Below are positions 1 to 64,000 of a DNA stretch of 64,000 nucleotides, in pieces. The notes beneath the pieces were generated by a model that was not told the origin of the DNA, made no database searches, and saw nothing but the letters and a program-made list of their open reading frames with translations. This stretch comes from Salipiger sp. CCB-MM3 (GTDB lineage Bacteria; Pseudomonadota; Alphaproteobacteria; Rhodobacterales; Rhodobacteraceae). Position numbers and translations under genes: made by a program. Location: positions 372,001 to 436,000 of the forward strand of contig NZ_CP014595.1 of NCBI RefSeq assembly GCF_001687105.1, given 5' to 3'. Positions within the stretch are counted from its first letter, which is position 1. The number at the start of each line of letters is the position of its first letter.

Positions 1-1
1 G

Positions 2-862
2 CGCGCCTTTGGGCTGGGCTGCCTGAAGAACATCGACCGCCCGATGCGCGCGCAGGTGTTTTGCGCCGCCCATCCGGACGCGCATCTGGTGGTGAAGGTC
101 TACGCCCCCGCAGAGGCCGACAAGGCCCGCGCGCAGGCCGAGCGGCAACGCGCGGTCGCGGCGCAGCTGCAGGCCGGACCGTGGCGCGCACCGGAGGTGC
201 TGTTCTTTGACGAGGCGCGGCTGGTTCTGGGCATGAGCTACGCCCCCGGCCCCAACCTCGCCGAGCTCTGGCCGCGCATCCCGCCCGCCAAGCGCGACGT
301 GCCGCTCATCGCCGCAGGCTGCTGGCTGGCCGCGCTGCACCGGCCCACGCTGGAGCCGCGCAAGCTGCGCCCGCGCGGCCAGCTTGCTTGGCTCGAAGCG
401 CAGCTTGAGGCGGCCCGCGCCTCTGACGACGGCTTTGCCGAATGCGAGAATTTCGCCTTTGCGCTGGCGGCCCTGCAGGATCTGTTCCCGCAGGCGCGCG
501 GGCGCATGGCGACCCGCGCCGTCACCCACCGCGATCTGCATCTGTCCAATCTGGTGAGCGCGACAGGCGCGCTTTGGGGGCTGGATGTGGAGAACGCCAA
601 GCCCGATGCACCCTACCGCGATCTGGTGGGGCTGCTGGTCGACGCGCTGGCACGCAGCCCGGCCCCCGATCCCCGGCGGTTCGGCGCGGCACTGGCGCGT
701 GGCTATGGTGACGACACCACCGATCCCATCGCGCGGCTGTTCCTGCAGCGCGCCTATGCGCTTGGCGTCTGGTGCCGCACCCCTTCCGAGCCATCGCAGC
801 ACCAGCGCGCACGGCTCGAGGCGGCGAAGATGATCCTCGCCGCCGAAAGCGCGCTTTTCTAG
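2..862 (+). CDS. Phosphotransferase-like protein (APH/choline-kinase fold), 5' end cut by the window
   Basis: The reading frame is open from the first bases of the window to a TAG stop, so the gene starts upstream; the first ATG inside is at 44, but the frame continues through codons before it. The visible 286 residues carry the phosphotransferase signature HRDLHLSN (about 527-550), whose Asp is the catalytic base of aminoglycoside/choline-kinase-like enzymes, and a later GLDVE segment in the position of the metal-binding Asp. A VVKVY stretch near the start could hold the ATP-binding lysine. The substrate cannot be read from sequence; members of this fold phosphorylate small hydroxylated molecules, lipopolysaccharide sugars or lipid precursors. 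It converges on hflX. An antibiotic-resistance role is not indicated. Confidence 0.75.
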   Translation, partial: RAFGLGCLKNIDRPMRAQVFCAAHPDAHLVVKVYAPAEADKARAQAERQRAVAAQLQAGPWRAPEVLFFDEARLVLGMSYAPGPNLAELWPRIPPAKRDVPLIAAGCWLAALHRPTLEPRKLRPRGQLAWLEAQLEAARASDDGFAECENFAFALAALQDLFPQARGRMATRAVTHRDLHLSNLVSATGALWGLDVENAKPDAPYRDLVGLLVDALARSPAPDPRRFGAALARGYGDDTTDPIARLFLQRAYALGVWCRTPSEPSQHQRARLEAAKMILAAESALF

Positions 863-867
863 GGAGA

Positions 868-912
868 CAACGTCCTTGCAAGGACGTTGCAACTTTCTTC
901 GAAGAAAGTTGC
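868..912. terminator. Two abutting perfect palindromes between convergent genes
   Basis: A 22-base perfect palindrome (868-889, arms CAACGTCCTTG) is directly followed by a 24-base perfect palindrome (889-912, arms GCAACTTTCTTC); they share one base. They fill the gap between the stop codons of the phosphotransferase gene and hflX, so a two-way transcription stop is the likely role. Their paired, repeat-like form also suggests a dispersed palindromic element. Confidence 0.6.
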
Positions 913-913
913 C

Positions 914-2188
914 TTACACCGTCTCGAACTGAGCACGATCCTTGGCCGACCAGCGCAGGTGCAGAAGGTAGCCCTCCTCGTCCTGCTCCTCGCCCAGCAC
1001 CAGACCCTTGCCAAAGAGCCACGCCCGCCGCTTGCCCTCATCGAAGCCAAGCCGCACATCCTCTTCGACCGCGGCGCCCTGCAGCTTTTCAGTCACCGCC
1101 TCGAGAAGCTCGTGCAGCCCCTCGCCGGTCAGCGCCGAGACGGCAAAGATGCCCTCGTCGCGCGCGGCCCGCGCCAGCGCGGCGTCATGCTCTTCGGGCT
1201 CCAGCCGGTCGATCTTGTTCCAGACCTCGATCTGCGCCACGTCCTCGGCCACACCAAGCGAGCGCAGGATGCCATAGACATCCTCGGCCTGCTCCATGGT
1301 GCCCGGATGCGAGATGTCGCGCACATGCAGCACGATGTCCGCCGCCAGCACCTCTTCGAGCGTGGCGCGGAACGCGGCGACCAATTCGGTCGGCAGGTCC
1401 GAGATGAAACCCACCGTATCCGACAGGATCACGTCGATGCCGGTCGGCAGCTTCACCGCACGCATGGTCGGGTCGAGCGTGGCAAAGAGCATGTCCTTGG
1501 CCATCACATCGGCGCCGGTGAGGCGGTTGAAGATTGTCGACTTGCCGGCGTTGGTATAGCCCACCAGCGCCACGATCGGATAGGGCACCTTGGCGCGCGC
1601 CTTGCGGTGCAGGGCGCGGGTCTTCACCACCTTGTCGAGCTGTCGGCGCAGGCGCACCAATTGCTCGTCGATGGCGCGGCGGTCGGCCTCGATCTGCGTC
1701 TCGCCGGGGCCGCCGACGAAGCCGAGCCCGCCCCGCTGACGTTCGAGGTGGGTCCAGGCCCGCACGAGGCGGGTGCGCTGGTAGCTCAGTGCCGCCATCT
1801 CGACCTGCAGCACGCCCTCGCGGGTGGCGGCGCGGTCCGAGAAGATCTCGAGGATCAGCCCGGTCCGGTCGAGCAGCTTTACCTTCCACTCTTTTTCGAG
1901 GTTGCGCTGCTGCACCGGCGTCACCGGGCCGTCGACGAGCACCAGCTCGACCTCGGCCTCGCTGATACGCTCCTTCAGTTCGGCAATCTTGCCGGAACCG
2001 AAAAGCGTGCCGGGGTGCGGATCGCGCAAGGGCACGACTTCGCTCCCCACAACCTCGAGGTCGGGGAGAGCGGCGGCCAGGGCCACACCTTCGTCGAGCG
2101 CCATCTCCGCATCGCGGCGATCACGGTCGGACTTGATGTCGGGGTGCAGGACCCAGGCGCGGGTCACATGCGGGTCATGTTCGTTCAA
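914..2188 (-). CDS. hflX: Ribosome-associated GTPase HflX
   Basis: HflX is a GTPase that binds the 50S subunit and splits stalled or stressed ribosomes. The 424 residues show the HflX N-terminal domain with the family signature around [13 protein letters not shown] (159-171), then a G domain with P-loop GYTNAGKST (210-218), G3 DTVGF (257-261) and G4 NKID (324-327). Length is normal for the family. The start is TTG at 2188, which overlaps the hfq stop by 4 bases, the usual translational coupling of hfq-hflX. It is the last gene of the long minus-strand ntr-trk-hfq run and ends at the paired palindromes. Confidence 0.95.
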
Positions 2189-2424
2189 GCGTTATCGTCG
2201 CCGTCATAAAGGTTGATCGGCTGCGACGGCATGATGGTCGAGATCGCGTGCTTGTAAACGAGCTGCGATTGGCCATCCCGGCGCAGAAGGACGCAGAAAT
2301 TGTCAAACCAAGTGATGACACCCTGCAATTTCACACCGTTGATCAGGAAAACCGTGACCGGAACCTTGGTCTTCCGAACATGATTAAGAAATGCGTCCTG
2401 TAGATTTTGTCTGTCCGAAGCCAT
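2185..2424 (-). CDS. hfq: RNA chaperone Hfq
   Basis: Hfq is the hexameric Sm-like RNA chaperone that pairs small RNAs with mRNAs. The 79-residue product begins [12 protein letters not shown] and has the Sm1 region ([19 protein letters not shown]) and the Sm2 motif region (YKHAISTI) in the right order, with a short acidic C-terminal tail, as in other alphaproteobacterial Hfq proteins. The frame stays open upstream of 2424, but the conserved N-terminus fixes the ATG at 2424. In Rhodobacteraceae this gene commonly lies between trk genes and hflX. A leader of about 150 bases separates it from trkH. Confidence 0.97.
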
Positions 2425-2574
2425 TAAATTAGCCTTTTTTTCTTGCCTTCGCCGTTCTGGGGCGCTCCCTCGTTCTGGGGGAGTATGTATTGCAAGTGCC
2501 GGAACTTCCAGAGCAAAAATATCCCCTTTTTGGCATCCGCCGCGAGCGGCGCACATTCGCCTGCCAAGAGCGTG
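2425..2574 (-). promoter_or_regulatory. hfq leader / promoter region
   Basis: The 150-base gap between the trkH stop and hfq start holds two copies of CCCCAGAACG (minus strand) about 20 bases apart and an A-rich stretch next to the hfq start. It also contains GCAAAAATATCCC at 2513-2525, the core of repeat family B found near 49724 and 63188. A promoter is expected here because hfq is usually also transcribed alone, but I cannot place -35/-10 elements with confidence. Confidence 0.35.
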
Positions 2575-4089
2575 TCAATCGCGCCAGATATCCGGCGTGA
2601 GCAGCACGATGATGCCCAGCACTTCAAGGCGCCCCAGCACCATGGCGGCCACGAAGAGCCCTTTGGCCGCCTCGCCCATCTCGCTCAGCGGCACCGGCTG
2701 CTCGGCGGCGGCGCGAATGAGCGGGCCGCAATTGGTCAATGCGGCCACGGTGGTGACCATGGCGTTCTCGAAATCCAGCCCCGAGAGCGCGAAGAGCAGC
2801 GAGAAGGCGGCGATGGTCATGGCAAAGAGCATGAAGAACACCCATGCCACAAAGGCCCCCTGCCGCCGGATGCGCCGCGCCATGACGCCCGAGCGGCCAA
2901 GTGAGTGCGGGTGCACCAGCCGTTCCATCTCGCGCACGCCCGCAAGGTAGAGCGCGTAGATTCGCAGCAGCTTCACCCCGCCCGCCGTGGTCGCCACGCC
3001 GCCGCCCATGATCGCCAGCCCCATCAGGATGACGCCCGGTGTCTGCAGCCCGGACCAGCCGCGCACGGCGGCCCAATCGGCGCTTTGAAAGCCGGTGGTC
3101 GACAGGAACGACAGCGCGGTGAAAAGCCCGCCCCAGAGCGCCCGGACCCCGGCGGTGAGGTCGGTCTCGGTGCCGATGTCGAACGCGGCGATCCAATGCC
3201 GGAAGAACAGTGCCACCGGCAACATCACCACGATCAGCAGGCCAAGACGGAACTCGGGATCATTCTGCAGCCGCGAGCCCGCGAGCCCCTTTGTGTCGCC
3301 CGAGAAGGTCAGCCGCGACAGGGCGAAGAAGAGGAACAAAAAGATGATCATCTCGCCCGCCATGCCACTGCGCGCCTGCTCTGGCCCGCCCACCGGCGAG
3401 ATGCCGGAGGTCGACAGCGTCGACATGGCGTGGCTCAGCGCCACCAGCGGCTGGTCCCCGGCCATCATCAGCATGATCCACAGCGCCAGCGTCAGCCCGC
3501 TATAGATCGGCACCAAGACCCGCGCCGAGGCCGCCAGCCGCAGCGCCGGATCCGACGCATCGCGGCGCGCGGCCCCAGCATCGACGCTCTGCCCCGGCTC
3601 GCCCGAGGCGGTCACCTCGAATCCCCCAAGCGTCAGCGGGGCCAGCAGCGCCGCCGAGCTGACCCAGATCAGCAGCCCGCCAAGCCAGCCCACCTGCGCC
3701 CGCCACAGATGCTCGGCGATCGACAGCCGCTCGGGCGCAAACAGCGTGGCTCCGGTGGTGGTGAAGCTCGAGACCATCTCGACATAGGCGTTGAGAAAGG
3801 TGGTGGTGCGCACCGCCTCATGGAACGGAACCGCCAGCATCGCGGGCAGCAGCAGGAAGGCCCCCAGCAGCGCCAGAAGCTGCCGCGAGGCGCTGCGGTA
3901 ATGCGTGCGTGTGGCCTGCGCGATGGTGATCAGCGTCGTCAGCACCATGCCGACGATCCCGGCATAGAAGAAGCTGCGCGCGTCGTGGAATTCCTCTGCC
4001 GCCAGAGCCACCGCCGCGGGAATGATCATCGAGGCGCTGGCGATCCCCGCCAGAAGCAGCAAAAGAGGCGTGCGGGCGAGCGAGATCAT
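2575..4089 (-). CDS. trkH: TrkH-family potassium uptake membrane subunit
   Basis: TrkH forms the K+ translocating subunit of the Trk uptake system in the inner membrane and works with the cytoplasmic NAD-binding subunit TrkA, encoded 3 bases upstream. The 504 residues are strongly hydrophobic, with a first membrane segment right at the N-terminus and the repeated membrane-pore-membrane pattern of the SKT superfamily; selectivity-filter-like segments such as SSFTTTGATLF, STSGISPVGG, LSTTGFQSADW and ALTNCGPL mark the four pore loops. Length matches TrkH/TrkG/KtrB relatives. The gene order trkA-trkH after ntrX is characteristic of the group. Confidence 0.93.
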   Translation of the reverse strand: MISLARTPLLLLLAGIASASMIIPAAVALAAEEFHDARSFFYAGIVGMVLTTLITIAQATRTHYRSASRQLLALLGAFLLLPAMLAVPFHEAVRTTTFLNAYVEMVSSFTTTGATLFAPERLSIAEHLWRAQVGWLGGLLIWVSSAALLAPLTLGGFEVTASGEPGQSVDAGAARRDASDPALRLAASARVLVPIYSGLTLALWIMLMMAGDQPLVALSHAMSTLSTSGISPVGGPEQARSGMAGEMIIFLFLFFALSRLTFSGDTKGLAGSRLQNDPEFRLGLLIVVMLPVALFFRHWIAAFDIGTETDLTAGVRALWGGLFTALSFLSTTGFQSADWAAVRGWSGLQTPGVILMGLAIMGGGVATTAGGVKLLRIYALYLAGVREMERLVHPHSLGRSGVMARRIRRQGAFVAWVFFMLFAMTIAAFSLLFALSGLDFENAMVTTVAALTNCGPLIRAAAEQPVPLSEMGEAAKGLFVAAMVLGRLEVLGIIVLLTPDIWRD

Positions 4090-4092
4090 GGC

Positions 4093-5469
4093 TCAGAAGA
4101 AATCGATCGAGACCTGCAGAAGCCGTTCGACCTCCGGCACGTCCTTGGCCAGCGCGAACATGACGATGCGGTCGCCCTCTTCCACGCGCAGATTGCCGGT
4201 GATCTTCACCACCTCGCCATCCTTCATCACCGCGCCCACCAGAACGCCCTCGGGGAAGTCGATCTCGCGGATCGCGCGGCCGGCGATCGACGAGGTCGAC
4301 AGCACCTCGGCCTCGATCACCTCGGCCTCGGCATCGCCGATGGAATAGACCGAGCGCACGCGGCCATGGCGAATGTGGCGCAGGATCGAACTCACGGTGG
4401 TGGCGCGCGGGTTGATGTGCGCGTCAACGCCCATCGGCTCCATCAGCGGCACCAGCGTGGGATCGTTGATCAGCGCGATGGCCATCGGGCAGCCCTCGGC
4501 CTTGGCGCGCACGGCGGCCAGCATGTTGGTCTTTTCGTCGTCGGTCACGCAAAGCACCGCGTCGGCGCGGCCAATCCCCGCCTCGCGCAGCAGCGCCGTG
4601 TCGAGCGCGTCGCCATGCAGCACGATGGTCCGCTCCAGCGCGTCAGCCGCGCGCTCTGCCGAGCGGCGGTCCTTCTCGATCACCTTGGCGCGGATGCGGT
4701 CGGGGCGGCTTTCCAGCGCCCGCGCCACCGCAAGGCCGACGTTGCCACCGCCAAGCACCACGATACGCTCCTGCTTGCGCTGCGCCTTGCCGAAGATCTC
4801 CAGCGTGCGCTGGATGTCGTCGGCATGGACCAGCACGTAACAGGCATCGCCCGCGAAAATCTGATCGCGCGGCTCGGGCGCGAACAAAGTGCCCTCGCGC
4901 CGGATGCCCACCACCACCGAGCGCAGCGTCGAAAAGAGGTCCGACAGCTGCCGCAGCGGCGTATTGATGATCGGGCAATGCTCGTCGATTGTCAGACCAA
5001 GGAGTTGCGCCCCACCCTCGAGAAAGCGTTCGGTGTCAAAAGCCGCAGGGGCCGAAAGACGCTGCAGCGCGGCCTCCGCCACCTCTTTCTCGGGCGAGAT
5101 CACCACGTCGATGGGCAGGTGATCGCGGCGATAGAGATCGGAGTAGATCGCCGTCAGATAGCTCTGCGAGCGCAGGCGGGCGATCTTGCGCGGAATGGCA
5201 AAGATCGAATGGGCCACCTGACAGGTGACCATATTGACCTCATCCGAATAGGTGGCCGCGATGATCATGTCGGCGTCGCGCGCACCGGCCTTGTCGAGCA
5301 CATCGGGATAGGAGGCGAAGCCCGCGATCCCCTGCACGTCGAGCGAATCCGTCGCGCGGCGGACGAGGTCGGGGTTGTTGTCCACCACGGTTACGTCGTT
5401 GCGCTCGCCCGAGAGGTGGCGGGCGATTTGCCAGCCGACCTGGCCGGCGCCGCAAATGATGACCTTCAT
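4093..5469 (-). CDS. trkA: Trk system potassium uptake regulator TrkA
   Basis: TrkA is the peripheral, nucleotide-binding gating subunit of the Trk K+ uptake system. The 458 residues form two tandem RCK modules: Rossmann motif GAGQVGWQIARHL near residues 7-19 and a second one, LGGGNVGLAVARAL, near 239-252, each followed by a TrkA-C type domain. This two-module length (about 458) is the full-size TrkA. The ATG at 5469 begins MKVIICGAGQVG, exactly as in homologues. It lies 143 bases downstream of the ntrX stop, across palindromes, so it may be read through from ntrX or have its own promoter. Confidence 0.95.
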   Translation of the reverse strand: MKVIICGAGQVGWQIARHLSGERNDVTVVDNNPDLVRRATDSLDVQGIAGFASYPDVLDKAGARDADMIIAATYSDEVNMVTCQVAHSIFAIPRKIARLRSQSYLTAIYSDLYRRDHLPIDVVISPEKEVAEAALQRLSAPAAFDTERFLEGGAQLLGLTIDEHCPIINTPLRQLSDLFSTLRSVVVGIRREGTLFAPEPRDQIFAGDACYVLVHADDIQRTLEIFGKAQRKQERIVVLGGGNVGLAVARALESRPDRIRAKVIEKDRRSAERAADALERTIVLHGDALDTALLREAGIGRADAVLCVTDDEKTNMLAAVRAKAEGCPMAIALINDPTLVPLMEPMGVDAHINPRATTVSSILRHIRHGRVRSVYSIGDAEAEVIEAEVLSTSSIAGRAIREIDFPEGVLVGAVMKDGEVVKITGNLRVEEGDRIVMFALAKDVPEVERLLQVSIDFF

Positions 5470-5555
5470 GTCGTCTGCCTAATCTGCTGGCCCGAGGCCG
5501 GGATTGCGTCCGGCATGACATGCCGGGCGCTAACGGTCAATCCGCAGGCGGGGTT

Positions 5556-5581
5556 ACGCGCGCCGGACACCCGGCGCGCGT
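5556..5581 (-). terminator. GC-rich hairpin between ntrX and trkA
   Basis: Perfect 11-base arms (ACGCGCGCCGG / CCGGCGCGCGT) surround a 4-base ACAC loop. There is no T-run after it on the minus strand, so it is better seen as an mRNA-processing or attenuating hairpin than a strong terminator. A second palindrome, CCGGCATG-A-CATGCCGG, lies at 5510-5526, nearer trkA. Confidence 0.45.
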
Positions 5582-5612
5582 TGCCATCCTGTCTTGCCCG
5601 CAGGCGGGATGC

Positions 5613-7031
5613 TCAGGAAACCTGCGACACCTGCTCGTCTTCGACATAAGCGATACGGCCACCGGATTTGGCCCCGGTGACCACACCCAGCGACTTCAGC
5701 TTGCGGTGCAGCGCCGAGCGCTCCATGCCGACGAAGGCCGCGGTGCGGGAGATATTGCCGCCAAAGCGGTTGATCTGGGTGAGCAGATATTCCCGTTCGA
5801 ACGCCTCGCGCGCCTCGCGCAGCGGCAGAGTCGCCAGCGTGCCCGACAGCACCACGCGCCCTTCTTCCGCCTCGCCCGCCGGTCCGTCCTGCGGCAGTTC
5901 GCGCGCCTCGATCGGGCCGGTGCCATCGCCGAGGATCAGCACCCGCTCGATCAGGTTCTTCAGCTGCCGCACGTTGCCCGGCCAGACCATGGTCTGCAGC
6001 AGCGCCACCGCGTCGTCGGAAAGCTCGCGCAGCGGCAGGCCCTGCCCGCGGTTGAAGCCTTCGATGAAATGCCGCGCCAGCATCGGGATGTCCTCGCGCC
6101 GGTCCTCGAGCGAGGGCACGGCGATCGGCACCACGTTGAGGCGGTGGTACAGCTCCTGCCGGAAGGTGCCCGCGGCGATCTCGGCGTCGAGATCGCGGTT
6201 GGTCGAGGAGATCACCCGCAGATCGACGCGCACCTTGTCGGTGCCGCCCACCCGCGTGAAGCTTTGGTCGACCAGCACGCGCAGGATTTTCGACTGCGTG
6301 CCGAGCGGCATGTCGGCGACCTCGTCAAAATAGATCACCCCGCCGTGCGCCTGCTCCAGAAGACCGGCCTCGATGCCGCGCTCGGCGCTCTCGCGGCCAA
6401 ACAGCATCTGCTCCATGTTCTCGGGGGCGACACCGGCGCAGTTGACGGTGACGAAGGGGGCCGAGGCGCGACCGGAATTGGCATGGATGAACCGCGCCGC
6501 CACTTCCTTGCCCGAGCCCGCCGGGCCGGTCAGCATCACCCGGCCATTGGATTTGGTCACCTTGTCGAGCTGGCTGACGAGGCCGCGGAACATGGCGCTG
6601 TCGCCGATCATCTGCGCCACTTCGGTCTCGCGACGACGCAGCTGATTGTTTTCGCGGCGCAGGCGCGAGGTTTCCATCGCGCGGCGGATCACCACCAAAA
6701 GCTGGTCGATATTGAAGGGCTTCTCGATGAAGTCATAAGCGCCCTGCTTGATCGCCGCCACGGCGATCTCGATGTTGCCATGTCCCGAGATGATGATGAT
6801 CGGAATATCGGGATTATCGCGCTTGACCGTCTTGAGGATGTCGATCCCGTCCATCTTGCTGTCTTTCAGCCAGATATCGAGGATCATCAGCGCCGGAGGT
6901 TCGGAGTTCACCTCGTTCATCGCCTCGGTGGAGTTGCCTGCCAACCGCGTGGTGTAGCCCTCATCCTCGAGAATGTCCCCGATCAGCTCGCGGATGTCGC
7001 GCTCGTCGTCGACGATCAGGATGTCGCTCAT
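5613..7031 (-). CDS. ntrX: Response regulator NtrX
   Basis: NtrX is the response regulator partner of NtrY, linked in alphaproteobacteria to nitrogen metabolism, redox state and envelope functions. The 472 residues contain a receiver domain with phospho-acceptor D52 (in MILDIW), an AAA+ domain with Walker A GPAGSGKE (169-176) and Walker B GGVIYFDEVAD (230-240), and a C-terminal Fis-type helix-turn-helix (NISRTAAFVGMERSALHRKL). The sigma-54-contacting GAFTGA loop is absent; the equivalent region reads FGRESAERGIEAG (211-223). It is therefore unlikely to activate sigma-54 directly. The start overlaps the ntrY stop by 4 bases. Confidence 0.95.
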   Translation of the reverse strand: MSDILIVDDERDIRELIGDILEDEGYTTRLAGNSTEAMNEVNSEPPALMILDIWLKDSKMDGIDILKTVKRDNPDIPIIIISGHGNIEIAVAAIKQGAYDFIEKPFNIDQLLVVIRRAMETSRLRRENNQLRRRETEVAQMIGDSAMFRGLVSQLDKVTKSNGRVMLTGPAGSGKEVAARFIHANSGRASAPFVTVNCAGVAPENMEQMLFGRESAERGIEAGLLEQAHGGVIYFDEVADMPLGTQSKILRVLVDQSFTRVGGTDKVRVDLRVISSTNRDLDAEIAAGTFRQELYHRLNVVPIAVPSLEDRREDIPMLARHFIEGFNRGQGLPLRELSDDAVALLQTMVWPGNVRQLKNLIERVLILGDGTGPIEARELPQDGPAGEAEEGRVVLSGTLATLPLREAREAFEREYLLTQINRFGGNISRTAAFVGMERSALHRKLKSLGVVTGAKSGGRIAYVEDEQVSQVS

Positions 7032-9313
7032 ATCTGCCTCTCCAGTTCCGAAATATTCTTATCCGAATTCTCCGGCTGTGTGCCGGTTGTGCCGAGCGGC
7101 AGGCGGATCACCGCCATGCCCCCGGCATGGGTGGCGCCGCCAAACAGCGGCGCATCCTCGAGAGACAGCGTGCCGCCGTGCTCCTCGATGATCTTCTTGA
7201 CGATGGGCAGGCCAAGGCCGGTGCCCTTGTCGCGGGTCGTCACATAGGGTTCGAACAGCCGCGCCCGGTCCTCGGGCAGGCCGATGCCATTGTCCATGAT
7301 GTGGATGAGCGCGCGCCCGTCCTCTTCGGCAAGGCTCACGCGGATCTCGGGATGGTGACCCTCGGGCGCGCCCTTTTCCTGCAGGCTCTCGATCGCCTCG
7401 CCCGCGTTCTTGATGAGGTTGGTCAGCGCCTGCCCGACCATCGTGGCATCAAGCTCAGCGGGCATGTCATGCGCTGGCAGATCGCTGACGAAACGGATGC
7501 CCGGCTGGCCGGTTTCCTGCAGCAGCACCGCGCCGCGCAGCAGCGACACCACGTCCTCGGGCTTGCGCTCGGGCTCGGGCATGCGGGCGAACTTGCTGAA
7601 CTCATCGACGATGCGGCGCAGGTCCTCGGTCTGGCGCACGATGACCTCGGTCATCTGGTCGAGCTTCTGCGCGTCTTCCTCGGCCAGTTCGCGCGAGAAT
7701 TTGCGCTTGATGCGCTCTGCCGACAGACGAATGGGCGTCAGCGGGTTCTTGATCTCATGCGCGATGCGCCGCGCCACGTCGCCCCAAGCCGCCATACGCT
7801 GCGCGCTGACAAGATCGGTGACGTCGTCGAACGCGATCACATAGCCTTCGAGCGTGCCATCCTCGCGCCGCCGAGGGGCGAGCCGCACCAGAAGATGCTC
7901 TAGCCTGCCGTCGCGGCTGACCTTCACCTCTTCCTGCGCCGTCTCCAGCCCGTTGTCGCGAAGCCGGTCATAGAGCGGGCCGAACTCGGGCACCGCCACG
8001 GTGAGCGGCACATCGGCGCGTGGGGTCTCCCAGCCGAGCAGCCGCTCGGCGGGGCGGTTGACGAAGGTTACCTTGCCCTCGGCATCGAGGCCGACAACGC
8101 CCGAGGTGATCGACGACAGCACGGAATCGAACAGCCGCTGGCGGCGCTCGATCTGGCGCGTGTTTTCAAGCAGCGTCTCGCGCTGGCCCTTCAGTTGGCG
8201 GGTCATCTGGTTGAAGTAGCGCCCGAGCATGGCAATTTCGTCATCGCCCTCGCCCTCGATCACCTGCACATCGAGATCGCCCGCCCCGACCCGCTGCGCC
8301 GCGCCGGTGAGCCGCCCCACCGGGCGCGCCAGACGTTCGGCGAACCACAGGCCCAGCCAGATCGCCGCAAGGATCAGCAGCAGCGCAAAGCCGAGGTACA
8401 GCAGCGCGAAGTCAAACAGCCGCCGCCCGCGTTCGCTTTCCTGCTGCTGGTAGAAGCGCGCGGTCTCCTGCGTCTCGTCGAGCAGGTTCAGAAGGTTCCC
8501 GTCCACCGCGCGGCTGACATAGAGAAAACGGTCGGCAAAGGCCGAAAGCGGCACCAGCGCCCGCAGTTCGTGATTGTCCCAATCGGGGATCAGCACCAGC
8601 CCTTCGGCGCGGGCGCGGAGGAACTGATCGCGGGTCGGCTCCTCGTAGTAGAACAGATACGAGCGATCGCCGCGGGCGCGGATCTCGCCGCCGCCGTCGA
8701 TCACATAGGCCTCGCGCAAGCCGCGCTGGATCTGGCCCTGTCCCTGCCCCAGCACCTGCCGCACATCGCCGTCATCCAGCGCGAAGTTGGCCCGCCGCGC
8801 GCCGTCGATGAAGCGCGCCAGCGCCTGAACGTCCTCGGTCAGACCCTCGCGCTGTTCCTTCTCATAGGCTTCGGCTGCAGCAAGCGAGGCCCCCACCACG
8901 TTCTGCACGCGGCTGGAGAACCATGTCTCGAGGCCGATGTTGATGGTGAGAACGGCAAAGACCGCGACGGTCACCGTGGGCAGCAGCGCCATCAGGGCAA
9001 ACACCCCGGTCAACCGCAGGTGCAGCCGCGAGCCCGCCGATTGCGCACGCCGGTCGGCGATCATCCGCACCAGCCGCGCCAAGACCAGCGTCGCGATGAG
9101 CAGCACATAGACCATATCGGCCAGCAGCACGAGCCGCAGGCTGAGCTGTGTCGCGCGGTCGCCGCCGCCTAGCGGCCCGAGGACGAAAAAGGTCATAACC
9201 GCCAGAACTGGACCCAGCAGCACAAGCCCAAGGGTCGCCACGTTCTGAACGCGCCTTTGTCGGCGCAGCCTGCTCAGCCGCGCCCACGTCGAACTCCGTG
9301 CCCGGGTGGCCAC
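7028..9313 (-). CDS. ntrY: Nitrogen regulation sensor histidine kinase NtrY
   Basis: NtrY is the membrane histidine kinase partner of NtrX. The 761 residues show N-terminal membrane helices (about 25-47, 60-80, 100-125), a periplasmic region, another helix (about 302-323), a HAMP linker (about 325-378), a PAS domain (about 395-500), the phosphorylated His in [11 protein letters not shown] (H519), and an ATPase domain with NLIKNAGEAIE, DNGIGLP and GTGLGLPIV. The start is GTG at 9313 with a GAGGTG ribosome-binding sequence close upstream. The gene is separated from ntrC by a terminator hairpin, so ntrYX may be a second transcription unit. Confidence 0.95.
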   Translation of the reverse strand: MATRARSSTWARLSRLRRQRRVQNVATLGLVLLGPVLAVMTFFVLGPLGGGDRATQLSLRLVLLADMVYVLLIATLVLARLVRMIADRRAQSAGSRLHLRLTGVFALMALLPTVTVAVFAVLTINIGLETWFSSRVQNVVGASLAAAEAYEKEQREGLTEDVQALARFIDGARRANFALDDGDVRQVLGQGQGQIQRGLREAYVIDGGGEIRARGDRSYLFYYEEPTRDQFLRARAEGLVLIPDWDNHELRALVPLSAFADRFLYVSRAVDGNLLNLLDETQETARFYQQQESERGRRLFDFALLYLGFALLLILAAIWLGLWFAERLARPVGRLTGAAQRVGAGDLDVQVIEGEGDDEIAMLGRYFNQMTRQLKGQRETLLENTRQIERRQRLFDSVLSSITSGVVGLDAEGKVTFVNRPAERLLGWETPRADVPLTVAVPEFGPLYDRLRDNGLETAQEEVKVSRDGRLEHLLVRLAPRRREDGTLEGYVIAFDDVTDLVSAQRMAAWGDVARRIAHEIKNPLTPIRLSAERIKRKFSRELAEEDAQKLDQMTEVIVRQTEDLRRIVDEFSKFARMPEPERKPEDVVSLLRGAVLLQETGQPGIRFVSDLPAHDMPAELDATMVGQALTNLIKNAGEAIESLQEKGAPEGHHPEIRVSLAEEDGRALIHIMDNGIGLPEDRARLFEPYVTTRDKGTGLGLPIVKKIIEEHGGTLSLEDAPLFGGATHAGGMAVIRLPLGTTGTQPENSDKNISELERQI

Positions 9314-9378
9314 AGATTCACCTCACACTGATACGCTGCTCGTGGCAGCTCCGCCAAAGGCTGTGGCTTCTAGTGAAA

Positions 9379-9399
9379 GCGCCGCCCCGAGGGCGGCGC
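9379..9399 (-). terminator. Hairpin after ntrC
   Basis: An 8-base perfect stem (GCGCCGCC / GGCGGCGC) with a 5-base loop, followed on the minus strand by TTTC, lies 27 bases past the ntrC stop. It probably ends or attenuates the dusB-ntrBC message before ntrY. Confidence 0.6.
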
Positions 9400-9425
9400 A
9401 ATGCGGCCACATGCCTGTGACGCTT

Positions 9426-10799
9426 TTACATCAGTTTGCGGCGGCGTGTCACGCGAATATCCAGATCCGTGATCTTCTTACGCAAGGTATTGCGGTTGAT
9501 GCCAAGCAGATCAGCACATTTCGCCTGATTCCCGCCGGTTGCCTCTAGGGCAATCTCGATCAAAGGCGCCTCGACCTCTTTCAGGATGCGCGCATAGAGC
9601 CCCGGTGCCGGCAACATATTGCCGTGCAGATCGAAGTAACGGCGCAGGTGACGGGCCACCGATGTGCTCAGTTTCTCGCTGTCGCCGCCGCGCAGGATCG
9701 GTCCGGTGTCGGGCTGGTTGCCCAGCACCGCCTCAACTTCGGCGCGGCTGATCTCTTCGGCGCGGCTGGTCAGCGACAGGCGGCGCACCGAGTTCTCGAG
9801 TTGCCGCACGTTGCCCGGCCAGCTGTAGGCGCGGAAAAGCTCAGCGGCATCCTTCGACAGCCAGCGTTTCGAAGCGCCCTCGCGCTCGGCCCGCTGCAGA
9901 AAGTGATCGGTGAGCAGCGCGATATCCTCGACCCGCTCGCGCAGGCTCGGCACGTTGATCGTCGCGCCCGACAGGCGGTAGTAAAGGTCCTGCCGCACGG
10001 CGCCCTCTTCCATCGCCTGCGCCAGATCGCCCTGGCTGGTGGCCATGAAGCGCGGCACATGCTCGCCCGGAATGTCCATCATGCGCACCACGCGCGCTTG
10101 GATTTCATCGGGGATATCGGTGATCTCGTCGATCAGCAGCGTGCCACCCTTGACCCGCGCCAGCACCCGCGCCGGCCCTTCGAGGTCAGACAGGTCCGCG
10201 CCGGTCACGGTGATGAACGGCAGCGTGCGGCGGTCCGAGAAATCGTGGATCGCGCGGGCGATCAGCGATTTTCCCGTGCCGCTCTCGCCAGAGATCAGCA
10301 CCGGCAGATCGGTGTTCATCACCTTGGCGACAAGGCGATAGAGCGCCTGCATCGCCGGGGTCTTGCCAACCAGCGGCAGCTCGTCCGGGCCATCGGCACC
10401 GATCGTCGCGACCTCTTCACGCTTGGGCGTGCGGTTGCGGTTGTCGAGCGCCTTGGCGGTGCGTTTCATCAGATCGGGCAGATCGAAAGGCTTGGGCAGA
10501 TAATCGTAGGCCTCTGCCTCTGCGGCCTGAATGGCCGTCATGATGGTGTTCTGCGCCGAGATCACGATGACCGGCAGATCGGGCCGGTCCTGATGGATTT
10601 TCGGCAGCATTTCCAGCCCGTTGCCATCGGGCATGACGACGTCGGAGATCACCACGTCACCCTTGCCTTCGCCGACCCAGCGCATCAGCGTGGTGAGCGA
10701 CGAGGTCGCATGCACCTTGCAGCCGGCGCGGGTCAACGCCTGGGTCAGCACCGTGCGGATTGTGCGGTCGTCGTCAGCGACAAGTACGGTCCCGTCCAT
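9426..10799 (-). CDS. ntrC: Nitrogen regulation response regulator NtrC
   Basis: NtrC, phosphorylated by NtrB when nitrogen is scarce, activates nitrogen assimilation genes. The 457 residues have a receiver domain with D53 (VVISDVVMP), an AAA+ domain with Walker A GESGTGKS (171-178) and Walker [12 protein letters not shown] (218-228), and a Fis-type helix-turn-helix at the C-terminus ([20 protein letters not shown]). The GAFTGA segment is missing and the stretch between the Walker motifs is shortened. This is the form known from Rhodobacter capsulatus, whose NtrC works with the housekeeping sigma-70 polymerase instead of sigma-54. It directly abuts ntrB. Confidence 0.96.
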
Positions 10800-11891
10800 T
10801 TACCTGTTCTCCTCAATCTCGCGCGGGGCGCGCGGCAGTGAAATGCGAAAGACCGTGCGGCCGGGGACCGAGTCCACCGAGATCCAGCCGTCGTGGTCGG
10901 AAATGATCTTGGACACCAGCGCGAGGCCAAGCCCGGTGCCGTTTTCCTTGCCGGATACGAAGGGGTCGAACACGTCGCCCTTGATATCCTCGGGCAGGCC
11001 GGGGCCGTCGTCGATCACTTCGATCTGCAGCGGCAGCTTCTGGGTCGAGCCGTCGGGGCGGCGCATCCGGAAGCTGTGCTCATAGAAAGTGTGCAGGCGG
11101 ATCGTGCCGCCCTCTTTCGGGTCGGCGGCCTCGGCGGCGTTCTTCAGAAGGTTCAGCACCACCTGCAAAAGCTGATCCGGATCGCCATGGGCGAGCGGCA
11201 GCGAGGGGTCGTAATCCTCGACGAACTTCATATGCGCGCCAACGCCCAACTGGGTCGAGCGGCGGGCGCGGTCCAGCACGTCGTGCAGGTTGACCGGTTT
11301 TTTTTCCGGCGCCGAGAGATTGCCGAACTGTTCCACCTGCTCCAGCAGCTTCACGATGCGGCGGGTCTCGGCGACGATCAGATCGGTCAGCTCCAGATCT
11401 TCCTTGCTGAGGTTCATCGACAGCAACTGCGCCGCGCCGGTGATCCCCGCCAGCGGGTTCTTGATCTCATGCGCCAGCATCTCGGCCATGCCGATAGCCG
11501 ATTTCGCGGCGGATTTCACCGAATGGCTCTGGGTCATGCGCCCGGCCAGTTCGCGCGGGCTAATCAGCATGATGAACCAGCCGGGATAGTTCTGCACCGG
11601 CGCAAGCTGCAGGTTGCACACCAGCGGCGGGCGGCTGCCGGTGCCCACGTCGACATCATTGACGAAGAGCGGCGTGCCATGTTCGCGGGCGCGGCCAAGG
11701 CTCTCTTCGAGCGGCGCATCCACGGCGAGACGGTCCCAGATCGGCTGGCCCACCAGCCATTTCGCCGAGTTGTTCATGAAGCCTTCGGCAGCCGGGTTCA
11801 TGTCGGCGATGCGCTCTTCGGCATCCAGCAGGATCGCGGGCACTGGAAGCGACGACCAAAGCTGCATCAGCAATTCATTGTTCGTGCTCAT
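10800..11891 (-). CDS. ntrB: Nitrogen regulation sensor histidine kinase NtrB
   Basis: NtrB is the cytoplasmic kinase/phosphatase that controls NtrC phosphorylation in response to PII signalling proteins. The 363 residues have an N-terminal PAS-like domain (about 10-110), the phospho-acceptor His in [12 protein letters not shown] (H141), and an ATPase domain with [18 protein letters not shown] and GTGLGLALV. No membrane segment is present. The ATG at 11891 overlaps the dusB stop by 4 bases and the TAA is immediately followed by the ntrC start, so dusB-ntrB-ntrC form one tightly coupled unit. Confidence 0.96.
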
Positions 11892-12871
11892 GCCGCGACC
11901 TTCAGATCGGCGTCCAGCGCCTCGTTGAGCAGGCGCAGCGTGACCGCCGGATCGCGTTCGGTCAGGATGCGTTTGCGCAGGCCCGGCTCGGGCGCTGCGT
12001 GATCCATGTACCAGCCCAAATGCTTGCGCGCGACACGGCCGCCCAAGTCCTTGCCGTAAAATCTCAGCATCGCCTCGTAATGCTCTGCAACCATTTGGTA
12101 AAATGCCTTTCCTTCCGGCACCTCAGGTGCCGCTGTCCCATAGAGCTCCGACGCAATCTGCGCGAGCCGCCAAGGTGCGCCCTGCGCCCCGCGCCCGACC
12201 ATGACACCTGCGGCGCCAGAGGCCTTCAGCGCGGCCCGCGCCGTGGCCGCATCGACAATGTCGCCATTGGCGATCACCGGGATCGACACCGCCTCGACGA
12301 CCTCGCGGATCGCCGCCCAATCGGCAGAGCCTTTGTAGAACTGGCAGCGCGTGCGCCCGTGGATCACGATCATCTTCACGCCCGCCGCCTCGGCCCGCTT
12401 GGCGATCTCGGCGGCGTTCAGGCAATCGCCGTCCCAGCCAAGCCGCGTCTTCAACGTCACCGGCAGATCGACCGCGCCGACAACCGCTTCGATCAGCCGC
12501 AGGGCGTGATCCGGCTCGCGCATCAACGCCGATCCCGACCAGCCGCCCGTCACCTTCTTGGCCGGGCAGCCCATGTTAATGTCGATGACCTTGGCCCCCA
12601 TGCCCGCCACATGGCGCGCGGTTTCGGCCATCGGCTCGGGCGCGCGCCCGGCAAGCTGGACAGAGGTGTTCTCGATGCCAGCGCCCAGTTCGGCCTTCTC
12701 GCGGGTTCCCGGGCGCGCGGTGAGAAACTCGCCGCTGGCGATCATTTCCGACACCACAAGCCCCGCGCCAAAGCGCGACACCAGCGTGCGGAAGGGCAGA
12801 TCGGTGATTCCCGCCAGCGGAGCCAGCAGGACCGGGGGTTCGATGAGTCTGTCACCCAGCGAGAAGTTCAA
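11888..12871 (-). CDS. dusB: tRNA-dihydrouridine synthase DusB (NifR3)
   Basis: DusB is an FMN enzyme that reduces specific uridines of tRNA to dihydrouridine. The 327 residues show the TIM-barrel start [15 protein letters not shown] (16-30), the catalytic cysteine in [13 protein letters not shown] (C102) and the FMN-phosphate region [11 protein letters not shown] and VMVGRGAQG. It was first named nifR3 in Rhodobacter because it heads the ntrBC operon, as here. The only suitable start is TTG at 12871, preceded by AGGAATAGGCGC; this is less certain than an ATG. The 175 bases upstream, shared with the divergent ispDF gene, should hold the operon promoter. Confidence 0.93.
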
Positions 12872-13046
12872 GCGCCTATTCCTTGTGCAGTTGCTTGGGA
12901 GTTAACGTGCCTCCGCCGCGTGTTCAATCATTTGGGGACATTAGCTGCGCACGCAAGGCGGTAGTGCCTAAAAAATAATCACCCCACCGCCGGAGATTGC
13001 ACCGCCCTGCGCCAGCGCCTAGAGAGGGACGCCGGAGGTCAACACC

Positions 13047-14228
13047 ATGGAAACAGCCGCGGAAACAGCCGCAATCATCGTCGCCGCAGGGCGCGGCACC
13101 CGCGCCGGTGGCGGGCTGCCAAAGCAATGGCGCGACATTGCGGCGCGCCCGGTTGCGCGCTGGACGCTCGAGGCCTTTGCCGCCCGCTGCCCGATTGTGC
13201 TCGTGGTCCACCCCGACGACCGCGCGCGGGCCGAGTCGGTCTGCGATGGCCTGCCAGTCACATTGGTGAGCGGCGCTGCGGATCGCGCGGGCTCTGTTCG
13301 CGCCGGGCTCGAGGCACTGGCCGCCGCCCCGCCGCGCAAGGTGCTGATCCATGATGTCGCCCGGCCCTGCGTCTCGCCGCAGATCATCGACGCCGTGCTG
13401 GCCGCGCTCGACAGCGCGCCGGGCGCCGCGCCCGCGCTGCCGGTCACCGATGCGCTCTGGACCGGCGCGGGCGGCGAAGTCACCGGCACGCAGGACCGCA
13501 GCGGCCTTTTCCGCGCGCAGACCCCGCAGGGCTTTCACTACACAGCCATCCGCGCCGCCCATGCGGCGCATCCCGGCGGTGCCGCCGATGACGTCGAGGT
13601 GGCGCGCGCCGCCGGACTTGCGGTGCGCATCGTTCCCGGCGAAGAGCGCAACCTCAAGATCACCGGCCCCGAAGATTTCGCCCGGGCCGAAACCTATCTG
13701 CTGTCCGCCACGGACAGCGCCAAAGACCCCCTCAAGCAGGAGACCGCCATGGATATCCGCCTCGGCAATGGCTACGACGTGCACCGTTTCGGCGAGGGAG
13801 ACCACGTGGTGCTCTGCGGTGTGAAAGTGCCGCATGGGCGCGGCCTGCAGGGTCATTCCGACGCCGACGTCGGGATGCATGCGGTCACCGATGCGCTTTA
13901 CGGCGCGCTGGCCGAGGGCGACATCGGCCGTCACTTCCCGCCCAGCGATCCGCAGTGGAAAGGCGCCGCGTCAGAGATTTTCCTGCGCCATGCGGTCGAT
14001 CTGGCCCGCGCCAAGGGCTACACAATCTCCAACATCGACCTGACGCTGATCTGCGAGCGCCCCAAGATCGGCCCCCATGCCGCCGCCATGATGGCCGAGA
14101 TGGGCCGGATCATGGATCTCTCGCAGGACCGCGTCTCGGTCAAGGCGACCACCTCCGAACGGCTGGGCTTCACCGGCCGCGAGGAAGGCATCGCCGCCAT
14201 TGCAACCGCTACGCTGGTGAAGCCATGA
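13047..14228 (+). CDS. ispDF: Bifunctional IspD/IspF isoprenoid enzyme
   Basis: This fused protein catalyses two steps of the methylerythritol phosphate pathway: CDP-methylerythritol formation (IspD) and cyclization to 2-C-methylerythritol 2,4-cyclodiphosphate (IspF). Residues 1-225 are IspD, with the CTP-binding loop [16 protein letters not shown] and the IHDVARP motif near 101-107. IspF begins at about M235, with the zinc site D244/H246 in GYDVHRF and H278 in SDADVGMH. The 393-residue length fits known IspDF fusions of alphaproteobacteria. The ATG has a GGAGGT sequence upstream. Its TGA overlaps the pgpA start by 4 bases. Confidence 0.97.
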
Positions 14229-14710
14229 GACTGATCGCAACCTTCTTCTACACCGGGCTGATGCGCCCCGCGCCGGGCACCTGGGGCTCGCTTGCCGCTC
14301 TGCCCGCCGCCTATCTGCTGCTGGTGCTGGGCGGCTTCTGGCTGCTGCTCGCCGCCACCGTGCTGGCCTTCGTGCTGGGTTATATCGCCACGCAAAAGCT
14401 GACCGCAGGCGGCGAGGATGAGGATCCGTCGTGGATCGTCATCGACGAGGTGGTCGGCCAATGGATCGCGCTCTATCCCGTCGCCTATGGCGCGATGATG
14501 ATGGGCGCAGAGTTCTGGCGGCTCTGGCCGGGCTGGGTCTCGGCGTTTTTCCTGTTCCGCCTGTTCGACATCTGGAAGCCCTCGCTGGTGGGCTGGGCTG
14601 ACCGTCGCGGCGACGCCATGGGCGTGATGCTCGACGATGTGATCGCCGGGATCTTCGCCGCCATCGTCACCATCATCCTCGCCGGCATCGCGCACGGCTT
14701 TCTGATGTGA
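14225..14710 (+). CDS. pgpA: Phosphatidylglycerophosphatase A
   Basis: PgpA removes the phosphate from phosphatidylglycerophosphate to give phosphatidylglycerol, at the inner membrane. The 161 residues include the family motifs [11 protein letters not shown] (near 16-26) and [10 protein letters not shown] (near 71-80) and several hydrophobic segments; the [10 protein letters not shown] and [10 protein letters not shown] motifs near the C-terminal half are also typical. The frame is open further upstream, but the ATG at 14225 overlapping the ispDF stop matches the conserved N-terminus. It is followed by the cinA-type gene with a near overlap, suggesting one operon. Confidence 0.93.
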
Positions 14711-14718
14711 GGCCTGCC

Positions 14719-15192
14719 ATGACCGAAGATCTGTCCAAAGACATCCTCGCCCGCGCCATGGCCGCCGGCCAGCGCGTCACCACCGCCGAAAGCTGCACCG
14801 GCGGCATGGTCGCTGCGGCGATCACCGATATCGCGGGCTCGTCGAACATCTTCGACCGGGGCTTCGTGACCTATTCCAACGCCGCAAAGCAGGACATGCT
14901 GGGCGTTCAGGCCACCACGCTCAAAGCGCATGGGGCCGTGTCCGAAGAGGTTGCTGCCGAAATGGCGAAAGGCGCGCGCCGCGCCGCAGAGGCCGATCTG
15001 GCGGTGGCGATCTCGGGCATCGCGGGCCCCGGCGGGTCCGGGCATAAGCCCGAGGGCCGCGTCTGCTTTGGCCTTGCCAGCGCGGGCGGTGTCAGCACCG
15101 AGACGGTGGAGTTCGGCGCGCTTGGCCGCGCGGGCGTGCGCGCCGCCGCCACGCGCCATGCGCTGCAGTTGCTGCTGGACGCCCTGCCCTGA
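14719..15192 (+). CDS. CinA C-terminal type nicotinamide-nucleotide amidohydrolase
   Basis: Proteins of this family (CinA C-terminal domain, PncC in E. coli) deamidate nicotinamide mononucleotide in pyridine nucleotide recycling. The 157 residues are the stand-alone domain, with signature TAESCTGGMVAAAITD and the later FVTYSNAAKQDMLGV and ISGIAGPGG motifs. The N-terminal molybdopterin-like domain of full CinA is absent. A GTG at 14707 would add four residues, but the ATG at 14719 has GTGAGG at a good distance and is preferred. It converges on ratA with only 12 bases between stops. Confidence 0.9.
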   Translation: MTEDLSKDILARAMAAGQRVTTAESCTGGMVAAAITDIAGSSNIFDRGFVTYSNAAKQDMLGVQATTLKAHGAVSEEVAAEMAKGARRAAEADLAVAISGIAGPGGSGHKPEGRVCFGLASAGGVSTETVEFGALGRAGVRAAATRHALQLLLDALP

Positions 15193-15204
15193 TCGCCGGG
15201 CAGC

Positions 15205-15651
15205 TCAGCCGTAAAGCTCTGCCGCCCGCCGCTCGAAGGCACGCACGATGCGCTGCATCGCCTCGTAGAAGAACATCCCGGCGGCGCTCTGCAGCAGCCG
15301 GTTCTTGAACTCGAAATCCACGAAGAAATGCACGTCGACGCCGCCCTCGGGCGCGTCCTCGAAATGCCATTTCGAGATCATGTGCTTGAACGGACCGTCG
15401 AGATACTCGGTGTCGATCTTCTTGTCGTCGGGCCAGAGCGTCACACGGCTGCCAAAGCGTTCGCGGAACACTTTGAAGCTGATCACCAGATCGGCCAGCA
15501 TCACCTCATGATCGCCCATATCGTCGCGCGAACGGATCCGCGCCGCTGCCGTCCAAGGCAGAAACTTCGGATAGTTCGCGACATCCGCCACGAGGTCATA
15601 CATCTGCTGCGCCGTGTACGGCAGGCGCTTCGTCTCGGAGTGGGTCGGCAT
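15205..15651 (-). CDS. RatA/Coq10-type START-domain protein
   Basis: The 148 residues form a single START/polyketide-cyclase-like fold as found in the Coq10/RatA family. Mitochondrial and bacterial Coq10 proteins bind ubiquinone and help its use in respiration; E. coli RatA was described as a ribosome-association toxin. Typical segments are the N-terminal [20 protein letters not shown] and LPW, and the C-terminal [16 protein letters not shown]. In alphaproteobacteria a ubiquinone-related role is more plausible than a toxin because no antitoxin gene is next to it. It is divergent from hpt across 70 bases. Confidence 0.88.
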
Positions 15652-15721
15652 GTCGCCCCTTTATCGCGTGACAATGTCCGCACATTTCCTATGCTGCGCG
15701 CGGATTTTCAAGGGGAGAACC

Positions 15722-16288
15722 ATGGCAGAGAAGCCATATGTCGTAGACCAGATGATTTCGGCCAAAACCATCGCGGCGCGGATCGAAGATCTGGCACGCG
15801 AAATCGAAGTCGAATTTTCCGACACCGAAAAGCTGGTGGTCGTGGGCCTGCTGCGAGGCAGCTTCGTGTTCATCGCCGATCTGGTGCGCGAGCTTGATCT
15901 GGCGGTGGAAGTGGATTTCCTCGAAGCCTCCTCTTACGGCGACGGCATGGAATCGAGCCGCGAGGTGCGCATCCTCAAGGACCTGCGCTCGCCGATCGAG
16001 GGGCGCGACGTTCTGGTGGTCGAGGATATCGTCGACACCGGCTTTACGCTCAGCCATGTGATCCAGCTGATGCAGAGCCGCAAGCCGCGCAAACTGCGTA
16101 CCATCGCGCTGCTCGACAAGCCCGCACGGCGCGAGGTGCAGCTGACCGCCGACTGGATCGGTTTTGAGATTCCTGACGAATTTATAGTGGGTTACGGCAT
16201 CGACTTCGCGCAAAGGAATAGGAACCTTCCGTTCATCGGCAAGGTGCGGTTCCCCGAAGACGGCGACGCGGACACAAGCGGCGCATGA
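15722..16288 (+). CDS. hpt: Hypoxanthine phosphoribosyltransferase
   Basis: This purine-salvage enzyme makes IMP or GMP from hypoxanthine or guanine and PRPP. The 188 residues contain the PRPP-binding motif [14 protein letters not shown] and the upstream [16 protein letters not shown] loop, the two hallmarks of HPRT. The frame is open upstream of 15722, but the ATG there is preceded by AAGGGGAGAACC, a good ribosome-binding site, and starts at the conserved N-terminus. Its stop overlaps the next small gene by 4 bases. Confidence 0.94.
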
Positions 16289-16470
16289 ACCAGATGTGGC
16301 TCTTACGGATGGCGCGCTGGCTGCGCCATCCACCCTCGCCGAAACGGGTGAAACTGGTGCTTGTGGTGCTCGCCGCCTGTCTTGCGCTTTACGCCGTCGA
16401 GCGGTGGATCGGCTGGCCCGACGCATTGACCGCCGAGCGGATGCGGGCGCCCATGCGGGTCAGCCAGTAA
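16285..16470 (+). CDS. Small single-span membrane protein of unknown function
   Basis: A 61-residue product with a basic N-terminal part ([15 protein letters not shown]), one hydrophobic helix (about residues 23-38, [16 protein letters not shown]) and a short polar tail. The ATG overlaps the hpt stop by 4 bases, so translation is coupled and the frame is likely real. I do not recognise a family. The next gene starts 242 bases later, so the hpt transcript probably ends after this gene. Confidence 0.65.
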
Positions 16471-16712
16471 CAGCGCGCGATAAAGTTACCTAGGGCAAGC
16501 TATGTTCTTTCATCAAGAGAGCTTCGCCCAACAAGTCACTATAATTGTAAGAAAAACGCTCATCGCACCCCGCCTCCTTATGCAACCGGTTCGCGGTTGC
16601 CCGGCACCTCCCTGGAACCTGACAAGGCTTGATCGCACCCGGTGCTCCGCTACCCTCTGACGCGCAAGTGTTTTGAAGGACAGCCCGCTTTCGGGAGGAA
16701 AGGGAGTTTCCA
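16471..16712. other. Intergenic region before the cytochrome c' gene
   Basis: This 242-base stretch holds no convincing gene. It has a hairpin at 16582-16600 (GCAACCG, 5-base loop, CGGTTGC) and, just before the cytochrome gene, GGGAGGAAAGGGAG as ribosome-binding sequence. A promoter for the two cytochrome genes is expected here. I looked for SRP RNA, 6S RNA and tRNA signatures and saw none. Confidence 0.4.
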
Positions 16713-17171
16713 ATGAAGACCACGATTGCCGCCCTCGCCGCGCTCGCCACTTTGGGCAGCGCCGCCGCCGCCACCGCGCAGGACCTGCCCGCGCCGGTCA
16801 AGGCACGTCAGGGCCAGTTCCGGATCATGGCGATCAATCTCGGCATTCTTGGCGACATGGCCCAAGGCAAGACCGCCTATGACGCCGATGCCGCGCAAAA
16901 GGCCGCCGACTCGCTGGTCGGCGTGTCGATGATTGACGAAGCGCCCCTCTTCGCCGAGGGCACCTCGGAGATGGACATCGACGGCACCCGCGCCAAGGCG
17001 GAAATCTGGGACAGTTGGGACGATTTCGCCAGCAAGTGGAGCGGCTTCGGTGAGGCTGCCGCCAACATGCAGCAGGTCGCGGCGACTGGTCAGGAGGCGC
17101 TTGGCCCAGCGATGGGGCAACTCGGCGGCGCCTGTAAGGCGTGCCACGACACTTACCGCGCGCCCGAGTAA
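16713..17171 (+). CDS. Cytochrome c' family (class II) protein
   Basis: The 152-residue precursor has a Sec signal peptide (MKTTIAALAALATLGSAAAA, cleaved near TAQ-D) and a single C-terminal heme site CKACH at 141-145, followed by the DTYR segment usual for cytochrome c'/c556. The body is alpha-helical with tryptophans typical of the four-helix bundle. These periplasmic cytochromes bind NO or act as electron carriers. It is 3 bases upstream of a diheme cytochrome c, so the two are probably co-transcribed and may exchange electrons. Confidence 0.88.
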   Translation: MKTTIAALAALATLGSAAAATAQDLPAPVKARQGQFRIMAINLGILGDMAQGKTAYDADAAQKAADSLVGVSMIDEAPLFAEGTSEMDIDGTRAKAEIWDSWDDFASKWSGFGEAAANMQQVAATGQEALGPAMGQLGGACKACHDTYRAPE

Positions 17172-17174
17172 GCC

Positions 17175-18071
17175 ATGCGCCGCCTTCTGGGCTTTTCCGT
17201 TCTGGCGGCGCTGGTCGCCGCCGGAGCCCTCTGGCTGATCAGCGCCCCCGACATCCTGCCCGAGAGCGAATTTTCCGGTGACGCCGCCGGTGATCCCGCG
17301 CGCGGCGAGAGTATCTTCACCGCCGCGGGCTGCGCCTCGTGCCACCATGCGCCCGAGAGCGAGGACAAGCTCGTTCTGGCGGGCGGCCAGCGTTTCGCGT
17401 CAGACTTCGGCACGTTCATCGCGCCGAACATCTCGCCCGACCCGGTGCAGGGCATCGGCGCGTGGTCGCTGCACGACTTTGCCAATGCGCTGCTGCGCGG
17501 CGTCTCGCCCGAGGGGCAGCATTATTACCCCGCCTTTCCCTATGGCGCCTACATCCGCATGCAGCCGCAGGACGTGGCGAACCTCTGGAGCTACATCCAA
17601 TCCCTGCCCGCCTCGCAGGAACCGAGCCAGCCGCATGAGGTGGGCTTTCCCTTCAATATCCGGCGCGGGCTTGGACTGTGGAAGCAGCTTTACCTCGATC
17701 CCTCGTGGGTGATGGCCGATGCAGAGACTGAGGAGCTTGCACGCGGGCGCTATCTGGTCGAGGCGCTGGCCCATTGCGGTGAATGCCACACGCCGCGCGA
17801 TGGCTTTGGCGGGCTGCAGCGCGAGGCTTGGCTGACCGGCGCACCGAACCCCTCTGGCGAGGGCTCGATCCCCGCGCTGACGCCGGACAAGCTGAGCTGG
17901 GATGCCGCGTCCATCGCCTATTACCTCGAGACCGGCTTCACCCCCGATTACGACAGCGCTGGCGGCCATATGGTCGCGGTGGTGGAGAATTTCGCCAAGC
18001 TGCCCGCCGAAGACCGGGCGGCGGTGGCGGCCTATGTGAAGGCGCTGCCGGAGGTCGGCGCAATGGAGTAA
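17175..18071 (+). CDS. Diheme c-type cytochrome, membrane-anchored or exported
   Basis: The 298 residues start with a hydrophobic segment (LLGFSVLAALVAAGALWLI) that is either a signal peptide or an anchor, then two class-I cytochrome domains with heme motifs CASCH (about 54-58) and CGECH (about 198-202). Sequence blocks such as ISPDPVQGIGAWSLHDF and PYGAYIRM resemble the cytochrome subunits of alcohol/aldehyde dehydrogenases and related periplasmic electron carriers. The electron donor is unknown; the cytochrome c' just upstream is a candidate partner. Nearness to the sox region suggests, but does not prove, a link to sulfur oxidation. Confidence 0.85.
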   Translation: MRRLLGFSVLAALVAAGALWLISAPDILPESEFSGDAAGDPARGESIFTAAGCASCHHAPESEDKLVLAGGQRFASDFGTFIAPNISPDPVQGIGAWSLHDFANALLRGVSPEGQHYYPAFPYGAYIRMQPQDVANLWSYIQSLPASQEPSQPHEVGFPFNIRRGLGLWKQLYLDPSWVMADAETEELARGRYLVEALAHCGECHTPRDGFGGLQREAWLTGAPNPSGEGSIPALTPDKLSWDAASIAYYLETGFTPDYDSAGGHMVAVVENFAKLPAEDRAAVAAYVKALPEVGAME

Positions 18072-18119
18072 GGCTTTGGCCCTCTTCTGCGGCGCGGCGC
18101 CCTGTGTGGGGCACGGCGC

Positions 18120-18145
18120 CATGCGTATTTGGAAAGAGAAGAAGC
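18120..18145 (+). repeat. Repeat family A, copy 1
   Basis: CATGCGTATTTGGAAAGAGA followed by AGAAGC. This 26-base element recurs at 19226-19252 in opposite orientation and as both arms of the palindrome at 58533-58603. Here it lies between the converging diheme cytochrome and metallo-hydrolase genes. Confidence 0.6.
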
Positions 18146-18173
18146 GGGGGACGGTGCGCTTTTTTTCCCGGCG

Positions 18174-19130
18174 TCAGGCGGGGATGAAGCGGTAGCCGTC
18201 CTGCGTTTTCTCGGCGCGCCCCATGCCGCCCTGCGACAGGTGAAAGCCGATCAGCAGCATCTGCTCCTGCGCCAGCCGGTCCATCAGCGCGCTGCGGGTC
18301 TGCGCGCCGCGGGTCGGGTCCTGATCGGAATTGGCCTCCCAGCCTGGCCGCGCAAAGGCCACGTGATCATTGCCGATGGCATCGCCGATGACCATCGCCG
18401 CCTCGCTGCCCGATCTTAGCTCGAAACTCATATGACCCGGTGTGTGGCCCGGCGTCAGCATCGCAGCCACGCCGGGCAGGATTTCCTCGCCGTCGCCGAA
18501 GCGTTCAATGCGGTCCTCGATCATCTCCATGCGGCGCCGGGCGCCGACGGCGAAGGCCTGCCGCGCGGTGCCGATGGTGCGCGCGGTCTCGGGGTCCCAC
18601 CAATAGTCCCATTCCTGCTGCCCCATGAGGTAGCGCGCCTGCGGGAACACCAGATCGTCGAAATCGTCGAGCAGCCCCCAGAGGTGATCCGGGTGGGCGT
18701 GGGTGAAGACGATGGCGGTCACCTCGTCCGGCGCCACGCCCGCCGCGTCGAGACTGTCTAAGAGCAAGCCCGCGCTCTCCATGAACGTGGAGCCGGACCC
18801 TACATCGAAAAGCACGGTTTGCGTCTCGTCCTGCCAAAGAGTGACATTGCATTCGGGCGTCACCCGCGCCGGGTCGACATGATGCGCCGCGAGGATCTGC
18901 GCCAGTTCCTCCTCGGGCATCCCGGCAAAAAGGAAGGACCCCGGCAGCACGAGATTGCCATCGCTCACCGTGGTCAGCCGGGCCGATCCTATGGCGGTTT
19001 CGGCGACGAGCCGCTGCGGCAGCAAAGGCGCGAGGCTGGCGGCGGCGGCGCTGCGCAGCAGCTGCCTGCGCGACAGGGCGCCTGACAGCCTATGAGGCGA
19101 CGTAATGGGGCGGGCTGGTGAGCGGAACAT
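18174..19130 (-). CDS. Tat-exported MBL-fold metallo-hydrolase
   Basis: A metallo-beta-lactamase-fold hydrolase of 318 residues. The N-terminus has a twin-arginine signal ([18 protein letters not shown], about 20-37), so it acts in the periplasm. The metal-binding motif HAHPDH is at 144-149, with further ligands expected in TPGHTPGH and IGDAIGND. Sox clusters of Paracoccus carry exported metallo-hydrolases (SoxG, SoxH), and this protein may have a similar accessory role, but I cannot assign it to either. A near-match to the sox operator (19144-19159) sits just ahead of its ribosome-binding site GGAGGAGAT. Copies of repeat A flank the gene in opposite orientation. Confidence 0.82.
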   Translation of the reverse strand: MFRSPARPITSPHRLSGALSRRQLLRSAAAASLAPLLPQRLVAETAIGSARLTTVSDGNLVLPGSFLFAGMPEEELAQILAAHHVDPARVTPECNVTLWQDETQTVLFDVGSGSTFMESAGLLLDSLDAAGVAPDEVTAIVFTHAHPDHLWGLLDDFDDLVFPQARYLMGQQEWDYWWDPETARTIGTARQAFAVGARRRMEMIEDRIERFGDGEEILPGVAAMLTPGHTPGHMSFELRSGSEAAMVIGDAIGNDHVAFARPGWEANSDQDPTRGAQTRSALMDRLAQEQMLLIGFHLSQGGMGRAEKTQDGYRFIPA

Positions 19131-19143
19131 GTGATCTCCTCCA

Positions 19144-19159
19144 ATTCACATATTCGCAT
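19144..19159 (-). promoter_or_regulatory. Near-match SoxR-type operator before the metallo-hydrolase gene
   Basis: ATTC-ACATATTC-GCAT, one base off the ATTC-N8-GAAT pattern seen perfectly at soxX and soxB. It lies 14-29 bases upstream of the start codon. On the minus strand it shares the 12-mer ATGCGAATATGT with the soxS-soxV intergenic region. Confidence 0.5.
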
Positions 19160-19225
19160 TCTATGGTGCGACTGCCCGCCCGTGAAGAGAAGACTTTCAT
19201 CGGGCCCAAAAGCACAGCGCCCGCA

Positions 19226-19252
19226 GCTTCTTCTCTTTAAAAATACGCATGT
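19226..19252 (-). repeat. Repeat family A, copy 2
   Basis: Reverse-oriented copy; its first 25 bases on the minus strand are identical to the copy at 58533. It lies between the soxT stop and the metallo-hydrolase start. Confidence 0.6.
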
Positions 19253-19299
19253 CGCAACGCCTGCCACGGATCGCCGCGCCCGAGGGACGGCCCGCCCGT

Positions 19300-20337
19300 T
19301 CACTCGGCGGGCGCGAATCCGACGATGAGTTGCCGCAGCCCGAAGGCCGCCCCGACGAAGATCGACAGCAGCGCCACCGGCGCGCTGAAGGTCAGCAGGG
19401 AGAAGGCGCTGAGCCCCTGCCCAACGCTGCAGCCCGCCGCGAGCACCGCGCCCGGCCCCATCAGTGCCGCGCCGAGGATCTGCCGCTTGAGCTCGCGCGG
19501 GTCCTCACAGGCCTCCCAGCGGAAGTGGCCCTTGCGCCATGAGCCGAGGAAAGCGCCGAGCAGCACTCCGGTGACCGAGCCCACGGCAAAGCCCGGCGCT
19601 GCCGCCGAGGCGGTCATCAGCCACAGCAGGCTCTCTCCCAAGGGCCGGGCGAAAGAGTGGCTCTCGACGTGCAGCGCGCCAAAGCTTGCGGTGGCCGCCC
19701 ATTGCGTGCCGAGCCAGCCGGAGGTGATCGCAAGGCCGACCAGCACGCCCCAGCCGATGAACCGTGGCGCGCGGGTCATGCCGCCGCCGCTGAGCGCCGC
19801 GGCGATTACTGCGCCGCCGACCAGCCCCCCGGTCAGCAGCGGCGCGCCGGTCAGTTGGAACAGCGCCTGCGGGCCTTCGGGCGGATATTCGGGAAACACC
19901 GCGACACGCAGGAAGGCCAGCGGCCCGGAGATGGTGATATAGGCGGTGAGCCCCATCACCACGACAATGACCAGCGAACGCAGATCGCCGCCGCCCAGCC
20001 GGGCCAGCGCGCCGTAGCCGCAATTGCCCGAAAGCGCCATGCCGTAGCCGAAGACCAGCCCGCCGATCACCGTCGCGGGCAAGGACCACTGACGAGAGAG
20101 AAAGAAGGTTTGCGCAGGATCGATCCAGCCCGCCGCCAGCGCCACATGCGTGCAGAGGATGGCCGTGCCGATGGCCACGCCCCACATGCGCAGGCGCCGA
20201 CTGTCCGAGGAATAGAGCGCGTCCTCGATCGCGCCGAGGGTGCAGAACCGCCCCAGCCGGGCCGCGAGCCCGAGGACGATCCCCCCAAACAGGCCAGCAA
20301 GCGCCGCAATCGCGGCGCCATCACCAAAGTCGAACAT
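19300..20337 (-). CDS. soxT: SoxT/TsuA-like YeeE-family sulfur-compound transporter
   Basis: YeeE/YedE (TsuA) membrane proteins import thiosulfate or related sulfur compounds; the homologue next to soxSR is called SoxT. The 345 residues are highly hydrophobic, with about nine membrane segments. Conserved cysteine motifs that pass the substrate are visible: GRFCTLGAIED (C32), ALSGNCGYGALARLG (C106) and AAGCSVGQGL (C303). It is the last gene of the minus-strand soxS-soxR-soxT group, 42 bases after the soxR stop. The exact substrate (thiosulfate, sulfide or a polysulfide) is not set by sequence. Confidence 0.9.
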   Translation of the reverse strand: MFDFGDGAAIAALAGLFGGIVLGLAARLGRFCTLGAIEDALYSSDSRRLRMWGVAIGTAILCTHVALAAGWIDPAQTFFLSRQWSLPATVIGGLVFGYGMALSGNCGYGALARLGGGDLRSLVIVVVMGLTAYITISGPLAFLRVAVFPEYPPEGPQALFQLTGAPLLTGGLVGGAVIAAALSGGGMTRAPRFIGWGVLVGLAITSGWLGTQWAATASFGALHVESHSFARPLGESLLWLMTASAAAPGFAVGSVTGVLLGAFLGSWRKGHFRWEACEDPRELKRQILGAALMGPGAVLAAGCSVGQGLSAFSLLTFSAPVALLSIFVGAAFGLRQLIVGFAPAE

Positions 20338-20379
20338 GCCGTCCGCCGCTCCCTTCCGACCGGCGGCTGTCGCCCCCGG

Positions 20380-20736
20380 TCACTCCTCTCGACAGAACAG
20401 GTCGTATATGACCTCCATGATCTTCTTCGGCCGATCGTCCGTCAAGGAGTAGTAGATCGTCTTGCCATCCCGGCGCGGCGTGACCAGCCCCTCGAGCCGC
20501 AGCCGCGACAGCTGCTGCGACACCGCCGACTGTCGGGCGGAGAGCAGATCTTCGAGCTCGGTCACCGATTTCTCGCCCGAGGCCAGATGACACAGGATCA
20601 TCATCCGCCCCCCGTGGCTCATCGCCTTGAGAAGGTTCGAGGCCGCTTCGGCCTTTTCCATGAACCGGTCCATTTCCGGCTCGCTCATACCCTCGTCAAA
20701 CACGGGGAGCGGGGCTGCATTCGACATCGGCGTCAT
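20380..20736 (-). CDS. soxR: ArsR-family sulfur-responsive repressor SoxR
   Basis: SoxR represses the sox genes until thiosulfate or sulfide is present. The 118 residues form an ArsR winged helix-turn-helix with recognition region SARQSAVSQQLSRLRLEGL and wing RRDGKTIYYSL. Two cysteines, C49 (MILCHLA) and C115 (DLFCREE), are 66 residues apart, the same spacing I recall for the persulfide-sensing pair of Rhodobacter SqrR; such proteins release DNA when a polysulfide bridge forms. Metal-site residues of ArsR/SmtB are not seen. Its start overlaps the soxS stop by 4 bases. Candidate operators are listed at 22689, 25010, 21130 and 19144. Confidence 0.93.
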   Translation of the reverse strand: MTPMSNAAPLPVFDEGMSEPEMDRFMEKAEAASNLLKAMSHGGRMMILCHLASGEKSVTELEDLLSARQSAVSQQLSRLRLEGLVTPRRDGKTIYYSLTDDRPKKIMEVIYDLFCREE

Positions 20737-21092
20737 CCGTCTATCGTCGGGGAGGATGGGAGGTCCTCTAGGAGGCGGCCCAGAAGGGCCCAGAAAAAGT
20801 CTTCGCCAGGATAGCCTTCGATTCGCCCAGTTTCCATCCCGTCGCGCAGCAAGACGAAGGTCGGGGTGAAGACCACCGGCCGTTTGAGCGCAACGTCATC
20901 CGGGATCGCGCGAAACTCGACACGGGCCAGCGGCGCGATCCGAGATTCCTGCGTTTTCGGGTAGATCGGGCCAATCTGCGCCTCCCACGCCTCGCAATAG
21001 GCACATCCATCCTGTCGCACCATCATCAGCAGCGTCTCGGCGGAGACGCGCATTGGCAGCAGCAAAAGAGCGAGGATCACGAGATAGCGCAT
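20733..21092 (-). CDS. soxS: Periplasmic thioredoxin-like protein SoxS
   Basis: SoxS is a periplasmic thioredoxin that reactivates the SoxYZ carrier in Paracoccus. The 119-residue precursor has a signal peptide (MRYLVILALLLLPMRVSA) and a redox motif CAYC (C30/C33), followed by the cis-Pro region FTPTFVLLRDG. The frame is open to 21125, but the ATG at 21092 gives a proper signal peptide and is chosen. It is transcribed with soxR and soxT, divergently from soxV; the 86-base gap holds a partial SoxR-type site. Confidence 0.92.
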   Translation of the reverse strand: MRYLVILALLLLPMRVSAETLLMMVRQDGCAYCEAWEAQIGPIYPKTQESRIAPLARVEFRAIPDDVALKRPVVFTPTFVLLRDGMETGRIEGYPGEDFFWALLGRLLEDLPSSPTIDG

Positions 21093-21129
21093 CGAAACCT
21101 TTCCAGCATGATTGACGGGCAGCATATCA

Positions 21130-21160
21130 CATACGTAACGTAATATGCGAATATGTACTT
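21130..21160. promoter_or_regulatory. soxS-soxV divergent promoter with partial SoxR-type site
   Basis: The AT-rich stretch includes ACATA ... TATGT inverted ends and ATGCGAATATGT (21145-21156), a 12-mer shared with the metallo-hydrolase promoter. One half matches the GAAT half-site; the other half is degenerate. In Paracoccus pantotrophus SoxR binds the soxS-soxV gap, which fits this location. Confidence 0.5.
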
Positions 21161-21178
21161 TGGGAGGGGTGCAGCCGA

Positions 21179-21913
21179 ATGTTCGATGTCACATTTCTGG
21201 GCGCTTTTGTGGCCGGGCTGCTGTCTTTCCTGTCCCCCTGCATCCTGCCGATGGTGCCGTTCTATCTGTCCTATCTCGCCGGACAGGGCGTGCATGTGGT
21301 GGCGGAGACCGGAACGGTCCCCGAGGGGCTGCGGCGGCGGGCGATCACCGGCGCGCTGTTCTTTGCGCTGGGGGTGATCACGGTTTTCGTCGGCCTTGGT
21401 GCCACGGCCACGCTCTTTGGGCAGCTGGTGCGCGAGTGGTTCGGCGTGCTGCGCTGGATCGCTGCGGGGATTATCATCCTGATGGGGCTGCATTTTCTTG
21501 GCGTGCTGAAGATCGGCTTTCTCTACCGTCAGGTGCGGGCCGACGCGCAGAACGCCACCGGGCTCTTCGGAGCTTTCGTGATCGGCCTCGCCTTCGCCTT
21601 CGGCTGGACGCCCTGCGTTGGCCCGGTCTTGGCGGCGATTCTGTTCACCGCCGCCGGGCAGGACACCGCCCAGCACGGCGCTCTGCTGCTGCTGACCTAT
21701 GGCGCCGGGATGACCCTGCCCTTCGTGCTGGCGGCGGCCTTCATCGGGCCGTTCCTGAGTTTCATGGCGCGGTTCCGGCGCCATCTTGGCCGCGTCGAAA
21801 AGGCGATGGGCCTGCTGCTGATCCTGTTCGGCGTGCTGATCGCCACAGGCAGCCTCAACCTCATCGCCGCTTGGATGATCGAACATATTCCCTGGTTCAC
21901 CAGCATCGGCTGA
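21179..21913 (+). CDS. soxV: CcdA/DsbD-type thiol-transfer membrane protein SoxV
   Basis: SoxV carries reducing power from cytoplasmic thioredoxin across the membrane to periplasmic SoxW (and possibly SoxS) to keep the SoxYZ carrier active. The 244 residues are a six-helix CcdA-family protein with the two reactive cysteines in LSPCILPMVPFYLSYLAG (C21) and FGWTPCVGPVLAAIL (C146). The ATG at 21179 is preceded by GGGAGG. It heads the plus-strand sox genes and is followed 59 bases later by soxW. Confidence 0.95.
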   Translation: MFDVTFLGAFVAGLLSFLSPCILPMVPFYLSYLAGQGVHVVAETGTVPEGLRRRAITGALFFALGVITVFVGLGATATLFGQLVREWFGVLRWIAAGIIILMGLHFLGVLKIGFLYRQVRADAQNATGLFGAFVIGLAFAFGWTPCVGPVLAAILFTAAGQDTAQHGALLLLTYGAGMTLPFVLAAAFIGPFLSFMARFRRHLGRVEKAMGLLLILFGVLIATGSLNLIAAWMIEHIPWFTSIG

Positions 21914-21972
21914 AACGCCGCTGCCCCCGGGGCCCACATCGGCCCGGGACCCACATCGGAAGGAGGAGACCG

Positions 21973-22563
21973 ATGAGACAACCACGACCCCTACCCGCGC
22001 TCATGACCGCCACGCTGCTGACCTGCGCCGCCGCCCTGCCCGGCCTCGCCGCCGAACTTGGCGACGACGGGCTGCATAAGGCGCCTTGGATGCATGACAC
22101 CTTCAAGGATCTGTCCGACGATCTCGCCGAGGCCAATGCCGAGGGCAAGCGGCTGATGATTCTCGTCGAGCAGCGCGGCTGCATCTATTGCACCAAGATG
22201 CACGCCGAGGTCTTTCCTCAGCCAGATATCGAGAAGATGCTGAGCGAGGATTACTTCGTCATCCAGATCAACATGTTCGGCGATGTCGAAGTGACCGATT
22301 TCGACGGCACCACCCTGCCCGAGAAAGACATGGTGCGGCGCTGGAGCCTGCTGTTCACGCCGACCCTGATGTTCCTGCCCGAAGAGGTCGAAGGCACCCC
22401 GGCGAACGAAGCGGCGGTCGCCACCCTGCCCGGCGCATTCTCTGCGGGGACCACCGGCGATCTGCTCACATGGGTGCTGGAGAAAGGCTATGACGGCGAC
22501 GAGCCCTTCCAGAAATACCACGCCCGGATGATCGAAGAGCGGCGCCCGCAAGCCTCTGACTAG
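21973..22563 (+). CDS. soxW: Periplasmic thioredoxin SoxW
   Basis: SoxW is the periplasmic thioredoxin that takes electrons from SoxV. The 196-residue precursor has a signal peptide (about 1-27, ending near GLAA), redox motif CIYC (C70/C73) in EQRGCIYCTKMH, and the cis-Pro segment FTPTLMFLPEE. The frame extends far upstream, but the ATG at 21973 has AGGAGGAGACCG before it. It ends 201 bases before soxX, a gap that carries a perfect SoxR-type operator, so soxVW and soxXYZABCD are probably separate units. Confidence 0.93.
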   Translation: MRQPRPLPALMTATLLTCAAALPGLAAELGDDGLHKAPWMHDTFKDLSDDLAEANAEGKRLMILVEQRGCIYCTKMHAEVFPQPDIEKMLSEDYFVIQINMFGDVEVTDFDGTTLPEKDMVRRWSLLFTPTLMFLPEEVEGTPANEAAVATLPGAFSAGTTGDLLTWVLEKGYDGDEPFQKYHARMIEERRPQASD

Positions 22564-22688
22564 ACGCGGAAACTGCGCCGGAGCGAGGCGAACAGTCAGA
22601 GGGCAGTCCGGGCGCAATTAGGGCCAACCTCTTGATTTTTCTGCGTTGCGGCGATCGCCATGGCGGGAACGCTTAATCATATCTTAAA

Positions 22689-22704
22689 ATTCACGGCTAT
22701 GAAT
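22689..22704 (+). promoter_or_regulatory. Perfect SoxR-type operator ahead of soxX
   Basis: ATTC-ACGGCTAT-GAAT, inside a longer inverted repeat AAATTCA-N6-TGAATTT, 60 bases before the soxX start. The ATTC-N8-GAAT form is that reported for the ArsR-type persulfide sensor SqrR of Rhodobacter capsulatus. In Paracoccus, SoxR binds the matching soxW-soxX gap. Confidence 0.7.
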
Positions 22705-22764
22705 TTGTTGTTGCGTATCCCCCACAGTGTGCCGTAGCATTCAACCCATGGAAGGGGAGGAGAC

Positions 22765-23244
22765 ATGAAAACCACGGTCGCAATCGCGTCCGTCATCGGG
22801 ATAGTTGCATCTGCCGCATTGGCAGACCCCACGGCCCCCGCTGACGTGAGTTTCACAGACTACGGCGAAATCGAAAGCTCGCTGACCGGCACCCCCGGAG
22901 ACCCGGCAAACGGTGCGGTGGTCATGACCACACGGTCGAAGGGCAATTGCGTCGCCTGCCACGAGATCACCGCGCTCAAGGACGCGCCGTTCCACGGCGA
23001 GGTCGGCCCGATGCTCGACGGTGTCGGCGGCTACCGCTCCGAGGCGGAGCTGCGCGGCATCGTGGCGAACGCCAAGAAGATGTTCGAGGGCACGGTTATG
23101 CCCGCATTCTACAAAAGCAGTGGCTTCATCCGGCCCGGCGACGGCTACACCGGCAAGGCTGCACAAGGTGACCTGCCCCCGATCCTGTCCGCGCAGGAGA
23201 TCGAGGACGTGGTGGCCTTCCTGATGACCCTGCAGGACAGCTGA
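22765..23244 (+). CDS. soxX: SoxX, monoheme cytochrome of SoxAX
   Basis: SoxX is the monoheme cytochrome c subunit of SoxAX, which oxidatively joins thiosulfate to the SoxYZ carrier cysteine. The 159-residue precursor has a signal peptide (MKTTVAIASVIGIVASAALA) and heme motif CVACH (62-66); a methionine in GTVMPAFYKSSGF is the expected axial ligand. Ribosome-binding sequence GGGGAGGAGA precedes the ATG. It is the first gene after the operator at 22689. Confidence 0.96.
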   Translation: MKTTVAIASVIGIVASAALADPTAPADVSFTDYGEIESSLTGTPGDPANGAVVMTTRSKGNCVACHEITALKDAPFHGEVGPMLDGVGGYRSEAELRGIVANAKKMFEGTVMPAFYKSSGFIRPGDGYTGKAAQGDLPPILSAQEIEDVVAFLMTLQDS

Positions 23245-23257
23245 GAGAGGAGACAGC

Positions 23258-23674
23258 ATGCAGCTGACACGAAGAGACACTCTGGGCCTTGCCCTCGGCG
23301 CGCTGGCGCTGAGCGTTCTGCCCTACCGCGCCAACGCCTCGGTCGACGACATGATCGCCGAGTTCACCGGGGGCGCCGACATGGCCGACAGCGGCATCGA
23401 TCTCACCGCGCCTGAAATCGCAGAGAACGGCAACACCGTGCCGATCACCGTCGATGCGCCCGGCGCGTCCGAGATCCTCGTGCTGGCGGCCGGCAACCCG
23501 ACGCCCGCCGTCGCCACCTTCGCATTCGGCCCGCTCGCGGCCTCGCGCATGGCCTCCACCCGCATCCGGCTTGCCGGCACGCAGGATGTGATCGCCATCG
23601 CGAAGATGGAGGATGGAAGCTTTGCCCGCGCCGCCAAGACCGTGAAGGTCACCATCGGCGGCTGCGGCGGATAA
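23258..23674 (+). CDS. soxY: SoxY, sulfur carrier subunit
   Basis: SoxY carries sulfur intermediates bound to a cysteine on its flexible C-terminus. The 138 residues begin with a twin-arginine signal (LTRRDTLGLALGALALSVLP) that exports the folded SoxYZ complex, and end with the carrier motif GGCGG (C136), with no residues after it. Length and end are exactly those of the family. The gene is 13 bases after soxX and 15 before soxZ. Confidence 0.97.
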   Translation: MQLTRRDTLGLALGALALSVLPYRANASVDDMIAEFTGGADMADSGIDLTAPEIAENGNTVPITVDAPGASEILVLAAGNPTPAVATFAFGPLAASRMASTRIRLAGTQDVIAIAKMEDGSFARAAKTVKVTIGGCGG

Positions 23675-23689
23675 GGAGGAGCAAGAGCT

Positions 23690-24019
23690 ATGGCATCCGG
23701 AGTCAGACCCCGCGTCAAAGTGCCGAAGACCGCATCGGCGGGCGAGGCGATCACCATCAAGGTGCTGATCAGCCACCCGATGGAAAGCGGCCAGCGCAAA
23801 GACAGCGACGGCAACATCATCCCGCGCTCGATCATCAATCGCTTCACCTGCGATTTCAACGGCCAGAACGTCATCGACGTGACGATGGAACCGGCGATCT
23901 CGACCAACCCGTATTTCGAGTTCGAGGCCACCGTGCCCGAGGCTGGCGAGTTCACCTTCACATGGCTCGACGACGACGGCTCGACCTACACCGAGACCAA
24001 GGCGATCGCCATCGAATGA
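23690..24019 (+). CDS. soxZ: SoxZ, sulfur carrier scaffold subunit
   Basis: SoxZ is the small beta-sandwich partner of SoxY. The 109 residues have no signal peptide, as expected because SoxZ is exported by hitch-hiking on the Tat signal of SoxY. Conserved segments include ITIKVLISHPMESGQRKD near the start and FTWLDDDGSTYTE near the end. It follows soxY with a strong AAGGAGGAG ribosome-binding sequence. Confidence 0.97.
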   Translation: MASGVRPRVKVPKTASAGEAITIKVLISHPMESGQRKDSDGNIIPRSIINRFTCDFNGQNVIDVTMEPAISTNPYFEFEATVPEAGEFTFTWLDDDGSTYTETKAIAIE

Positions 24020-24106
24020 CGCGCGTCGGGCGGGCGGTTGAGGAGCCGCGCCGCCCGAAGCCCCACCCGCCCCGCAGGGGATGGGTCAACTGGAGGGAGG
24101 AGTATC

Positions 24107-24961
24107 ATGATACGCAAGGCGACCGCGCTGACCGCGCTCGCCCTGCTGGCGGCACCGCTGGTGGTGCAGGCCGGCGGGCCCGATGACGACGAGCTTGTCA
24201 TCAACGGCGAAATCGAGATCACCACGAAGGCCCCCGCGCCCGAGTTTCTCTCGGAGGCGATGGACGAGGTGATGTCGGGCTGGCACTTCCGCTCGGACGA
24301 GACGCAGGCGCTCGAGATGGATGATTTCGACAATCCCGGAATGATCTTCGTCGACGACGCGCGCGAACAATGGGCGATGGTCGAAGGCAGCGAAGGCAAG
24401 AGCTGCGCCTCCTGCCACGGCGAGCCCGAGGATATGGCTGGCGTCAAGGCCACCTATCCCAAGTGGAACGACGAGACCGAAGAGGTGCGCACGCTGCAGA
24501 TGCAGGTCAACGGCTGCCGCACCGAGCGTATGGGCGCCGAGGCGTGGAAATACGACGGCAAGGACGCGATCAATATGGTGGCGCTGCTCTCGGCGGTCTC
24601 GCGCGGGATGCCGGTCAACGTGGCTATTGACGGTCCGGTCGAGGCGACGTGGGAGCTTGGCAAAGAGCTCTACTACACGCGCACCGGCCAGCTGGAACTG
24701 AGCTGCGCCAACTGCCACGAGCAGAACTACGGCAATTACATCCGCGCCGACCATCTCAGCCAGGGCCAGATCAACGCCTTTCCAGCGTACCGGCTGAAGA
24801 ACGCGCAGCTCAACGGTGTGCATTCGCGCTTCAAGGGCTGTGTGCGCGACACCCGCGCGGAAACCTATGCCCCCGGCAGCCCCGAGTTCGTGGCCCTCGA
24901 GCTTTATGTCGCCTCGCGCGGCAATGGCCTGTCGGTCGAGGGCCCTTCGGTCCGCAACTGA
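24107..24961 (+). CDS. soxA: SoxA, diheme cytochrome of SoxAX
   Basis: SoxA holds the active-site heme with a cysteine-persulfide ligand and joins thiosulfate to SoxY. The 284-residue precursor has a signal peptide (about 1-22), two heme motifs CASCH (100-104) and CANCH (200-204), a structural cysteine C137 (VNGCRTERM), and the ligand cysteine C245 in RFKGCVRDTRAE. This is the diheme (Rhodovulum/Paracoccus) class. The frame is open upstream, but the ATG at 24107 with GGAGGGAGGAG fits the signal peptide. Confidence 0.96.
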   Translation: MIRKATALTALALLAAPLVVQAGGPDDDELVINGEIEITTKAPAPEFLSEAMDEVMSGWHFRSDETQALEMDDFDNPGMIFVDDAREQWAMVEGSEGKSCASCHGEPEDMAGVKATYPKWNDETEEVRTLQMQVNGCRTERMGAEAWKYDGKDAINMVALLSAVSRGMPVNVAIDGPVEATWELGKELYYTRTGQLELSCANCHEQNYGNYIRADHLSQGQINAFPAYRLKNAQLNGVHSRFKGCVRDTRAETYAPGSPEFVALELYVASRGNGLSVEGPSVRN

Positions 24962-24967
24962 TCCCTG

Positions 24968-24992
24968 CCCCGCGCGACAGGCTCGCGCGGGG
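24968..24992 (+). terminator. Hairpin between soxA and soxB
   Basis: Ten-base perfect stem CCCCGCGCGA / TCGCGCGGGG with a 5-base loop, starting 6 bases after the soxA stop. The downstream stretch is only mildly T-rich, so partial termination or mRNA protection is likely. With the operator at 25010 it splits soxXYZA from soxBCD. Confidence 0.55.
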
Positions 24993-25009
24993 CTTCTCGC
25001 TTCTAACAA

Positions 25010-25025
25010 ATTCACGCATTCGAAT
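25010..25025 (+). promoter_or_regulatory. Perfect SoxR-type operator ahead of soxB
   Basis: ATTC-ACGCATTC-GAAT, overlapping a 16-base perfect palindrome ACGCATTCGAATGCGT (25014-25029). It lies 19 bases before the soxB start. Same pattern as the site at 22689, which points to an extra regulated promoter inside the cluster. Confidence 0.65.
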
Positions 25026-25043
25026 GCGTAAGAGGAAAGCCCG

Positions 25044-26741
25044 ATGATCTCCAGACGCGACTTCCTTCAGGTCTCCATGGCTGCGGCTGCGGCCTATGGG
25101 GGCTCCGGCTTTGGCAACTGGGCCCGGCTCGCCGCGCAGCAGCAGCTGACGCAGGACGATCTTCTGGCCATGCCCGCCTTCGGGAATGTCTCGCTGATCC
25201 ATATCACCGACATCCACGCCCAGCTGAAGCCGATCTACTTCCGCGAGCCCTCGGTGAATATCGGCGTTGGCCCGAACCGCGGCGAGGTGCCCCATCTCAC
25301 CGGCGCCGACTTCCGCAAGATGTACGGGATCGCGGATGGCTCGCCATCGCATTACGCCCTCTCCTCTGGCGATTTCTCCGCGCTGGCCAAGGCGTATGGC
25401 CGCGTCGGTGGCATGGACCGTGTCGCCACGGTGGTGAAGCAGATCCGTTCCGAGCGCCCCGATGCGCTGCTGCTGGATGGCGGCGACACATGGCACGGCA
25501 GCTACACCTGCTATCAGACCGCCGGGCAGGACTGCGTCAACGTGATGAACCTGCTCAAGCCCGACGCGATGACCTTCCACTGGGAGTTCACCCTCGGCTC
25601 GGAGCGAGTGCGCGAGATCGTCGAGGGGCTGCCCTTCGCCGCGCTTGGCCAGAACATCTTTGACGCCGAGTGGGACGAACCGGCCGAGCTGTTCCAGCCC
25701 TATAAGTTCTTCGAGCGCGGCGGGGTGAAGATCGCCGTCATCGGTCAGGCCTTCCCCTATATGCCGATCGCCAACCCCTCGTGGATGTTCCCCGAGTATT
25801 CCTTCGGCATCCGCGACGAGCGCATGCAGGAGATGGTCGACGAGGTGCGGGCGGACGGCGCCGAACTGGTGGTGGTGCTGAGCCACAATGGTTTCGACGT
25901 CGACAAGAAGATGGCCGAGAAAGTCACCGGCATCGACGTGCTGCTGTCGGGCCATACCCATGACGCGCTGCCCGAACCGGTGCTGGTGGGCGAGACGATC
26001 ATCATCGCCTCGGGCTCCAACGGCAAATTCGTCTCCCGCGTCGATCTGGATGTGCGCGATGGCCGGATGATGGGGTTCCGTCACAAGCTGATCCCGATCT
26101 TCTCGGATGTGATCGCCCCCGACCCCGAGATGACCGCGCTGATCGACGCCCAGCGCGCGCCCTATGCCGACAAGCTCTCGGAGGTGATCGGCCACACCGA
26201 CACCACGCTCTACCGCCGCGGCAATTTCAACGGCACATGGGACGACCTGATCTGCGACGCGCTGCTCGCCCAGCGCGACGCGCAGATCGCCATGTCGCCC
26301 GGCGTGCGCTGGGGGCCGTCGCTGGTGGCGGGCGATCCGATCACCCGCGAAGACATCTGGAACGTCACCTCGATGACCTACCCCGAGGCCTACCGCTCGG
26401 AGATGACCGGCGAGTTTCTCAAGGTCATTCTCGAAGACGTGGCCGACAACATCTTCAACCCCGATCCCTATTACCAGCAAGGCGGCGACATGGTCCGCGT
26501 CGGCGGGCTTGGCTATCGCATCGACGTCACCGCCCCGGTCGGCGAGCGGGTCTCGGAGATGACGCTGCTGAAGACCGGCGAGGCGATCGACCCGGCGAAG
26601 TCCTACGTCGTCGCGGGCTGGGCCAGCGTCAACGAGGGCACCGAGGGCCCGCCGATCTGGGACGTGGTGGAAAGCCATATCCGCAGCCTCGGGCGCGTCA
26701 CGCTCGACGAGAACAACTCCGTCGACGTGGTGGGTGCCTGA
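25044..26741 (+). CDS. soxB: SoxB, S-sulfosulfanyl-L-cysteine sulfohydrolase
   Basis: SoxB is the dimanganese hydrolase that releases sulfate from the SoxYZ-bound intermediate. The 565 residues begin with a Tat signal (SRRDFLQVSMAAAAAYGG). The metallophosphatase motifs are present: IHITDIHAQ (about 51-59), LDGGDTWHGS and LSGHTHDALPEP, followed by the 5'-nucleotidase C-terminal domain. Length is normal. Its stop overlaps an upstream ATG of the soxC frame, but the well-placed soxC start is 33 bases later. Confidence 0.97.
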   Translation: MISRRDFLQVSMAAAAAYGGSGFGNWARLAAQQQLTQDDLLAMPAFGNVSLIHITDIHAQLKPIYFREPSVNIGVGPNRGEVPHLTGADFRKMYGIADGSPSHYALSSGDFSALAKAYGRVGGMDRVATVVKQIRSERPDALLLDGGDTWHGSYTCYQTAGQDCVNVMNLLKPDAMTFHWEFTLGSERVREIVEGLPFAALGQNIFDAEWDEPAELFQPYKFFERGGVKIAVIGQAFPYMPIANPSWMFPEYSFGIRDERMQEMVDEVRADGAELVVVLSHNGFDVDKKMAEKVTGIDVLLSGHTHDALPEPVLVGETIIIASGSNGKFVSRVDLDVRDGRMMGFRHKLIPIFSDVIAPDPEMTALIDAQRAPYADKLSEVIGHTDTTLYRRGNFNGTWDDLICDALLAQRDAQIAMSPGVRWGPSLVAGDPITREDIWNVTSMTYPEAYRSEMTGEFLKVILEDVADNIFNPDPYYQQGGDMVRVGGLGYRIDVTAPVGERVSEMTLLKTGEAIDPAKSYVVAGWASVNEGTEGPPIWDVVESHIRSLGRVTLDENNSVDVVGA

Positions 26742-26773
26742 TGGCCGGTGCAAAAGACTTCAAGGAGGAGAGA

Positions 26774-28030
26774 ATGAGCGAACCGAAGACCTCGCGCCGC
26801 GCCTTCCTGCAGGGGGCCGCCACCGTGGCGGTCACCGCAGGCGCCGCCCGCGCCGCGGATGGCCCCGACCCGCTGATCACAGAGGTGCAACCCTGGGCGC
26901 AGGGGTTTGGCGACGGCGTCGATGCCACGCCCTACGGCATGCCGATCCGTTTCGAGGAAGACGTGGTGCGCCGCAACGTGCCATGGCTGACCGCCGATCC
27001 GATCAGCTCGATCAACTTCACGCCGATCCACGCGCTCGATGGCACGATCACCCCGCAGGGCTGCGCTTTCGAGCGGCACCACTCCGGCGCGATCGAACTG
27101 CGCAAGGAAGATTACCGGCTGATGATCAACGGCCTGGTCGATCAGCCGCTGGTGTTCACCTATGAGGATCTCGAACGCTTCCCGCGCGAGAACCACGTGT
27201 ATTTCTGCGAATGCGCCGCGAACACCGGTATGGAATGGGCGGGCGCGCAGCTCAATGGCGCGCAGTTCACCCATGGCATGATCCACAACATGGAATACAC
27301 CGGCGTGCCGCTGCGCACCCTGCTGCAAGAAGCCGGTCTTCCCGCCACGACGGACAAATGGGTCTATGTCGAGGGCGCCGATGCCTCCTCTAACGGCCGC
27401 TCGATCCCGATGGAGAAGGCGCTGGATGACGTGCTGGTCGCCTTCAAGGCCAATGGCGAGGCGCTGCGCAAGGAGCATGGCTATCCGGTGCGCCTTGTGG
27501 TGCCCGGCTGGGAAGGCAACATGTGGGTGAAATGGCTGCGCCGCATCGAGGTGATGGACGGCCCCGTGGAGAGCCGCGAGGAGACCTCCAAATACACCGA
27601 CACGCTGGCCGATGGCACCTCGCGCAAATGGACATGGGTGATGGACGCGAAGTCTGTCATCACCTCGCCCAGCCCGCAGGCCCCCATCAAGCACGGTCAT
27701 GGCCCCTTGGTGATCACCGGCCTTGCATGGTCCGGTCACGGCAAGATCACCCGCGTCGACGTGTCTACCGATGGCGGCAAGAACTGGCAGACCGCCCGCC
27801 TCGCCCGCGAGGGGGAGAACAAGGCGCTCACCCGCTTCTACCTCGACACCGAGTGGAGCGGCGAGGAGATGTTCCTGCAATCCCGCGCGATGGATGAGAC
27901 GGGCTATGTGCAGCCCACCAAGACGCAGTTGCGCGACGTCCGGGGCGAGAACTCCGTCTACCACAACAATTGCATTCAGACTTGGTGGGTGAAGCCCACG
28001 GGGGAGGCCGAGAATGTCGAAGTCTCTTAA
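26774..28030 (+). CDS. soxC: SoxC, molybdenum subunit of sulfur dehydrogenase
   Basis: SoxC is the molybdopterin subunit of Sox(CD)2, which oxidizes the SoxY-bound sulfane sulfur. The 418 residues have a Tat signal (SRRAFLQGAATVAVTAGAA), the sulfite-oxidase-fold Moco domain with ligand cysteine in FCECAANTGMEW (C147), and a C-terminal dimerization domain (VDVSTDGGKNWQ region). The frame is open upstream; the ATG at 26774 directly after AAGGAGGAGAGA is chosen over the ATG at 26741. It overlaps soxD by 17 bases. The presence of SoxCD predicts complete oxidation of thiosulfate without sulfur globules. Confidence 0.96.
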   Translation: MSEPKTSRRAFLQGAATVAVTAGAARAADGPDPLITEVQPWAQGFGDGVDATPYGMPIRFEEDVVRRNVPWLTADPISSINFTPIHALDGTITPQGCAFERHHSGAIELRKEDYRLMINGLVDQPLVFTYEDLERFPRENHVYFCECAANTGMEWAGAQLNGAQFTHGMIHNMEYTGVPLRTLLQEAGLPATTDKWVYVEGADASSNGRSIPMEKALDDVLVAFKANGEALRKEHGYPVRLVVPGWEGNMWVKWLRRIEVMDGPVESREETSKYTDTLADGTSRKWTWVMDAKSVITSPSPQAPIKHGHGPLVITGLAWSGHGKITRVDVSTDGGKNWQTARLAREGENKALTRFYLDTEWSGEEMFLQSRAMDETGYVQPTKTQLRDVRGENSVYHNNCIQTWWVKPTGEAENVEVS

Positions 28031-29231
28031 GCTTTACGGCAGCGTTTTTGGCGGGATCGCGGTCACCCTGACCTTTGCGATCAACATGGCCGACCGTTTC
28101 GTGGCCGACATGCCGGAAAGCCCGCGCCACACCATTCCGCTGGCCAAGGCCCCCGAGCCCTCGGGCACGCTGGTCGCCGCCGCCCATGCGGATGAGGCCC
28201 CTAAGGAGGCCAAGCTCGGCATTGGGCGCCCGGCCCTGCCCGAGGAAGTTGCCGCATGGAACCTCGACGTCTCGCCCGATGGCACTGGCCTGCCGCCCGG
28301 CAGCGGCTCGGTCGAAGATGGCGAGATGCTGTTCTCCGACAATTGCGCCTCCTGCCACGGTGAGTTTGCCGAAGGCTCGGGCAACTGGCCCAAGCTGGCG
28401 GGCGGCGAGGACACGCTCGCCAACAAGGACCCGGTGAAGACCGTGGGCAGCTACTGGCCCTATCTGTCAACCGTCTGGGACTATGTGCACCGCTCTATGC
28501 CCTTCGGCAACGCGCAGTCGCTGGCTCCCGATGAGGTCTATGCGATCACCGCCTATATCCTCTATTCGAACTACCTCGTCGAAGATGACTTCGTGCTCTC
28601 GGATGAGAACTTCTCGGAAGTGGTGCTGCCCAATACGGACGGCTTCATCATCGACGACCGTGCCGAGACGGAATACCCGCAGTGGCGGACCGAGCCTTGC
28701 ATGTCGGACTGCAAGGAGAGCGTCGAGATCACCATGCAGGCCACGGTGCTCGACGTGACCCCCGACAAGGGCGCGGATGAAGAGGCCTCGGCCACCGGAG
28801 ACGCCCCGAAGGAGGAAGCCGCCGAAGAGGTCCAGATGGCCGCCGCGGAGACCTCTGCCGAGGCAGAGAGCCCCGCCGCCGAACCCGCGCCTGCCGCAGC
28901 CGCTCCCGATCCGGAGCTTGTCGCCGCGGGCGAGAAGATCTTCCGCAAGTGCCAAGCCTGTCACGCGGTCGGAGAGGATGCCAAGAACAAGTCCGGCCCG
29001 GTGCTGAACGGCGTCGTTGGTGCCACCGTCGGCCATGTCGAGGACTTCCGCTATTCGAAGACCTTCGAGGCGGCGCATGAGGCGGGCGACAAATGGACCC
29101 ATGATCGCCTGACCGAGTTCCTCACCAAGCCGCGCGACGCGATGAAAGGCACCAAGATGTCCTTCGCCGGGTTGCGCAAGCAGGAAGAGATCGACGCGGT
29201 GATCGCCTATCTGTCGACCTTCAGCCAGTGA
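28014..29231 (+). CDS. soxD: SoxD, diheme cytochrome subunit of sulfur dehydrogenase
   Basis: SoxD accepts electrons from SoxC. The 405 residues have an N-terminal hydrophobic segment (LYGSVFGGIAVTLTFAI), a first cytochrome domain with CASCH (111-115), a long Ala/Glu/Pro-rich linker (about 250-300), and a second cytochrome domain with CQACH (313-317) resembling cytochrome c2 (GPVLNGVVGATVG). The linker is low-complexity and acidic. It overlaps soxC by 17 bases, implying coupled translation. Confidence 0.95.
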   Translation: MSKSLKLYGSVFGGIAVTLTFAINMADRFVADMPESPRHTIPLAKAPEPSGTLVAAAHADEAPKEAKLGIGRPALPEEVAAWNLDVSPDGTGLPPGSGSVEDGEMLFSDNCASCHGEFAEGSGNWPKLAGGEDTLANKDPVKTVGSYWPYLSTVWDYVHRSMPFGNAQSLAPDEVYAITAYILYSNYLVEDDFVLSDENFSEVVLPNTDGFIIDDRAETEYPQWRTEPCMSDCKESVEITMQATVLDVTPDKGADEEASATGDAPKEEAAEEVQMAAAETSAEAESPAAEPAPAAAAPDPELVAAGEKIFRKCQACHAVGEDAKNKSGPVLNGVVGATVGHVEDFRYSKTFEAAHEAGDKWTHDRLTEFLTKPRDAMKGTKMSFAGLRKQEEIDAVIAYLSTFSQ

Positions 29232-29389
29232 CCAATGACCGGCCCGCGTATGGCGTGGGTCGGTTTTCCCGGCTTCCATACCTCTGCGGCCAAGATAATG
29301 GCCCAAGCACAAGTCATGGTAAGCTGGATCAGCCCCATTCCGCCGGGAGGAGCCGAGCAAGGCAGCGGGGCAAACCAAGGGAGGAAACC
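29232..29389 (+). other. Gap between soxD and the DUF302 gene
   Basis: A 158-base stretch with no supported gene. It ends in AAGGGAGGAAACC, a strong ribosome-binding sequence for the DUF302 gene. No ATTC-N8-GAAT site is present, so the next two genes probably depend on read-through from soxBCD or an unrecognised promoter. Confidence 0.4.
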
Positions 29390-29827
29390 ATGCTGAAAAC
29401 TCTGGCCATACTTGCGGCGAGCGCCCTGCCCCTGCCCCTGCCCGCGCTGGCGCAGGAGATCGTCACCCATGAGTTCGACGGCAGCTTCGAGGACGCCACC
29501 TTCGCGCTCGAGAATGCCATCATCGGTGAAGGGCTGGTGGTCGATCACGTCAGCCATGTGGGCGAGATGCTGGCACGCACCGCCGAGGACGTCGGTTCTG
29601 ACGTCCAACTCTTCGACGGCGCCGACGTGTACCTGTTTTGTTCCGCAACCACCTCGCGCGAGGTGATGGAGGCGGACCCGGCGAACATCGCCTTCTGCCC
29701 CTATGCAATCTACGCCGCCGCGCGCGACGGCCGTACCACCATCGGGTATCGCAGCTATGGCCGCGAGAGCATGACGCCGGTCAACGATCTGCTCGAACGC
29801 ATCGCCACCACGGCCACGGAGTTCTGA
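29390..29827 (+). CDS. Exported DUF302 protein
   Basis: The 145-residue precursor has a signal peptide ([21 protein letters not shown]) and a DUF302-type domain. Two cysteines, [10 protein letters not shown] and AFCPYAIY, lie about 20 residues apart and could bind a ligand or form a disulfide. DUF302 proteins are small alpha/beta proteins of uncertain role that are often found near sulfur oxidation genes. Its position directly after soxD on the same strand suggests an accessory role in sulfur oxidation; this is inference. hemA begins 2 bases after its stop. Confidence 0.82.
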
Positions 29828-29829
29828 GC

Positions 29830-31044
29830 ATGTATGAGGCCCTGTTTCGCGACCACCTCAACCGGCTGAAAGAGGACGGCAACTACCGCCATTTCGCCGA
29901 GCTTGAACGCCATCGCGGCGACTTTCCCGCCGCAACCCATCATGGCGAGGGGCGCGAAGTCACCGTCTGGTGCTCGAACGACTATCTCGGCATGGGCCAG
30001 CACCCCGCGGTGCTGGACGCGATGCACGGCGCGCTCGACGCCTGCGGTGCCGGGGCCGGTGGCACCCGCAATATCTCTGGCACCACGCATGCGCATGTCT
30101 TGCTGGAGGCCGAACTTGCCGATCTGCACGGCAAGGATGCGGCGCTGCTGTTCACCTCGGGCTATGTGTCGAACTGGGCGGCACTCGGAACGCTGGGGGC
30201 GCGCATCCCCGATCTGGTGATCCTGTCGGACGCGCTCAACCACGCCTCGATGATCGAAGGCATCCGCCACTCCAAGGCGCAGCGGATCATCTGGAAGCAC
30301 AATGACCTCGAAGACCTCGAGCGCCACCTCGCCGCGCTGCCCCTCGAGCAACCCAAGCTGATCGCCTTCGAGAGCGTCTATTCCATGGATGGCGACATCG
30401 CCCCCATCGCCGCGATCTGCGACCTTGCCGAGCGCTACAACGCGATGACCTATCTCGACGAGGTGCATGCGGTCGGCCTCTACGGGCCGCGCGGCGGCGG
30501 CGTGGCCGAGCGCGAAGGGCTGATGGACCGCATCGACGTGATCCAAGGTACGCTCGGCAAGGCTTATGGCGTGATGGGCGGATATATCGCCGCCTCCGCC
30601 GCCACCTGCGATTTCATCCGCAGCTTTGCCTCGGGGTTCATCTTCACCACCGCGCTGCCGCCCGCTGTGGCCGCAGGCGCGCGCGCCGCCGTGGCGCATC
30701 TCAAGACCTCGACCGCCGAGCGCAAGGCGCAGCGCGCCGCCGTGGCGCAGGTCCGGGCCGCGCTTGACCGGATCGGCATTCCGCATCTGCAGAACCCCAG
30801 CCACATCATCCCGGTGATGGTCGGCTGCCCGCAGAAATGCCGCTACATCTCGGACCGGCTGCTGCAGGAGCATGGCATCTACATCCAGCCGATCAACTAT
30901 CCCACCGTGCCGCGCGGCACCGAGCGCCTGCGCATCACCCCCTCGCCGGTGCATGACGCGGCGCAGATCGCCCATCTCACCGAGGCGCTGGAGGCGCTCT
31001 GGACCGAATGCCAGCTGGCCCGCCGGCCCATGGCGGCGCAATAG
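29830..31044 (+). CDS. hemA: 5-aminolevulinate synthase
   Basis: HemA condenses glycine and succinyl-CoA to 5-aminolevulinate, the first step of the C4 (Shemin) heme pathway used by alphaproteobacteria. The 404 residues belong to the alpha-oxoamine synthases, with PLP lysine K244 in [15 protein letters not shown], the [11 protein letters not shown] motif and the N-terminal [12 protein letters not shown]. The frame is open upstream; the ATG at 29830 matches the conserved start [10 protein letters not shown]. It is only 2 bases after the DUF302 stop, so it seems tied to the sox transcript, which encodes at least five c-type hemes. It ends at a hairpin (31073-31099). Confidence 0.97.
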
Positions 31045-31072
31045 ATCGGCGCGATTTTCGCACTCTGGCGTC

Positions 31073-31099
31073 CCGCGCCCCCTTAACACGGGGGCGCGG
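31073..31099 (+). terminator. Hairpin after hemA
   Basis: Ten-base stem CCGCGCCCCC / GGGGGCGCGG with a TTAACAC loop, 28 bases after the hemA stop and just before trmFO. No T-run follows, so termination may be partial. Confidence 0.5.
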
Positions 31100-31117
31100 A
31101 TCGCCTATCTGCCCCGC

Positions 31118-32470
31118 ATGAGCAAAACTCTTCATATCGTGGGCGGCGGCATGGCCGGGTCCGAGGCCGCCTGGCAGGCGGCGCGGCTGGGTGTCGACGT
31201 GGTCATTCACGAGATGCGGCCGAAGGTGGAAACCTTCGCCCATCGCACCGGCAATCTGGCCGAGATGGTCTGTTCCAACTCCTTCCGCTCGGATGACGAC
31301 GAGCAGAACGCCGTCGGCCTTCTGCATTGGGAGATGCGGCAGGCGGGCTCGCTGATCATGCAAAGCGCCGATGAGCATCGGCTGCCTGCTGGCGGCGCGC
31401 TGGCGGTGGACCGCGACCCGTTCTCGGAAACGGTGACCGCCAAGCTGCGCGCTCTGCCCAACGTCTCGGTCAGCGACGAAGAGATCACCGAACTGCCCGA
31501 TGACGGCCATTGGATCTTTGCCACCGGCCCGCTGACCTCTGGCGCGCTCGGCAAGGCGCTGCAGGCCGAGACCGGCAGCGAAGCGCTGGCCTTTTTCGAC
31601 GCCATCGCCCCCATCGTCTATTTCGACACGATCGACATGGACACGGCGTGGCTGCAGAGCCGCTACGACAAGGGCGAGACCGAAGAAGAGCAAAAGGCCT
31701 ATATCAACTGCCCGATGACCAAAGAGCAGTATGAGGGCTTCATCGACGCGCTGCTGGCCGCCGAAAAGACCGAGTTCCACGAGGGCGAGACAGCCGGCTA
31801 CTTCGACGGCTGCCTGCCGATCGAGGTGATGGCCGAGCGCGGACGCGAGACGCTGCGCCACGGGCCGATGAAGCCGGTCGGCCTGACCAATCCCCATAAT
31901 CCCGAGGAAAAGGCCTATGCCGTGGTGCAACTGCGCCGCGACAATGCGCTTGGCACGCTCTACAACATCGTCGGCTTCCAGACGAAAATGAAATACGGCG
32001 CGCAGACCGAGGTCTTCCGCCGCATTCCGGGGCTGCAGAACGCCAGCTTTGCGCGTCTGGGGGGCATCCACCGCAACACCTTCCTCAACTCGCCGACGCT
32101 GCTGGACGCGCAGATGCGCTTCAAGAGCCGTCCGAACCTGCGTTTCGCCGGGCAGATCACCGGCGTCGAAGGCTATGTGGAAAGCGCCTCGATGGGGCTC
32201 GTCGCAGGCCGCATGGCCGCCGCCGAGATCCTCGGCCAGCCGGTCGCCGATGTGCCGCAGGACAGCGCCCATGGCGCGCTGATCCACCACATCACCGGCG
32301 GCGCCGAAGCCAAGACCTTCCAGCCGATGAACGTGAACTTCGGCCTGTTCCGCCCGCTCGAAGGGCTGCGCGGTGGCCGCCGTGGCCGCAAGGACCGCTA
32401 CAAGGCCTATACCGACCGCGCCAAGGGCGTCTGGCAGGACTGGCTCGCCGCGCAGGAGGTGCCCGCATGA
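31118..32470 (+). CDS. trmFO: Methylenetetrahydrofolate-tRNA-(uracil-5-)-methyltransferase TrmFO
   Basis: TrmFO makes 5-methyluridine at position 54 of tRNA, using methylenetetrahydrofolate and FAD. The 450 residues open with the FAD-binding motif [15 protein letters not shown] and show the typical [10 protein letters not shown] and [14 protein letters not shown] blocks and C-terminal [12 protein letters not shown]. The frame is open upstream, but the ATG at 31118 gives the conserved N-terminus. It overlaps the next small gene by 4 bases. Confidence 0.96.
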
Positions 32471-32688
32471 ACTATGTGCTCGCCTTGCTGCTGCCGCCGC
32501 TGTCGATCCTGCTGACCGGGCGTCCGATCCTGTCGATCGTGGTCTTTCTGGTCTGGGTGCCGGCGATCATCTTCTCGGGCGGGTTGACGCATCCGATGTT
32601 CATCCTGCTGGCATGGGTGCTGATCTATCAGTCCGGCGAGGAACGCCGCACCCGCCGCATCGAAAAGGCCTATCGCCGCGAGGATTGA
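32467..32688 (+). CDS. Small two-span membrane protein (YqaE/Pmp3-like topology)
   Basis: A 73-residue protein with two hydrophobic stretches ([14 protein letters not shown] and [12 protein letters not shown] / [11 protein letters not shown]) and a charged C-terminal tail ([16 protein letters not shown]). The LLPPL segment near the N-terminus resembles UPF0057/Pmp3 proteolipids, but the match is loose. It overlaps trmFO by 4 bases, and the next gene starts at 32690, so it is embedded in the trmFO-gluQ operon. Confidence 0.7.
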
Positions 32689-32689
32689 T

Positions 32690-33565
32690 GTGCGCACGCG
32701 CTTTGCCCCCTCGCCCACCGGCCCGCTGCATCTCGGCCACGCCTATTCGGCGCTGCTGGCGGCGGGCATGGCGCGGGCGGCGGATGGCGCGTTTCTGTTG
32801 CGGATCGAAGACATCGACAGCACCCGTTCGCGCCCCCAATGGGAGGCGCAAATCCTTGAGGACCTGCAGTGGCTCGGCCTCACGTGGGACGCGCCGCCAA
32901 TGCGCCAGTCGGACCGGCTGCCGGCCTATGAGGCGGCGCTCGACGATCTCTGGGCGCGCGAGCTGATCTACCCCTGCCATTGCAGCCGCCGCGACATTCA
33001 GGCCGCCGCCTCGGCGCCGCAGGAGGGCGCAGAGCCTGCCTATGGCCCTGACGGCCTCGTCTATCCCGGCACCTGCCGCGATCTGCTCGCGCCGGGCTAT
33101 GGCGCCACGCCCCGCCCCCACGGCGAAGCGCTGCGGCTGAACATGCGCAAGGCGCTGGCGCAGATCGACACGCCGCTCGGGTTCGCGGAAACCGGTGCCG
33201 GTCCCGCCGGAGAGACCGGCCCTGTCCGCCTTTCGCCCGAGGCGCTGATCCACGGCATCGGCGATGTGGTTCTGTCCCGCCGGGACTTTCCCGGGTCCTA
33301 CCATCTGTCGGTGGTGCTGGACGACGCGGCGCAGGGTATCACCCATGTCGTGCGCGGGCGCGATCTCTTCGAGGCGACGGCGATCCACGTGGTGCTGCAG
33401 CGCCTGCTCGGGCTGGTGACGCCGGTCTATCACCACCACGATTTGATCCGCGACGCGCAGGGCAAACGGCTGGCAAAGCGCGATGACGCGCGGGCCATCG
33501 CCACCTACCGCGACAGCGGCGCAACGCCAGAGGACATCATGCGCATGGTGGGGCTGGAGCGCTAA
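32690..33565 (+). CDS. gluQ: Glutamyl-Q tRNA(Asp) synthetase
   Basis: GluQ-RS attaches glutamate to the queuosine base of tRNA(Asp). The 291 residues are the shortened glutamyl-tRNA synthetase core without anticodon-binding domain. The class-I HIGH-type motif is PSPTGPLHLGHAYS near residues 7-20; the KMSKS equivalent is GKRLAKRDDA near 260-270; zinc ligands are in YPCHCSRRD and YPGTC. The start is GTG at 32690: an ATG two bases earlier is out of frame. It is followed by tandem repeats before hisI. Confidence 0.93.
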   Translation: MRTRFAPSPTGPLHLGHAYSALLAAGMARAADGAFLLRIEDIDSTRSRPQWEAQILEDLQWLGLTWDAPPMRQSDRLPAYEAALDDLWARELIYPCHCSRRDIQAAASAPQEGAEPAYGPDGLVYPGTCRDLLAPGYGATPRPHGEALRLNMRKALAQIDTPLGFAETGAGPAGETGPVRLSPEALIHGIGDVVLSRRDFPGSYHLSVVLDDAAQGITHVVRGRDLFEATAIHVVLQRLLGLVTPVYHHHDLIRDAQGKRLAKRDDARAIATYRDSGATPEDIMRMVGLER

Positions 33566-33567
33566 GC

Positions 33568-33630
33568 GGCTCCGCAGCTGTGGCGTTTGAGGGGCTCCGC
33601 AGCTGTGACGTGTCAGGGGCTCCGCCCCTC
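33568..33630. repeat. 25-base tandem repeat, 2.5 copies
   Basis: Units start at 33568, 33593 and 33618 with GGCTCCGC; the first two continue AGCTGTG and differ at a few positions. The last half-unit forms a hairpin AGGGGC-TCC-GCCCCT. It fills the space between the converging gluQ and hisI genes and may act as a two-way terminator. Confidence 0.6.
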
Positions 33631-33643
33631 GGCGCGGCGCGTC

Positions 33644-34009
33644 TCAGCCTTCGCGCACCGGGGTCATGATCTCCACTTCCTCGCCGCCGCGCAGCGCGGT
33701 GTAAAAGCAGCTGCGGCGGTTGGTGTGGCACGCAGGCCCGGTCTGATCGACCACGGCGAGCAGGCAGTCGCGGTCGCAATCCACGCGCAGTTCGACCAGC
33801 TTTTGAACGTGGCCCGAGCTTTCGCCCTTCACCCAGAAGCTCTGCCGCGAGCGCGACCAATAGGTGACGCGGCCCGTGGCCAGCGTGCGCGCCACCGCGT
33901 CGGCGTTCATCCAGGCCATCATCAGCACCTCGCCGGTGCCCTCCTGCTGTGCGATGCAGGGGATCAGACCGTTTGCGTCATAGACCAAAGTCGCAGGATC
34001 GAAGCTCAT
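33644..34009 (-). CDS. hisI: Phosphoribosyl-AMP cyclohydrolase
   Basis: HisI opens the purine ring of phosphoribosyl-AMP in histidine synthesis. The 121 residues are the stand-alone cyclohydrolase, with metal-binding motifs VDCDRDCLL and CHTNRRSCFY and the conserved MMAWMNADA and YWSRSRQSFW segments. The HisE domain is not fused. It is divergent from the Fe-S scaffold gene across 69 bases. Confidence 0.96.
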   Translation of the reverse strand: MSFDPATLVYDANGLIPCIAQQEGTGEVLMMAWMNADAVARTLATGRVTYWSRSRQSFWVKGESSGHVQKLVELRVDCDRDCLLAVVDQTGPACHTNRRSCFYTALRGGEEVEIMTPVREG

Positions 34010-34078
34010 GGTGAAATTCCTTTTTGCAGCCGCCGGGCGCGCACCCTATCTATGGGGGGCGAGCCGAAAGGGAAACCC

Positions 34079-34543
34079 ATGTCCGCAGACACTTCCGCAG
34101 AAACCGACCTGATCAAGCTTTACTCCACGCGCATCCTTGCGCTGGCGGCGGATATCCCGCGGACCGAGCGGCTGTCGCATCCCGACGCCACGGTGAAGAA
34201 GCGCTCGCCGCTCTGCGGCTCGACAGTGACGGTGGATCTTTCGCTGCAGGAGGGCAAGGTCAGCGACTACGGGCAGGACGTGAAGGCCTGCGCCTTGGGT
34301 CAGGCGGCGGCTTCGGTGGTCGGCGAGGCGATCATCGGCTGCACACCCGCCGAATTGGCCACGGCGCGCGACGCGCTGCGCGCCATGCTCAAGGAAGACG
34401 GCCCCACTCCTCCTGCGCCCTTTGATGGGCTGGAGGTGCTGCGCCCGGCCAGCGCCTATAAGAACCGCCATGCCTCGATCATGCTGGCGCTCGACGCCGC
34501 GACCGAGGCCGCCAATGAGGTGGCGGCGAAACAGCGCGCGTGA
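34079..34543 (+). CDS. NifU/IscU-like iron-sulfur cluster scaffold
   Basis: The 154 residues resemble the N-terminal domain of NifU/SufU-type scaffolds, which assemble Fe-S clusters on conserved cysteines. C51-region KKRSPLCGSTVTVDL and VKACALGQAAASVV give two of the usual cysteines; the third of the classical set is less clear. The frame is open upstream; the ATG at 34079 follows GGGAAACCC. It is a single gene, without other isc/suf genes nearby. Confidence 0.82.
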   Translation: MSADTSAETDLIKLYSTRILALAADIPRTERLSHPDATVKKRSPLCGSTVTVDLSLQEGKVSDYGQDVKACALGQAAASVVGEAIIGCTPAELATARDALRAMLKEDGPTPPAPFDGLEVLRPASAYKNRHASIMLALDAATEAANEVAAKQRA

Positions 34544-34581
34544 TCGCCGCGCGCTGAGACCTTCCCTTTCCCAATCGTGAT

Positions 34582-34618
34582 AAAAAAACCGCCGCTCTCC
34601 CTGGGTGGAAGGCGGCGG
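34582..34618 (-). terminator. Rho-independent terminator on the minus strand
   Basis: Stem CCGCCGC / GCGGCGG followed on the minus strand by seven T residues. It lies 146 bases beyond the stop of the 46-codon gene and is the likely end of its transcript. Confidence 0.75.
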
Positions 34619-34763
34619 CAGTGGCGTGTCTTGGTGGATCCGGAACAGACCGTGGCAGCGCGTCCGGGGATCAGGCGACCCGGATGGGGAAACAGGCGCG
34701 CGCATCGAGGGACAGGGATGCGCCGGCTGCCGGATACAAGACCGCAGGCAGAAATCTAAAACG

Positions 34764-34904
34764 TCAGAGCAGCGGCAGATGCAGCGCGCCCACGAGGATG
34801 ACGACGAGCGACAGCGCGCCGATCATATCCCCCACCAGCGAGGGGCTGGACATCTGGGATTTGAACTGGGCGCGGGTCACTGTGGTGCGGATCATGGCAA
34901 TCAT
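34764..34904 (-). CDS. 46-residue membrane protein, probable SOS-regulated gene
   Basis: This short frame encodes MIAMIRTTVTRAQF... ending HLPLL. The first 26 residues are polar and slightly basic; residues 27-46 form one hydrophobic span. A good ribosome-binding sequence, AGGGAGAG, lies 5-12 bases upstream. Two direct-repeat boxes of the alphaproteobacterial LexA type (GTTC-N7-GTTC) precede it at 34926-34940 and 34982-34996, and a T-tailed terminator follows. It lies downstream of recG on the same strand. I recognise no family; the size, single span and SOS-like control resemble the idea of SidA of Caulobacter, a small SOS-induced division inhibitor, without clear sequence similarity. Confidence 0.7.
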   Translation of the reverse strand: MIAMIRTTVTRAQFKSQMSSPSLVGDMIGALSLVVILVGALHLPLL

Positions 34905-34925
34905 CTCGGCTCTCCCTGTGAGCGT

Positions 34926-34940
34926 GTTCTCATCATGTTC
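34926..34940 (-). promoter_or_regulatory. LexA-type box, gene-proximal
   Basis: GTTC-TCATCAT-GTTC on the plus strand, 22-36 bases ahead of the 46-codon gene. Direct-repeat GTTC-N7-GTTC is the known LexA site in Rhodobacter and rhizobia. Another GTTC at 34955 lies nearby. Confidence 0.65.
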
Positions 34941-34981
34941 TCTGTTGCTCTTTTGTTCTCATAGCGCCTGAGTCGTGTAAA

Positions 34982-34996
34982 GAACTTTTTGAGAAC
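34982..34996 (-). promoter_or_regulatory. LexA-type box, gene-distal
   Basis: On the minus strand GTTC-TCAAAAA-GTTC, 78-92 bases ahead of the start. Two more GAAC half-sites (35003, 35013) follow at about 10-base steps. A possible -10 (TATGAG) lies 3' of this box on the minus strand, so the box would overlap the -35 region. Confidence 0.65.
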
Positions 34997-35042
34997 ATTT
35001 GCGAACACTGCGGAACGCGAGGCCGGAACAGCGCCGCCGCCC

Positions 35043-35063
35043 GTGCGTAGATTGCCTACGCAC
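35043..35063. repeat. Perfect inverted repeat GTGCGTAG-N5-CTACGCAC
   Basis: Eight-base arms with ATTGC loop, 49 bases past the recG stop. It may be the end of the recG message or a protein-binding site; there is no T-run on either strand. Confidence 0.55.
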
Positions 35064-35111
35064 GAGATGAATCCTCATTCAGAAACAGTGATTTAGAAGA
35101 GGCCGAAACGC

Positions 35112-37202
35112 TCAGCCGACCGAAATCAGCCCGATCGCCTCATCCTGCCGCATCAGCCAGAGCAGCAGCCGTGCGGCGCGCCCGCGTTCGGAGGTGAGAC
35201 CCGGATCCTCGGCCAGCAGCTTGCGCGCGTCGCTCTGCGCCATGGCCATCAGCCCCGACTGCGCCTCGAGGTCGGCGACCTTGAAGCGCGGCAGGCCCGA
35301 TTGCGCGGTGCCGATGAGATCGCCGGCGCCGCGCATCTGCAGATCGACCTCGGAGATGCGGAAGCCATCCTCGGTCTCGCGCAGCGTGGTGAGCCGTTTC
35401 GAGCCGCTCTCGCCCAGCGGCGGCTGGTACATGAGCAGGCAGGTCGAGGCTGCCTCGCCACGCCCGACCCGGCCGCGCAGCTGGTGCAACTGCGCCAGCC
35501 CGAAAATCTCGGCGCGTTCGATCACCATGATCGAGGCATTGGGCACGTTCACCCCGACCTCGATCACCGTGGTGGCGACCAGAACCTTGGTCTCCCCGGC
35601 GACGAAGCGCGCCATGGCGGCGTCTTTCTCGGCGGGCGGCATCTGGCCGTGCACCAGCCCCACCACACCCTCGCCCAACTGCGCGCGCAGGCGCTTGAAA
35701 CGCTCTTCGGCGGCGGTGAGATCCGAGACCTCGCTTTCCTCGACCAGCGGGCAGACCCAATAGGCCTGCCGCCCCTCGGAGACCGCCTTGCGCAGATGTT
35801 CGACCACCTCGCCGATGCGCTCGGTGGAGACCAGCGCGGTCTGCACTGGTTTGCGCCCCGGCGGTTTCTCGTCGAGCACCGAGACATCCATGTCGCCATA
35901 TTGCGCCAGCGCGAGGCTGCGCGGGATCGGCGTGGCGGTCATCACCAGCACGTCGGCGCCCTGCCCCTTACGGCCCAGTTCCAGCCGCTGGCGCACGCCG
36001 AAGCGGTGTTGCTCGTCGACGATGGCGAGCCGCAGGTCGCGGAACACCACGTCTTCCTGAAACACCGCATGGGTGCCGACGAGGATGTGGATATTGCCCT
36101 CGGCCAGCGCGGCGAGCTTGGCCTTGCGCTCGGCGCCCTTGTCGCGGCCGGTGAGGATTTCCACCACCACGCCCGCGCTTTCGGCCAGCGGCTGCAGCCC
36201 CTCGAGGTGCTGGCGGGCGAGGATTTCCGTCGGCGCCATCATCACGCCCTGCGCGCTGCTTTCCACCGCGATCAGCAGCGCCATGAAGGCCACCAGCGTT
36301 TTGCCCGCGCCCACGTCGCCCTGCAGCAGGCGGTTCATCCGCGTCTCATCGGCCATGTCGGTGGCGATCTCATCCATCGCGCGCAGCTGCGCGCCGGTGG
36401 GCCGATAGGGCAGCGCCGCAAGCACGCGGCGGCGCAGATGGCCATCGCCCAGGGTGGGGTGCCCCTTGCCGCGGCGGCGGTTGATCCGCGCCAGCGCCAG
36501 CGTCAGCTGATGCGCCAAAAGCTCGTCATAGGCGAGGCGCGCGCGCGCCGGGGCCGAGGGGCTGAGCGCGTCCATTCCGTCGGGCGCATGGGCGGCCTCG
36601 AGCGCGTCGTGCCAGTCGGGCCAGCCCTCGCGGTCCTTCAGCGGGCCGTCGATCCATTCGGGCATCTGCGGCGCGCGCGTCATGGCATCGCGGATGGCGC
36701 GGGCCATGAGCTTTTGCGTGACGCCAGAGGTGAGCGGGTAGACCGGCTCGAAATCGGGCAGCGTATGCGCCTCGTCGAGCGGCAGGATGTGGTCGGGGTG
36801 GACCATCTGCGCCATGCCGTCGAAGAGCTCGACCTTGCCCGAGACCAGTCGCCGCGAGCCTTCGGGCAGCACGCGGGTGAGGTAATCGGCGCGGCCATGG
36901 AAGAACACCAGCTGGAACGGCCCCTCGCCATCCTCGACCTGAATGCGGTAGGGGCGCCCCTTCACCGCAGGGGCCATGTGGCGCAGCACCTGCACCTCGA
37001 CCGTCACCGTGCCGGGCAGCACCGCCTCCTGCACCGAGCCGCGCGGACGCCGGTCGATCACCGCATGCGGCAGCGTCAGCAGCAGGTCGCGCGGGGCGTG
37101 CACGTCGAGCCCCTCGAAGGCCTGCGCGGTCTTCGGGCCGACGCCGTCCAGCGTCTTGAGCTCGGCAAACAGCGGCCAGAGCGGTTCCGGGCGCTGGCTC
37201 AT
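35112..37202 (-). CDS. recG: ATP-dependent DNA helicase RecG
   Basis: RecG remodels stalled replication forks and branch-migrates Holliday junctions. The 696 residues have the N-terminal wedge/OB domain, then helicase motifs: Walker A GDVGAGKTLVA, motif Ia MAPTEILARQH, motif II DEQHRFG, motif III TATPIPRSLALAQYGDMD, and motif VI region QLRGRVGRG. Length is normal. It starts 22 bases after the ligA stop on the same strand, so ligA-recG are probably co-transcribed. The putative SOS gene lies downstream. Confidence 0.97.
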   Translation of the reverse strand: MSQRPEPLWPLFAELKTLDGVGPKTAQAFEGLDVHAPRDLLLTLPHAVIDRRPRGSVQEAVLPGTVTVEVQVLRHMAPAVKGRPYRIQVEDGEGPFQLVFFHGRADYLTRVLPEGSRRLVSGKVELFDGMAQMVHPDHILPLDEAHTLPDFEPVYPLTSGVTQKLMARAIRDAMTRAPQMPEWIDGPLKDREGWPDWHDALEAAHAPDGMDALSPSAPARARLAYDELLAHQLTLALARINRRRGKGHPTLGDGHLRRRVLAALPYRPTGAQLRAMDEIATDMADETRMNRLLQGDVGAGKTLVAFMALLIAVESSAQGVMMAPTEILARQHLEGLQPLAESAGVVVEILTGRDKGAERKAKLAALAEGNIHILVGTHAVFQEDVVFRDLRLAIVDEQHRFGVRQRLELGRKGQGADVLVMTATPIPRSLALAQYGDMDVSVLDEKPPGRKPVQTALVSTERIGEVVEHLRKAVSEGRQAYWVCPLVEESEVSDLTAAEERFKRLRAQLGEGVVGLVHGQMPPAEKDAAMARFVAGETKVLVATTVIEVGVNVPNASIMVIERAEIFGLAQLHQLRGRVGRGEAASTCLLMYQPPLGESGSKRLTTLRETEDGFRISEVDLQMRGAGDLIGTAQSGLPRFKVADLEAQSGLMAMAQSDARKLLAEDPGLTSERGRAARLLLWLMRQDEAIGLISVG

Positions 37203-37224
37203 GCGGCGCTCCTCATGTGCACTC

Positions 37225-39525
<2,301 letters not shown>

Positions 39526-39573
39526 TCACGCCGTTCGAAGGACGTGATAGGGCGCGGGGCGAGGCGCGTCCAG

Positions 39574-40281
39574 TCAGCCGTTGACCGCCATGGCGCCAAG
39601 CGGCGGCTCGGGATCGCGCAGCACGTAGCCCCGGCCCCAGACTGTCTCGATGTAGTTCTCATCCCCCGTCGCTTCGGAGAGTTTCTTGCGCAGCTTGCAG
39701 ATGAACACATCGATGATCTTGAGCTCGGGTTCGTCCATCCCCCCGTAGAGATGGTTGAGGAACATCTCTTTGGTGAGCGTGGTGCCTTTGCGCAGCGAGA
39801 GCAGTTCGAGCATCTGGTATTCCTTGCCGGTCAGATGCACCGGGCGTTCGGCCACGGTCACCGTCTTGGCGTCGAGGTTCACCGACACTTTGCCGGTGCG
39901 GATGATCGACTGCGAATGCCCCTTCGAGCGGCGGATGATCGCGTGGATTCGCGCCACCAACTCGTCGCGGTGGAAAGGCTTGGTCAGATAGTCGTCAGCG
40001 CCAAAGCCGAAGCCTTTGATCTTGTTCTCGGTGTCATCGGCCCCCGACAGGATCAGGATCGGCGTATTGATCCGCGCAAGGCGCAACTGCCGCAGAACCT
40101 CATGCCCGTGAATATCGGGCAAGTTCAGATCGAGCAGGATCAGATCGTAGTCATAGAGCTTTGCCAGATCGATCCCCTCTTCCCCGAGATCGGTGGCATA
40201 GACGTTCAGATTGGCATGGTTCAGCATCAGCTCGATGCTTTTCGATGTGGTTGGATCGTCTTCAACCAGAAGGATTCGCAT
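39574..40281 (-). CDS. ctrA: Cell-cycle response regulator CtrA
   Basis: CtrA is the OmpR-type master regulator that in Caulobacter controls cell cycle and division, and in Rhodobacteraceae motility, gene transfer agents and quorum responses. The 235 residues have a receiver domain with the acceptor Asp in [13 protein letters not shown] (D51), and a winged-helix DNA-binding domain ([20 protein letters not shown]). Length and motifs match CtrA closely. A near-consensus CtrA site lies upstream at 40333-40347, consistent with autoregulation. sciP is 223 bases upstream on the same strand. Confidence 0.97.
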
Positions 40282-40332
40282 GGCTGTCTCCGCTTCTCTT
40301 TTACCCCTGGGACCGAGCCTGTCCCAAATTAG

Positions 40333-40347
40333 TTAACGGTTCTTTAC
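40333..40347 (-). promoter_or_regulatory. Candidate CtrA box upstream of ctrA
   Basis: TTAA-CGGTTCT-TTAC, one base off TTAA-N7-TTAA. It lies about 52-66 bases before the ctrA start, in the 223-base gap that separates ctrA from sciP. The gap holds no other gene. Confidence 0.5.
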
Positions 40348-40504
40348 TGCGACCCCGTGTGTTGGTCCGCAGTCTAGGGAAGCACGGGGTCAATTCAACT
40401 TAGGAACGAAACCCAAATGGATAGTTCTCCTAACCGAACGTGCCACTCAGCTTCAAGCTGCGCGGCTCTCCTTCCCCGTGTTCCGTTAAAACGACGCAAC
40501 GGCA

Positions 40505-40780
40505 CTACTCCCGGAAGCGCTGAATGAGCGTTGCCTTGAGCGCCTCTTCCCCGTGGGAGGACACTGCCCGGAGCCATTCTTCCAGTTCCTCGCTGCTGAG
40601 CGCGTAGTACTCCATCGCCTGTGCCTGTGTGAGCAGACCATGACGCACGGCGCGCACCACGGCAGCCTTGCGGGAAGCGACCCAGCGCCGCGTTTCCTGC
40701 GGTGGAAGGTCCGCACGGGTCATGATCGAGCCGTCCGGCAAGGTCACCGCGCGGGGGCCGTCGATCTTCTTGAGGTACAT
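40505..40780 (-). CDS. sciP: SciP/DUF1153-type CtrA regulatory protein
   Basis: SciP is a small helix-turn-helix protein (DUF1153) that in Caulobacter represses CtrA-activated promoters. The 91 residues start MYLKKIDGPRAVTLPDGSIM and contain RADLPPQETRRWVASRKAAV and a recognition-helix region LTQAQAMEYYALSSEELEEW, all typical of the family. The frame is open further upstream, but the ATG at 40780 matches the conserved start. Its place next to ctrA supports the assignment. A weak CtrA-like site (TTAA-N7-TAAA, 40923-40937) lies in the gap to mnmA. Confidence 0.92.
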   Translation of the reverse strand: MYLKKIDGPRAVTLPDGSIMTRADLPPQETRRWVASRKAAVVRAVRHGLLTQAQAMEYYALSSEELEEWLRAVSSHGEEALKATLIQRFRE

Positions 40781-40997
40781 CTTCGTCGTCCCTGCTCTTC
40801 CAAGTTCCGCCCTCGTGCCTTCCCTGCTTCCCCAGCCTGCTCCCCCCGTCGGCTCTGAGCCTTTGCCGCCGTCAATGCGCCCGCCCGAGCTATGGGGGTG
40901 ACGCATATTGGGCTTGCGTGATTTAACGCTGTCTAAAACGCGCCCTTGTTAGTATGACGCATTTTCCTATATTCCCCCGGACTCCCGGAGATTGATG

Positions 40998-42140
40998 ATG
41001 GCCCTCGATACCCAGACCCTGAACTCGCTTGGATTCGCGAAACCGCCCGCCGAAACGCGGGTGGTCGTTGCCATGTCCGGCGGCGTGGACAGCTCTGTCG
41101 TCGCCGCCATGCTGGCCGAAGAAGGCTATGACGTGGTTGGCGTGACGCTGCAGCTTTACGATCACGGCGCGGCGCTGGCCAAGAAGGGCGCCTGCTGCGC
41201 TGGCATCGACATCCATGATGCCCGCCGCGTGGCCGAGCAGATGGGCTTCCCGCATTACGTTCTGGACTATGAGAACATCTTCAAGGATGCGGTGATCGAC
41301 GAGTTCGCCGAGAGCTATCTTGGCGGCGCCACGCCCGTGCCCTGCATCCGCTGCAACGAGCGGGTGAAGTTCAAGGACCTGCTGGAGACCGCGAAAGACC
41401 TCGACGCCGATTGCATGGCCACGGGCCACTACATCCAGCGGATGGTCGGCGGCGAAGGGCCGGAACTGCATTCGGCGGCAGATGCCAACCGCGATCAGAG
41501 CTACTTCCTCTTCTCCACCACGCCCGAGCAGCTATCGTATCTGCGCTTCCCGCTGGGGCACCTGAAGAGCAAGGCCGAGACCCGCGAGCTGGCGGCCAAA
41601 TACGGGCTGTCGGTGGCCGACAAGCCCGACAGTCAGGACATCTGCTTTGTGCCCGACGGCAATTATGCCTCGGTGATCGAGAAGCTGCGCCCCGGTGCCG
41701 CCGAGCCGGGCGAGATCGTCCATGCGGACGGGCGCAAGCTGGGCACCCACAAGGGGGTGATCCACTACACCATCGGCCAGCGCCGCGGGCTTGGCATCGG
41801 TGGGCTGGAAGAGCCGCTCTATGTGGTCAAGCTCGACGTGGACAAACAGCAGGTCATCGTGGGCCCGAAAGAGATGCTGGCGACCCGCAAGGTGCCGGTG
41901 CGCGAGATCAACTGGCTTGGCGACGAGCCCTTCACCAGCCGCGACGAGTGGCACCTGAAGGTGAAGGTCCGCTCCACCCGCCCGCCGCGGGATGCGATCA
42001 TCCGTCCGATCTCGGACACCGAGGCCGAGGTCGAACTGCTGACCCCCGAGGAAGGCGTGAGCCCCGGTCAGGCCTGCGTTTTCTACGCCCCCGAAAGCAG
42101 CCGCATCTATGGCGGCGGCTGGATCTGGCGCGGGTACTGA
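40998..42140 (+). CDS. mnmA: tRNA-specific 2-thiouridylase MnmA
   Basis: MnmA puts sulfur on the wobble uridine of tRNAs for Lys, Glu and Gln. The 380 residues have the PP-loop [15 protein letters not shown], the catalytic cysteines in [14 protein letters not shown] and [10 protein letters not shown], and the middle beta-barrel domain near GQRRGLGI. Two in-frame ATGs (40995, 40998) follow GGAG; the second has the better spacing. It is divergent from sciP. Confidence 0.96.
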
Positions 42141-42212
42141 TCCCCCACAGCAGCGCGCTTGCACCTTATGCCCTGAAGGCCCATTCTTTCACGCGAAAGG
42201 GTGGGCCTTTGC

Positions 42213-42545
42213 ATGTCTTGGCTGAGCCGTCTGACCGAACGCCGGATTCTGAAATCCCTTGCCGAGGGCAAGCTGCAGGGCCTTGAAGGTGAGGGCCGTC
42301 CGCTGCCTGACCGCAGCGGCGAGGCGCATCTCGATCCCGGCGAAGCCATGGGATTTCGCATCATGGCCGAGGCCGGTGCGCTGCCCGAGGAGATCACCCT
42401 GAAAAAGCAGGTCGCTCTGCAGCGTCAGGCGCTTGCCGCGCTCACCGATCCCGCCGAACGCCGCGCGGCAATGGCGCTTCTGGCAGAGCTCGAGATGAAG
42501 CAGGCAATGGCCGAAGAGGCCCGGCGCCGCTTCTTGCGTGACTGA
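42213..42545 (+). CDS. DUF1992 (DnaJC28-type) protein
   Basis: The 110 residues belong to DUF1992, the conserved domain of DNAJ homologue subfamily C member 28, with the typical LEGEGRPLPDRSGEAHLDPGEAM region. No J domain or HPD motif is present. The role is unknown. The ATG at 42213 is preferred to an upstream GTG at 42201. It converges on the GGDEF gene across 32 bases. Confidence 0.82.
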   Translation: MSWLSRLTERRILKSLAEGKLQGLEGEGRPLPDRSGEAHLDPGEAMGFRIMAEAGALPEEITLKKQVALQRQALAALTDPAERRAAMALLAELEMKQAMAEEARRRFLRD

Positions 42546-42577
42546 CAGGTGTGACAGACTGGCGTCTCTGGCCGAAG

Positions 42578-44434
42578 CTAGGCTTCGACGCCGCTCAGCG
42601 GATAGACCGCCGGTGCAGAGGTGAGCTCCTCTATGCTCAGCGGCGCGGAAATCAGATGACCCTGCCCCGCATCGCAGCCCATGGCGCGCAGGTAGCTGAG
42701 CTGTCCCGGCGTCTCGATCCCCTCGGCCACCACGCGAAAGCCAAAGCGGCGCGCCATGCTCAGGATCGCCTCGACCACGGCGCGGTCGCGCGGGCGCGCG
42801 CTCAGGCCCTGCACGAACTGGCAGTCGATCTTCAGCATGTCGATCGGCCATGTGCCCAAGTGGCGCAGGCTGCCATAGCCGGTGCCGAAGTCGTCAAGGG
42901 CGATCTTGGCTCCACGCGCCCGCAGATCACGGAGCGCCTCGAACACATTGCCGCCGGTCTCGCCCAGCATTACCGTCTCGGGCACCTCGATCACCAGCGC
43001 CTCCCAGCTCAGACCGAAATCCGCCAGCAGCCGTGCGAGGTCGTCGGCAAAACTGCGGTTGCACAGATCAAAGCGGGTGACATTGATCCCGATGCGCAGC
43101 GGCTGGCCTTCGGCGCGGCAGCGCTGCGGCAGGCGGCTCAGCCATTCGGTGGCCTGCCCGATCATGCTGCGCGTCAACTGCTCGGCCAGCACCGGGCTTT
43201 CGAAGATCGGCGAGAAAAGTTCGGGCCCCACCATGTCGCCGCCGGGCGCCTGCCAACGCGCCAGCACCTCGTAGCCGGTGCAGACCCCGGTCGCGAGGTC
43301 GACCACAGGGTGAAACACCGGGCGCACCTCGCCAGCGGCCAAAGCACCCGAGAAATTGCGCATCAGTTCGCGCAGGCTGAACCGCAGGTGCCGTCGCGGA
43401 TCGAACAGCATCTCGGCACCGCGCCCGGCCCGTTTCGCCGCATAGAGCGCCGTATCGGCCAGTTCGAACAGCGTGTCATAGGTTTCCGCCTGCCTTGGAA
43501 ACAGCGCCGCGCCGATGCTGACGCCGCCGATCTCGGGTTTTCCCAGACTCTCGCCAAGCCCTTGAAGCGCGGCCTGACAGCGGCGCAATGCGCTTGCCAG
43601 AGCGGGCTCGGGGTCGCTCGGCAACCGCAGCAGCGCGGCAAACTCATCGCCGCCGATGCGCCCGATCCGCGCGTCTGCAGGCAGGCTGCTGCTCAGCGCG
43701 CCGGCGATGGCCCGCAGGTAGATGTCGCCGAACTGGTGGCCGTGCAGATCGTTGATGTCTTTGAAGTGATCCACGTCGAACAGCACCAACGCCTGCGCGC
43801 CGCGCCCGGCGCCAAGATCATCACGCACCCCCGCCTCGAAGGAGGTGGCATTCTCCAGCCCGGTCAGTGGGTCCTTGCGCAGACGCCGCTGCAGATGCGC
43901 CGCATGACGCCCCAGCGCCGCCATGTCGCGCGCCATGGCCAACTTGCCCCGACGCTCGGCCAGCAGCGACGCCAGCAGCGCGGTGAAATGAAGCGCCGCC
44001 TGTTCAGCCTCGTCCGCACCGGTGCGCGCAGCGTCAAAGCCCAGCAGGATGTCCCCCAGCACAAGGCCGCAGGGGCCGGTGAAGCAGCGCTGCACGAAGC
44101 GATAGCGGCTCCCCTCGACCTCCTGCAGCGTGGTGTTCGCCGCGTCCCGCGCAGCCCCCAGCGCAGGTGCCGAGCGCGGCAGTGCCGCGGCGCTGCCAAG
44201 CGGCTGCACCCGAGCCTGTGCCATCTGCTGCATATGGTCGGCCAATGGCCCGCTCAGCGGCGCGGCCAGACATATGGCGCGCGGGCCGACGATCTCGGCA
44301 GGCAGGTCGATACGACAGGCCACCGCCCCGGTCAGCGGCAGTGCCGCCGCGCCAAGACGATCAAGCACCGCGTCCAGTTCCGACGCCGGAAGCCCGGCCT
44401 CGGCGCCAAGCGCCATATCCGGCAGAGTGTTCAT
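42578..44434 (-). CDS. GGDEF-EAL (EVL) cyclic-di-GMP protein
   Basis: A cytoplasmic c-di-GMP enzyme of 618 residues. Residues 1-180 look like a GAF-type sensor without membrane spans. The GGDEF domain has an intact GGDEF motif (261-265) with LFDVDHFKDIND and no RxxD inhibitory site five residues upstream. The EAL domain starts FHPVVDLATG and its signature reads EVLARW (389-394); the catalytic Glu is kept, and DDFGTGYGS (514-522) and the E of VIEVPE are present. Both synthesis and hydrolysis are possible. It lies alone, downstream of the dctBD terminator. Confidence 0.92.
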   Translation of the reverse strand: MNTLPDMALGAEAGLPASELDAVLDRLGAAALPLTGAVACRIDLPAEIVGPRAICLAAPLSGPLADHMQQMAQARVQPLGSAAALPRSAPALGAARDAANTTLQEVEGSRYRFVQRCFTGPCGLVLGDILLGFDAARTGADEAEQAALHFTALLASLLAERRGKLAMARDMAALGRHAAHLQRRLRKDPLTGLENATSFEAGVRDDLGAGRGAQALVLFDVDHFKDINDLHGHQFGDIYLRAIAGALSSSLPADARIGRIGGDEFAALLRLPSDPEPALASALRRCQAALQGLGESLGKPEIGGVSIGAALFPRQAETYDTLFELADTALYAAKRAGRGAEMLFDPRRHLRFSLRELMRNFSGALAAGEVRPVFHPVVDLATGVCTGYEVLARWQAPGGDMVGPELFSPIFESPVLAEQLTRSMIGQATEWLSRLPQRCRAEGQPLRIGINVTRFDLCNRSFADDLARLLADFGLSWEALVIEVPETVMLGETGGNVFEALRDLRARGAKIALDDFGTGYGSLRHLGTWPIDMLKIDCQFVQGLSARPRDRAVVEAILSMARRFGFRVVAEGIETPGQLSYLRAMGCDAGQGHLISAPLSIEELTSAPAVYPLSGVEA

Positions 44435-44515
44435 ATCCGCTCCCCTCCTGCTTGTTCAAAACTTGTTAACCAAATGGGATCACACAGGCGGCGCAGACGC
44501 CGCTGAATGCAGAAA

Positions 44516-44540
44516 AACCTCCCGGATGGACCGGGAGGTT
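44516..44540 (-). terminator. Strong terminator after the dctD-like gene
   Basis: Ten-base perfect stem AACCTCCCGG / CCGGGAGGTT, loop of 5, followed on the minus strand by a T-rich tail (GGTTTTTCT). It separates dctBD from the GGDEF gene. On the plus strand TTTCTTTAGG also follows, so it may work both ways. Confidence 0.8.
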
Positions 44541-44659
44541 TCTTTAGGTTTTAGCGAAAAGCTTAATAAGCCATTAACAGGGGCACCCTATCGAAGCGTC
44601 AAGCCGCACACCGAGGGCTGCGGCCTCACCTTGATCAATGCCCTGCTCCGAGGCTCTGC

Positions 44660-45994
44660 TCAGAGGTAATCCGAGCGTTGCAGGCCGTATTTGGCCATCT
44701 TCTCGTTTAGCGTGCGGCGCGGCAGGCACAGCTCGTCCATCACCGAAGAGATCGAGCCCTTGTGGCGGCGCATGGTGTTGTCGATCAGCATGCGCTCGAA
44801 GGCTTCGACGTATTCTTTCAACGGCTTGCCCTCGGTGGTCATCACCGGCTGCATGTCCTCGTGATCGTTCATCAGCAACGAGGCGATGGTGCCTGTGCCG
44901 CGGCGCGATTGCAGCACCGCGCGCTCTGCGAGGTTGATCAACTGGCGCACGTTGCCCGGCCACGGCGCCTGCAAGAGCTGCGCCGCCTCCTGTGCCGAGA
45001 CCTGCGGCGCGTCGCAGCCGTATTCATCCGAGAACTGCTCGGAGAAGCGGGTGAACAGCGTCAGGATGTCCTCGCCGCGCTGGCGCAGCGGCGGCACGGT
45101 GATCTTCAGCGCCGCAAGGCGGTAGTAGAGATCGGGGCGCAGAGCGGTCTCGCAGGTGCGACCTTCGTCCTGAAGGTTGCAGATGGCGACGATGCGGGTC
45201 TCGGGCGGGGTGCCCTGATCGTTGATCACCGACAGCAGGCGGGCCTGCGAGGCGTCCGACAGGCTCTCGATGTCTTCCAGCACCAGCGTGCCGCCGCGCG
45301 CCTCCTCGATCGCCGGCAGGCGGGTGTCCTCGGGCTGCATCGGGCCGAAGAGGCGGCGCATCAGCGCATCCTCATCCATCGCCGCGCAAGAGATCAGCAC
45401 GAATTTCTTGCCCGCGCGCGACCCCACCGCGTGCAGCGCGTGGGCGATCAGCGTCTTGCCGGTGCCGGTTTCGCCGTCGATCAGCACATGGCCATCGGCC
45501 TGCCCCAGATCGAGCACGTCCTCGCGCAGCCGCTCCATGGCGGGGCTCTGGCCGATGAGCTTGCTCATCAGCTGGCCGCCGTCCGACAGCTCGCGCCGCA
45601 GCACCCGGTTGTCGAGCGTCAGGCGACGGGCGTTGGTGGCCTTCTTCGCCAGTTCCGACATGCGATCGGGGTTGAAGGGCTTTTCGAGGAAGTCATAGGC
45701 CCCGATGCGCATCGCCTCGACCGCCATCGGCACATCGCCGTGGCCGGTGATCATGATGACGGGCAGCGCGCTGTCATTGCCCATGAGCTTGCGCAGCAGC
45801 TGGATGCCATCCATGCCCGGCATGCGAATGTCAGAGATCACGATCCCCGGATAATCGGCACCGACCGCGCCGAGCGCCTCTTCGGCGCTGGAATAGGTCT
45901 CGGTGTCATAGCCCGACAGGGCCAGCCATTGGCTGATCGACTGGCGCATGTCCTTTTCATCGTCGACGATGGCGATCTTCATGGCTTTGGTCAT
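44660..45994 (-). CDS. dctD: DctD-like NtrC-family response regulator
   Basis: The 444 residues have a receiver domain with D55 (VISDIRMPG), an AAA+ domain with Walker A GETGTGKT (174-181), and a Fis-type helix-turn-helix near the C-terminus (SISSVMDELCLPRRTLNEKM). Together with the sensor gene upstream it resembles DctBD, which senses C4-dicarboxylates. Two features are odd: the GAFTGA loop is replaced by FGPMQPED, and the Walker B region reads GGTLVLEDIESL, with Glu-Asp in place of Asp-Glu. Sigma-54 activation and normal ATP hydrolysis are therefore doubtful. No dctP/Q/M transporter genes lie next to it, so the ligand is inferred. Confidence 0.85.
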   Translation of the reverse strand: MTKAMKIAIVDDEKDMRQSISQWLALSGYDTETYSSAEEALGAVGADYPGIVISDIRMPGMDGIQLLRKLMGNDSALPVIMITGHGDVPMAVEAMRIGAYDFLEKPFNPDRMSELAKKATNARRLTLDNRVLRRELSDGGQLMSKLIGQSPAMERLREDVLDLGQADGHVLIDGETGTGKTLIAHALHAVGSRAGKKFVLISCAAMDEDALMRRLFGPMQPEDTRLPAIEEARGGTLVLEDIESLSDASQARLLSVINDQGTPPETRIVAICNLQDEGRTCETALRPDLYYRLAALKITVPPLRQRGEDILTLFTRFSEQFSDEYGCDAPQVSAQEAAQLLQAPWPGNVRQLINLAERAVLQSRRGTGTIASLLMNDHEDMQPVMTTEGKPLKEYVEAFERMLIDNTMRRHKGSISSVMDELCLPRRTLNEKMAKYGLQRSDYL

Positions 45995-46063
45995 TCGGTC
46001 TGGTCGCCTTTTGTTGTGGTCTTCTTACGCGTTACGCGGTGTCATACTCGTCATGGCGCCCGC

Positions 46064-47827
46064 TCACTCGGCCGCCGCGTGGCTTTGGTTCAAGATAGGC
46101 AATTGCATCTCGAAAACAGCCCCACCCTCGGTTCCGTTCCGAGCGGTGAGACGGCCGCCCAGATCGGCGACGATCCCCGAAGAGATCGCAAGGCCGAGGC
46201 CGGTGCCGTCGCCGGGCTGTTTGGTGGTGTAGAAAGGCTCGAACAGCGCATCGAGATCCTCGATGCCATGGCCGTTGTCGCGCACGCTCAGCGTCGCGGT
46301 CTCGCCGCTGGCGAGGATGATCTCGATCTCGGGGTTGACCACGGATTTGGTCGCGTCGATGGCGTTGCGCAGCAGGTTCACCAGAACCTGCTCGATCCGC
46401 ATCCGGTCGCCCATCACCCGCACCGGCACATCGGGCAGAATTTTCGAGATCCGCACCCGCCGCGCCTTGAGTTGCGGCTCCATCATCGACAGCGACGAGG
46501 CAAGCGCCTCGCCCATGTCGACGGGCACGAAATTGGCCTGCCCCTTGCGGGCATAGCTTTTGAGCTGGCGGGTGATCGCGCCCATGCGCTCAATGAGATC
46601 GTCGATGCGCGAGAAGGCGGTCAGCGCCTCCTCGGGGCGGTTGCGGTTGAGCAGCAGCCGCGCCCCGGCAAGATAGGTCTTCATCGCCGCCAGCGGCTGG
46701 TTCAACTCGTGGCTCACCGCGGCGGACATCTCGCCAAGCGCGGCGAGTTTCGAGCTTTGCTCCAGCGTCTGCTCGGCGCTGGCGAGATCCTTCTGCACCT
46801 TCTCGCGCTCGGCGATCTCGCGCTGCAGCCGGGCGTTGAGCGCGCGCAACTCGACGCTTTCGCGCTGGAACAGGGCCATGCGCAGCGCGGTCTTGCGAGA
46901 CAGCGCGTAAAAGGCCAGCGCCGCCAGCAGCGCAAAGGCCATGATCTCCAGCGCCAGCACGGCGTTCACCTTCTCGCGCACCGAGGCGTAGGTGGTGAAG
47001 GTCGCCATGGTCCAGCCGCGGAACGGGATACGCCCGTCGATCCGCATCACCGCCTCGCCGCGCAGATAGGCGTCGGCGGGCAGCGCGGTCCAATCGGCGG
47101 TGGCCTTGATGGCACGCTCTATGGCGTTCTCGGCGGGCTGGCGGGCCAGCGCCTCATCCATGGTGAGCCCGCGCCAGCGCGGCTCGGTCGCCAGAATGAT
47201 ATGGCCTTCGGAATCGAGCACGGCGACAGCATCGGTGATCCCGGCCCAGGCGCGTTCGAACTTGGCCAGATCAACCTCGACCACGATGACCCCGATGGCG
47301 GAATTCTGGCTTTCGACCCGGCGCGAATAGGTGAAGGCATAGCCGCCCGCCTCGCGCTCCTGCACGGTAAAGACGGTGGTGTTGGCGCGCAGCGCGTCGA
47401 CGTAATAGGCCTCGCCGCGGTGGTTTTGCCCTAGCCGGTTGCGGTCCGTCGCCGCCACGGTGCGCCCGTCGCGATCCAGCAGCATCAACGAGGCGGCACC
47501 GATCTCATCCACGTAAGAGATCAGGCGCTGAGTCGACTGGCTGAAATCATTGGAATTGAGCGCGCCGATCAACGCCGGGTCGCGCGCCAGAAGCTGCGGC
47601 ACGATGGCGTTGCGGCGCAGTTCGGAAAGGATGTTGCCGGAGTAGAGCGCCAGCCGCAGCTCGGCGCGGTTGCGCGTCGAGGCGGTGGAGCGGTCGGTCA
47701 GCAGGACGTTGGTGATCCACACCGTGCTGACCGCCAGAACCAGCAGCACAATCAAGGCAGCCCGCACCCGCCAGCTAAGCGGGCCCGAGCGCCTGCGGTC
47801 TTTTTGATCGTTGGCGGGCTCCGACAT
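46064..47827 (-). CDS. dctB: DctB-like sensor histidine kinase
   Basis: The 587 residues begin with a basic N-terminus, a membrane helix (WRVRAALIVLLVLAVSTVWI), a periplasmic double-CACHE-type sensor, a second helix (near VLALEIMAFALLAALAFY), a coiled linker, the phospho-acceptor His in AAVSHELNQPLAAM and an ATPase domain with NLLRNAIDAT, DNGHGIED and GTGLGLAIS. This is the DctB plan. A TTG at 47863 would add 12 residues, but the ATG at 47827 is more plausible. The partner regulator is 69 bases downstream. Confidence 0.88.
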   Translation of the reverse strand: MSEPANDQKDRRRSGPLSWRVRAALIVLLVLAVSTVWITNVLLTDRSTASTRNRAELRLALYSGNILSELRRNAIVPQLLARDPALIGALNSNDFSQSTQRLISYVDEIGAASLMLLDRDGRTVAATDRNRLGQNHRGEAYYVDALRANTTVFTVQEREAGGYAFTYSRRVESQNSAIGVIVVEVDLAKFERAWAGITDAVAVLDSEGHIILATEPRWRGLTMDEALARQPAENAIERAIKATADWTALPADAYLRGEAVMRIDGRIPFRGWTMATFTTYASVREKVNAVLALEIMAFALLAALAFYALSRKTALRMALFQRESVELRALNARLQREIAEREKVQKDLASAEQTLEQSSKLAALGEMSAAVSHELNQPLAAMKTYLAGARLLLNRNRPEEALTAFSRIDDLIERMGAITRQLKSYARKGQANFVPVDMGEALASSLSMMEPQLKARRVRISKILPDVPVRVMGDRMRIEQVLVNLLRNAIDATKSVVNPEIEIILASGETATLSVRDNGHGIEDLDALFEPFYTTKQPGDGTGLGLAISSGIVADLGGRLTARNGTEGGAVFEMQLPILNQSHAAAE

Positions 47828-47873
47828 GGCGCCCAATTTACGCGCCGCGTGCCGCCTTCTCAAGCGTTGCCGG

Positions 47874-48542
47874 TCAAGCCTCGGCCAGCGCGGCGGTCAA
47901 ATGGGCGAAAAGACGCGCACCGTCCTCATTGCCTTGCGACGGATCGCAGGCCCGCTCGGGGTGCGGCATCATCCCGAGAACACGGCGGTTTTCCGAAAGA
48001 ATACCCGCAATATCCCGGTCCGAGCCATTGGGGTTGTCGGTGTAGCGGAAGGCCACGCGGCCTTCGCCTTCGAGCCTATCCAGCGTCGCCGCATCGGCGG
48101 TGTAATTGCCGTCGTGGTGCGCGATCGGGATGCCGATGCGCTCGCCCGCCTCATAGCCGCGGGTAAAGATCGACTGGCTTTCAGCCACCTCGAGGCCGAT
48201 GGTGCGGCAGATGTACTTGAGGTTTGCGTTGCGCAGCAGCGCGCCCGGCAGCAGCCCGGTCTCGGTGAGGATCTGAAAGCCGTTGCAGACGCCGAAGACG
48301 TAGCCGCCGCGCTCGGCATGGGCCTTCACATCGCGGCAGATCGGCGAGTTGGCGGCAATGGCGCCGCAGCGCAGGTAATCGCCGTAGGAAAAGCCGCCCG
48401 GCAGGCCGACAATGTCGACGCCCTCGGGCAGCGCGGTGTCCTTGTGCCAGACCATCTCGACCTGCAGCCCGGCCTGTTCGAAGGCCATCTTGAGATCACG
48501 ATCGCAGTTCGATCCGGGGAAGACGATGACGGCGGCTTTCAT
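47874..48542 (-). CDS. purQ: Phosphoribosylformylglycinamidine synthase subunit PurQ
   Basis: PurQ is the glutaminase subunit of FGAM synthase in purine synthesis. The 222 residues have the catalytic cysteine in [14 protein letters not shown] and the His/Glu pair in GMMPHPERA. The ATG at 48542 has AGGAG upstream and is preferred to a GTG at 48548. purS and purL are not beside it in this window. Confidence 0.96.
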
Positions 48543-48591
48543 GGGCACTCTCCTGAACGGCCTTGCGACGCGCTGCGGCGCCGCCCCCGCG

Positions 48592-49629
48592 TCAGCGGGT
48601 GAAATCGGTGATCACGGCCACACCCGGAGGCGTCGGCCCGTTGAACGCCGCCAGTTCCGCCCCGGCCTGGCTGAGGGGAATCTCGCGCGCGATAAGCGGG
48701 CTCATATCCACCTTTCCGCGCGTAATCAATCCAAGCAGCGACGGATAGCGATGCGAGGGCATGCCGCGGGTGCCGTAAAGCGCCAGATTGGCCATATAGA
48801 CGGCGTTCATGTCCACCTCCTGCACAGCGTGATGACCCACAGGCATGCCCACCTGCACGTGCCGACCGAGGGGCCGCAGGCAGCGGATCGAGGCGTTGAC
48901 GGTCTGCGGGATGCCCAGTGCCTCGACGCTCACATGCGCGCCGCCGCTGGTGATCTCCTTGATCTTCGCCGCAGCGTCCTCCTCGGCGGCGTTCACCGCC
49001 GCATCCATGCCCAGCGACAGCGCGTGATCCAGCTTTTCCTGCACCACGTCCACGACCACCACATGCGCCCCTAGCGCGCGGCCGAGGATGGCCGCCGAAA
49101 GCCCGATGCCGCCGGTGCCATGCACCGCCAGCCACTCGCCGCCCTGCAGCGCCGCGCGCCCGGTGAGCGCGTGCCACGCCGTGGTCACCCGGCAGCCAAG
49201 CCCTGCGGCCAATGTCGGCGACATGCCCTCGGGCAGTCGCGCGAGATTGAAGTCGCGCGGCACGGCGACATATTCGGCAAAAGCGCCGGGCTCGATGAAC
49301 CCCGGCAGGCGCTGGTCGAAGCAGGTGTGCTGCTGCCCCTCGCGGCACTGCGGACAGGTGCCGCAGGCAAGGATGAAGGGAGCCACCAGCTTGTCGCCGA
49401 CCTGCCATTGCGAGGCGGGTCCTGCCTCGACCACCTCGCCGCAATATTCATGCCCCTGGATCTGCCCCGGCTTCACCCGCGGATGCTCGCCCGACCAGCC
49501 GTGCCAGTCCGAGCGGCAGACCCCGCAGGCCAGCACCTTCAGCACTACGCCATCTTCGGGACAGGCCGGCACCGGCACCTCCTCGATCGACAGGTCGGCG
49601 TTGTATTCTCTCAGGACAGCGGCGCGCAT
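48592..49629 (-). CDS. Zinc-dependent alcohol dehydrogenase
   Basis: A medium-chain dehydrogenase of 345 residues. Catalytic zinc ligands are in [12 protein letters not shown] and [10 protein letters not shown]; the structural zinc loop is [15 protein letters not shown]; the NAD(P) motif is [18 protein letters not shown]. It oxidizes an alcohol or reduces an aldehyde, but the substrate is unknown. The frame extends upstream past repeats; the ATG at 49629 with GGAGGAGAT is the real start. It is divergent from metA, with a 23-base palindrome between them. Confidence 0.92.
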
Positions 49630-49723
49630 GAATGATCTCCTCCCAAAACTGCGATCACAGAACGACAGGCCGCGCGAAAACACAAGCCCCTCGAAGGCGG
49701 TACCGGTCGGCCTGCCTCCGGCG

Positions 49724-49776
49724 GGGATATTTTTGCCAAGAGGAAGCCCGCCCCTTCCTCTTGGCAAAAATATCCC
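49724..49776. repeat. Repeat family B, 23-base perfect inverted repeat
   Basis: Arms 49724-49746 and 49754-49776 (core TTTTTGCCAAGAGG and its complement) with a 7-base CCCGCCC loop. It sits between two divergent promoters, so it is not a terminator. Related sequences are at 2513-2525 and 63188-63214. Confidence 0.75.
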
Positions 49777-49905
49777 GGGGGAGCCCGCGCAGCGGGCGGG
49801 GGCAGCGCCCCCTCTTTTGCCGCGCCGCAAGCCCATCCCCGCGCCCCTCTTGAGCAAATGCCCCTGCGGCGATACATCTGCGCATCTGACCAAAGGATAA
49901 ACTCC

Positions 49906-50865
49906 ATGCCGATCAAGCTGCCCGAAGACCTTCCCGCCTATAACGTGCTCTCGCGCGAGGGCGTGATGGTCATGTCCGAGGACAGCGCCTCGCGGCAGGA
50001 CATAAGGCCGCTGCGCATCGCGCTGCTCAACCTCATGCCCAAGAAGATCCAGACCGAGAACCAGTTCGCGCGCCTCATCGGGGCGACGCCGCTGCAGATC
50101 GAGTTTTCGCTGATCCGCATGAGCGAGCATCAGACCAAGAACACCGCCGCCGAACATATGGAAGCCTTCTACCGGCCCTTCTCGGAGGTCGAGGCCTCGG
50201 GCGAGAAGTTCGACGGGCTAATCATCACCGGCGCGCCGATCGAACATCTCGAGTTCACCGATGTCACCTATTGGGACGAGCTCAAGCGCGTCTTCGAGTG
50301 GAGCCAGACCCATGTGCACGCCACCTTCGGCGTCTGCTGGGGCGGCATGGCGATGATCAACTATTTCCACGGCATCAAGAAGCACATCCTCGATCACAAG
50401 GCCTTCGGCTGCGTGCGCCATCAGAACCTCGCCCCCGCCTCGCCCTTCCTGCGCGGCTTTTCGGACGATATGGTGATGCCGGTCTCGCGCTGGACGGAGA
50501 TGCGCCGCGACGAGATCGAGGCGGCGGGCCTGCCGGTGCTGATCCACTCGCCGGAAACCGGCCCGGCGCTGGTCGAAGACAAGGCGCATCGCGCGCTCTA
50601 TATCTTCAACCACCTCGAGTATGACAGCACCACGCTGAAGGACGAGTATGACCGCGACGTCGAGGCGGGCAAGCCGATCAACGTGCCAGCGAATTACTAC
50701 CCCAGCGACGATCCGAGCCAGAAGCCGCTGAACCGCTGGCGCAGCCACGCGCATCTGCTGTTCACCAATTGGATCTCCGAGATCTACATGACCACGCCGT
50801 TCGACGTGGCGCGGATCGGCAGCGAGTCCACCGACTGGCGCGCCGCCGCCAAGGTCGGGGCCTGA
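49906..50865 (+). CDS. metA: Homoserine O-acyltransferase (probably acetyltransferase) MetA
   Basis: MetA activates homoserine for methionine synthesis. The 319 residues have the nucleophile cysteine in [14 protein letters not shown] and the conserved [14 protein letters not shown] and YYPSDDP segments. The substrate-selecting segment reads GAPIEHLEF, with Glu where E. coli has Gly in GAPLGLVEF; in characterised homologues Glu gives acetyl-CoA use. The ATG at 49906 is preceded by AAAGGATAAACTCC. No SAM riboswitch was recognised upstream. Confidence 0.94.
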
Positions 50866-50868
50866 GCC

Positions 50869-51813
50869 ATGTGGCAGATGCTGCTGCCCGCCCTGCTGCT
50901 GACACTGGCCGGCTGCGGGCTGACCAGCAGCAAGGCGGGCCGCGAGGCCAGCGGCGCCGAAGCGGCCTTCCCCCCCGAGGGGCAGTTCCTGCAGGTCGGC
51001 GACCGCCGGGTGCATTACGTGGAAAAGGGCAGCGGCCCGCCGCTGGTTCTGATCCATGGTGCCAGCGGCAATCTGCGCGACTGGACCTTTGACGCGGTCG
51101 CGCGGCTGAGCCCGCGCTATCGCGTCATCGCCTTCGACCGCCCGGGCCTTGGCTACACAGAGGCCGAGGCGGATGGCGACAGCATCTTCGAGCAGGCGGC
51201 GCTGCTGTCGTCCGCCGCCGGGCAACTGGGCGCGGCGCGGCCCATCGTGCTTGGCCAGTCCTATGGCGGCGCCGTGGCGCTGGCCTGGGCGGCGAACCAT
51301 CCCGAGAGCGTGTCCGCGCTGGTGCTGCTGGGCGCCGCCTCGCAGCCTTGGGAGGGCGGGCTGCCGCTCTTTTATCAGATCACCGCCGGGCCGCTCGCGC
51401 CGCTCGCCAATCCCGCCATTGCCGCTTTCGCGCCCGACAGCGCCGTGCAGGATGCCATCGAGGATGTGTTCCTGCCCAACCCGGTGCCCGCGGGCTATGC
51501 CGCGCATATCGGCGCGCCGCTGACCCTGCGCCGCGAGAGCCTTGCGGCCAACGCCCGCCAGCGCGCCAGCCTCAAGGCCGAGATCCGCACCCTCGCGCCG
51601 CGCTACCCGGCGCTCGATCTGCCGGTGGAACTGGTCCACGGCGAGGCCGACACCACGGTGGGCCTGCAGATCCACTCGGTGCCGACGGCGGCGCAGATCC
51701 CGCGCGCCAATCTCGTCACCCTGCCCGGCGTCGGCCATATGCCCCAGCATGTCAGCCCCGCGCAGATGGACGCCGCCATCGCCCGCGCCGCCGCGCGCGC
51801 GGGTTTGCGCTGA
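50869..51813 (+). CDS. Alpha/beta-hydrolase lipoprotein
   Basis: The 314 residues open with a lipoprotein signal (LLPALLLTLAGCGL; lipobox LAGC), so it is likely anchored in a membrane. The alpha/beta-hydrolase core has the oxyanion segment LIHGASGN, nucleophile motif GQSYGG, and a C-terminal His in GVGHMPQH. The substrate is unknown. It starts 3 bases after metA, suggesting co-transcription. Confidence 0.85.
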   Translation: MWQMLLPALLLTLAGCGLTSSKAGREASGAEAAFPPEGQFLQVGDRRVHYVEKGSGPPLVLIHGASGNLRDWTFDAVARLSPRYRVIAFDRPGLGYTEAEADGDSIFEQAALLSSAAGQLGAARPIVLGQSYGGAVALAWAANHPESVSALVLLGAASQPWEGGLPLFYQITAGPLAPLANPAIAAFAPDSAVQDAIEDVFLPNPVPAGYAAHIGAPLTLRRESLAANARQRASLKAEIRTLAPRYPALDLPVELVHGEADTTVGLQIHSVPTAAQIPRANLVTLPGVGHMPQHVSPAQMDAAIARAAARAGLR

Positions 51814-51867
51814 CCGGCGCTTGGCCCCATATTGATGAAGACGACGCAATCAGAAGGACCTAGCCCC

Positions 51868-52737
51868 GTGTCCCTGCCCTTCGACGGCGCGATCAGCGCG
51901 TTCTTCGAGAAGAAGGCTCCCAAGGAGGTGCGACAGGCCATCCGCCGCGCCGACAAGGATGACATCCTCTCGCACAGCTATCCCTATTCCGAAGAGATGA
52001 AGGGCAAGAGCTACGACAAGCAGATGAAAGCGCTGCAGGTCGAGCTGATGAAGCTGCAGCGCCATGTGAAGGCCAGCGGCGATCGCATCGCCATTCTGTT
52101 CGAGGGCCGCGACGCCGCCGGCAAGGGCGGCACGATCAAACGCTTCCGCGAGAACCTCAATCCGCGCGGTGCGCGCGTGGTGGCGCTTTCGAAACCCTCA
52201 GACACCGAGGCGACGCAATGGTATCTGCAGCGCTACATCGACCATCTGCCCGCGGGCGGCGAGATCGTCTTCTTCGACCGCAGCTGGTACAACCGCGGCG
52301 TGGTCGAGCATGTCTTCGGCTTCTGCACCGAGGCGCAGCGCGAGCATTTCTTTGCGCAGGTGCCCGACTTCGAGAAGATGCTGGTCGAGGAAGGCATCAA
52401 GCTGTTCAAGTTCTGGCTCAACGTCGGACAGGCCGAGCAGCTGCGCCGCTTCCTTGCGCGTGAGCAGGACCCGCTGAAACAGTGGAAACTGTCGTCGATC
52501 GACGTCGAGGGGCTGAAGCTCTGGGACGAATATGGCGCCGCGATCCGCGAGACGCTCTCGCGCAGCCATACCTCCGCCGCGCCCTGGACGGTGATCCGCT
52601 CGGACGACAAGAAGCGCGCCCGCATCGCCGCCATCCGCCACGTGCTGAGCCATCTGGACTATGACAACAAGGATGAGGCCGCCGTTGGCGTGCCCGACGC
52701 GAAGATCGCCGGGGGTCCCGAAGTCTGGGATGGGTAA
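51868..52737 (+). CDS. ppk2: Polyphosphate kinase 2
   Basis: PPK2 enzymes transfer phosphate between polyphosphate and nucleotides. The 289 residues have Walker [17 protein letters not shown] and Walker [20 protein letters not shown], plus the lid region [18 protein letters not shown]. An ATG at 51835 would add 11 residues, but it has no ribosome-binding sequence; the GTG at 51868 follows AAGGACC at good distance. The stop overlaps the TetR gene by 8 bases. Confidence 0.92.
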
Positions 52738-53350
52738 ACGCGGCTATCACCATGGCAACCTGCGGCAGGCGCTGGTCGAGGCCGCGCTGGAGCTGATCGA
52801 GGAAAAGGGCCCCACCGGCTTCACCCTGTCGGAGGCGGCAAAGCGCGCCGGGGTCACGCCTGCCGCGGTCTACCGGCATTTCTCGGGCCGTGAGGATCTG
52901 ATCGCCGAGGCGGCGCGGCAGGGCTATGAGATCTTCGGCGATCTCATGCAATACGCCTATGACAGCGGCCAGCCCTCGGCGCTGGCGGCCTTCGAGGCCA
53001 CGGGCCGCGCCTATCTCGCCTTCGCCCGCCGCCATCCCGGCCATTACATCTCGATGTTCGAAAGCGGTATCTCGGTGAACCATTCGCCCGAGTTGGCCGC
53101 CGCCTCGCGCCACGCCCGCGGCGTGCTGGAGAAGGCCGCGAGCGATCTGTCGCAGCACATCCCCCCGGAGAAGCGCCCGCCCGCGGCGATGTTCTCGGCG
53201 CATGTCTGGGCGCTGAGCCACGGCGTCGTCGAGCTGTTCGCGCGCAACTCGCCGGGCACCCAGTCGCCCTTCCCCGCGGACGAGCTGCTGGAGACCGGCA
53301 TCGGCATCTACCTGCGCGGCCTCGGCCTCATCCCACCCGACAACAGTTAA
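52730..53350 (+). CDS. TetR/AcrR-family regulator
   Basis: The 206 residues have an N-terminal helix-turn-helix ([20 protein letters not shown]) and a helical ligand domain of the WHG type. The ligand is unknown. It overlaps ppk2 by 8 bases, so it is co-transcribed with it and might regulate that unit. A hairpin follows at 53351-53367. Confidence 0.88.
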
Positions 53351-53367
53351 GGCGCGCTCAGCGCGCC
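53351..53367. terminator. Hairpin between convergent genes
   Basis: GGCGCGC-TCA-GCGCGCC directly after the TetR stop, before the end of the converging glycosyltransferase gene. No T-run. Confidence 0.5.
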
Positions 53368-53381
53368 CTCTGCGGCGCTGT

Positions 53382-54527
53382 TCAACGCCCCAGCGTGCGG
53401 CGAATCTCGGCTTCCAGCTTTTTCAGCAGCTCGGCGTTGTCGTAATCGGCGATGGCGATGCGCCGCGCCTCTTCGCCCATCTGGCGCTTTTGTTCGGGCG
53501 GCAGCGCAACCGCGCGGGCCACGGCCTCGGTATAGCCCGCCTCATCGTGCTCTTCGACGAGATAGCCGGTCTGCCCCTCGCGCACCGCCTCTGGGATGCC
53601 GGCATGGCGGGTCGAGACCACCACGCAGCCCGCCGCCATCGCCTCTTGGATCGAGGTCGGCAGCCCTTCGGTATTGCCGTTCCGCGCGGTGACCGAATGC
53701 TGAACAAAGACCTCGGTGCGTTCGAGATGCGCGCGCACCTCTTCGTGCGGCAACGCGCCGGGCAGCAACACCCGATCCTGCAGCCCCAACTCGGACACCA
53801 GCGCCTTGGCGGGCTCATAAAGCTCACCGTCGCCGATCATCGTCAGCTGCGCCTGCGGGTTGCGTTGGGCGGCCTCGGCAAAGGCGCGGATGGTCATCAG
53901 CGGCGTCTTCTTTTCGACGAAACGCCCCACCGCAAGGCAGGATCCCGGCAGCTTCTCGCCCGGCACGAAGCGCCGCACGTCCACGCCCGAGGGAATGACC
54001 ACCGAATTGGGATGGCTGACACCGACCGAGGCGAGATTGTCGAGCAGGAACTGCGAGACCGAGAACACCCCGGCCAGCCGTGGCATCATCTTCTTGTAGG
54101 CGCGCTGCACATGCGGATGGCGAATGCGCGACGAGGCATCCGAGCCGCGGAAATAGCAGAACACCGGAATACCGGCCGCGTTGGCGATGGGCGCGATGGC
54201 CACGCCCTGCGGGCCGAATTCAGACAGGATCATGTCCGGCTTGTGCTGCGCCAGAAAGCGCAAAGCACCGCGGCGCGCCGAGCCATAGGGCATGCGGCTG
54301 GAGCCGTGGCGCAGGTGGTTGAGGCCACGCGCAAAGGGACGGATGAGCTTGTCAGTGGCGGGACGGTCTTCGGGCGACATCTCGAAAAAGCGCCCATCTT
54401 CAGGGGTTTCCTCGGTCAGCCGGTCAGCGATCACGCAGGCCGCGCCGCCGAACAGGTGCTGGATGTGGCGGTTGACGAAGGTCTGCCCCGGAGACAGGTA
54501 GGTTCCGACGACGATGCAGGATTTCAT
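53382..54527 (-). CDS. Family 4 glycosyltransferase
   Basis: A GT-B fold glycosyltransferase of 381 residues. Typical GT4 segments are the VIPSGVDVRRF linker, VGRFVEKKTPLMTI, and the nucleotide-sugar motif EGLPTSIQEAMAAGCVVVST with its E-x7-E pair. It probably adds a sugar to a polysaccharide or lipid at the inner membrane face. It is 35 bases downstream of another glycosyltransferase-like gene on the same strand. Confidence 0.88.
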   Translation of the reverse strand: MKSCIVVGTYLSPGQTFVNRHIQHLFGGAACVIADRLTEETPEDGRFFEMSPEDRPATDKLIRPFARGLNHLRHGSSRMPYGSARRGALRFLAQHKPDMILSEFGPQGVAIAPIANAAGIPVFCYFRGSDASSRIRHPHVQRAYKKMMPRLAGVFSVSQFLLDNLASVGVSHPNSVVIPSGVDVRRFVPGEKLPGSCLAVGRFVEKKTPLMTIRAFAEAAQRNPQAQLTMIGDGELYEPAKALVSELGLQDRVLLPGALPHEEVRAHLERTEVFVQHSVTARNGNTEGLPTSIQEAMAAGCVVVSTRHAGIPEAVREGQTGYLVEEHDEAGYTEAVARAVALPPEQKRQMGEEARRIAIADYDNAELLKKLEAEIRRTLGR

Positions 54528-54562
54528 GCCAGGGCGCTCCTTGGTTCATGGCGCGTCCGCGC

Positions 54563-55483
54563 TCAGTAAAATTCTTCCACGACGTTGGCCAGCTGATTTG
54601 CAATCGCCTCGGGCCGCACCATTTCGGCCATCGCGGCCATACGCGCACGCGCCTCTGTCCAGACCGGACCGCCAAACGCATCGCGCGCCCGTTCCAGCAC
54701 CGCCGGAGCCTCGCCGCAATCGAAAAAGAACGGATAATCCGCGCCAAGAAACCGCTCGGCGTCCTCGGTGTCGCGGCTGGCCAGCACTGCGGCTCCCAGC
54801 GCCGCGGCGGTAAAGCCCTTAAGGAAGGGCTTGAAGGCGCCCTCCTGTCCGGCCCGAAAGCGGCGCGCACAGAAATGCAGGTTGTACTCCGGCAGGCGCG
54901 GCAGCGCCGCTTCGAACTCGGCCCGCGTGCTGGCGGGCAATTGCGTGACCTCCGCCGCGATTTCCGGCGGCACTTCGGTGTTCAGCGGATCGCCCAGATA
55001 GAGCGCCGCGAACTGCGCCTGCTGCGCCTGCGGCAAGCGATAAATCTCGGGATCCACATGGTGATGCACCAGCCGCACGCGTCCGGCCAGCTCGGGCCGG
55101 GCCGAGATTGCATCTTGCTGGGTGAAGGAACAGCTCAGGTGCAGGTCGGCACCGGCAAAGCGCATCCGGTCCTGCGGCTCGTCGACATGGTCGAAACACA
55201 GACCCCGTCCCCACCAGCGCAGCAGATGCGCCGCGCGGGACGACAGTTTGCGCACCGCGGTCTTCGAGATCACATAGACCGCATCGCGCGGCAGCGACAG
55301 CACCCAGCGTTCCTGTGCGGCAAAGCCGTCGGCACGTTCGGGCATCTCGATCAGCCCCGCCTCGATGCGCGCAGAGGCATGCTGCGCAAGCATTTCACGC
55401 AGTTGGAAGGCGCGCATCACCGTGCTGCCGGTGTCACGCTTGCGGCGCGTATAGACAAAGTAGACGCGATATGGACGTGCCAT
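54563..55483 (-). CDS. Glycosyltransferase-like protein of uncertain family
   Basis: The 306 residues begin with RVYFVYTRRKRDTGSTVM and end with a C-terminal half that looks like a GT-B donor domain (LKGFTAAALGAAVLASRDTEDAERFLG). The classical E-x7-E motif is not clear. Next to a GT4 gene, it likely works in surface polysaccharide or glycolipid synthesis, but this is inference. A terminator separates it from rpsI upstream. Confidence 0.65.
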   Translation of the reverse strand: MARPYRVYFVYTRRKRDTGSTVMRAFQLREMLAQHASARIEAGLIEMPERADGFAAQERWVLSLPRDAVYVISKTAVRKLSSRAAHLLRWWGRGLCFDHVDEPQDRMRFAGADLHLSCSFTQQDAISARPELAGRVRLVHHHVDPEIYRLPQAQQAQFAALYLGDPLNTEVPPEIAAEVTQLPASTRAEFEAALPRLPEYNLHFCARRFRAGQEGAFKPFLKGFTAAALGAAVLASRDTEDAERFLGADYPFFFDCGEAPAVLERARDAFGGPVWTEARARMAAMAEMVRPEAIANQLANVVEEFY

Positions 55484-55520
55484 GGCTCCTCCTCCGCAAA
55501 CATGCCCGCAGAAACAAGAA

Positions 55521-55547
55521 ATCGCGCCGACACAAGGCCGGCGCGAT
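55521..55547 (-). terminator. Terminator after rpsI
   Basis: Stem ATCGCGCCG / CGGCGCGAT followed on the minus strand by TTTCTTGTTT. It ends the rplM-rpsI message. Confidence 0.75.
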
Positions 55548-55570
55548 CCAAATCGTCCGAAGGCTGAAAA

Positions 55571-56059
55571 TCAGCGCTTCGAGAACTGGAAGCTACGGCG
55601 TGCCTTGCGGCGGCCGAACTTCTTACGCTCGACGACGCGGCTGTCGCGGGTCAGGAAGCCTGCGGCTTTCAGAGCGCCACGCAGCGACGGATCGTAAAGC
55701 TGCAGTGCTTTCGAGATGCCGTGCTTGACCGCACCGGCCTGACCCGAAAGACCGCCACCTTTCACGGTCGCGTAAACGTCGAACTGGTCTTCCACACCGG
55801 CAACGGTGAAGGGCTGACGCAGGATCATCTGCAGCACGGGACGTGCGAAGTATTTCGCCTGTTCCTTGCCGTTCACCACGACCTTGCCCGAGCCCGGCTT
55901 GATCCAGACGCGTGCAACAGCGTCCTTCCGCTTGCCGGTGGCATAGGAGCGGCCCAGCTCGTCACGAACGGGCTCACGCGGGGCTTCGACGGTTTCGGGC
56001 GCAGCTTCGATGCCTGCAGCGGTGCCCAGCTCTTCCAGAGAGTTGATCTGTTCGGCCAT
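55571..56059 (-). CDS. rpsI: 30S ribosomal protein S9
   Basis: S9 sits in the 30S head and its C-terminal SKR tail touches the P-site tRNA. The 162 residues have an extended N-terminus, the conserved [18 protein letters not shown] start of the S9 core, [16 protein letters not shown], and end in FQFSKR. It follows rplM by 2 bases. Confidence 0.98.
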
Positions 56060-56061
56060 GA

Positions 56062-56520
56062 TTACACCCGGGTGTTTTTCTTGTTCATCGACTTGACGTC
56101 CAGCACTTCGGGCGATTGCGCCTCGTGCGGGTGCGCCGCGCCTGCGTAGATGCGCAGGTTGGTCATTTGCTGACGCGACAGGCGGTTGCCCGGAAGCATG
56201 CGCTTGACGGCCTGGAACACCACACGCTCGGGGTGTGCACCCTCGAGGATCTGGGCCTTGGTGCGGGACTTGATGCCGCCCGGGTGGCCGGTGTGCCAGT
56301 AGAAGTTTTCTTCACGCTTCTTGCCGGTCATCTGCACCTTGTCGGCGTTGATGACGATGACATTGTCGCCCATGTCCATGTGCGGGGTGAAGGTGGCTTT
56401 GTGCTTGCCACGCAGACGCATGGCAACGATCGAGGCGAGACGGCCGAGAACGACGCCTTCCGCGTCGATCACGATCCATTTCTTCTCGATGTCTGCCGGA
56501 GTCGCAGAGAAGGTTTTCAT
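56062..56520 (-). CDS. rplM: 50S ribosomal protein L13
   Basis: L13 is an early assembly protein of the 50S subunit. The 152 residues contain [41 protein letters not shown] and [20 protein letters not shown], all typical. It leads the rplM-rpsI operon; the 178 bases upstream hold the promoter and a short GGTAT-N4-ATACC repeat. Confidence 0.98.
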
Positions 56521-56698
56521 CGTGGTTGCCCTTGAGCTTGTTCAAAAAGGAGCCACGGCGGGCCCCGAATTCCGATGGGCGGGTTATAAGCATGCCCGCG
56601 ACACAGTCAAGCGCCACCTTTCCGCATTAGTCGTTTGAAAACATATACTTAAAAAAACGGTATCTAAATACCCCACAAATATTCAGCCCCAGCCCCGC

Positions 56699-58126
56699 TC
56701 AGACGAGGATTTGCTCGGGCGGATCGTCCAGCAGCCTGCGCAGCTTCAGGATCGCGGCCTCGAACTCGGGCAGCGGCACCTGCCCGTTCATGCCGATGCG
56801 CACCGCATGCGGCGCGAAGGCGTCGCGCAGGGCGAACTCCTCGGCGGCCCGCACCTGCACGCCCTCGGCTTCTGCCGCCATGCAGAAGGCGGCGGCGCGC
56901 CAGCCCGCCGGAAGCCGCAGCCAGACGAAGGGCGCCTCCTCGTTCCACGTGATATCATGGCCGCCAAGGAAATTCACCGCGCTGCGCACATAGAGCGCGT
57001 TGCGCTCGCGCACGGCCCGGACGATCTCGCGGGTCTCGCGGCGGCTGAGCAGATCGGTCACCAGATCGGCCAGCGGCAGCGCAAGGCCGAAGAACCCGTA
57101 TTCCGCCGCCCGGCGCAGATCGCCGCGCCGCGCCCGTGGGGCAATGACGAAGCCGACCCGCAGGCTCGGCGTCAACGTCTTGGAGATCGACGAGACGAAC
57201 CAGCCCTGCTCCGGCAGCATCGCGCGATAGGTCTCGCAGCGCGCCTCGCCCAGAAAGGTGCTGTCGTCCTCCAGCACGTGCAGCCCGCAACTGCGGGCGA
57301 CTGCGGCGATCTCGCGCCGCCGCGCGGGCGGCGTCACATGGGTGGTGGGATTGTGCATTGCCGGAGAGGTGCAGAGCAGCTGCGCCTCATGTTTGCGTGC
57401 CAGTTCCGCCAGCGCATCGGGCCGCAGCCCCTGCGAGTCCATCGGCACTGGCACCGGCTCGGCGCGCAACAGTTCGGCGGCGCGGCGAAAGCCGGGATAG
57501 CACAGCTCCTCCACCAGCACGACAGGACGGCGCCCGCGCAGCACCGCCTGCATCACCAGCGAGATGCCGTTCTGCGCCCCGTGGCTAAGCACCACATCCT
57601 CGTGATGCACCTGCCCCATGGGCACATCCGCCAGCCAGTTCAGCGCCGCCTGACGCGCCGGAGCGAAGGCGCGGCTGGTGGGATAGTCCATCAGACCGGG
57701 CGACGGCCGTGCCGAGATCCGGGCCAGCGCCTCACGCACCAGCGCCACCTGCCCCAGATCGGGAATGCGCCCGGTGAAGAGACTCACCATCGCGTCGCCG
57801 CTGGGGGTCACCTCGCGCGGGCCGCTCTCGATCAGCAGCGGCGGCGCGGTCTCGGGCGCGCCGCGCACGAAGGTGCCGCGTCCCACTTCCGCCACCAGCA
57901 CGGACTCGTCGGTGAGGATTGTATAGGCCCGCGCCACGGTGCCCGGGGTCATGCCGAGCCGCCATCCAAGCTCCCGCACCGGCGGAAGCCGCGTGCCCGC
58001 GGCAAGCTTCCCCTGCGTGACCCCGTCCCGCAAAGCACTTGCCAGCATTCGATATTTCGGACCCGACGCCTGATTTTCGAACAGTTCGAAAATTGTATCG
58101 GTAACAATGTTTTTCTCGACGCTCAT
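56699..58126 (-). CDS. MocR-type regulator (GntR helix-turn-helix plus aminotransferase fold)
   Basis: MocR proteins join a GntR winged helix to a PLP-binding aminotransferase-like domain and sense small amines or PLP. The 475 residues have the helix-turn-helix near 25-90 (LPPVRELGWRLGMTPGTVAR) and the PLP lysine in SSISKTLTPSLRVGF. The ATG at 58126 is chosen; the frame goes on upstream. It is divergent from a DUF1127 gene. Three GATACA half-sites lie in and near the shared promoter, one inside its own first codons. Confidence 0.88.
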   Translation of the reverse strand: MSVEKNIVTDTIFELFENQASGPKYRMLASALRDGVTQGKLAAGTRLPPVRELGWRLGMTPGTVARAYTILTDESVLVAEVGRGTFVRGAPETAPPLLIESGPREVTPSGDAMVSLFTGRIPDLGQVALVREALARISARPSPGLMDYPTSRAFAPARQAALNWLADVPMGQVHHEDVVLSHGAQNGISLVMQAVLRGRRPVVLVEELCYPGFRRAAELLRAEPVPVPMDSQGLRPDALAELARKHEAQLLCTSPAMHNPTTHVTPPARRREIAAVARSCGLHVLEDDSTFLGEARCETYRAMLPEQGWFVSSISKTLTPSLRVGFVIAPRARRGDLRRAAEYGFFGLALPLADLVTDLLSRRETREIVRAVRERNALYVRSAVNFLGGHDITWNEEAPFVWLRLPAGWRAAAFCMAAEAEGVQVRAAEEFALRDAFAPHAVRIGMNGQVPLPEFEAAILKLRRLLDDPPEQILV

Positions 58127-58180
58127 TGGGGCACAATGTATCAATGAACACATGAGATCAAGATAATTGTACCGATACAA
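58092..58180. promoter_or_regulatory. Divergent promoter with three GATACA half-sites
   Basis: ATTGTATCGGTAACAAT at 58092-58108 (inside the first codons of the MocR gene), TGTATC at 58137-58142, and ATTGTACCGATACAA at 58166-58180. The first and third share TACCGATACAA in opposite orientation. Two half-sites are direct on the minus strand, 43 bases apart, and one is inverted, a layout seen at MocR-type operators. Confidence 0.6.
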
Positions 58181-58196
58181 AACTGGAGACACACCG

Positions 58197-58424
58197 ATGG
58201 CACATGCCGCCCACGCCCCGCTTCTTGCCTATCTCGACGCGCAGCGCCCGCTGCCGCCGTTTGCGGCCATTGCGCTGCGCGTTGCGGTGGTGACCGCGAA
58301 ATGGTCCGAGCGCCGCCACACCCGCCGTGCGCTGCTCGAGCTCGATGACCATCTTCTGCGTGACGTCGGATTGGAACGGACCGCCGCCCTCCGGGAGGCG
58401 CGCCGCAAGTTCTGGCAGGGCTGA
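58197..58424 (+). CDS. DUF1127 small protein
   Basis: The 75 residues have the C-terminal DUF1127 motif LELDDHLLRDVGLERTAA with Arg-rich flanks. DUF1127 proteins are small basic proteins, some shown to affect RNA turnover and phosphate/carbon metabolism. The ATG follows CTGGAGAC. The gene is divergent from the MocR regulator, which probably controls it. Confidence 0.88.
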   Translation: MAHAAHAPLLAYLDAQRPLPPFAAIALRVAVVTAKWSERRHTRRALLELDDHLLRDVGLERTAALREARRKFWQG

Positions 58425-58532
58425 TCCCCGGACCTGACGGAACCTCTTCCACTTGGCGCGAGGCACACCCTCGCGCCATTTTTGTGTCTGGCGCCAAGCG
58501 CCCGCCCACAGCGCAAGCGCCACAGTATCAAC

Positions 58533-58603
58533 ATGCGTATTTTTAAAGAGAAGAAGCCCGAGGATGAGCAAGATCCCCGGGCTTCTTCTCTTTTCAAATA
58601 CGC
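58533..58603. repeat. Repeat family A, full palindrome
   Basis: Two copies of the element face each other (left arm from 58533, right arm ending 58603; core GCGTATTT-N2-AAAGAGAAGAAGCCC). It lies between the converging DUF1127 and aroB genes and can act as a two-way terminator. Confidence 0.75.
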
Positions 58604-58625
58604 CTTATAGGCGCGGCGGCGCCGT

Positions 58626-59756
58626 TCAGCGGGCGGCCAGCCCATCGCGCAGCACGCCCAGCACCGCCTCGCGCGGCACATCGGCGGTGACGAAAGCCTG
58701 TCCAATGCCGCGGGCGAGGATGAAGCGAATGGCGCCGTCGAGCACCTTTTTATCCTGCCCCATGAGATCGAAGAGCGCCTCGGCACTCGGCAGATCGCAG
58801 GGAATATCGCTGAGGTCGCGCTTCATGCCCATTTGCGCCAGATGCGCGCGGAGCCGCGACGGGTCCTCTTGCGGGCAGAGCCCGAGGCGGGCCGAAAGCT
58901 CGAAAGCCAGCGCGCAGCCGATCGCCACGCCCTCGCCATGCAGCAGCCGGTCCGAATAGCCGGTGGCCGCCTCCAGCGCGTGGCAGAAAGTGTGCCCGAG
59001 GTTGAGCAGCGCGCGATCGCCCTGTTCAGTCTCGTCGCGCACCACGATTTCGGCCTTCATCTCCACCGAGCGGGTCACCGCATGCGCCAGCACCCGCGGA
59101 TCGCGCGCCACCAGCCCGGCGGCACTGTCCTCGAGCCAATGGAAGAATGTCGCATCGCCGAGCAGCCCGTATTTCACCACCTCGCCGTAGCCCGCGAGAA
59201 AGTCGCGCGGCGCCAGCGTGGCGAGCACATCGATATCGGCCAGCACCAGCGAGGGCTGGTGGAAGGCGCCGATGAGATTCTTCCCCGCGGGCGAGTTGAT
59301 GCCGGTCTTGCCGCCGACCGAACTGTCGACCTGCGCCAGCAGCGAGGTGGGGATCTGCACAAAGCGCACACCCCGGCGCAGGATCGCCGCGGCAAACCCC
59401 ACCAGATCGCCGATCACCCCGCCCCCGAGCGCCACCACCACGTCGCGCCGCTCGACCTTCTGGGCCAGCAGCCATTCGGTGACATGCTCCAGCTCGCGCC
59501 AGCATTTGGTCGCCTCGCCGGGCGTCAGGCTCAGCGCCTCGCAGGTGATGCCTTCGGCGGCGAGCCCTGCCTTCAGCGCCGGCAGATGCGCCGCGGCGAC
59601 GGTCTCGTCGCTGACCACCACCACGCGTTTGCGGCTGCCCAGCAGCGGCGCGATCTCGGCCCCGGCCCGCGCCAGCAGCCCGGCGCCGATGCGCACGTCA
59701 TAGGCGCGCGCGCCAAGGTCCACATGTACCGTTCCCAGCAGAGCCGCATCACTCAT
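58626..59756 (-). CDS. aroB: 3-dehydroquinate synthase
   Basis: AroB makes dehydroquinate in the shikimate pathway. The 376 residues have the NAD motif GGGVIGDLVGFAA, the PTSLLAQVDSSVGGKTGIN block, and metal ligands in the NLGHTFCHALE and GEGVAIG regions. The ATG at 59756 overlaps the aroK stop by 4 bases and has GGAGG ten bases before it; an ATG at 59765 is too close to that sequence. Confidence 0.97.
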   Translation of the reverse strand: MSDAALLGTVHVDLGARAYDVRIGAGLLARAGAEIAPLLGSRKRVVVVSDETVAAAHLPALKAGLAAEGITCEALSLTPGEATKCWRELEHVTEWLLAQKVERRDVVVALGGGVIGDLVGFAAAILRRGVRFVQIPTSLLAQVDSSVGGKTGINSPAGKNLIGAFHQPSLVLADIDVLATLAPRDFLAGYGEVVKYGLLGDATFFHWLEDSAAGLVARDPRVLAHAVTRSVEMKAEIVVRDETEQGDRALLNLGHTFCHALEAATGYSDRLLHGEGVAIGCALAFELSARLGLCPQEDPSRLRAHLAQMGMKRDLSDIPCDLPSAEALFDLMGQDKKVLDGAIRFILARGIGQAFVTADVPREAVLGVLRDGLAAR

Positions 59757-60328
59757 CCGCTGCATTCCTCCAATACGTCGGGCCGCGTCTTCAGCGTCTC
59801 GATCACTTTCAGCGCCATACTGTCCACCGACAGCCCATGCTCCGAGGTCACCGCCAGATCGGCCAGCGCATAGATCGGCACGCGGCGCTCATAGATCTCG
59901 GTCAGCGTGGCCAGCGGATCGGGCGTGCGCAGCAGCGGACGCGTGTCCTTGTGGCGCACCCGCCCCCAGAGCACCTTGAGATCGGCATCGAGCCAGACCG
60001 CGACGCCCTTTTCGGTGATCATCCGGCGGTTCGCTTCGGCCATATAGGCCCCGCCCCCGGTCGACAGCACCGCCGGGCGGGCGTCGAGCAGACGCTCGAT
60101 CACCTGACTTTCCTTGCGCCGAAAGAATGCCTCGCCGTCGCGGGCGAAGATCTCGGCAATCGTCATATTCGCCGCTTTCTCGATTTCGGCATCCGAATCG
60201 CGAAACGGCACGTTCAGGGCAGAGGCGAGCGCTCGGCCAACGGCCGATTTTCCTGCTCCCATCATGCCCACCAGCACAACTGTCTTTTTCAACTTCGGGT
60301 GCAATCCCCTTGTTTCTCGGCCATGCAT
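59753..60328 (-). CDS. aroK: Shikimate kinase
   Basis: AroK phosphorylates shikimate. The 191 residues have the P-loop LVGMMGAGKSAVGRAL, the shikimate-binding DSDAEIEK and the STGGGAYM motif. The frame is open upstream, but the ATG at 60328 (MHGRETRG) fits the family; a TTG two codons earlier is possible because it is closer to AGGAGG. It is coupled to aroB. Confidence 0.95.
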   Translation of the reverse strand: MHGRETRGLHPKLKKTVVLVGMMGAGKSAVGRALASALNVPFRDSDAEIEKAANMTIAEIFARDGEAFFRRKESQVIERLLDARPAVLSTGGGAYMAEANRRMITEKGVAVWLDADLKVLWGRVRHKDTRPLLRTPDPLATLTEIYERRVPIYALADLAVTSEHGLSVDSMALKVIETLKTRPDVLEECSG

Positions 60329-60422
60329 CGCCAATTCTGCCTCCTGAGGCCGTGAATGACGTGTCGTTGCCGAAAAGGCTAGGTATAAGTGACAAAAAAC
60401 ATGAGGCAGGACTAACGAGCAT

Positions 60423-60572
60423 ATGGGACGACTCCTCAAACCCCTTTTCTTCCTTCTCGTCCTCGCGGCGATCGCGCTGGTGGCTTACGCCTATGTGGGC
60501 CCCTACTTCGGCGCGGATTTCTCGCCGCCCCAGACGGAAATTCGCCAGCCCGTGGAGCTTGATGCGAACTAG
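60423..60572 (+). CDS. 49-residue membrane protein
   Basis: This short frame encodes MGRLLKPLFFLLVLAAIALV and a polar tail ending PVELDAN. It has one membrane span and an AGGAC sequence upstream. Its last 11 bases overlap the start of the next gene, so translation is coupled. It is divergent from aroK. I recognise no family. Confidence 0.65.
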   Translation: MGRLLKPLFFLLVLAAIALVAYAYVGPYFGADFSPPQTEIRQPVELDAN

Positions 60573-62241
60573 GCTACTTCTGAGCGCCCTGCTTCTGGGC
60601 GCCCCGACGCTCGGCGCTGCCGAGGCCCCGCTTGCTGCCATCGACTGGCTCAAGCCCGGCCCCGCTGTGTCTGGTGTTCCCGGTGTAAGCGCGGCGATGC
60701 CACTGCCAGAGGCGCCCGCGACCGGCACTCTGCGCGTGCCGCATCCGCTGCCCGAGAGCGGGACCTCGAGCCGTGCCTTTCCCGGACGCAGTTCACCCCC
60801 CAGTTCTTCCCCCAGTTCTTCCCCCGGCGCGCTGCCCAAGGATGAGCCGCCAATCGCGCGTTCGGGCACCTCCCCCGCGGTCGAGAGCGCCACGCTCGAT
60901 GCGCCCTCCGCCGAGGCGGCGGGGCTGCTGTCGACGGCGATGACCGGCCTGCCGCGCTCGCTCTGGTCCGCGTCCGACGCGGCGCAGCTGGCGCCGCTCA
61001 TCGCCCGCGTGGAGCCTGCGGTGCCCGCGCTTTCCGCGCAGATGCTGACGCTGCTTCTGGCCGAGGCCGACGCGCCGCAGGGCAAGCCGTCGCTGCTGGT
61101 GGCGCGCATCGACCGGCTGATCGAGGAAGGCGCGGTGGATGCCGCGCTGGCGCTGGTCGAACAGGCTGGCGGCGCCTCGTCGCCCGAGATCTTCCGACGC
61201 TGGCTCGACCTCGCGCTGATCGCCGGGGATGATTCTCCGCCCTGCGCGACGCTGATGCGCCAGCCCTATCTGTCGGACGACATCCCCACGCGAATCTATT
61301 GCGACGCGCGGATCGGCAATTGGGAGCATTCGGTCACCGTGTTCGGCAGCGCCGAGGCGCTTGGGCAGATCGACGGGCGCGACGCCGAGCTTCTGGCCCG
61401 TCACCTCGATCCCGAACTGGTCGACGCCTCTGCGCCGCTCAACCCGCCTGCGCGCCCGACGCCGCTGGAGTTTCGCCTGTTCGAAAGCATCGGAGAGGCG
61501 CTGCCGACGCAGCCGCTGCCGCGGATGTTCGCCGCCGCCGATCTGTCGGGCAACCGCGGCTGGCGCGCGCAGATCCTGTCGGCTGAGCGGCTGGCGCGGC
61601 GCGGCACGCTGTCGGGCAACCGGCTGTTGGGCATTTACACCGACCGCGAGCCCGCCGCCTCTGGCGGGGTCTGGGACCGGGTGTCCGCGATTCAGGATCT
61701 GGAGGCCGCGCTCGAGGGCCGCCGCAGCGATCTCATTGGCCCCGCGCTGATCGCCGCATGGCCGCAGATGCGCAGCGCCGGGCTGCTGGTGCCCTTTGCC
61801 GAGCTTTACGCCCCGCGCCTGAGCGGGCTTGCGCTTGAGGGCCGCGCCGCCGGGCTGGCCCGGCGCGCTGCGTTGCTCTCGCCCGACTATGAGGCCGCCG
61901 CGCGCGCGATGGCACCGCAGTCCGGGCTGATGGAGACCGTTGCCGCCGTCGCGAAGGGCGACACGCCCGAGGCGATGCCGCGCAGCCCCGCCGCGCAGGC
62001 GGTGGCCGAAGCCTGGCGCCCCGATGCAGAGGTGCCGCCCGAGCTTGAGACGCTGCTGCAAGAGGGCAAGCTGGGCGAGACCGTGCTGCGCGCCATCGCC
62101 CTCTTTGGGTCCGGCGCCGAGGGCAATCACGCCGATCTGACCGGCGCGCTGGCGACGCTGCGCCGCGTCGGGCTCGAAGACACGGCGCGCCGCGCCGCGA
62201 TCCAGCAGCTCATCCTCGCGGACGAAGGAGCCCCGCTGTGA
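60562..62241 (+). CDS. Exported protein of unknown function, 559 residues
   Basis: The protein starts with a signal peptide (MRTRLLLSALLLGAPTLGAA). Residues about 30-110 are Pro/Ser/Gly-rich, including a PPSSSPSSSPGA stretch; the rest is Ala/Leu-rich and probably helical, with TPR-like alternation but no clear repeats. Similar genes in this position are sometimes labelled as antifreeze-like proteins, a label that I do not trust. The ATG at 60562 lies inside the end of the upstream small gene. It ends in a 4-base overlap with xerD, so the three genes likely form one unit. Confidence 0.75.
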   Translation: MRTRLLLSALLLGAPTLGAAEAPLAAIDWLKPGPAVSGVPGVSAAMPLPEAPATGTLRVPHPLPESGTSSRAFPGRSSPPSSSPSSSPGALPKDEPPIARSGTSPAVESATLDAPSAEAAGLLSTAMTGLPRSLWSASDAAQLAPLIARVEPAVPALSAQMLTLLLAEADAPQGKPSLLVARIDRLIEEGAVDAALALVEQAGGASSPEIFRRWLDLALIAGDDSPPCATLMRQPYLSDDIPTRIYCDARIGNWEHSVTVFGSAEALGQIDGRDAELLARHLDPELVDASAPLNPPARPTPLEFRLFESIGEALPTQPLPRMFAAADLSGNRGWRAQILSAERLARRGTLSGNRLLGIYTDREPAASGGVWDRVSAIQDLEAALEGRRSDLIGPALIAAWPQMRSAGLLVPFAELYAPRLSGLALEGRAAGLARRAALLSPDYEAAARAMAPQSGLMETVAAVAKGDTPEAMPRSPAAQAVAEAWRPDAEVPPELETLLQEGKLGETVLRAIALFGSGAEGNHADLTGALATLRRVGLEDTARRAAIQQLILADEGAPL

Positions 62242-63164
62242 GCGCGGCGAACTGGGTTTCAGCCTTCCTCGAAGCGCAGGCCGCCGAACGCGGCGCCGCC
62301 GACAACACGCGCTCGGCCTATGCCCGCGATCTGGCGGATTTCACCGCGTGGCTCGCCGCCCGTGGCCGCGATCTGGCCAGCGCCGAGCGCGCTGATGTCG
62401 AGCAATATCTGATCGCCTGCGAGGCCGACGGGCTCGCGGTATCGACCCGCGCGCGGCGGCTGTCGTCGATCAAGCAGCTCTACCGTTTCGCCTTTGAAGA
62501 AGGGCTGCGGGGCGACAACCCGGCGGTGCAGATCTCTGGCCCCGGCCGCCCGAAGCGCCTGCCAAAGACGCTCAGCACCGAAGAAGTGGACCGGCTGCTC
62601 GACGCTTCCGAGACCCATGGCCGCACCGCCGACGACCGGCTGCGCAACGCGTGCCTGATGCAACTGCTCTATGCCACCGGGATGCGGGTGAGCGAGCTTG
62701 TGACGCTGCCGCTCTCGGCGGCGCGTGGCGATCCGCGGATGCTGCTGATCCGCGGCAAGGGTGGCAAGGAACGGATGGTGCCGCTCTCGGCCCCCGCGCG
62801 CGAGGCACTGGCCATCTGGCTCGAACGCCGCGACGCCCGCGAGGCGCTGGCGAAGGCGGAAGGCAAGCCCGCGTCGGGCTTTCTCTTTGCCTCGCGCGGC
62901 AAGGCCGGGCATCTGACCCGCCATGCATTCTATGTGATGATCAAGGATATCGCGGTCGCTGCAGGGGTGTCCCCGGCGAAGGTGACGCCGCACACGCTGC
63001 GCCACGCTTTTGCGACGCATCTTCTGGCCAATGGCGCCGACCTGCGCGCCATCCAGACCTTTCTCGGCCACGCCGACGTGGCGACCACCGAGATCTACAC
63101 CCATGTTCTGGAAGAGCGCCTGCGCGATCTGGTGATGGACCACCACCCGCTGGCAAGAGACTGA
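62238..63164 (+). CDS. xerD: Tyrosine recombinase XerD
   Basis: XerD, with XerC, resolves chromosome dimers at dif. The 308 residues have the N-terminal SAM-like core-binding domain and the catalytic set R150 (GMRVSEL), K174, H252 and R255 (HTLRHAFATHLL), H278 (LGHAD) and Y287 (EIYTHV). Start is GTG at 62238 after AAGGAG. It lies in an ordinary context, not in a phage. Confidence 0.95.
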   Translation: MSAANWVSAFLEAQAAERGAADNTRSAYARDLADFTAWLAARGRDLASAERADVEQYLIACEADGLAVSTRARRLSSIKQLYRFAFEEGLRGDNPAVQISGPGRPKRLPKTLSTEEVDRLLDASETHGRTADDRLRNACLMQLLYATGMRVSELVTLPLSAARGDPRMLLIRGKGGKERMVPLSAPAREALAIWLERRDAREALAKAEGKPASGFLFASRGKAGHLTRHAFYVMIKDIAVAAGVSPAKVTPHTLRHAFATHLLANGADLRAIQTFLGHADVATTEIYTHVLEERLRDLVMDHHPLARD

Positions 63165-63187
63165 AGCCCCCGCTCCCCGGTCCCCCG

Positions 63188-63214
63188 TTCCTCTTGGCGA
63201 AAATATCCCGGGGG
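63188..63214 (+). repeat. Repeat family B, single arm
   Basis: TTCCTCTTGGCGAAAATATC followed by CCGGGGG, nearly identical to the right arm at 49755-49780. Confidence 0.6.
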
Positions 63215-63216
63215 TT

Positions 63217-63237
63217 CGGGGGCGGAGCCCCCGTTTT
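63217..63237 (+). terminator. Terminator after xerD
   Basis: CGGGGGC-GGA-GCCCCCG followed by TTTT. It lies between the converging xerD and pyrH genes. Confidence 0.75.
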
Positions 63238-63291
63238 ATGCAGCGTATGGAGCCTGCGCCCCAGCCTCTGTGGCGCGTCGGCCTTGAAAGG

Positions 63292-64000
63292 TTACGCGTG
63301 CACCTCGGTATAGGTGCCCTCGCCCGCCAGAATGCCCCGGAACCCGCCCGGCTCGTTCAGCGAGAAGACGATCAGCGGCATCTTGTTGTCGCGCGCCAGC
63401 GCGATCGCCGAGGCATCCATGACCTTCAAGTTGTCGCGCAGCACATCGTCATAGGTGATGCGGTCGTAGCGCTTGGCCTCGGGGTTGGTCTTGGGGTCGC
63501 TGTCGTAGATGCCATCCACCTGCTTGCCCATGAAGATCGCCTCGCAGGCCATCTCGTTGGCGCGCAGCGCCGAGGCGGTGTCGGTGGTGAAATAGGGGTT
63601 GCCGGTGCCCGCGGCGAAGATGCAGACGCGCTTCTTCTCGAGGTGGCGCACAGCGCGGCGGCGGATGTAGGGCTCGGCCACTTCGTCCATGCGGATCGCC
63701 GAGATCACCCGGGTGAAGACGCCCAGCTCTTCCAGCGCCGACTGCATCGCCAGCGCGTTCATCACCGTGGCCAGCATGCCCATATAGTCGGCGGTGGTCC
63801 GCTCCATCCCCTGTGCCGAGCCTGCGAGGCCGCGGAAGATGTTGCCGCCGCCGATCACCATGCAGATCTCTACACCCATATCGTGAACGGATTTTACCTC
63901 GCGGGCGATCCGTTCGACGGTCTGCGGGTTGAGGCCGTAGCCCCTGTCGCCCATAAGCGCCTCACCCGAGATTTTCAGCATCACACGTTTGAAGGTGGTC
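63292..64000 (-). CDS. pyrH: UMP kinase PyrH, 5' end cut by the window
   Basis: PyrH phosphorylates UMP to UDP. The visible part, about 236 residues, contains the [12 protein letters not shown] nucleotide loop, [10 protein letters not shown], the [17 protein letters not shown] block and the C-terminal KMPLIVFSL. The frame runs off the right edge through TTFKRV, which is usual just after the real start, so only a few residues are missing. frr is not downstream, where it lies in many genomes; xerD converges instead. Confidence 0.96.

Follow-up and report, generated by a model that had tools for sequence, protein, structure and literature searches.

Several small, LexA-controlled products described in other bacteria provide the background for the locus analysed here. 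In Caulobacter crescentus, SidA is described as a very small inner-membrane protein that is controlled by LexA and delays septation through FtsW (PMC4211646). In Escherichia coli, DinQ is reported as a LexA-controlled single-span peptide restrained by an antisense RNA (PMC3567139), and TisB from the same species is a LexA-controlled single-span peptide as well. YneA and SosA of Gram-positive bacteria are SOS-induced division inhibitors. For DinR, the 3′ RNA of dinI in Klebsiella pneumoniae, which is described as SOS-controlled and as a repressor of ftsZ, use of the ftsZ ribosome-binding site has been proposed (PMC10907235). Membrane peptides and 3′ RNAs are both established kinds of SOS product.

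We analysed a window of 64,000 nucleotides from Salipiger sp. CCB-MM3 (NZ_CP014595.1, positions 372,001 to 436,000), in which a small gene lies beside recG. A preliminary description of positions 34764–35016 had proposed that this gene encodes an SOS-induced, SidA-like membrane protein. As in the case of SidA, the window protein is very small, has a predicted single span, is under LexA-type control by prediction and belongs to an alphaproteobacterium (PMC4211646). SidA measures 29 aa versus 39–46 aa here, the likeness is drawn from its published description and not from sequence, and a SidA-like role of the window protein is proposed by analogy only. The resemblance to DinR lies in a LexA-controlled small-protein transcript that carries a 3′ RNA, with the ftsZ ribosome-binding site as a candidate target (PMC10907235); the protein encoded with DinR is, however, unrelated, and the RNA found here is multi-branched. 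DinQ and TisB share LexA control and a single span with the window protein but, as reported, are restrained by antisense RNAs. YneA and SosA come from unrelated bacteria, and their likeness is again by description. To our knowledge, SidA has no structured 3′ RNA. The features of the locus are listed in Table 1.

Table 1. Features of the small-gene locus and its surroundings, in window coordinates.
Feature	Position	Strand	Remarks
recG, upstream neighbour	35112–37202	−	
Near-invariant promoter block	34943–35007	−	74/78 loci; includes the half-site 35003–35006
LexA operator 1 (predicted), GTTCTCAAAAAGTTC	34982–34996	−	Exact GTTC-N7-GTTC; conserved
Second, imperfect LexA operator (predicted), GAACAAAAGAGCAAC	34944–34958	−	Conserved; GAAC-N7-CAAC; GAACAAA..ggcAAC in alignment
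Extra GTTC-N7-GTTC box	34926–34940	+	Window-specific
Ribosome-binding sequence AGGGAG	34912–34917	−	Ahead of ATG; GGGA/GGAG-type sites in relatives
ORF for 46-aa single-span membrane protein	34764–34904	−	ATG start; 46 codons + stop
Constant single-stranded motif UUUCUGCCUGCG	34743–34754	−	Start of 3′ UTR; conserved; mostly unpaired in the window fold
Structured 3′ RNA	34624–34745	−	Long closing stem around C-rich-loop hairpins; hairpin 1 at 34700–34723
Intrinsic terminator	34582–34619	−	Stem-loop 34588–34619; T-run 34582–34588; conserved in alignments

The small membrane-protein gene and its distribution

The 46-codon gene of the preliminary description proved to be real, with its ribosome-binding sequence present ahead of the ATG as stated. 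The frame is kept in relatives and is under selection: over 136 pairs of 17 sequences, pN/pS was 0.475 in the reading frame, compared with 0.91 and 2.82 when the alternative frames were read, and the letters departing from the majority numbered 157, 67 and 228 at codon positions 1, 2 and 3, respectively. A single membrane span, as had been suggested, is consistent with the hydropathy, which reached at least 1.6 across 19 residues in 34/34 sequences (35 rows, with the window counted twice). Within or near this span, the residues D, G, L, L, H and P were invariant among the 30 aligned sequences. Family members are mostly 39–42 aa long, and the window copy has 46 aa. The window protein carries a 6–7 residue insertion ahead of the span that is absent from the 21 other aligned homologues.

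The sequence had been called apparently new. No Pfam or NCBIfam model matched the 46-aa protein. A profile built from 22 homologues retrieved 237 database proteins at E ≤ 1; no Pfam domain was found among the best 120 of these 237 matches, and the named proteins among the same 120 were hypothetical, uncharacterized or putative.

The protein was detected in all 20 same-genus genomes (its own and G001–G019; worst E 0.01) and in 24 of 41 genomes when these 20 are included. The matches in G021 and G024 also adjoin recG, and those in G020 and G031 do not lie beside it. With the 22-homologue profile at E ≤ 1, matches were obtained in 263/295 family genomes and 262/294 genera, the best E value exceeding 0.01 in 16 of the 263 genomes. 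These family-wide homologues, together with the selection on the frame, rule out a chance ORF. In a class-wide sample of 289 genomes, six matched at E ≤ 0.05, four of which belong to the same family as the window, while the two matches outside the family were weak and fell within frames of 404 and 469 codons. The sample, in which kinship was not tabulated for 263 non-matching genomes, thus contained no convincing homologue outside the bacterial family.

Adjacency to recG, noted in the preliminary description for the window, extends to the relatives: recG lies upstream of the small ORF in 56/56 loci that were retrieved via protein similarity alone (L057–L112). Three of these loci are repeats of others, and some share genomes with the set of 22 loci; since L084–L112 are the top-scoring protein matches, the set leans toward well-conserved cases. 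Most loci also show an iron-sulfur scaffold gene and hisI, where the fetched stretch was long enough. Among the named organisms carrying the locus are Alloyangia, Salipiger, Ruegeria, Thalassococcus, Sulfitobacter and Antarcticimicrobium. In Paracoccus ferrooxidans, no gene is tabulated between the scaffold gene and recG in a gene table that is incomplete. Paracoccus denitrificans, on a replicon of chromid size (L115), keeps the promoter beside recG with a diverged 31-codon ORF downstream, which is membrane-span-like and scores weakly against the profile (E 0.17). The 3′ region of this locus is shorter, its terminator is different, and no copy of the 3′ RNA could be recognised in it.

Predicted LexA operators in the promoter

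Two GTTC-N7-GTTC boxes and two GAAC half-sites had been named upstream of the gene. Both boxes exist as placed, but they differ in conservation. Operator 1 is exact in 20/22 loci and, in the search of further homologous loci, in 52/56, the exceptions being L064, L076, L079 and L082. The box at 34926–34940 is specific to the window; the relatives, once aligned, carry no equivalent of it, which rules it out as a conserved second operator; as an extra exact box, it may confer tighter repression in the window's strain. The predicted second operator is the imperfect site at 34944–34958, which was absent from the preliminary description, where the window-specific box had been named instead. Both half-sites are present as well, although only the one at 35003 falls within the conserved block, and the one at 35013 lies outside it. 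Alignment of the promoters gave the consensus tGTTC.C.aaTGTTCTcAaAAAGTTCTTTACa-N14-aTGaGAACAAA..ggcAACaa (74/78 loci, 59 distinct sequences), with L076, L079, L095 and L107 escaping the rule.

Counts of exact boxes were dismissed as standalone evidence, being at chance level in both the window and the genome: the window holds two versus 0.93 expected, with at least two in 24 of 100 shuffles, and the genome holds 97 versus 114 for the reversed control. The case therefore rests on conservation. The pattern GTTCTTTAC-N12-16-TGAGAACAAA occurs in 160/295 family genomes, with one match in each and none in the reversed control. Seventy pattern places were checked; 54 of them had a listed ORF, the other 16 belonging to genomes outside the ORF list used, and in 54/54 the pattern lay on the same strand and no more than 320 nt upstream of the small ORF. 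Operators of the same type precede the genome's own lexA (GAACATGCCTAGAAC) and recA (GAACAAGAGGCGAAC). Taken together with the promoter conservation, this agreement strongly supports the predicted LexA control of the small gene, as put forward in the preliminary description. The recA promoter of L117 has a similar arrangement, with a GTTCTCTTTTTGGTC site followed by GAACAAGAGGCGAAC.

A structured 3′ RNA and its candidate target

A conserved stretch of ~180 nt leads from the stop codon to a strong terminator. The T-tailed terminator of the preliminary description is real, but it lies outside the span 34764–35016 to which it had been assigned. The structured RNA in this interval had been missed. 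The 3′ UTR of the predicted LexA-controlled mRNA holds an RNA element that ends in the terminator. Among the loci listed, the stems of the hairpins vary while the loops are constant (CCUGUCCC or CUGCCUG).

The 3′ part of the window transcript, terminator included, folds with a z score of −3.07, whereas the whole transcript reaches only −1.29. Across 42 non-redundant loci taken without the terminator, the mean fold z was −2.6, with 30/42 loci below −2 and 12/42 weaker than −2; these counts include some cores that the cutting rule over-trimmed (e.g., L098, L102 and L106). An alignment-free swap test, in which the 5′ arm of each locus was folded against its own 3′ arm and those of other loci, gave a mean of −30.1 kcal/mol for the own arms versus −24.8 for the best of 20000 permutations. 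For hairpin 1, the own arms gave −11.1, compared with −8.7 (sd 0.39), a value matched by 0/20000 permutations.

When 63 sources were searched with a covariance model built from 10 loci, 51 matches had E ≤ 1, of which 39 had E ≤ 0.01. The loci used for training are part of these counts, and the window is counted two times, once under its own name and once as L031. The window match covers 34616–34751 (E 2.5e-5) and is the sole match in its own genome at E < 1, the next having an E value of 1.21. In the alignment fitted to the model, 92.7% of cells were paired versus 34–46% with the partners slid, and both-sided changes occurred in 19/21 pairs. With a plain sequence alignment, RNAalifold retained only the terminator. 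No Rfam match above the gathering score was obtained for window positions 34400–35200 and 20 loci searched in E-value mode; the best sub-threshold matches fell far short of the cut-offs, with weak ones to Ysr141 reaching 20–28 bits versus a cut-off of 196. By sequence comparison, this 3′ UTR is an RNA of predicted structure that is conserved, shows covariation and has no match in Rfam.

Because DinR is reported to repress ftsZ (PMC10907235), ftsZ was picked as the candidate target before any target inspection. The ribosome-binding site of ftsZ in this family is an unusual CAGGCGG(A), ~10–20 nt ahead of the start (L154–L161, L243–L271). CAGGCGG was found at this site in 31/31 family genomes with the unit and in 0/5 class genomes outside the family. 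Of the family genomes in which the ORF was not detected, 24 had a readable ftsZ leader, and 15 of these carry CAGGCGG as well (14/22 plus one of two; for the former set, ftsZ loci were obtained from 28/30 genomes and 22 leaders were readable). UCUGCCUG of the constant 5′ strand is predicted to pair with CAGGCGGA over 8 bp, including one G-U. Among 1216 background leaders from four genomes, for which gene starts came from a crude ORF picker applied to 400 kb per genome, CAGGCGG occurred 10 times and CAGGCGGA never.

The ranking of ftsZ among all leaders depended on the measure used. With a first, looser pairing measure, ftsZ ranked weakly (42/313, 123/321, 29/295 and 15/287), and a contiguous-pairing measure was adopted after this result. 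By the latter, the leaders equal to or better than ftsZ numbered 8/313, 6/321, 7/295 and 6/287 for UUUCUGCCUGCG; 6, 11, 8 and 0 for CUGCCUGUCCC; and 28, 39, 42 and 3 for CCUGUCCC. Shuffled versions of UUUCUGCCUGCG equalled the contiguous-pairing result in 2–14 of 100 trials. As the RNA motif and the ftsZ site are both inherited, the four genomes amount to approximately one observation. The long seed GGGACAGGCAG was not enriched, giving 0–6 matches per genome, within the range of the reversed control, in 10 genomes. The complementarity is only suggestive of the ftsZ ribosome-binding site as a target of the RNA, and we treat it as a lead.

Possible functions in the SOS response

The reading that we prefer, held tentatively and with slightly less than even confidence, is that of a LexA-repressed transcript that would provide both a SidA-like, division-delaying peptide and a trans-acting 3′ RNA, with ftsZ as the leading candidate target. 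LexA would hold the unit off until DNA damage lifts it, and this step of the proposal is well supported. The peptide (39–46 aa, single span) would then enter the inner membrane and, by analogy with SidA, delay septation. The C-rich 3′ RNA probably acts in trans by masking one or more ribosome-binding sites, as its structure and complementarity suggest. The coding frame, the predicted operators, the RNA structure, the terminator and their shared conservation are jointly supported at the sequence level; from them we infer damage induction, membrane insertion, a division target, and the release and activity of the RNA. A more specific version, a family-wide SOS checkpoint in which one transcript hits division twice, with the peptide stopping the divisome and the multi-loop 3′ RNA silencing ftsZ translation via CAGGCGGA, seems unlikely to us; if true, such a dual-action transcript would qualify as a dual-function RNA and represent a new family of structured RNAs.

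The protein alone could matter, as a LexA-controlled SidA-like inhibitor whose 3′ UTR merely stabilises or times its own mRNA. Paracoccus, which retains the promoter and the membrane ORF without a recognisable RNA, agrees with this explanation, as does the lack of a convincing target set for the RNA. The loops, however, are constant while the stems vary, which is more than a plain mRNA stabiliser would need, and we consider a protein-only function possible but somewhat doubtful.

Type I toxins tend to have a scattered distribution. The gene described here is, by contrast, a single conserved copy at one place family-wide, and we find it decidedly unlikely that its product is a TisB- or DinQ-like SOS peptide that would depolarise the membrane and slow the cell while the RNA structure tunes translation, although LexA control, a single span and small size are held in common with DinQ as described (PMC3567139). 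An SOS membrane protein with some other task, such as envelope repair, DNA uptake or the release of gene transfer agents, would accord with a study of Dinoroseobacter shibae that predicted LexA sites at genes for gene transfer agents, for recombination and for pili (PMC6473078), but the neighbouring recG, iron-sulfur scaffold gene and hisI give no hint of it and we regard such a task as improbable. A chance ORF with chance boxes, which would fit the chance-level box counts in the window and the genome, is contradicted by the conserved frame, boxes and place and can be given practically no credence.

A LexA-controlled small protein or sRNA beside recG was not found in the open-access literature searched, and a term search of the main text of two sRNA papers (PMC4809877, PMC5107571) returned no mention of recG. 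Within that literature, both the protein family and the RNA family appear to be new, as does their combination in a single transcript throughout the bacterial family. Division arrest upon DNA damage in this large family of marine and soil bacteria, which includes Salipiger, Ruegeria, Sulfitobacter and their relatives, is likewise undescribed there. The small gene, the promoter and the RNA of this locus are near-universal in the family, and each could be deleted on its own in ordinary laboratory strains. Under the preferred reading of a LexA-repressed peptide with a trans-acting 3′ RNA, a gene next to recG may brake cell division during DNA repair, and, provided that its RNA half is active, a single transcript would unite a peptide checkpoint with one based on RNA.
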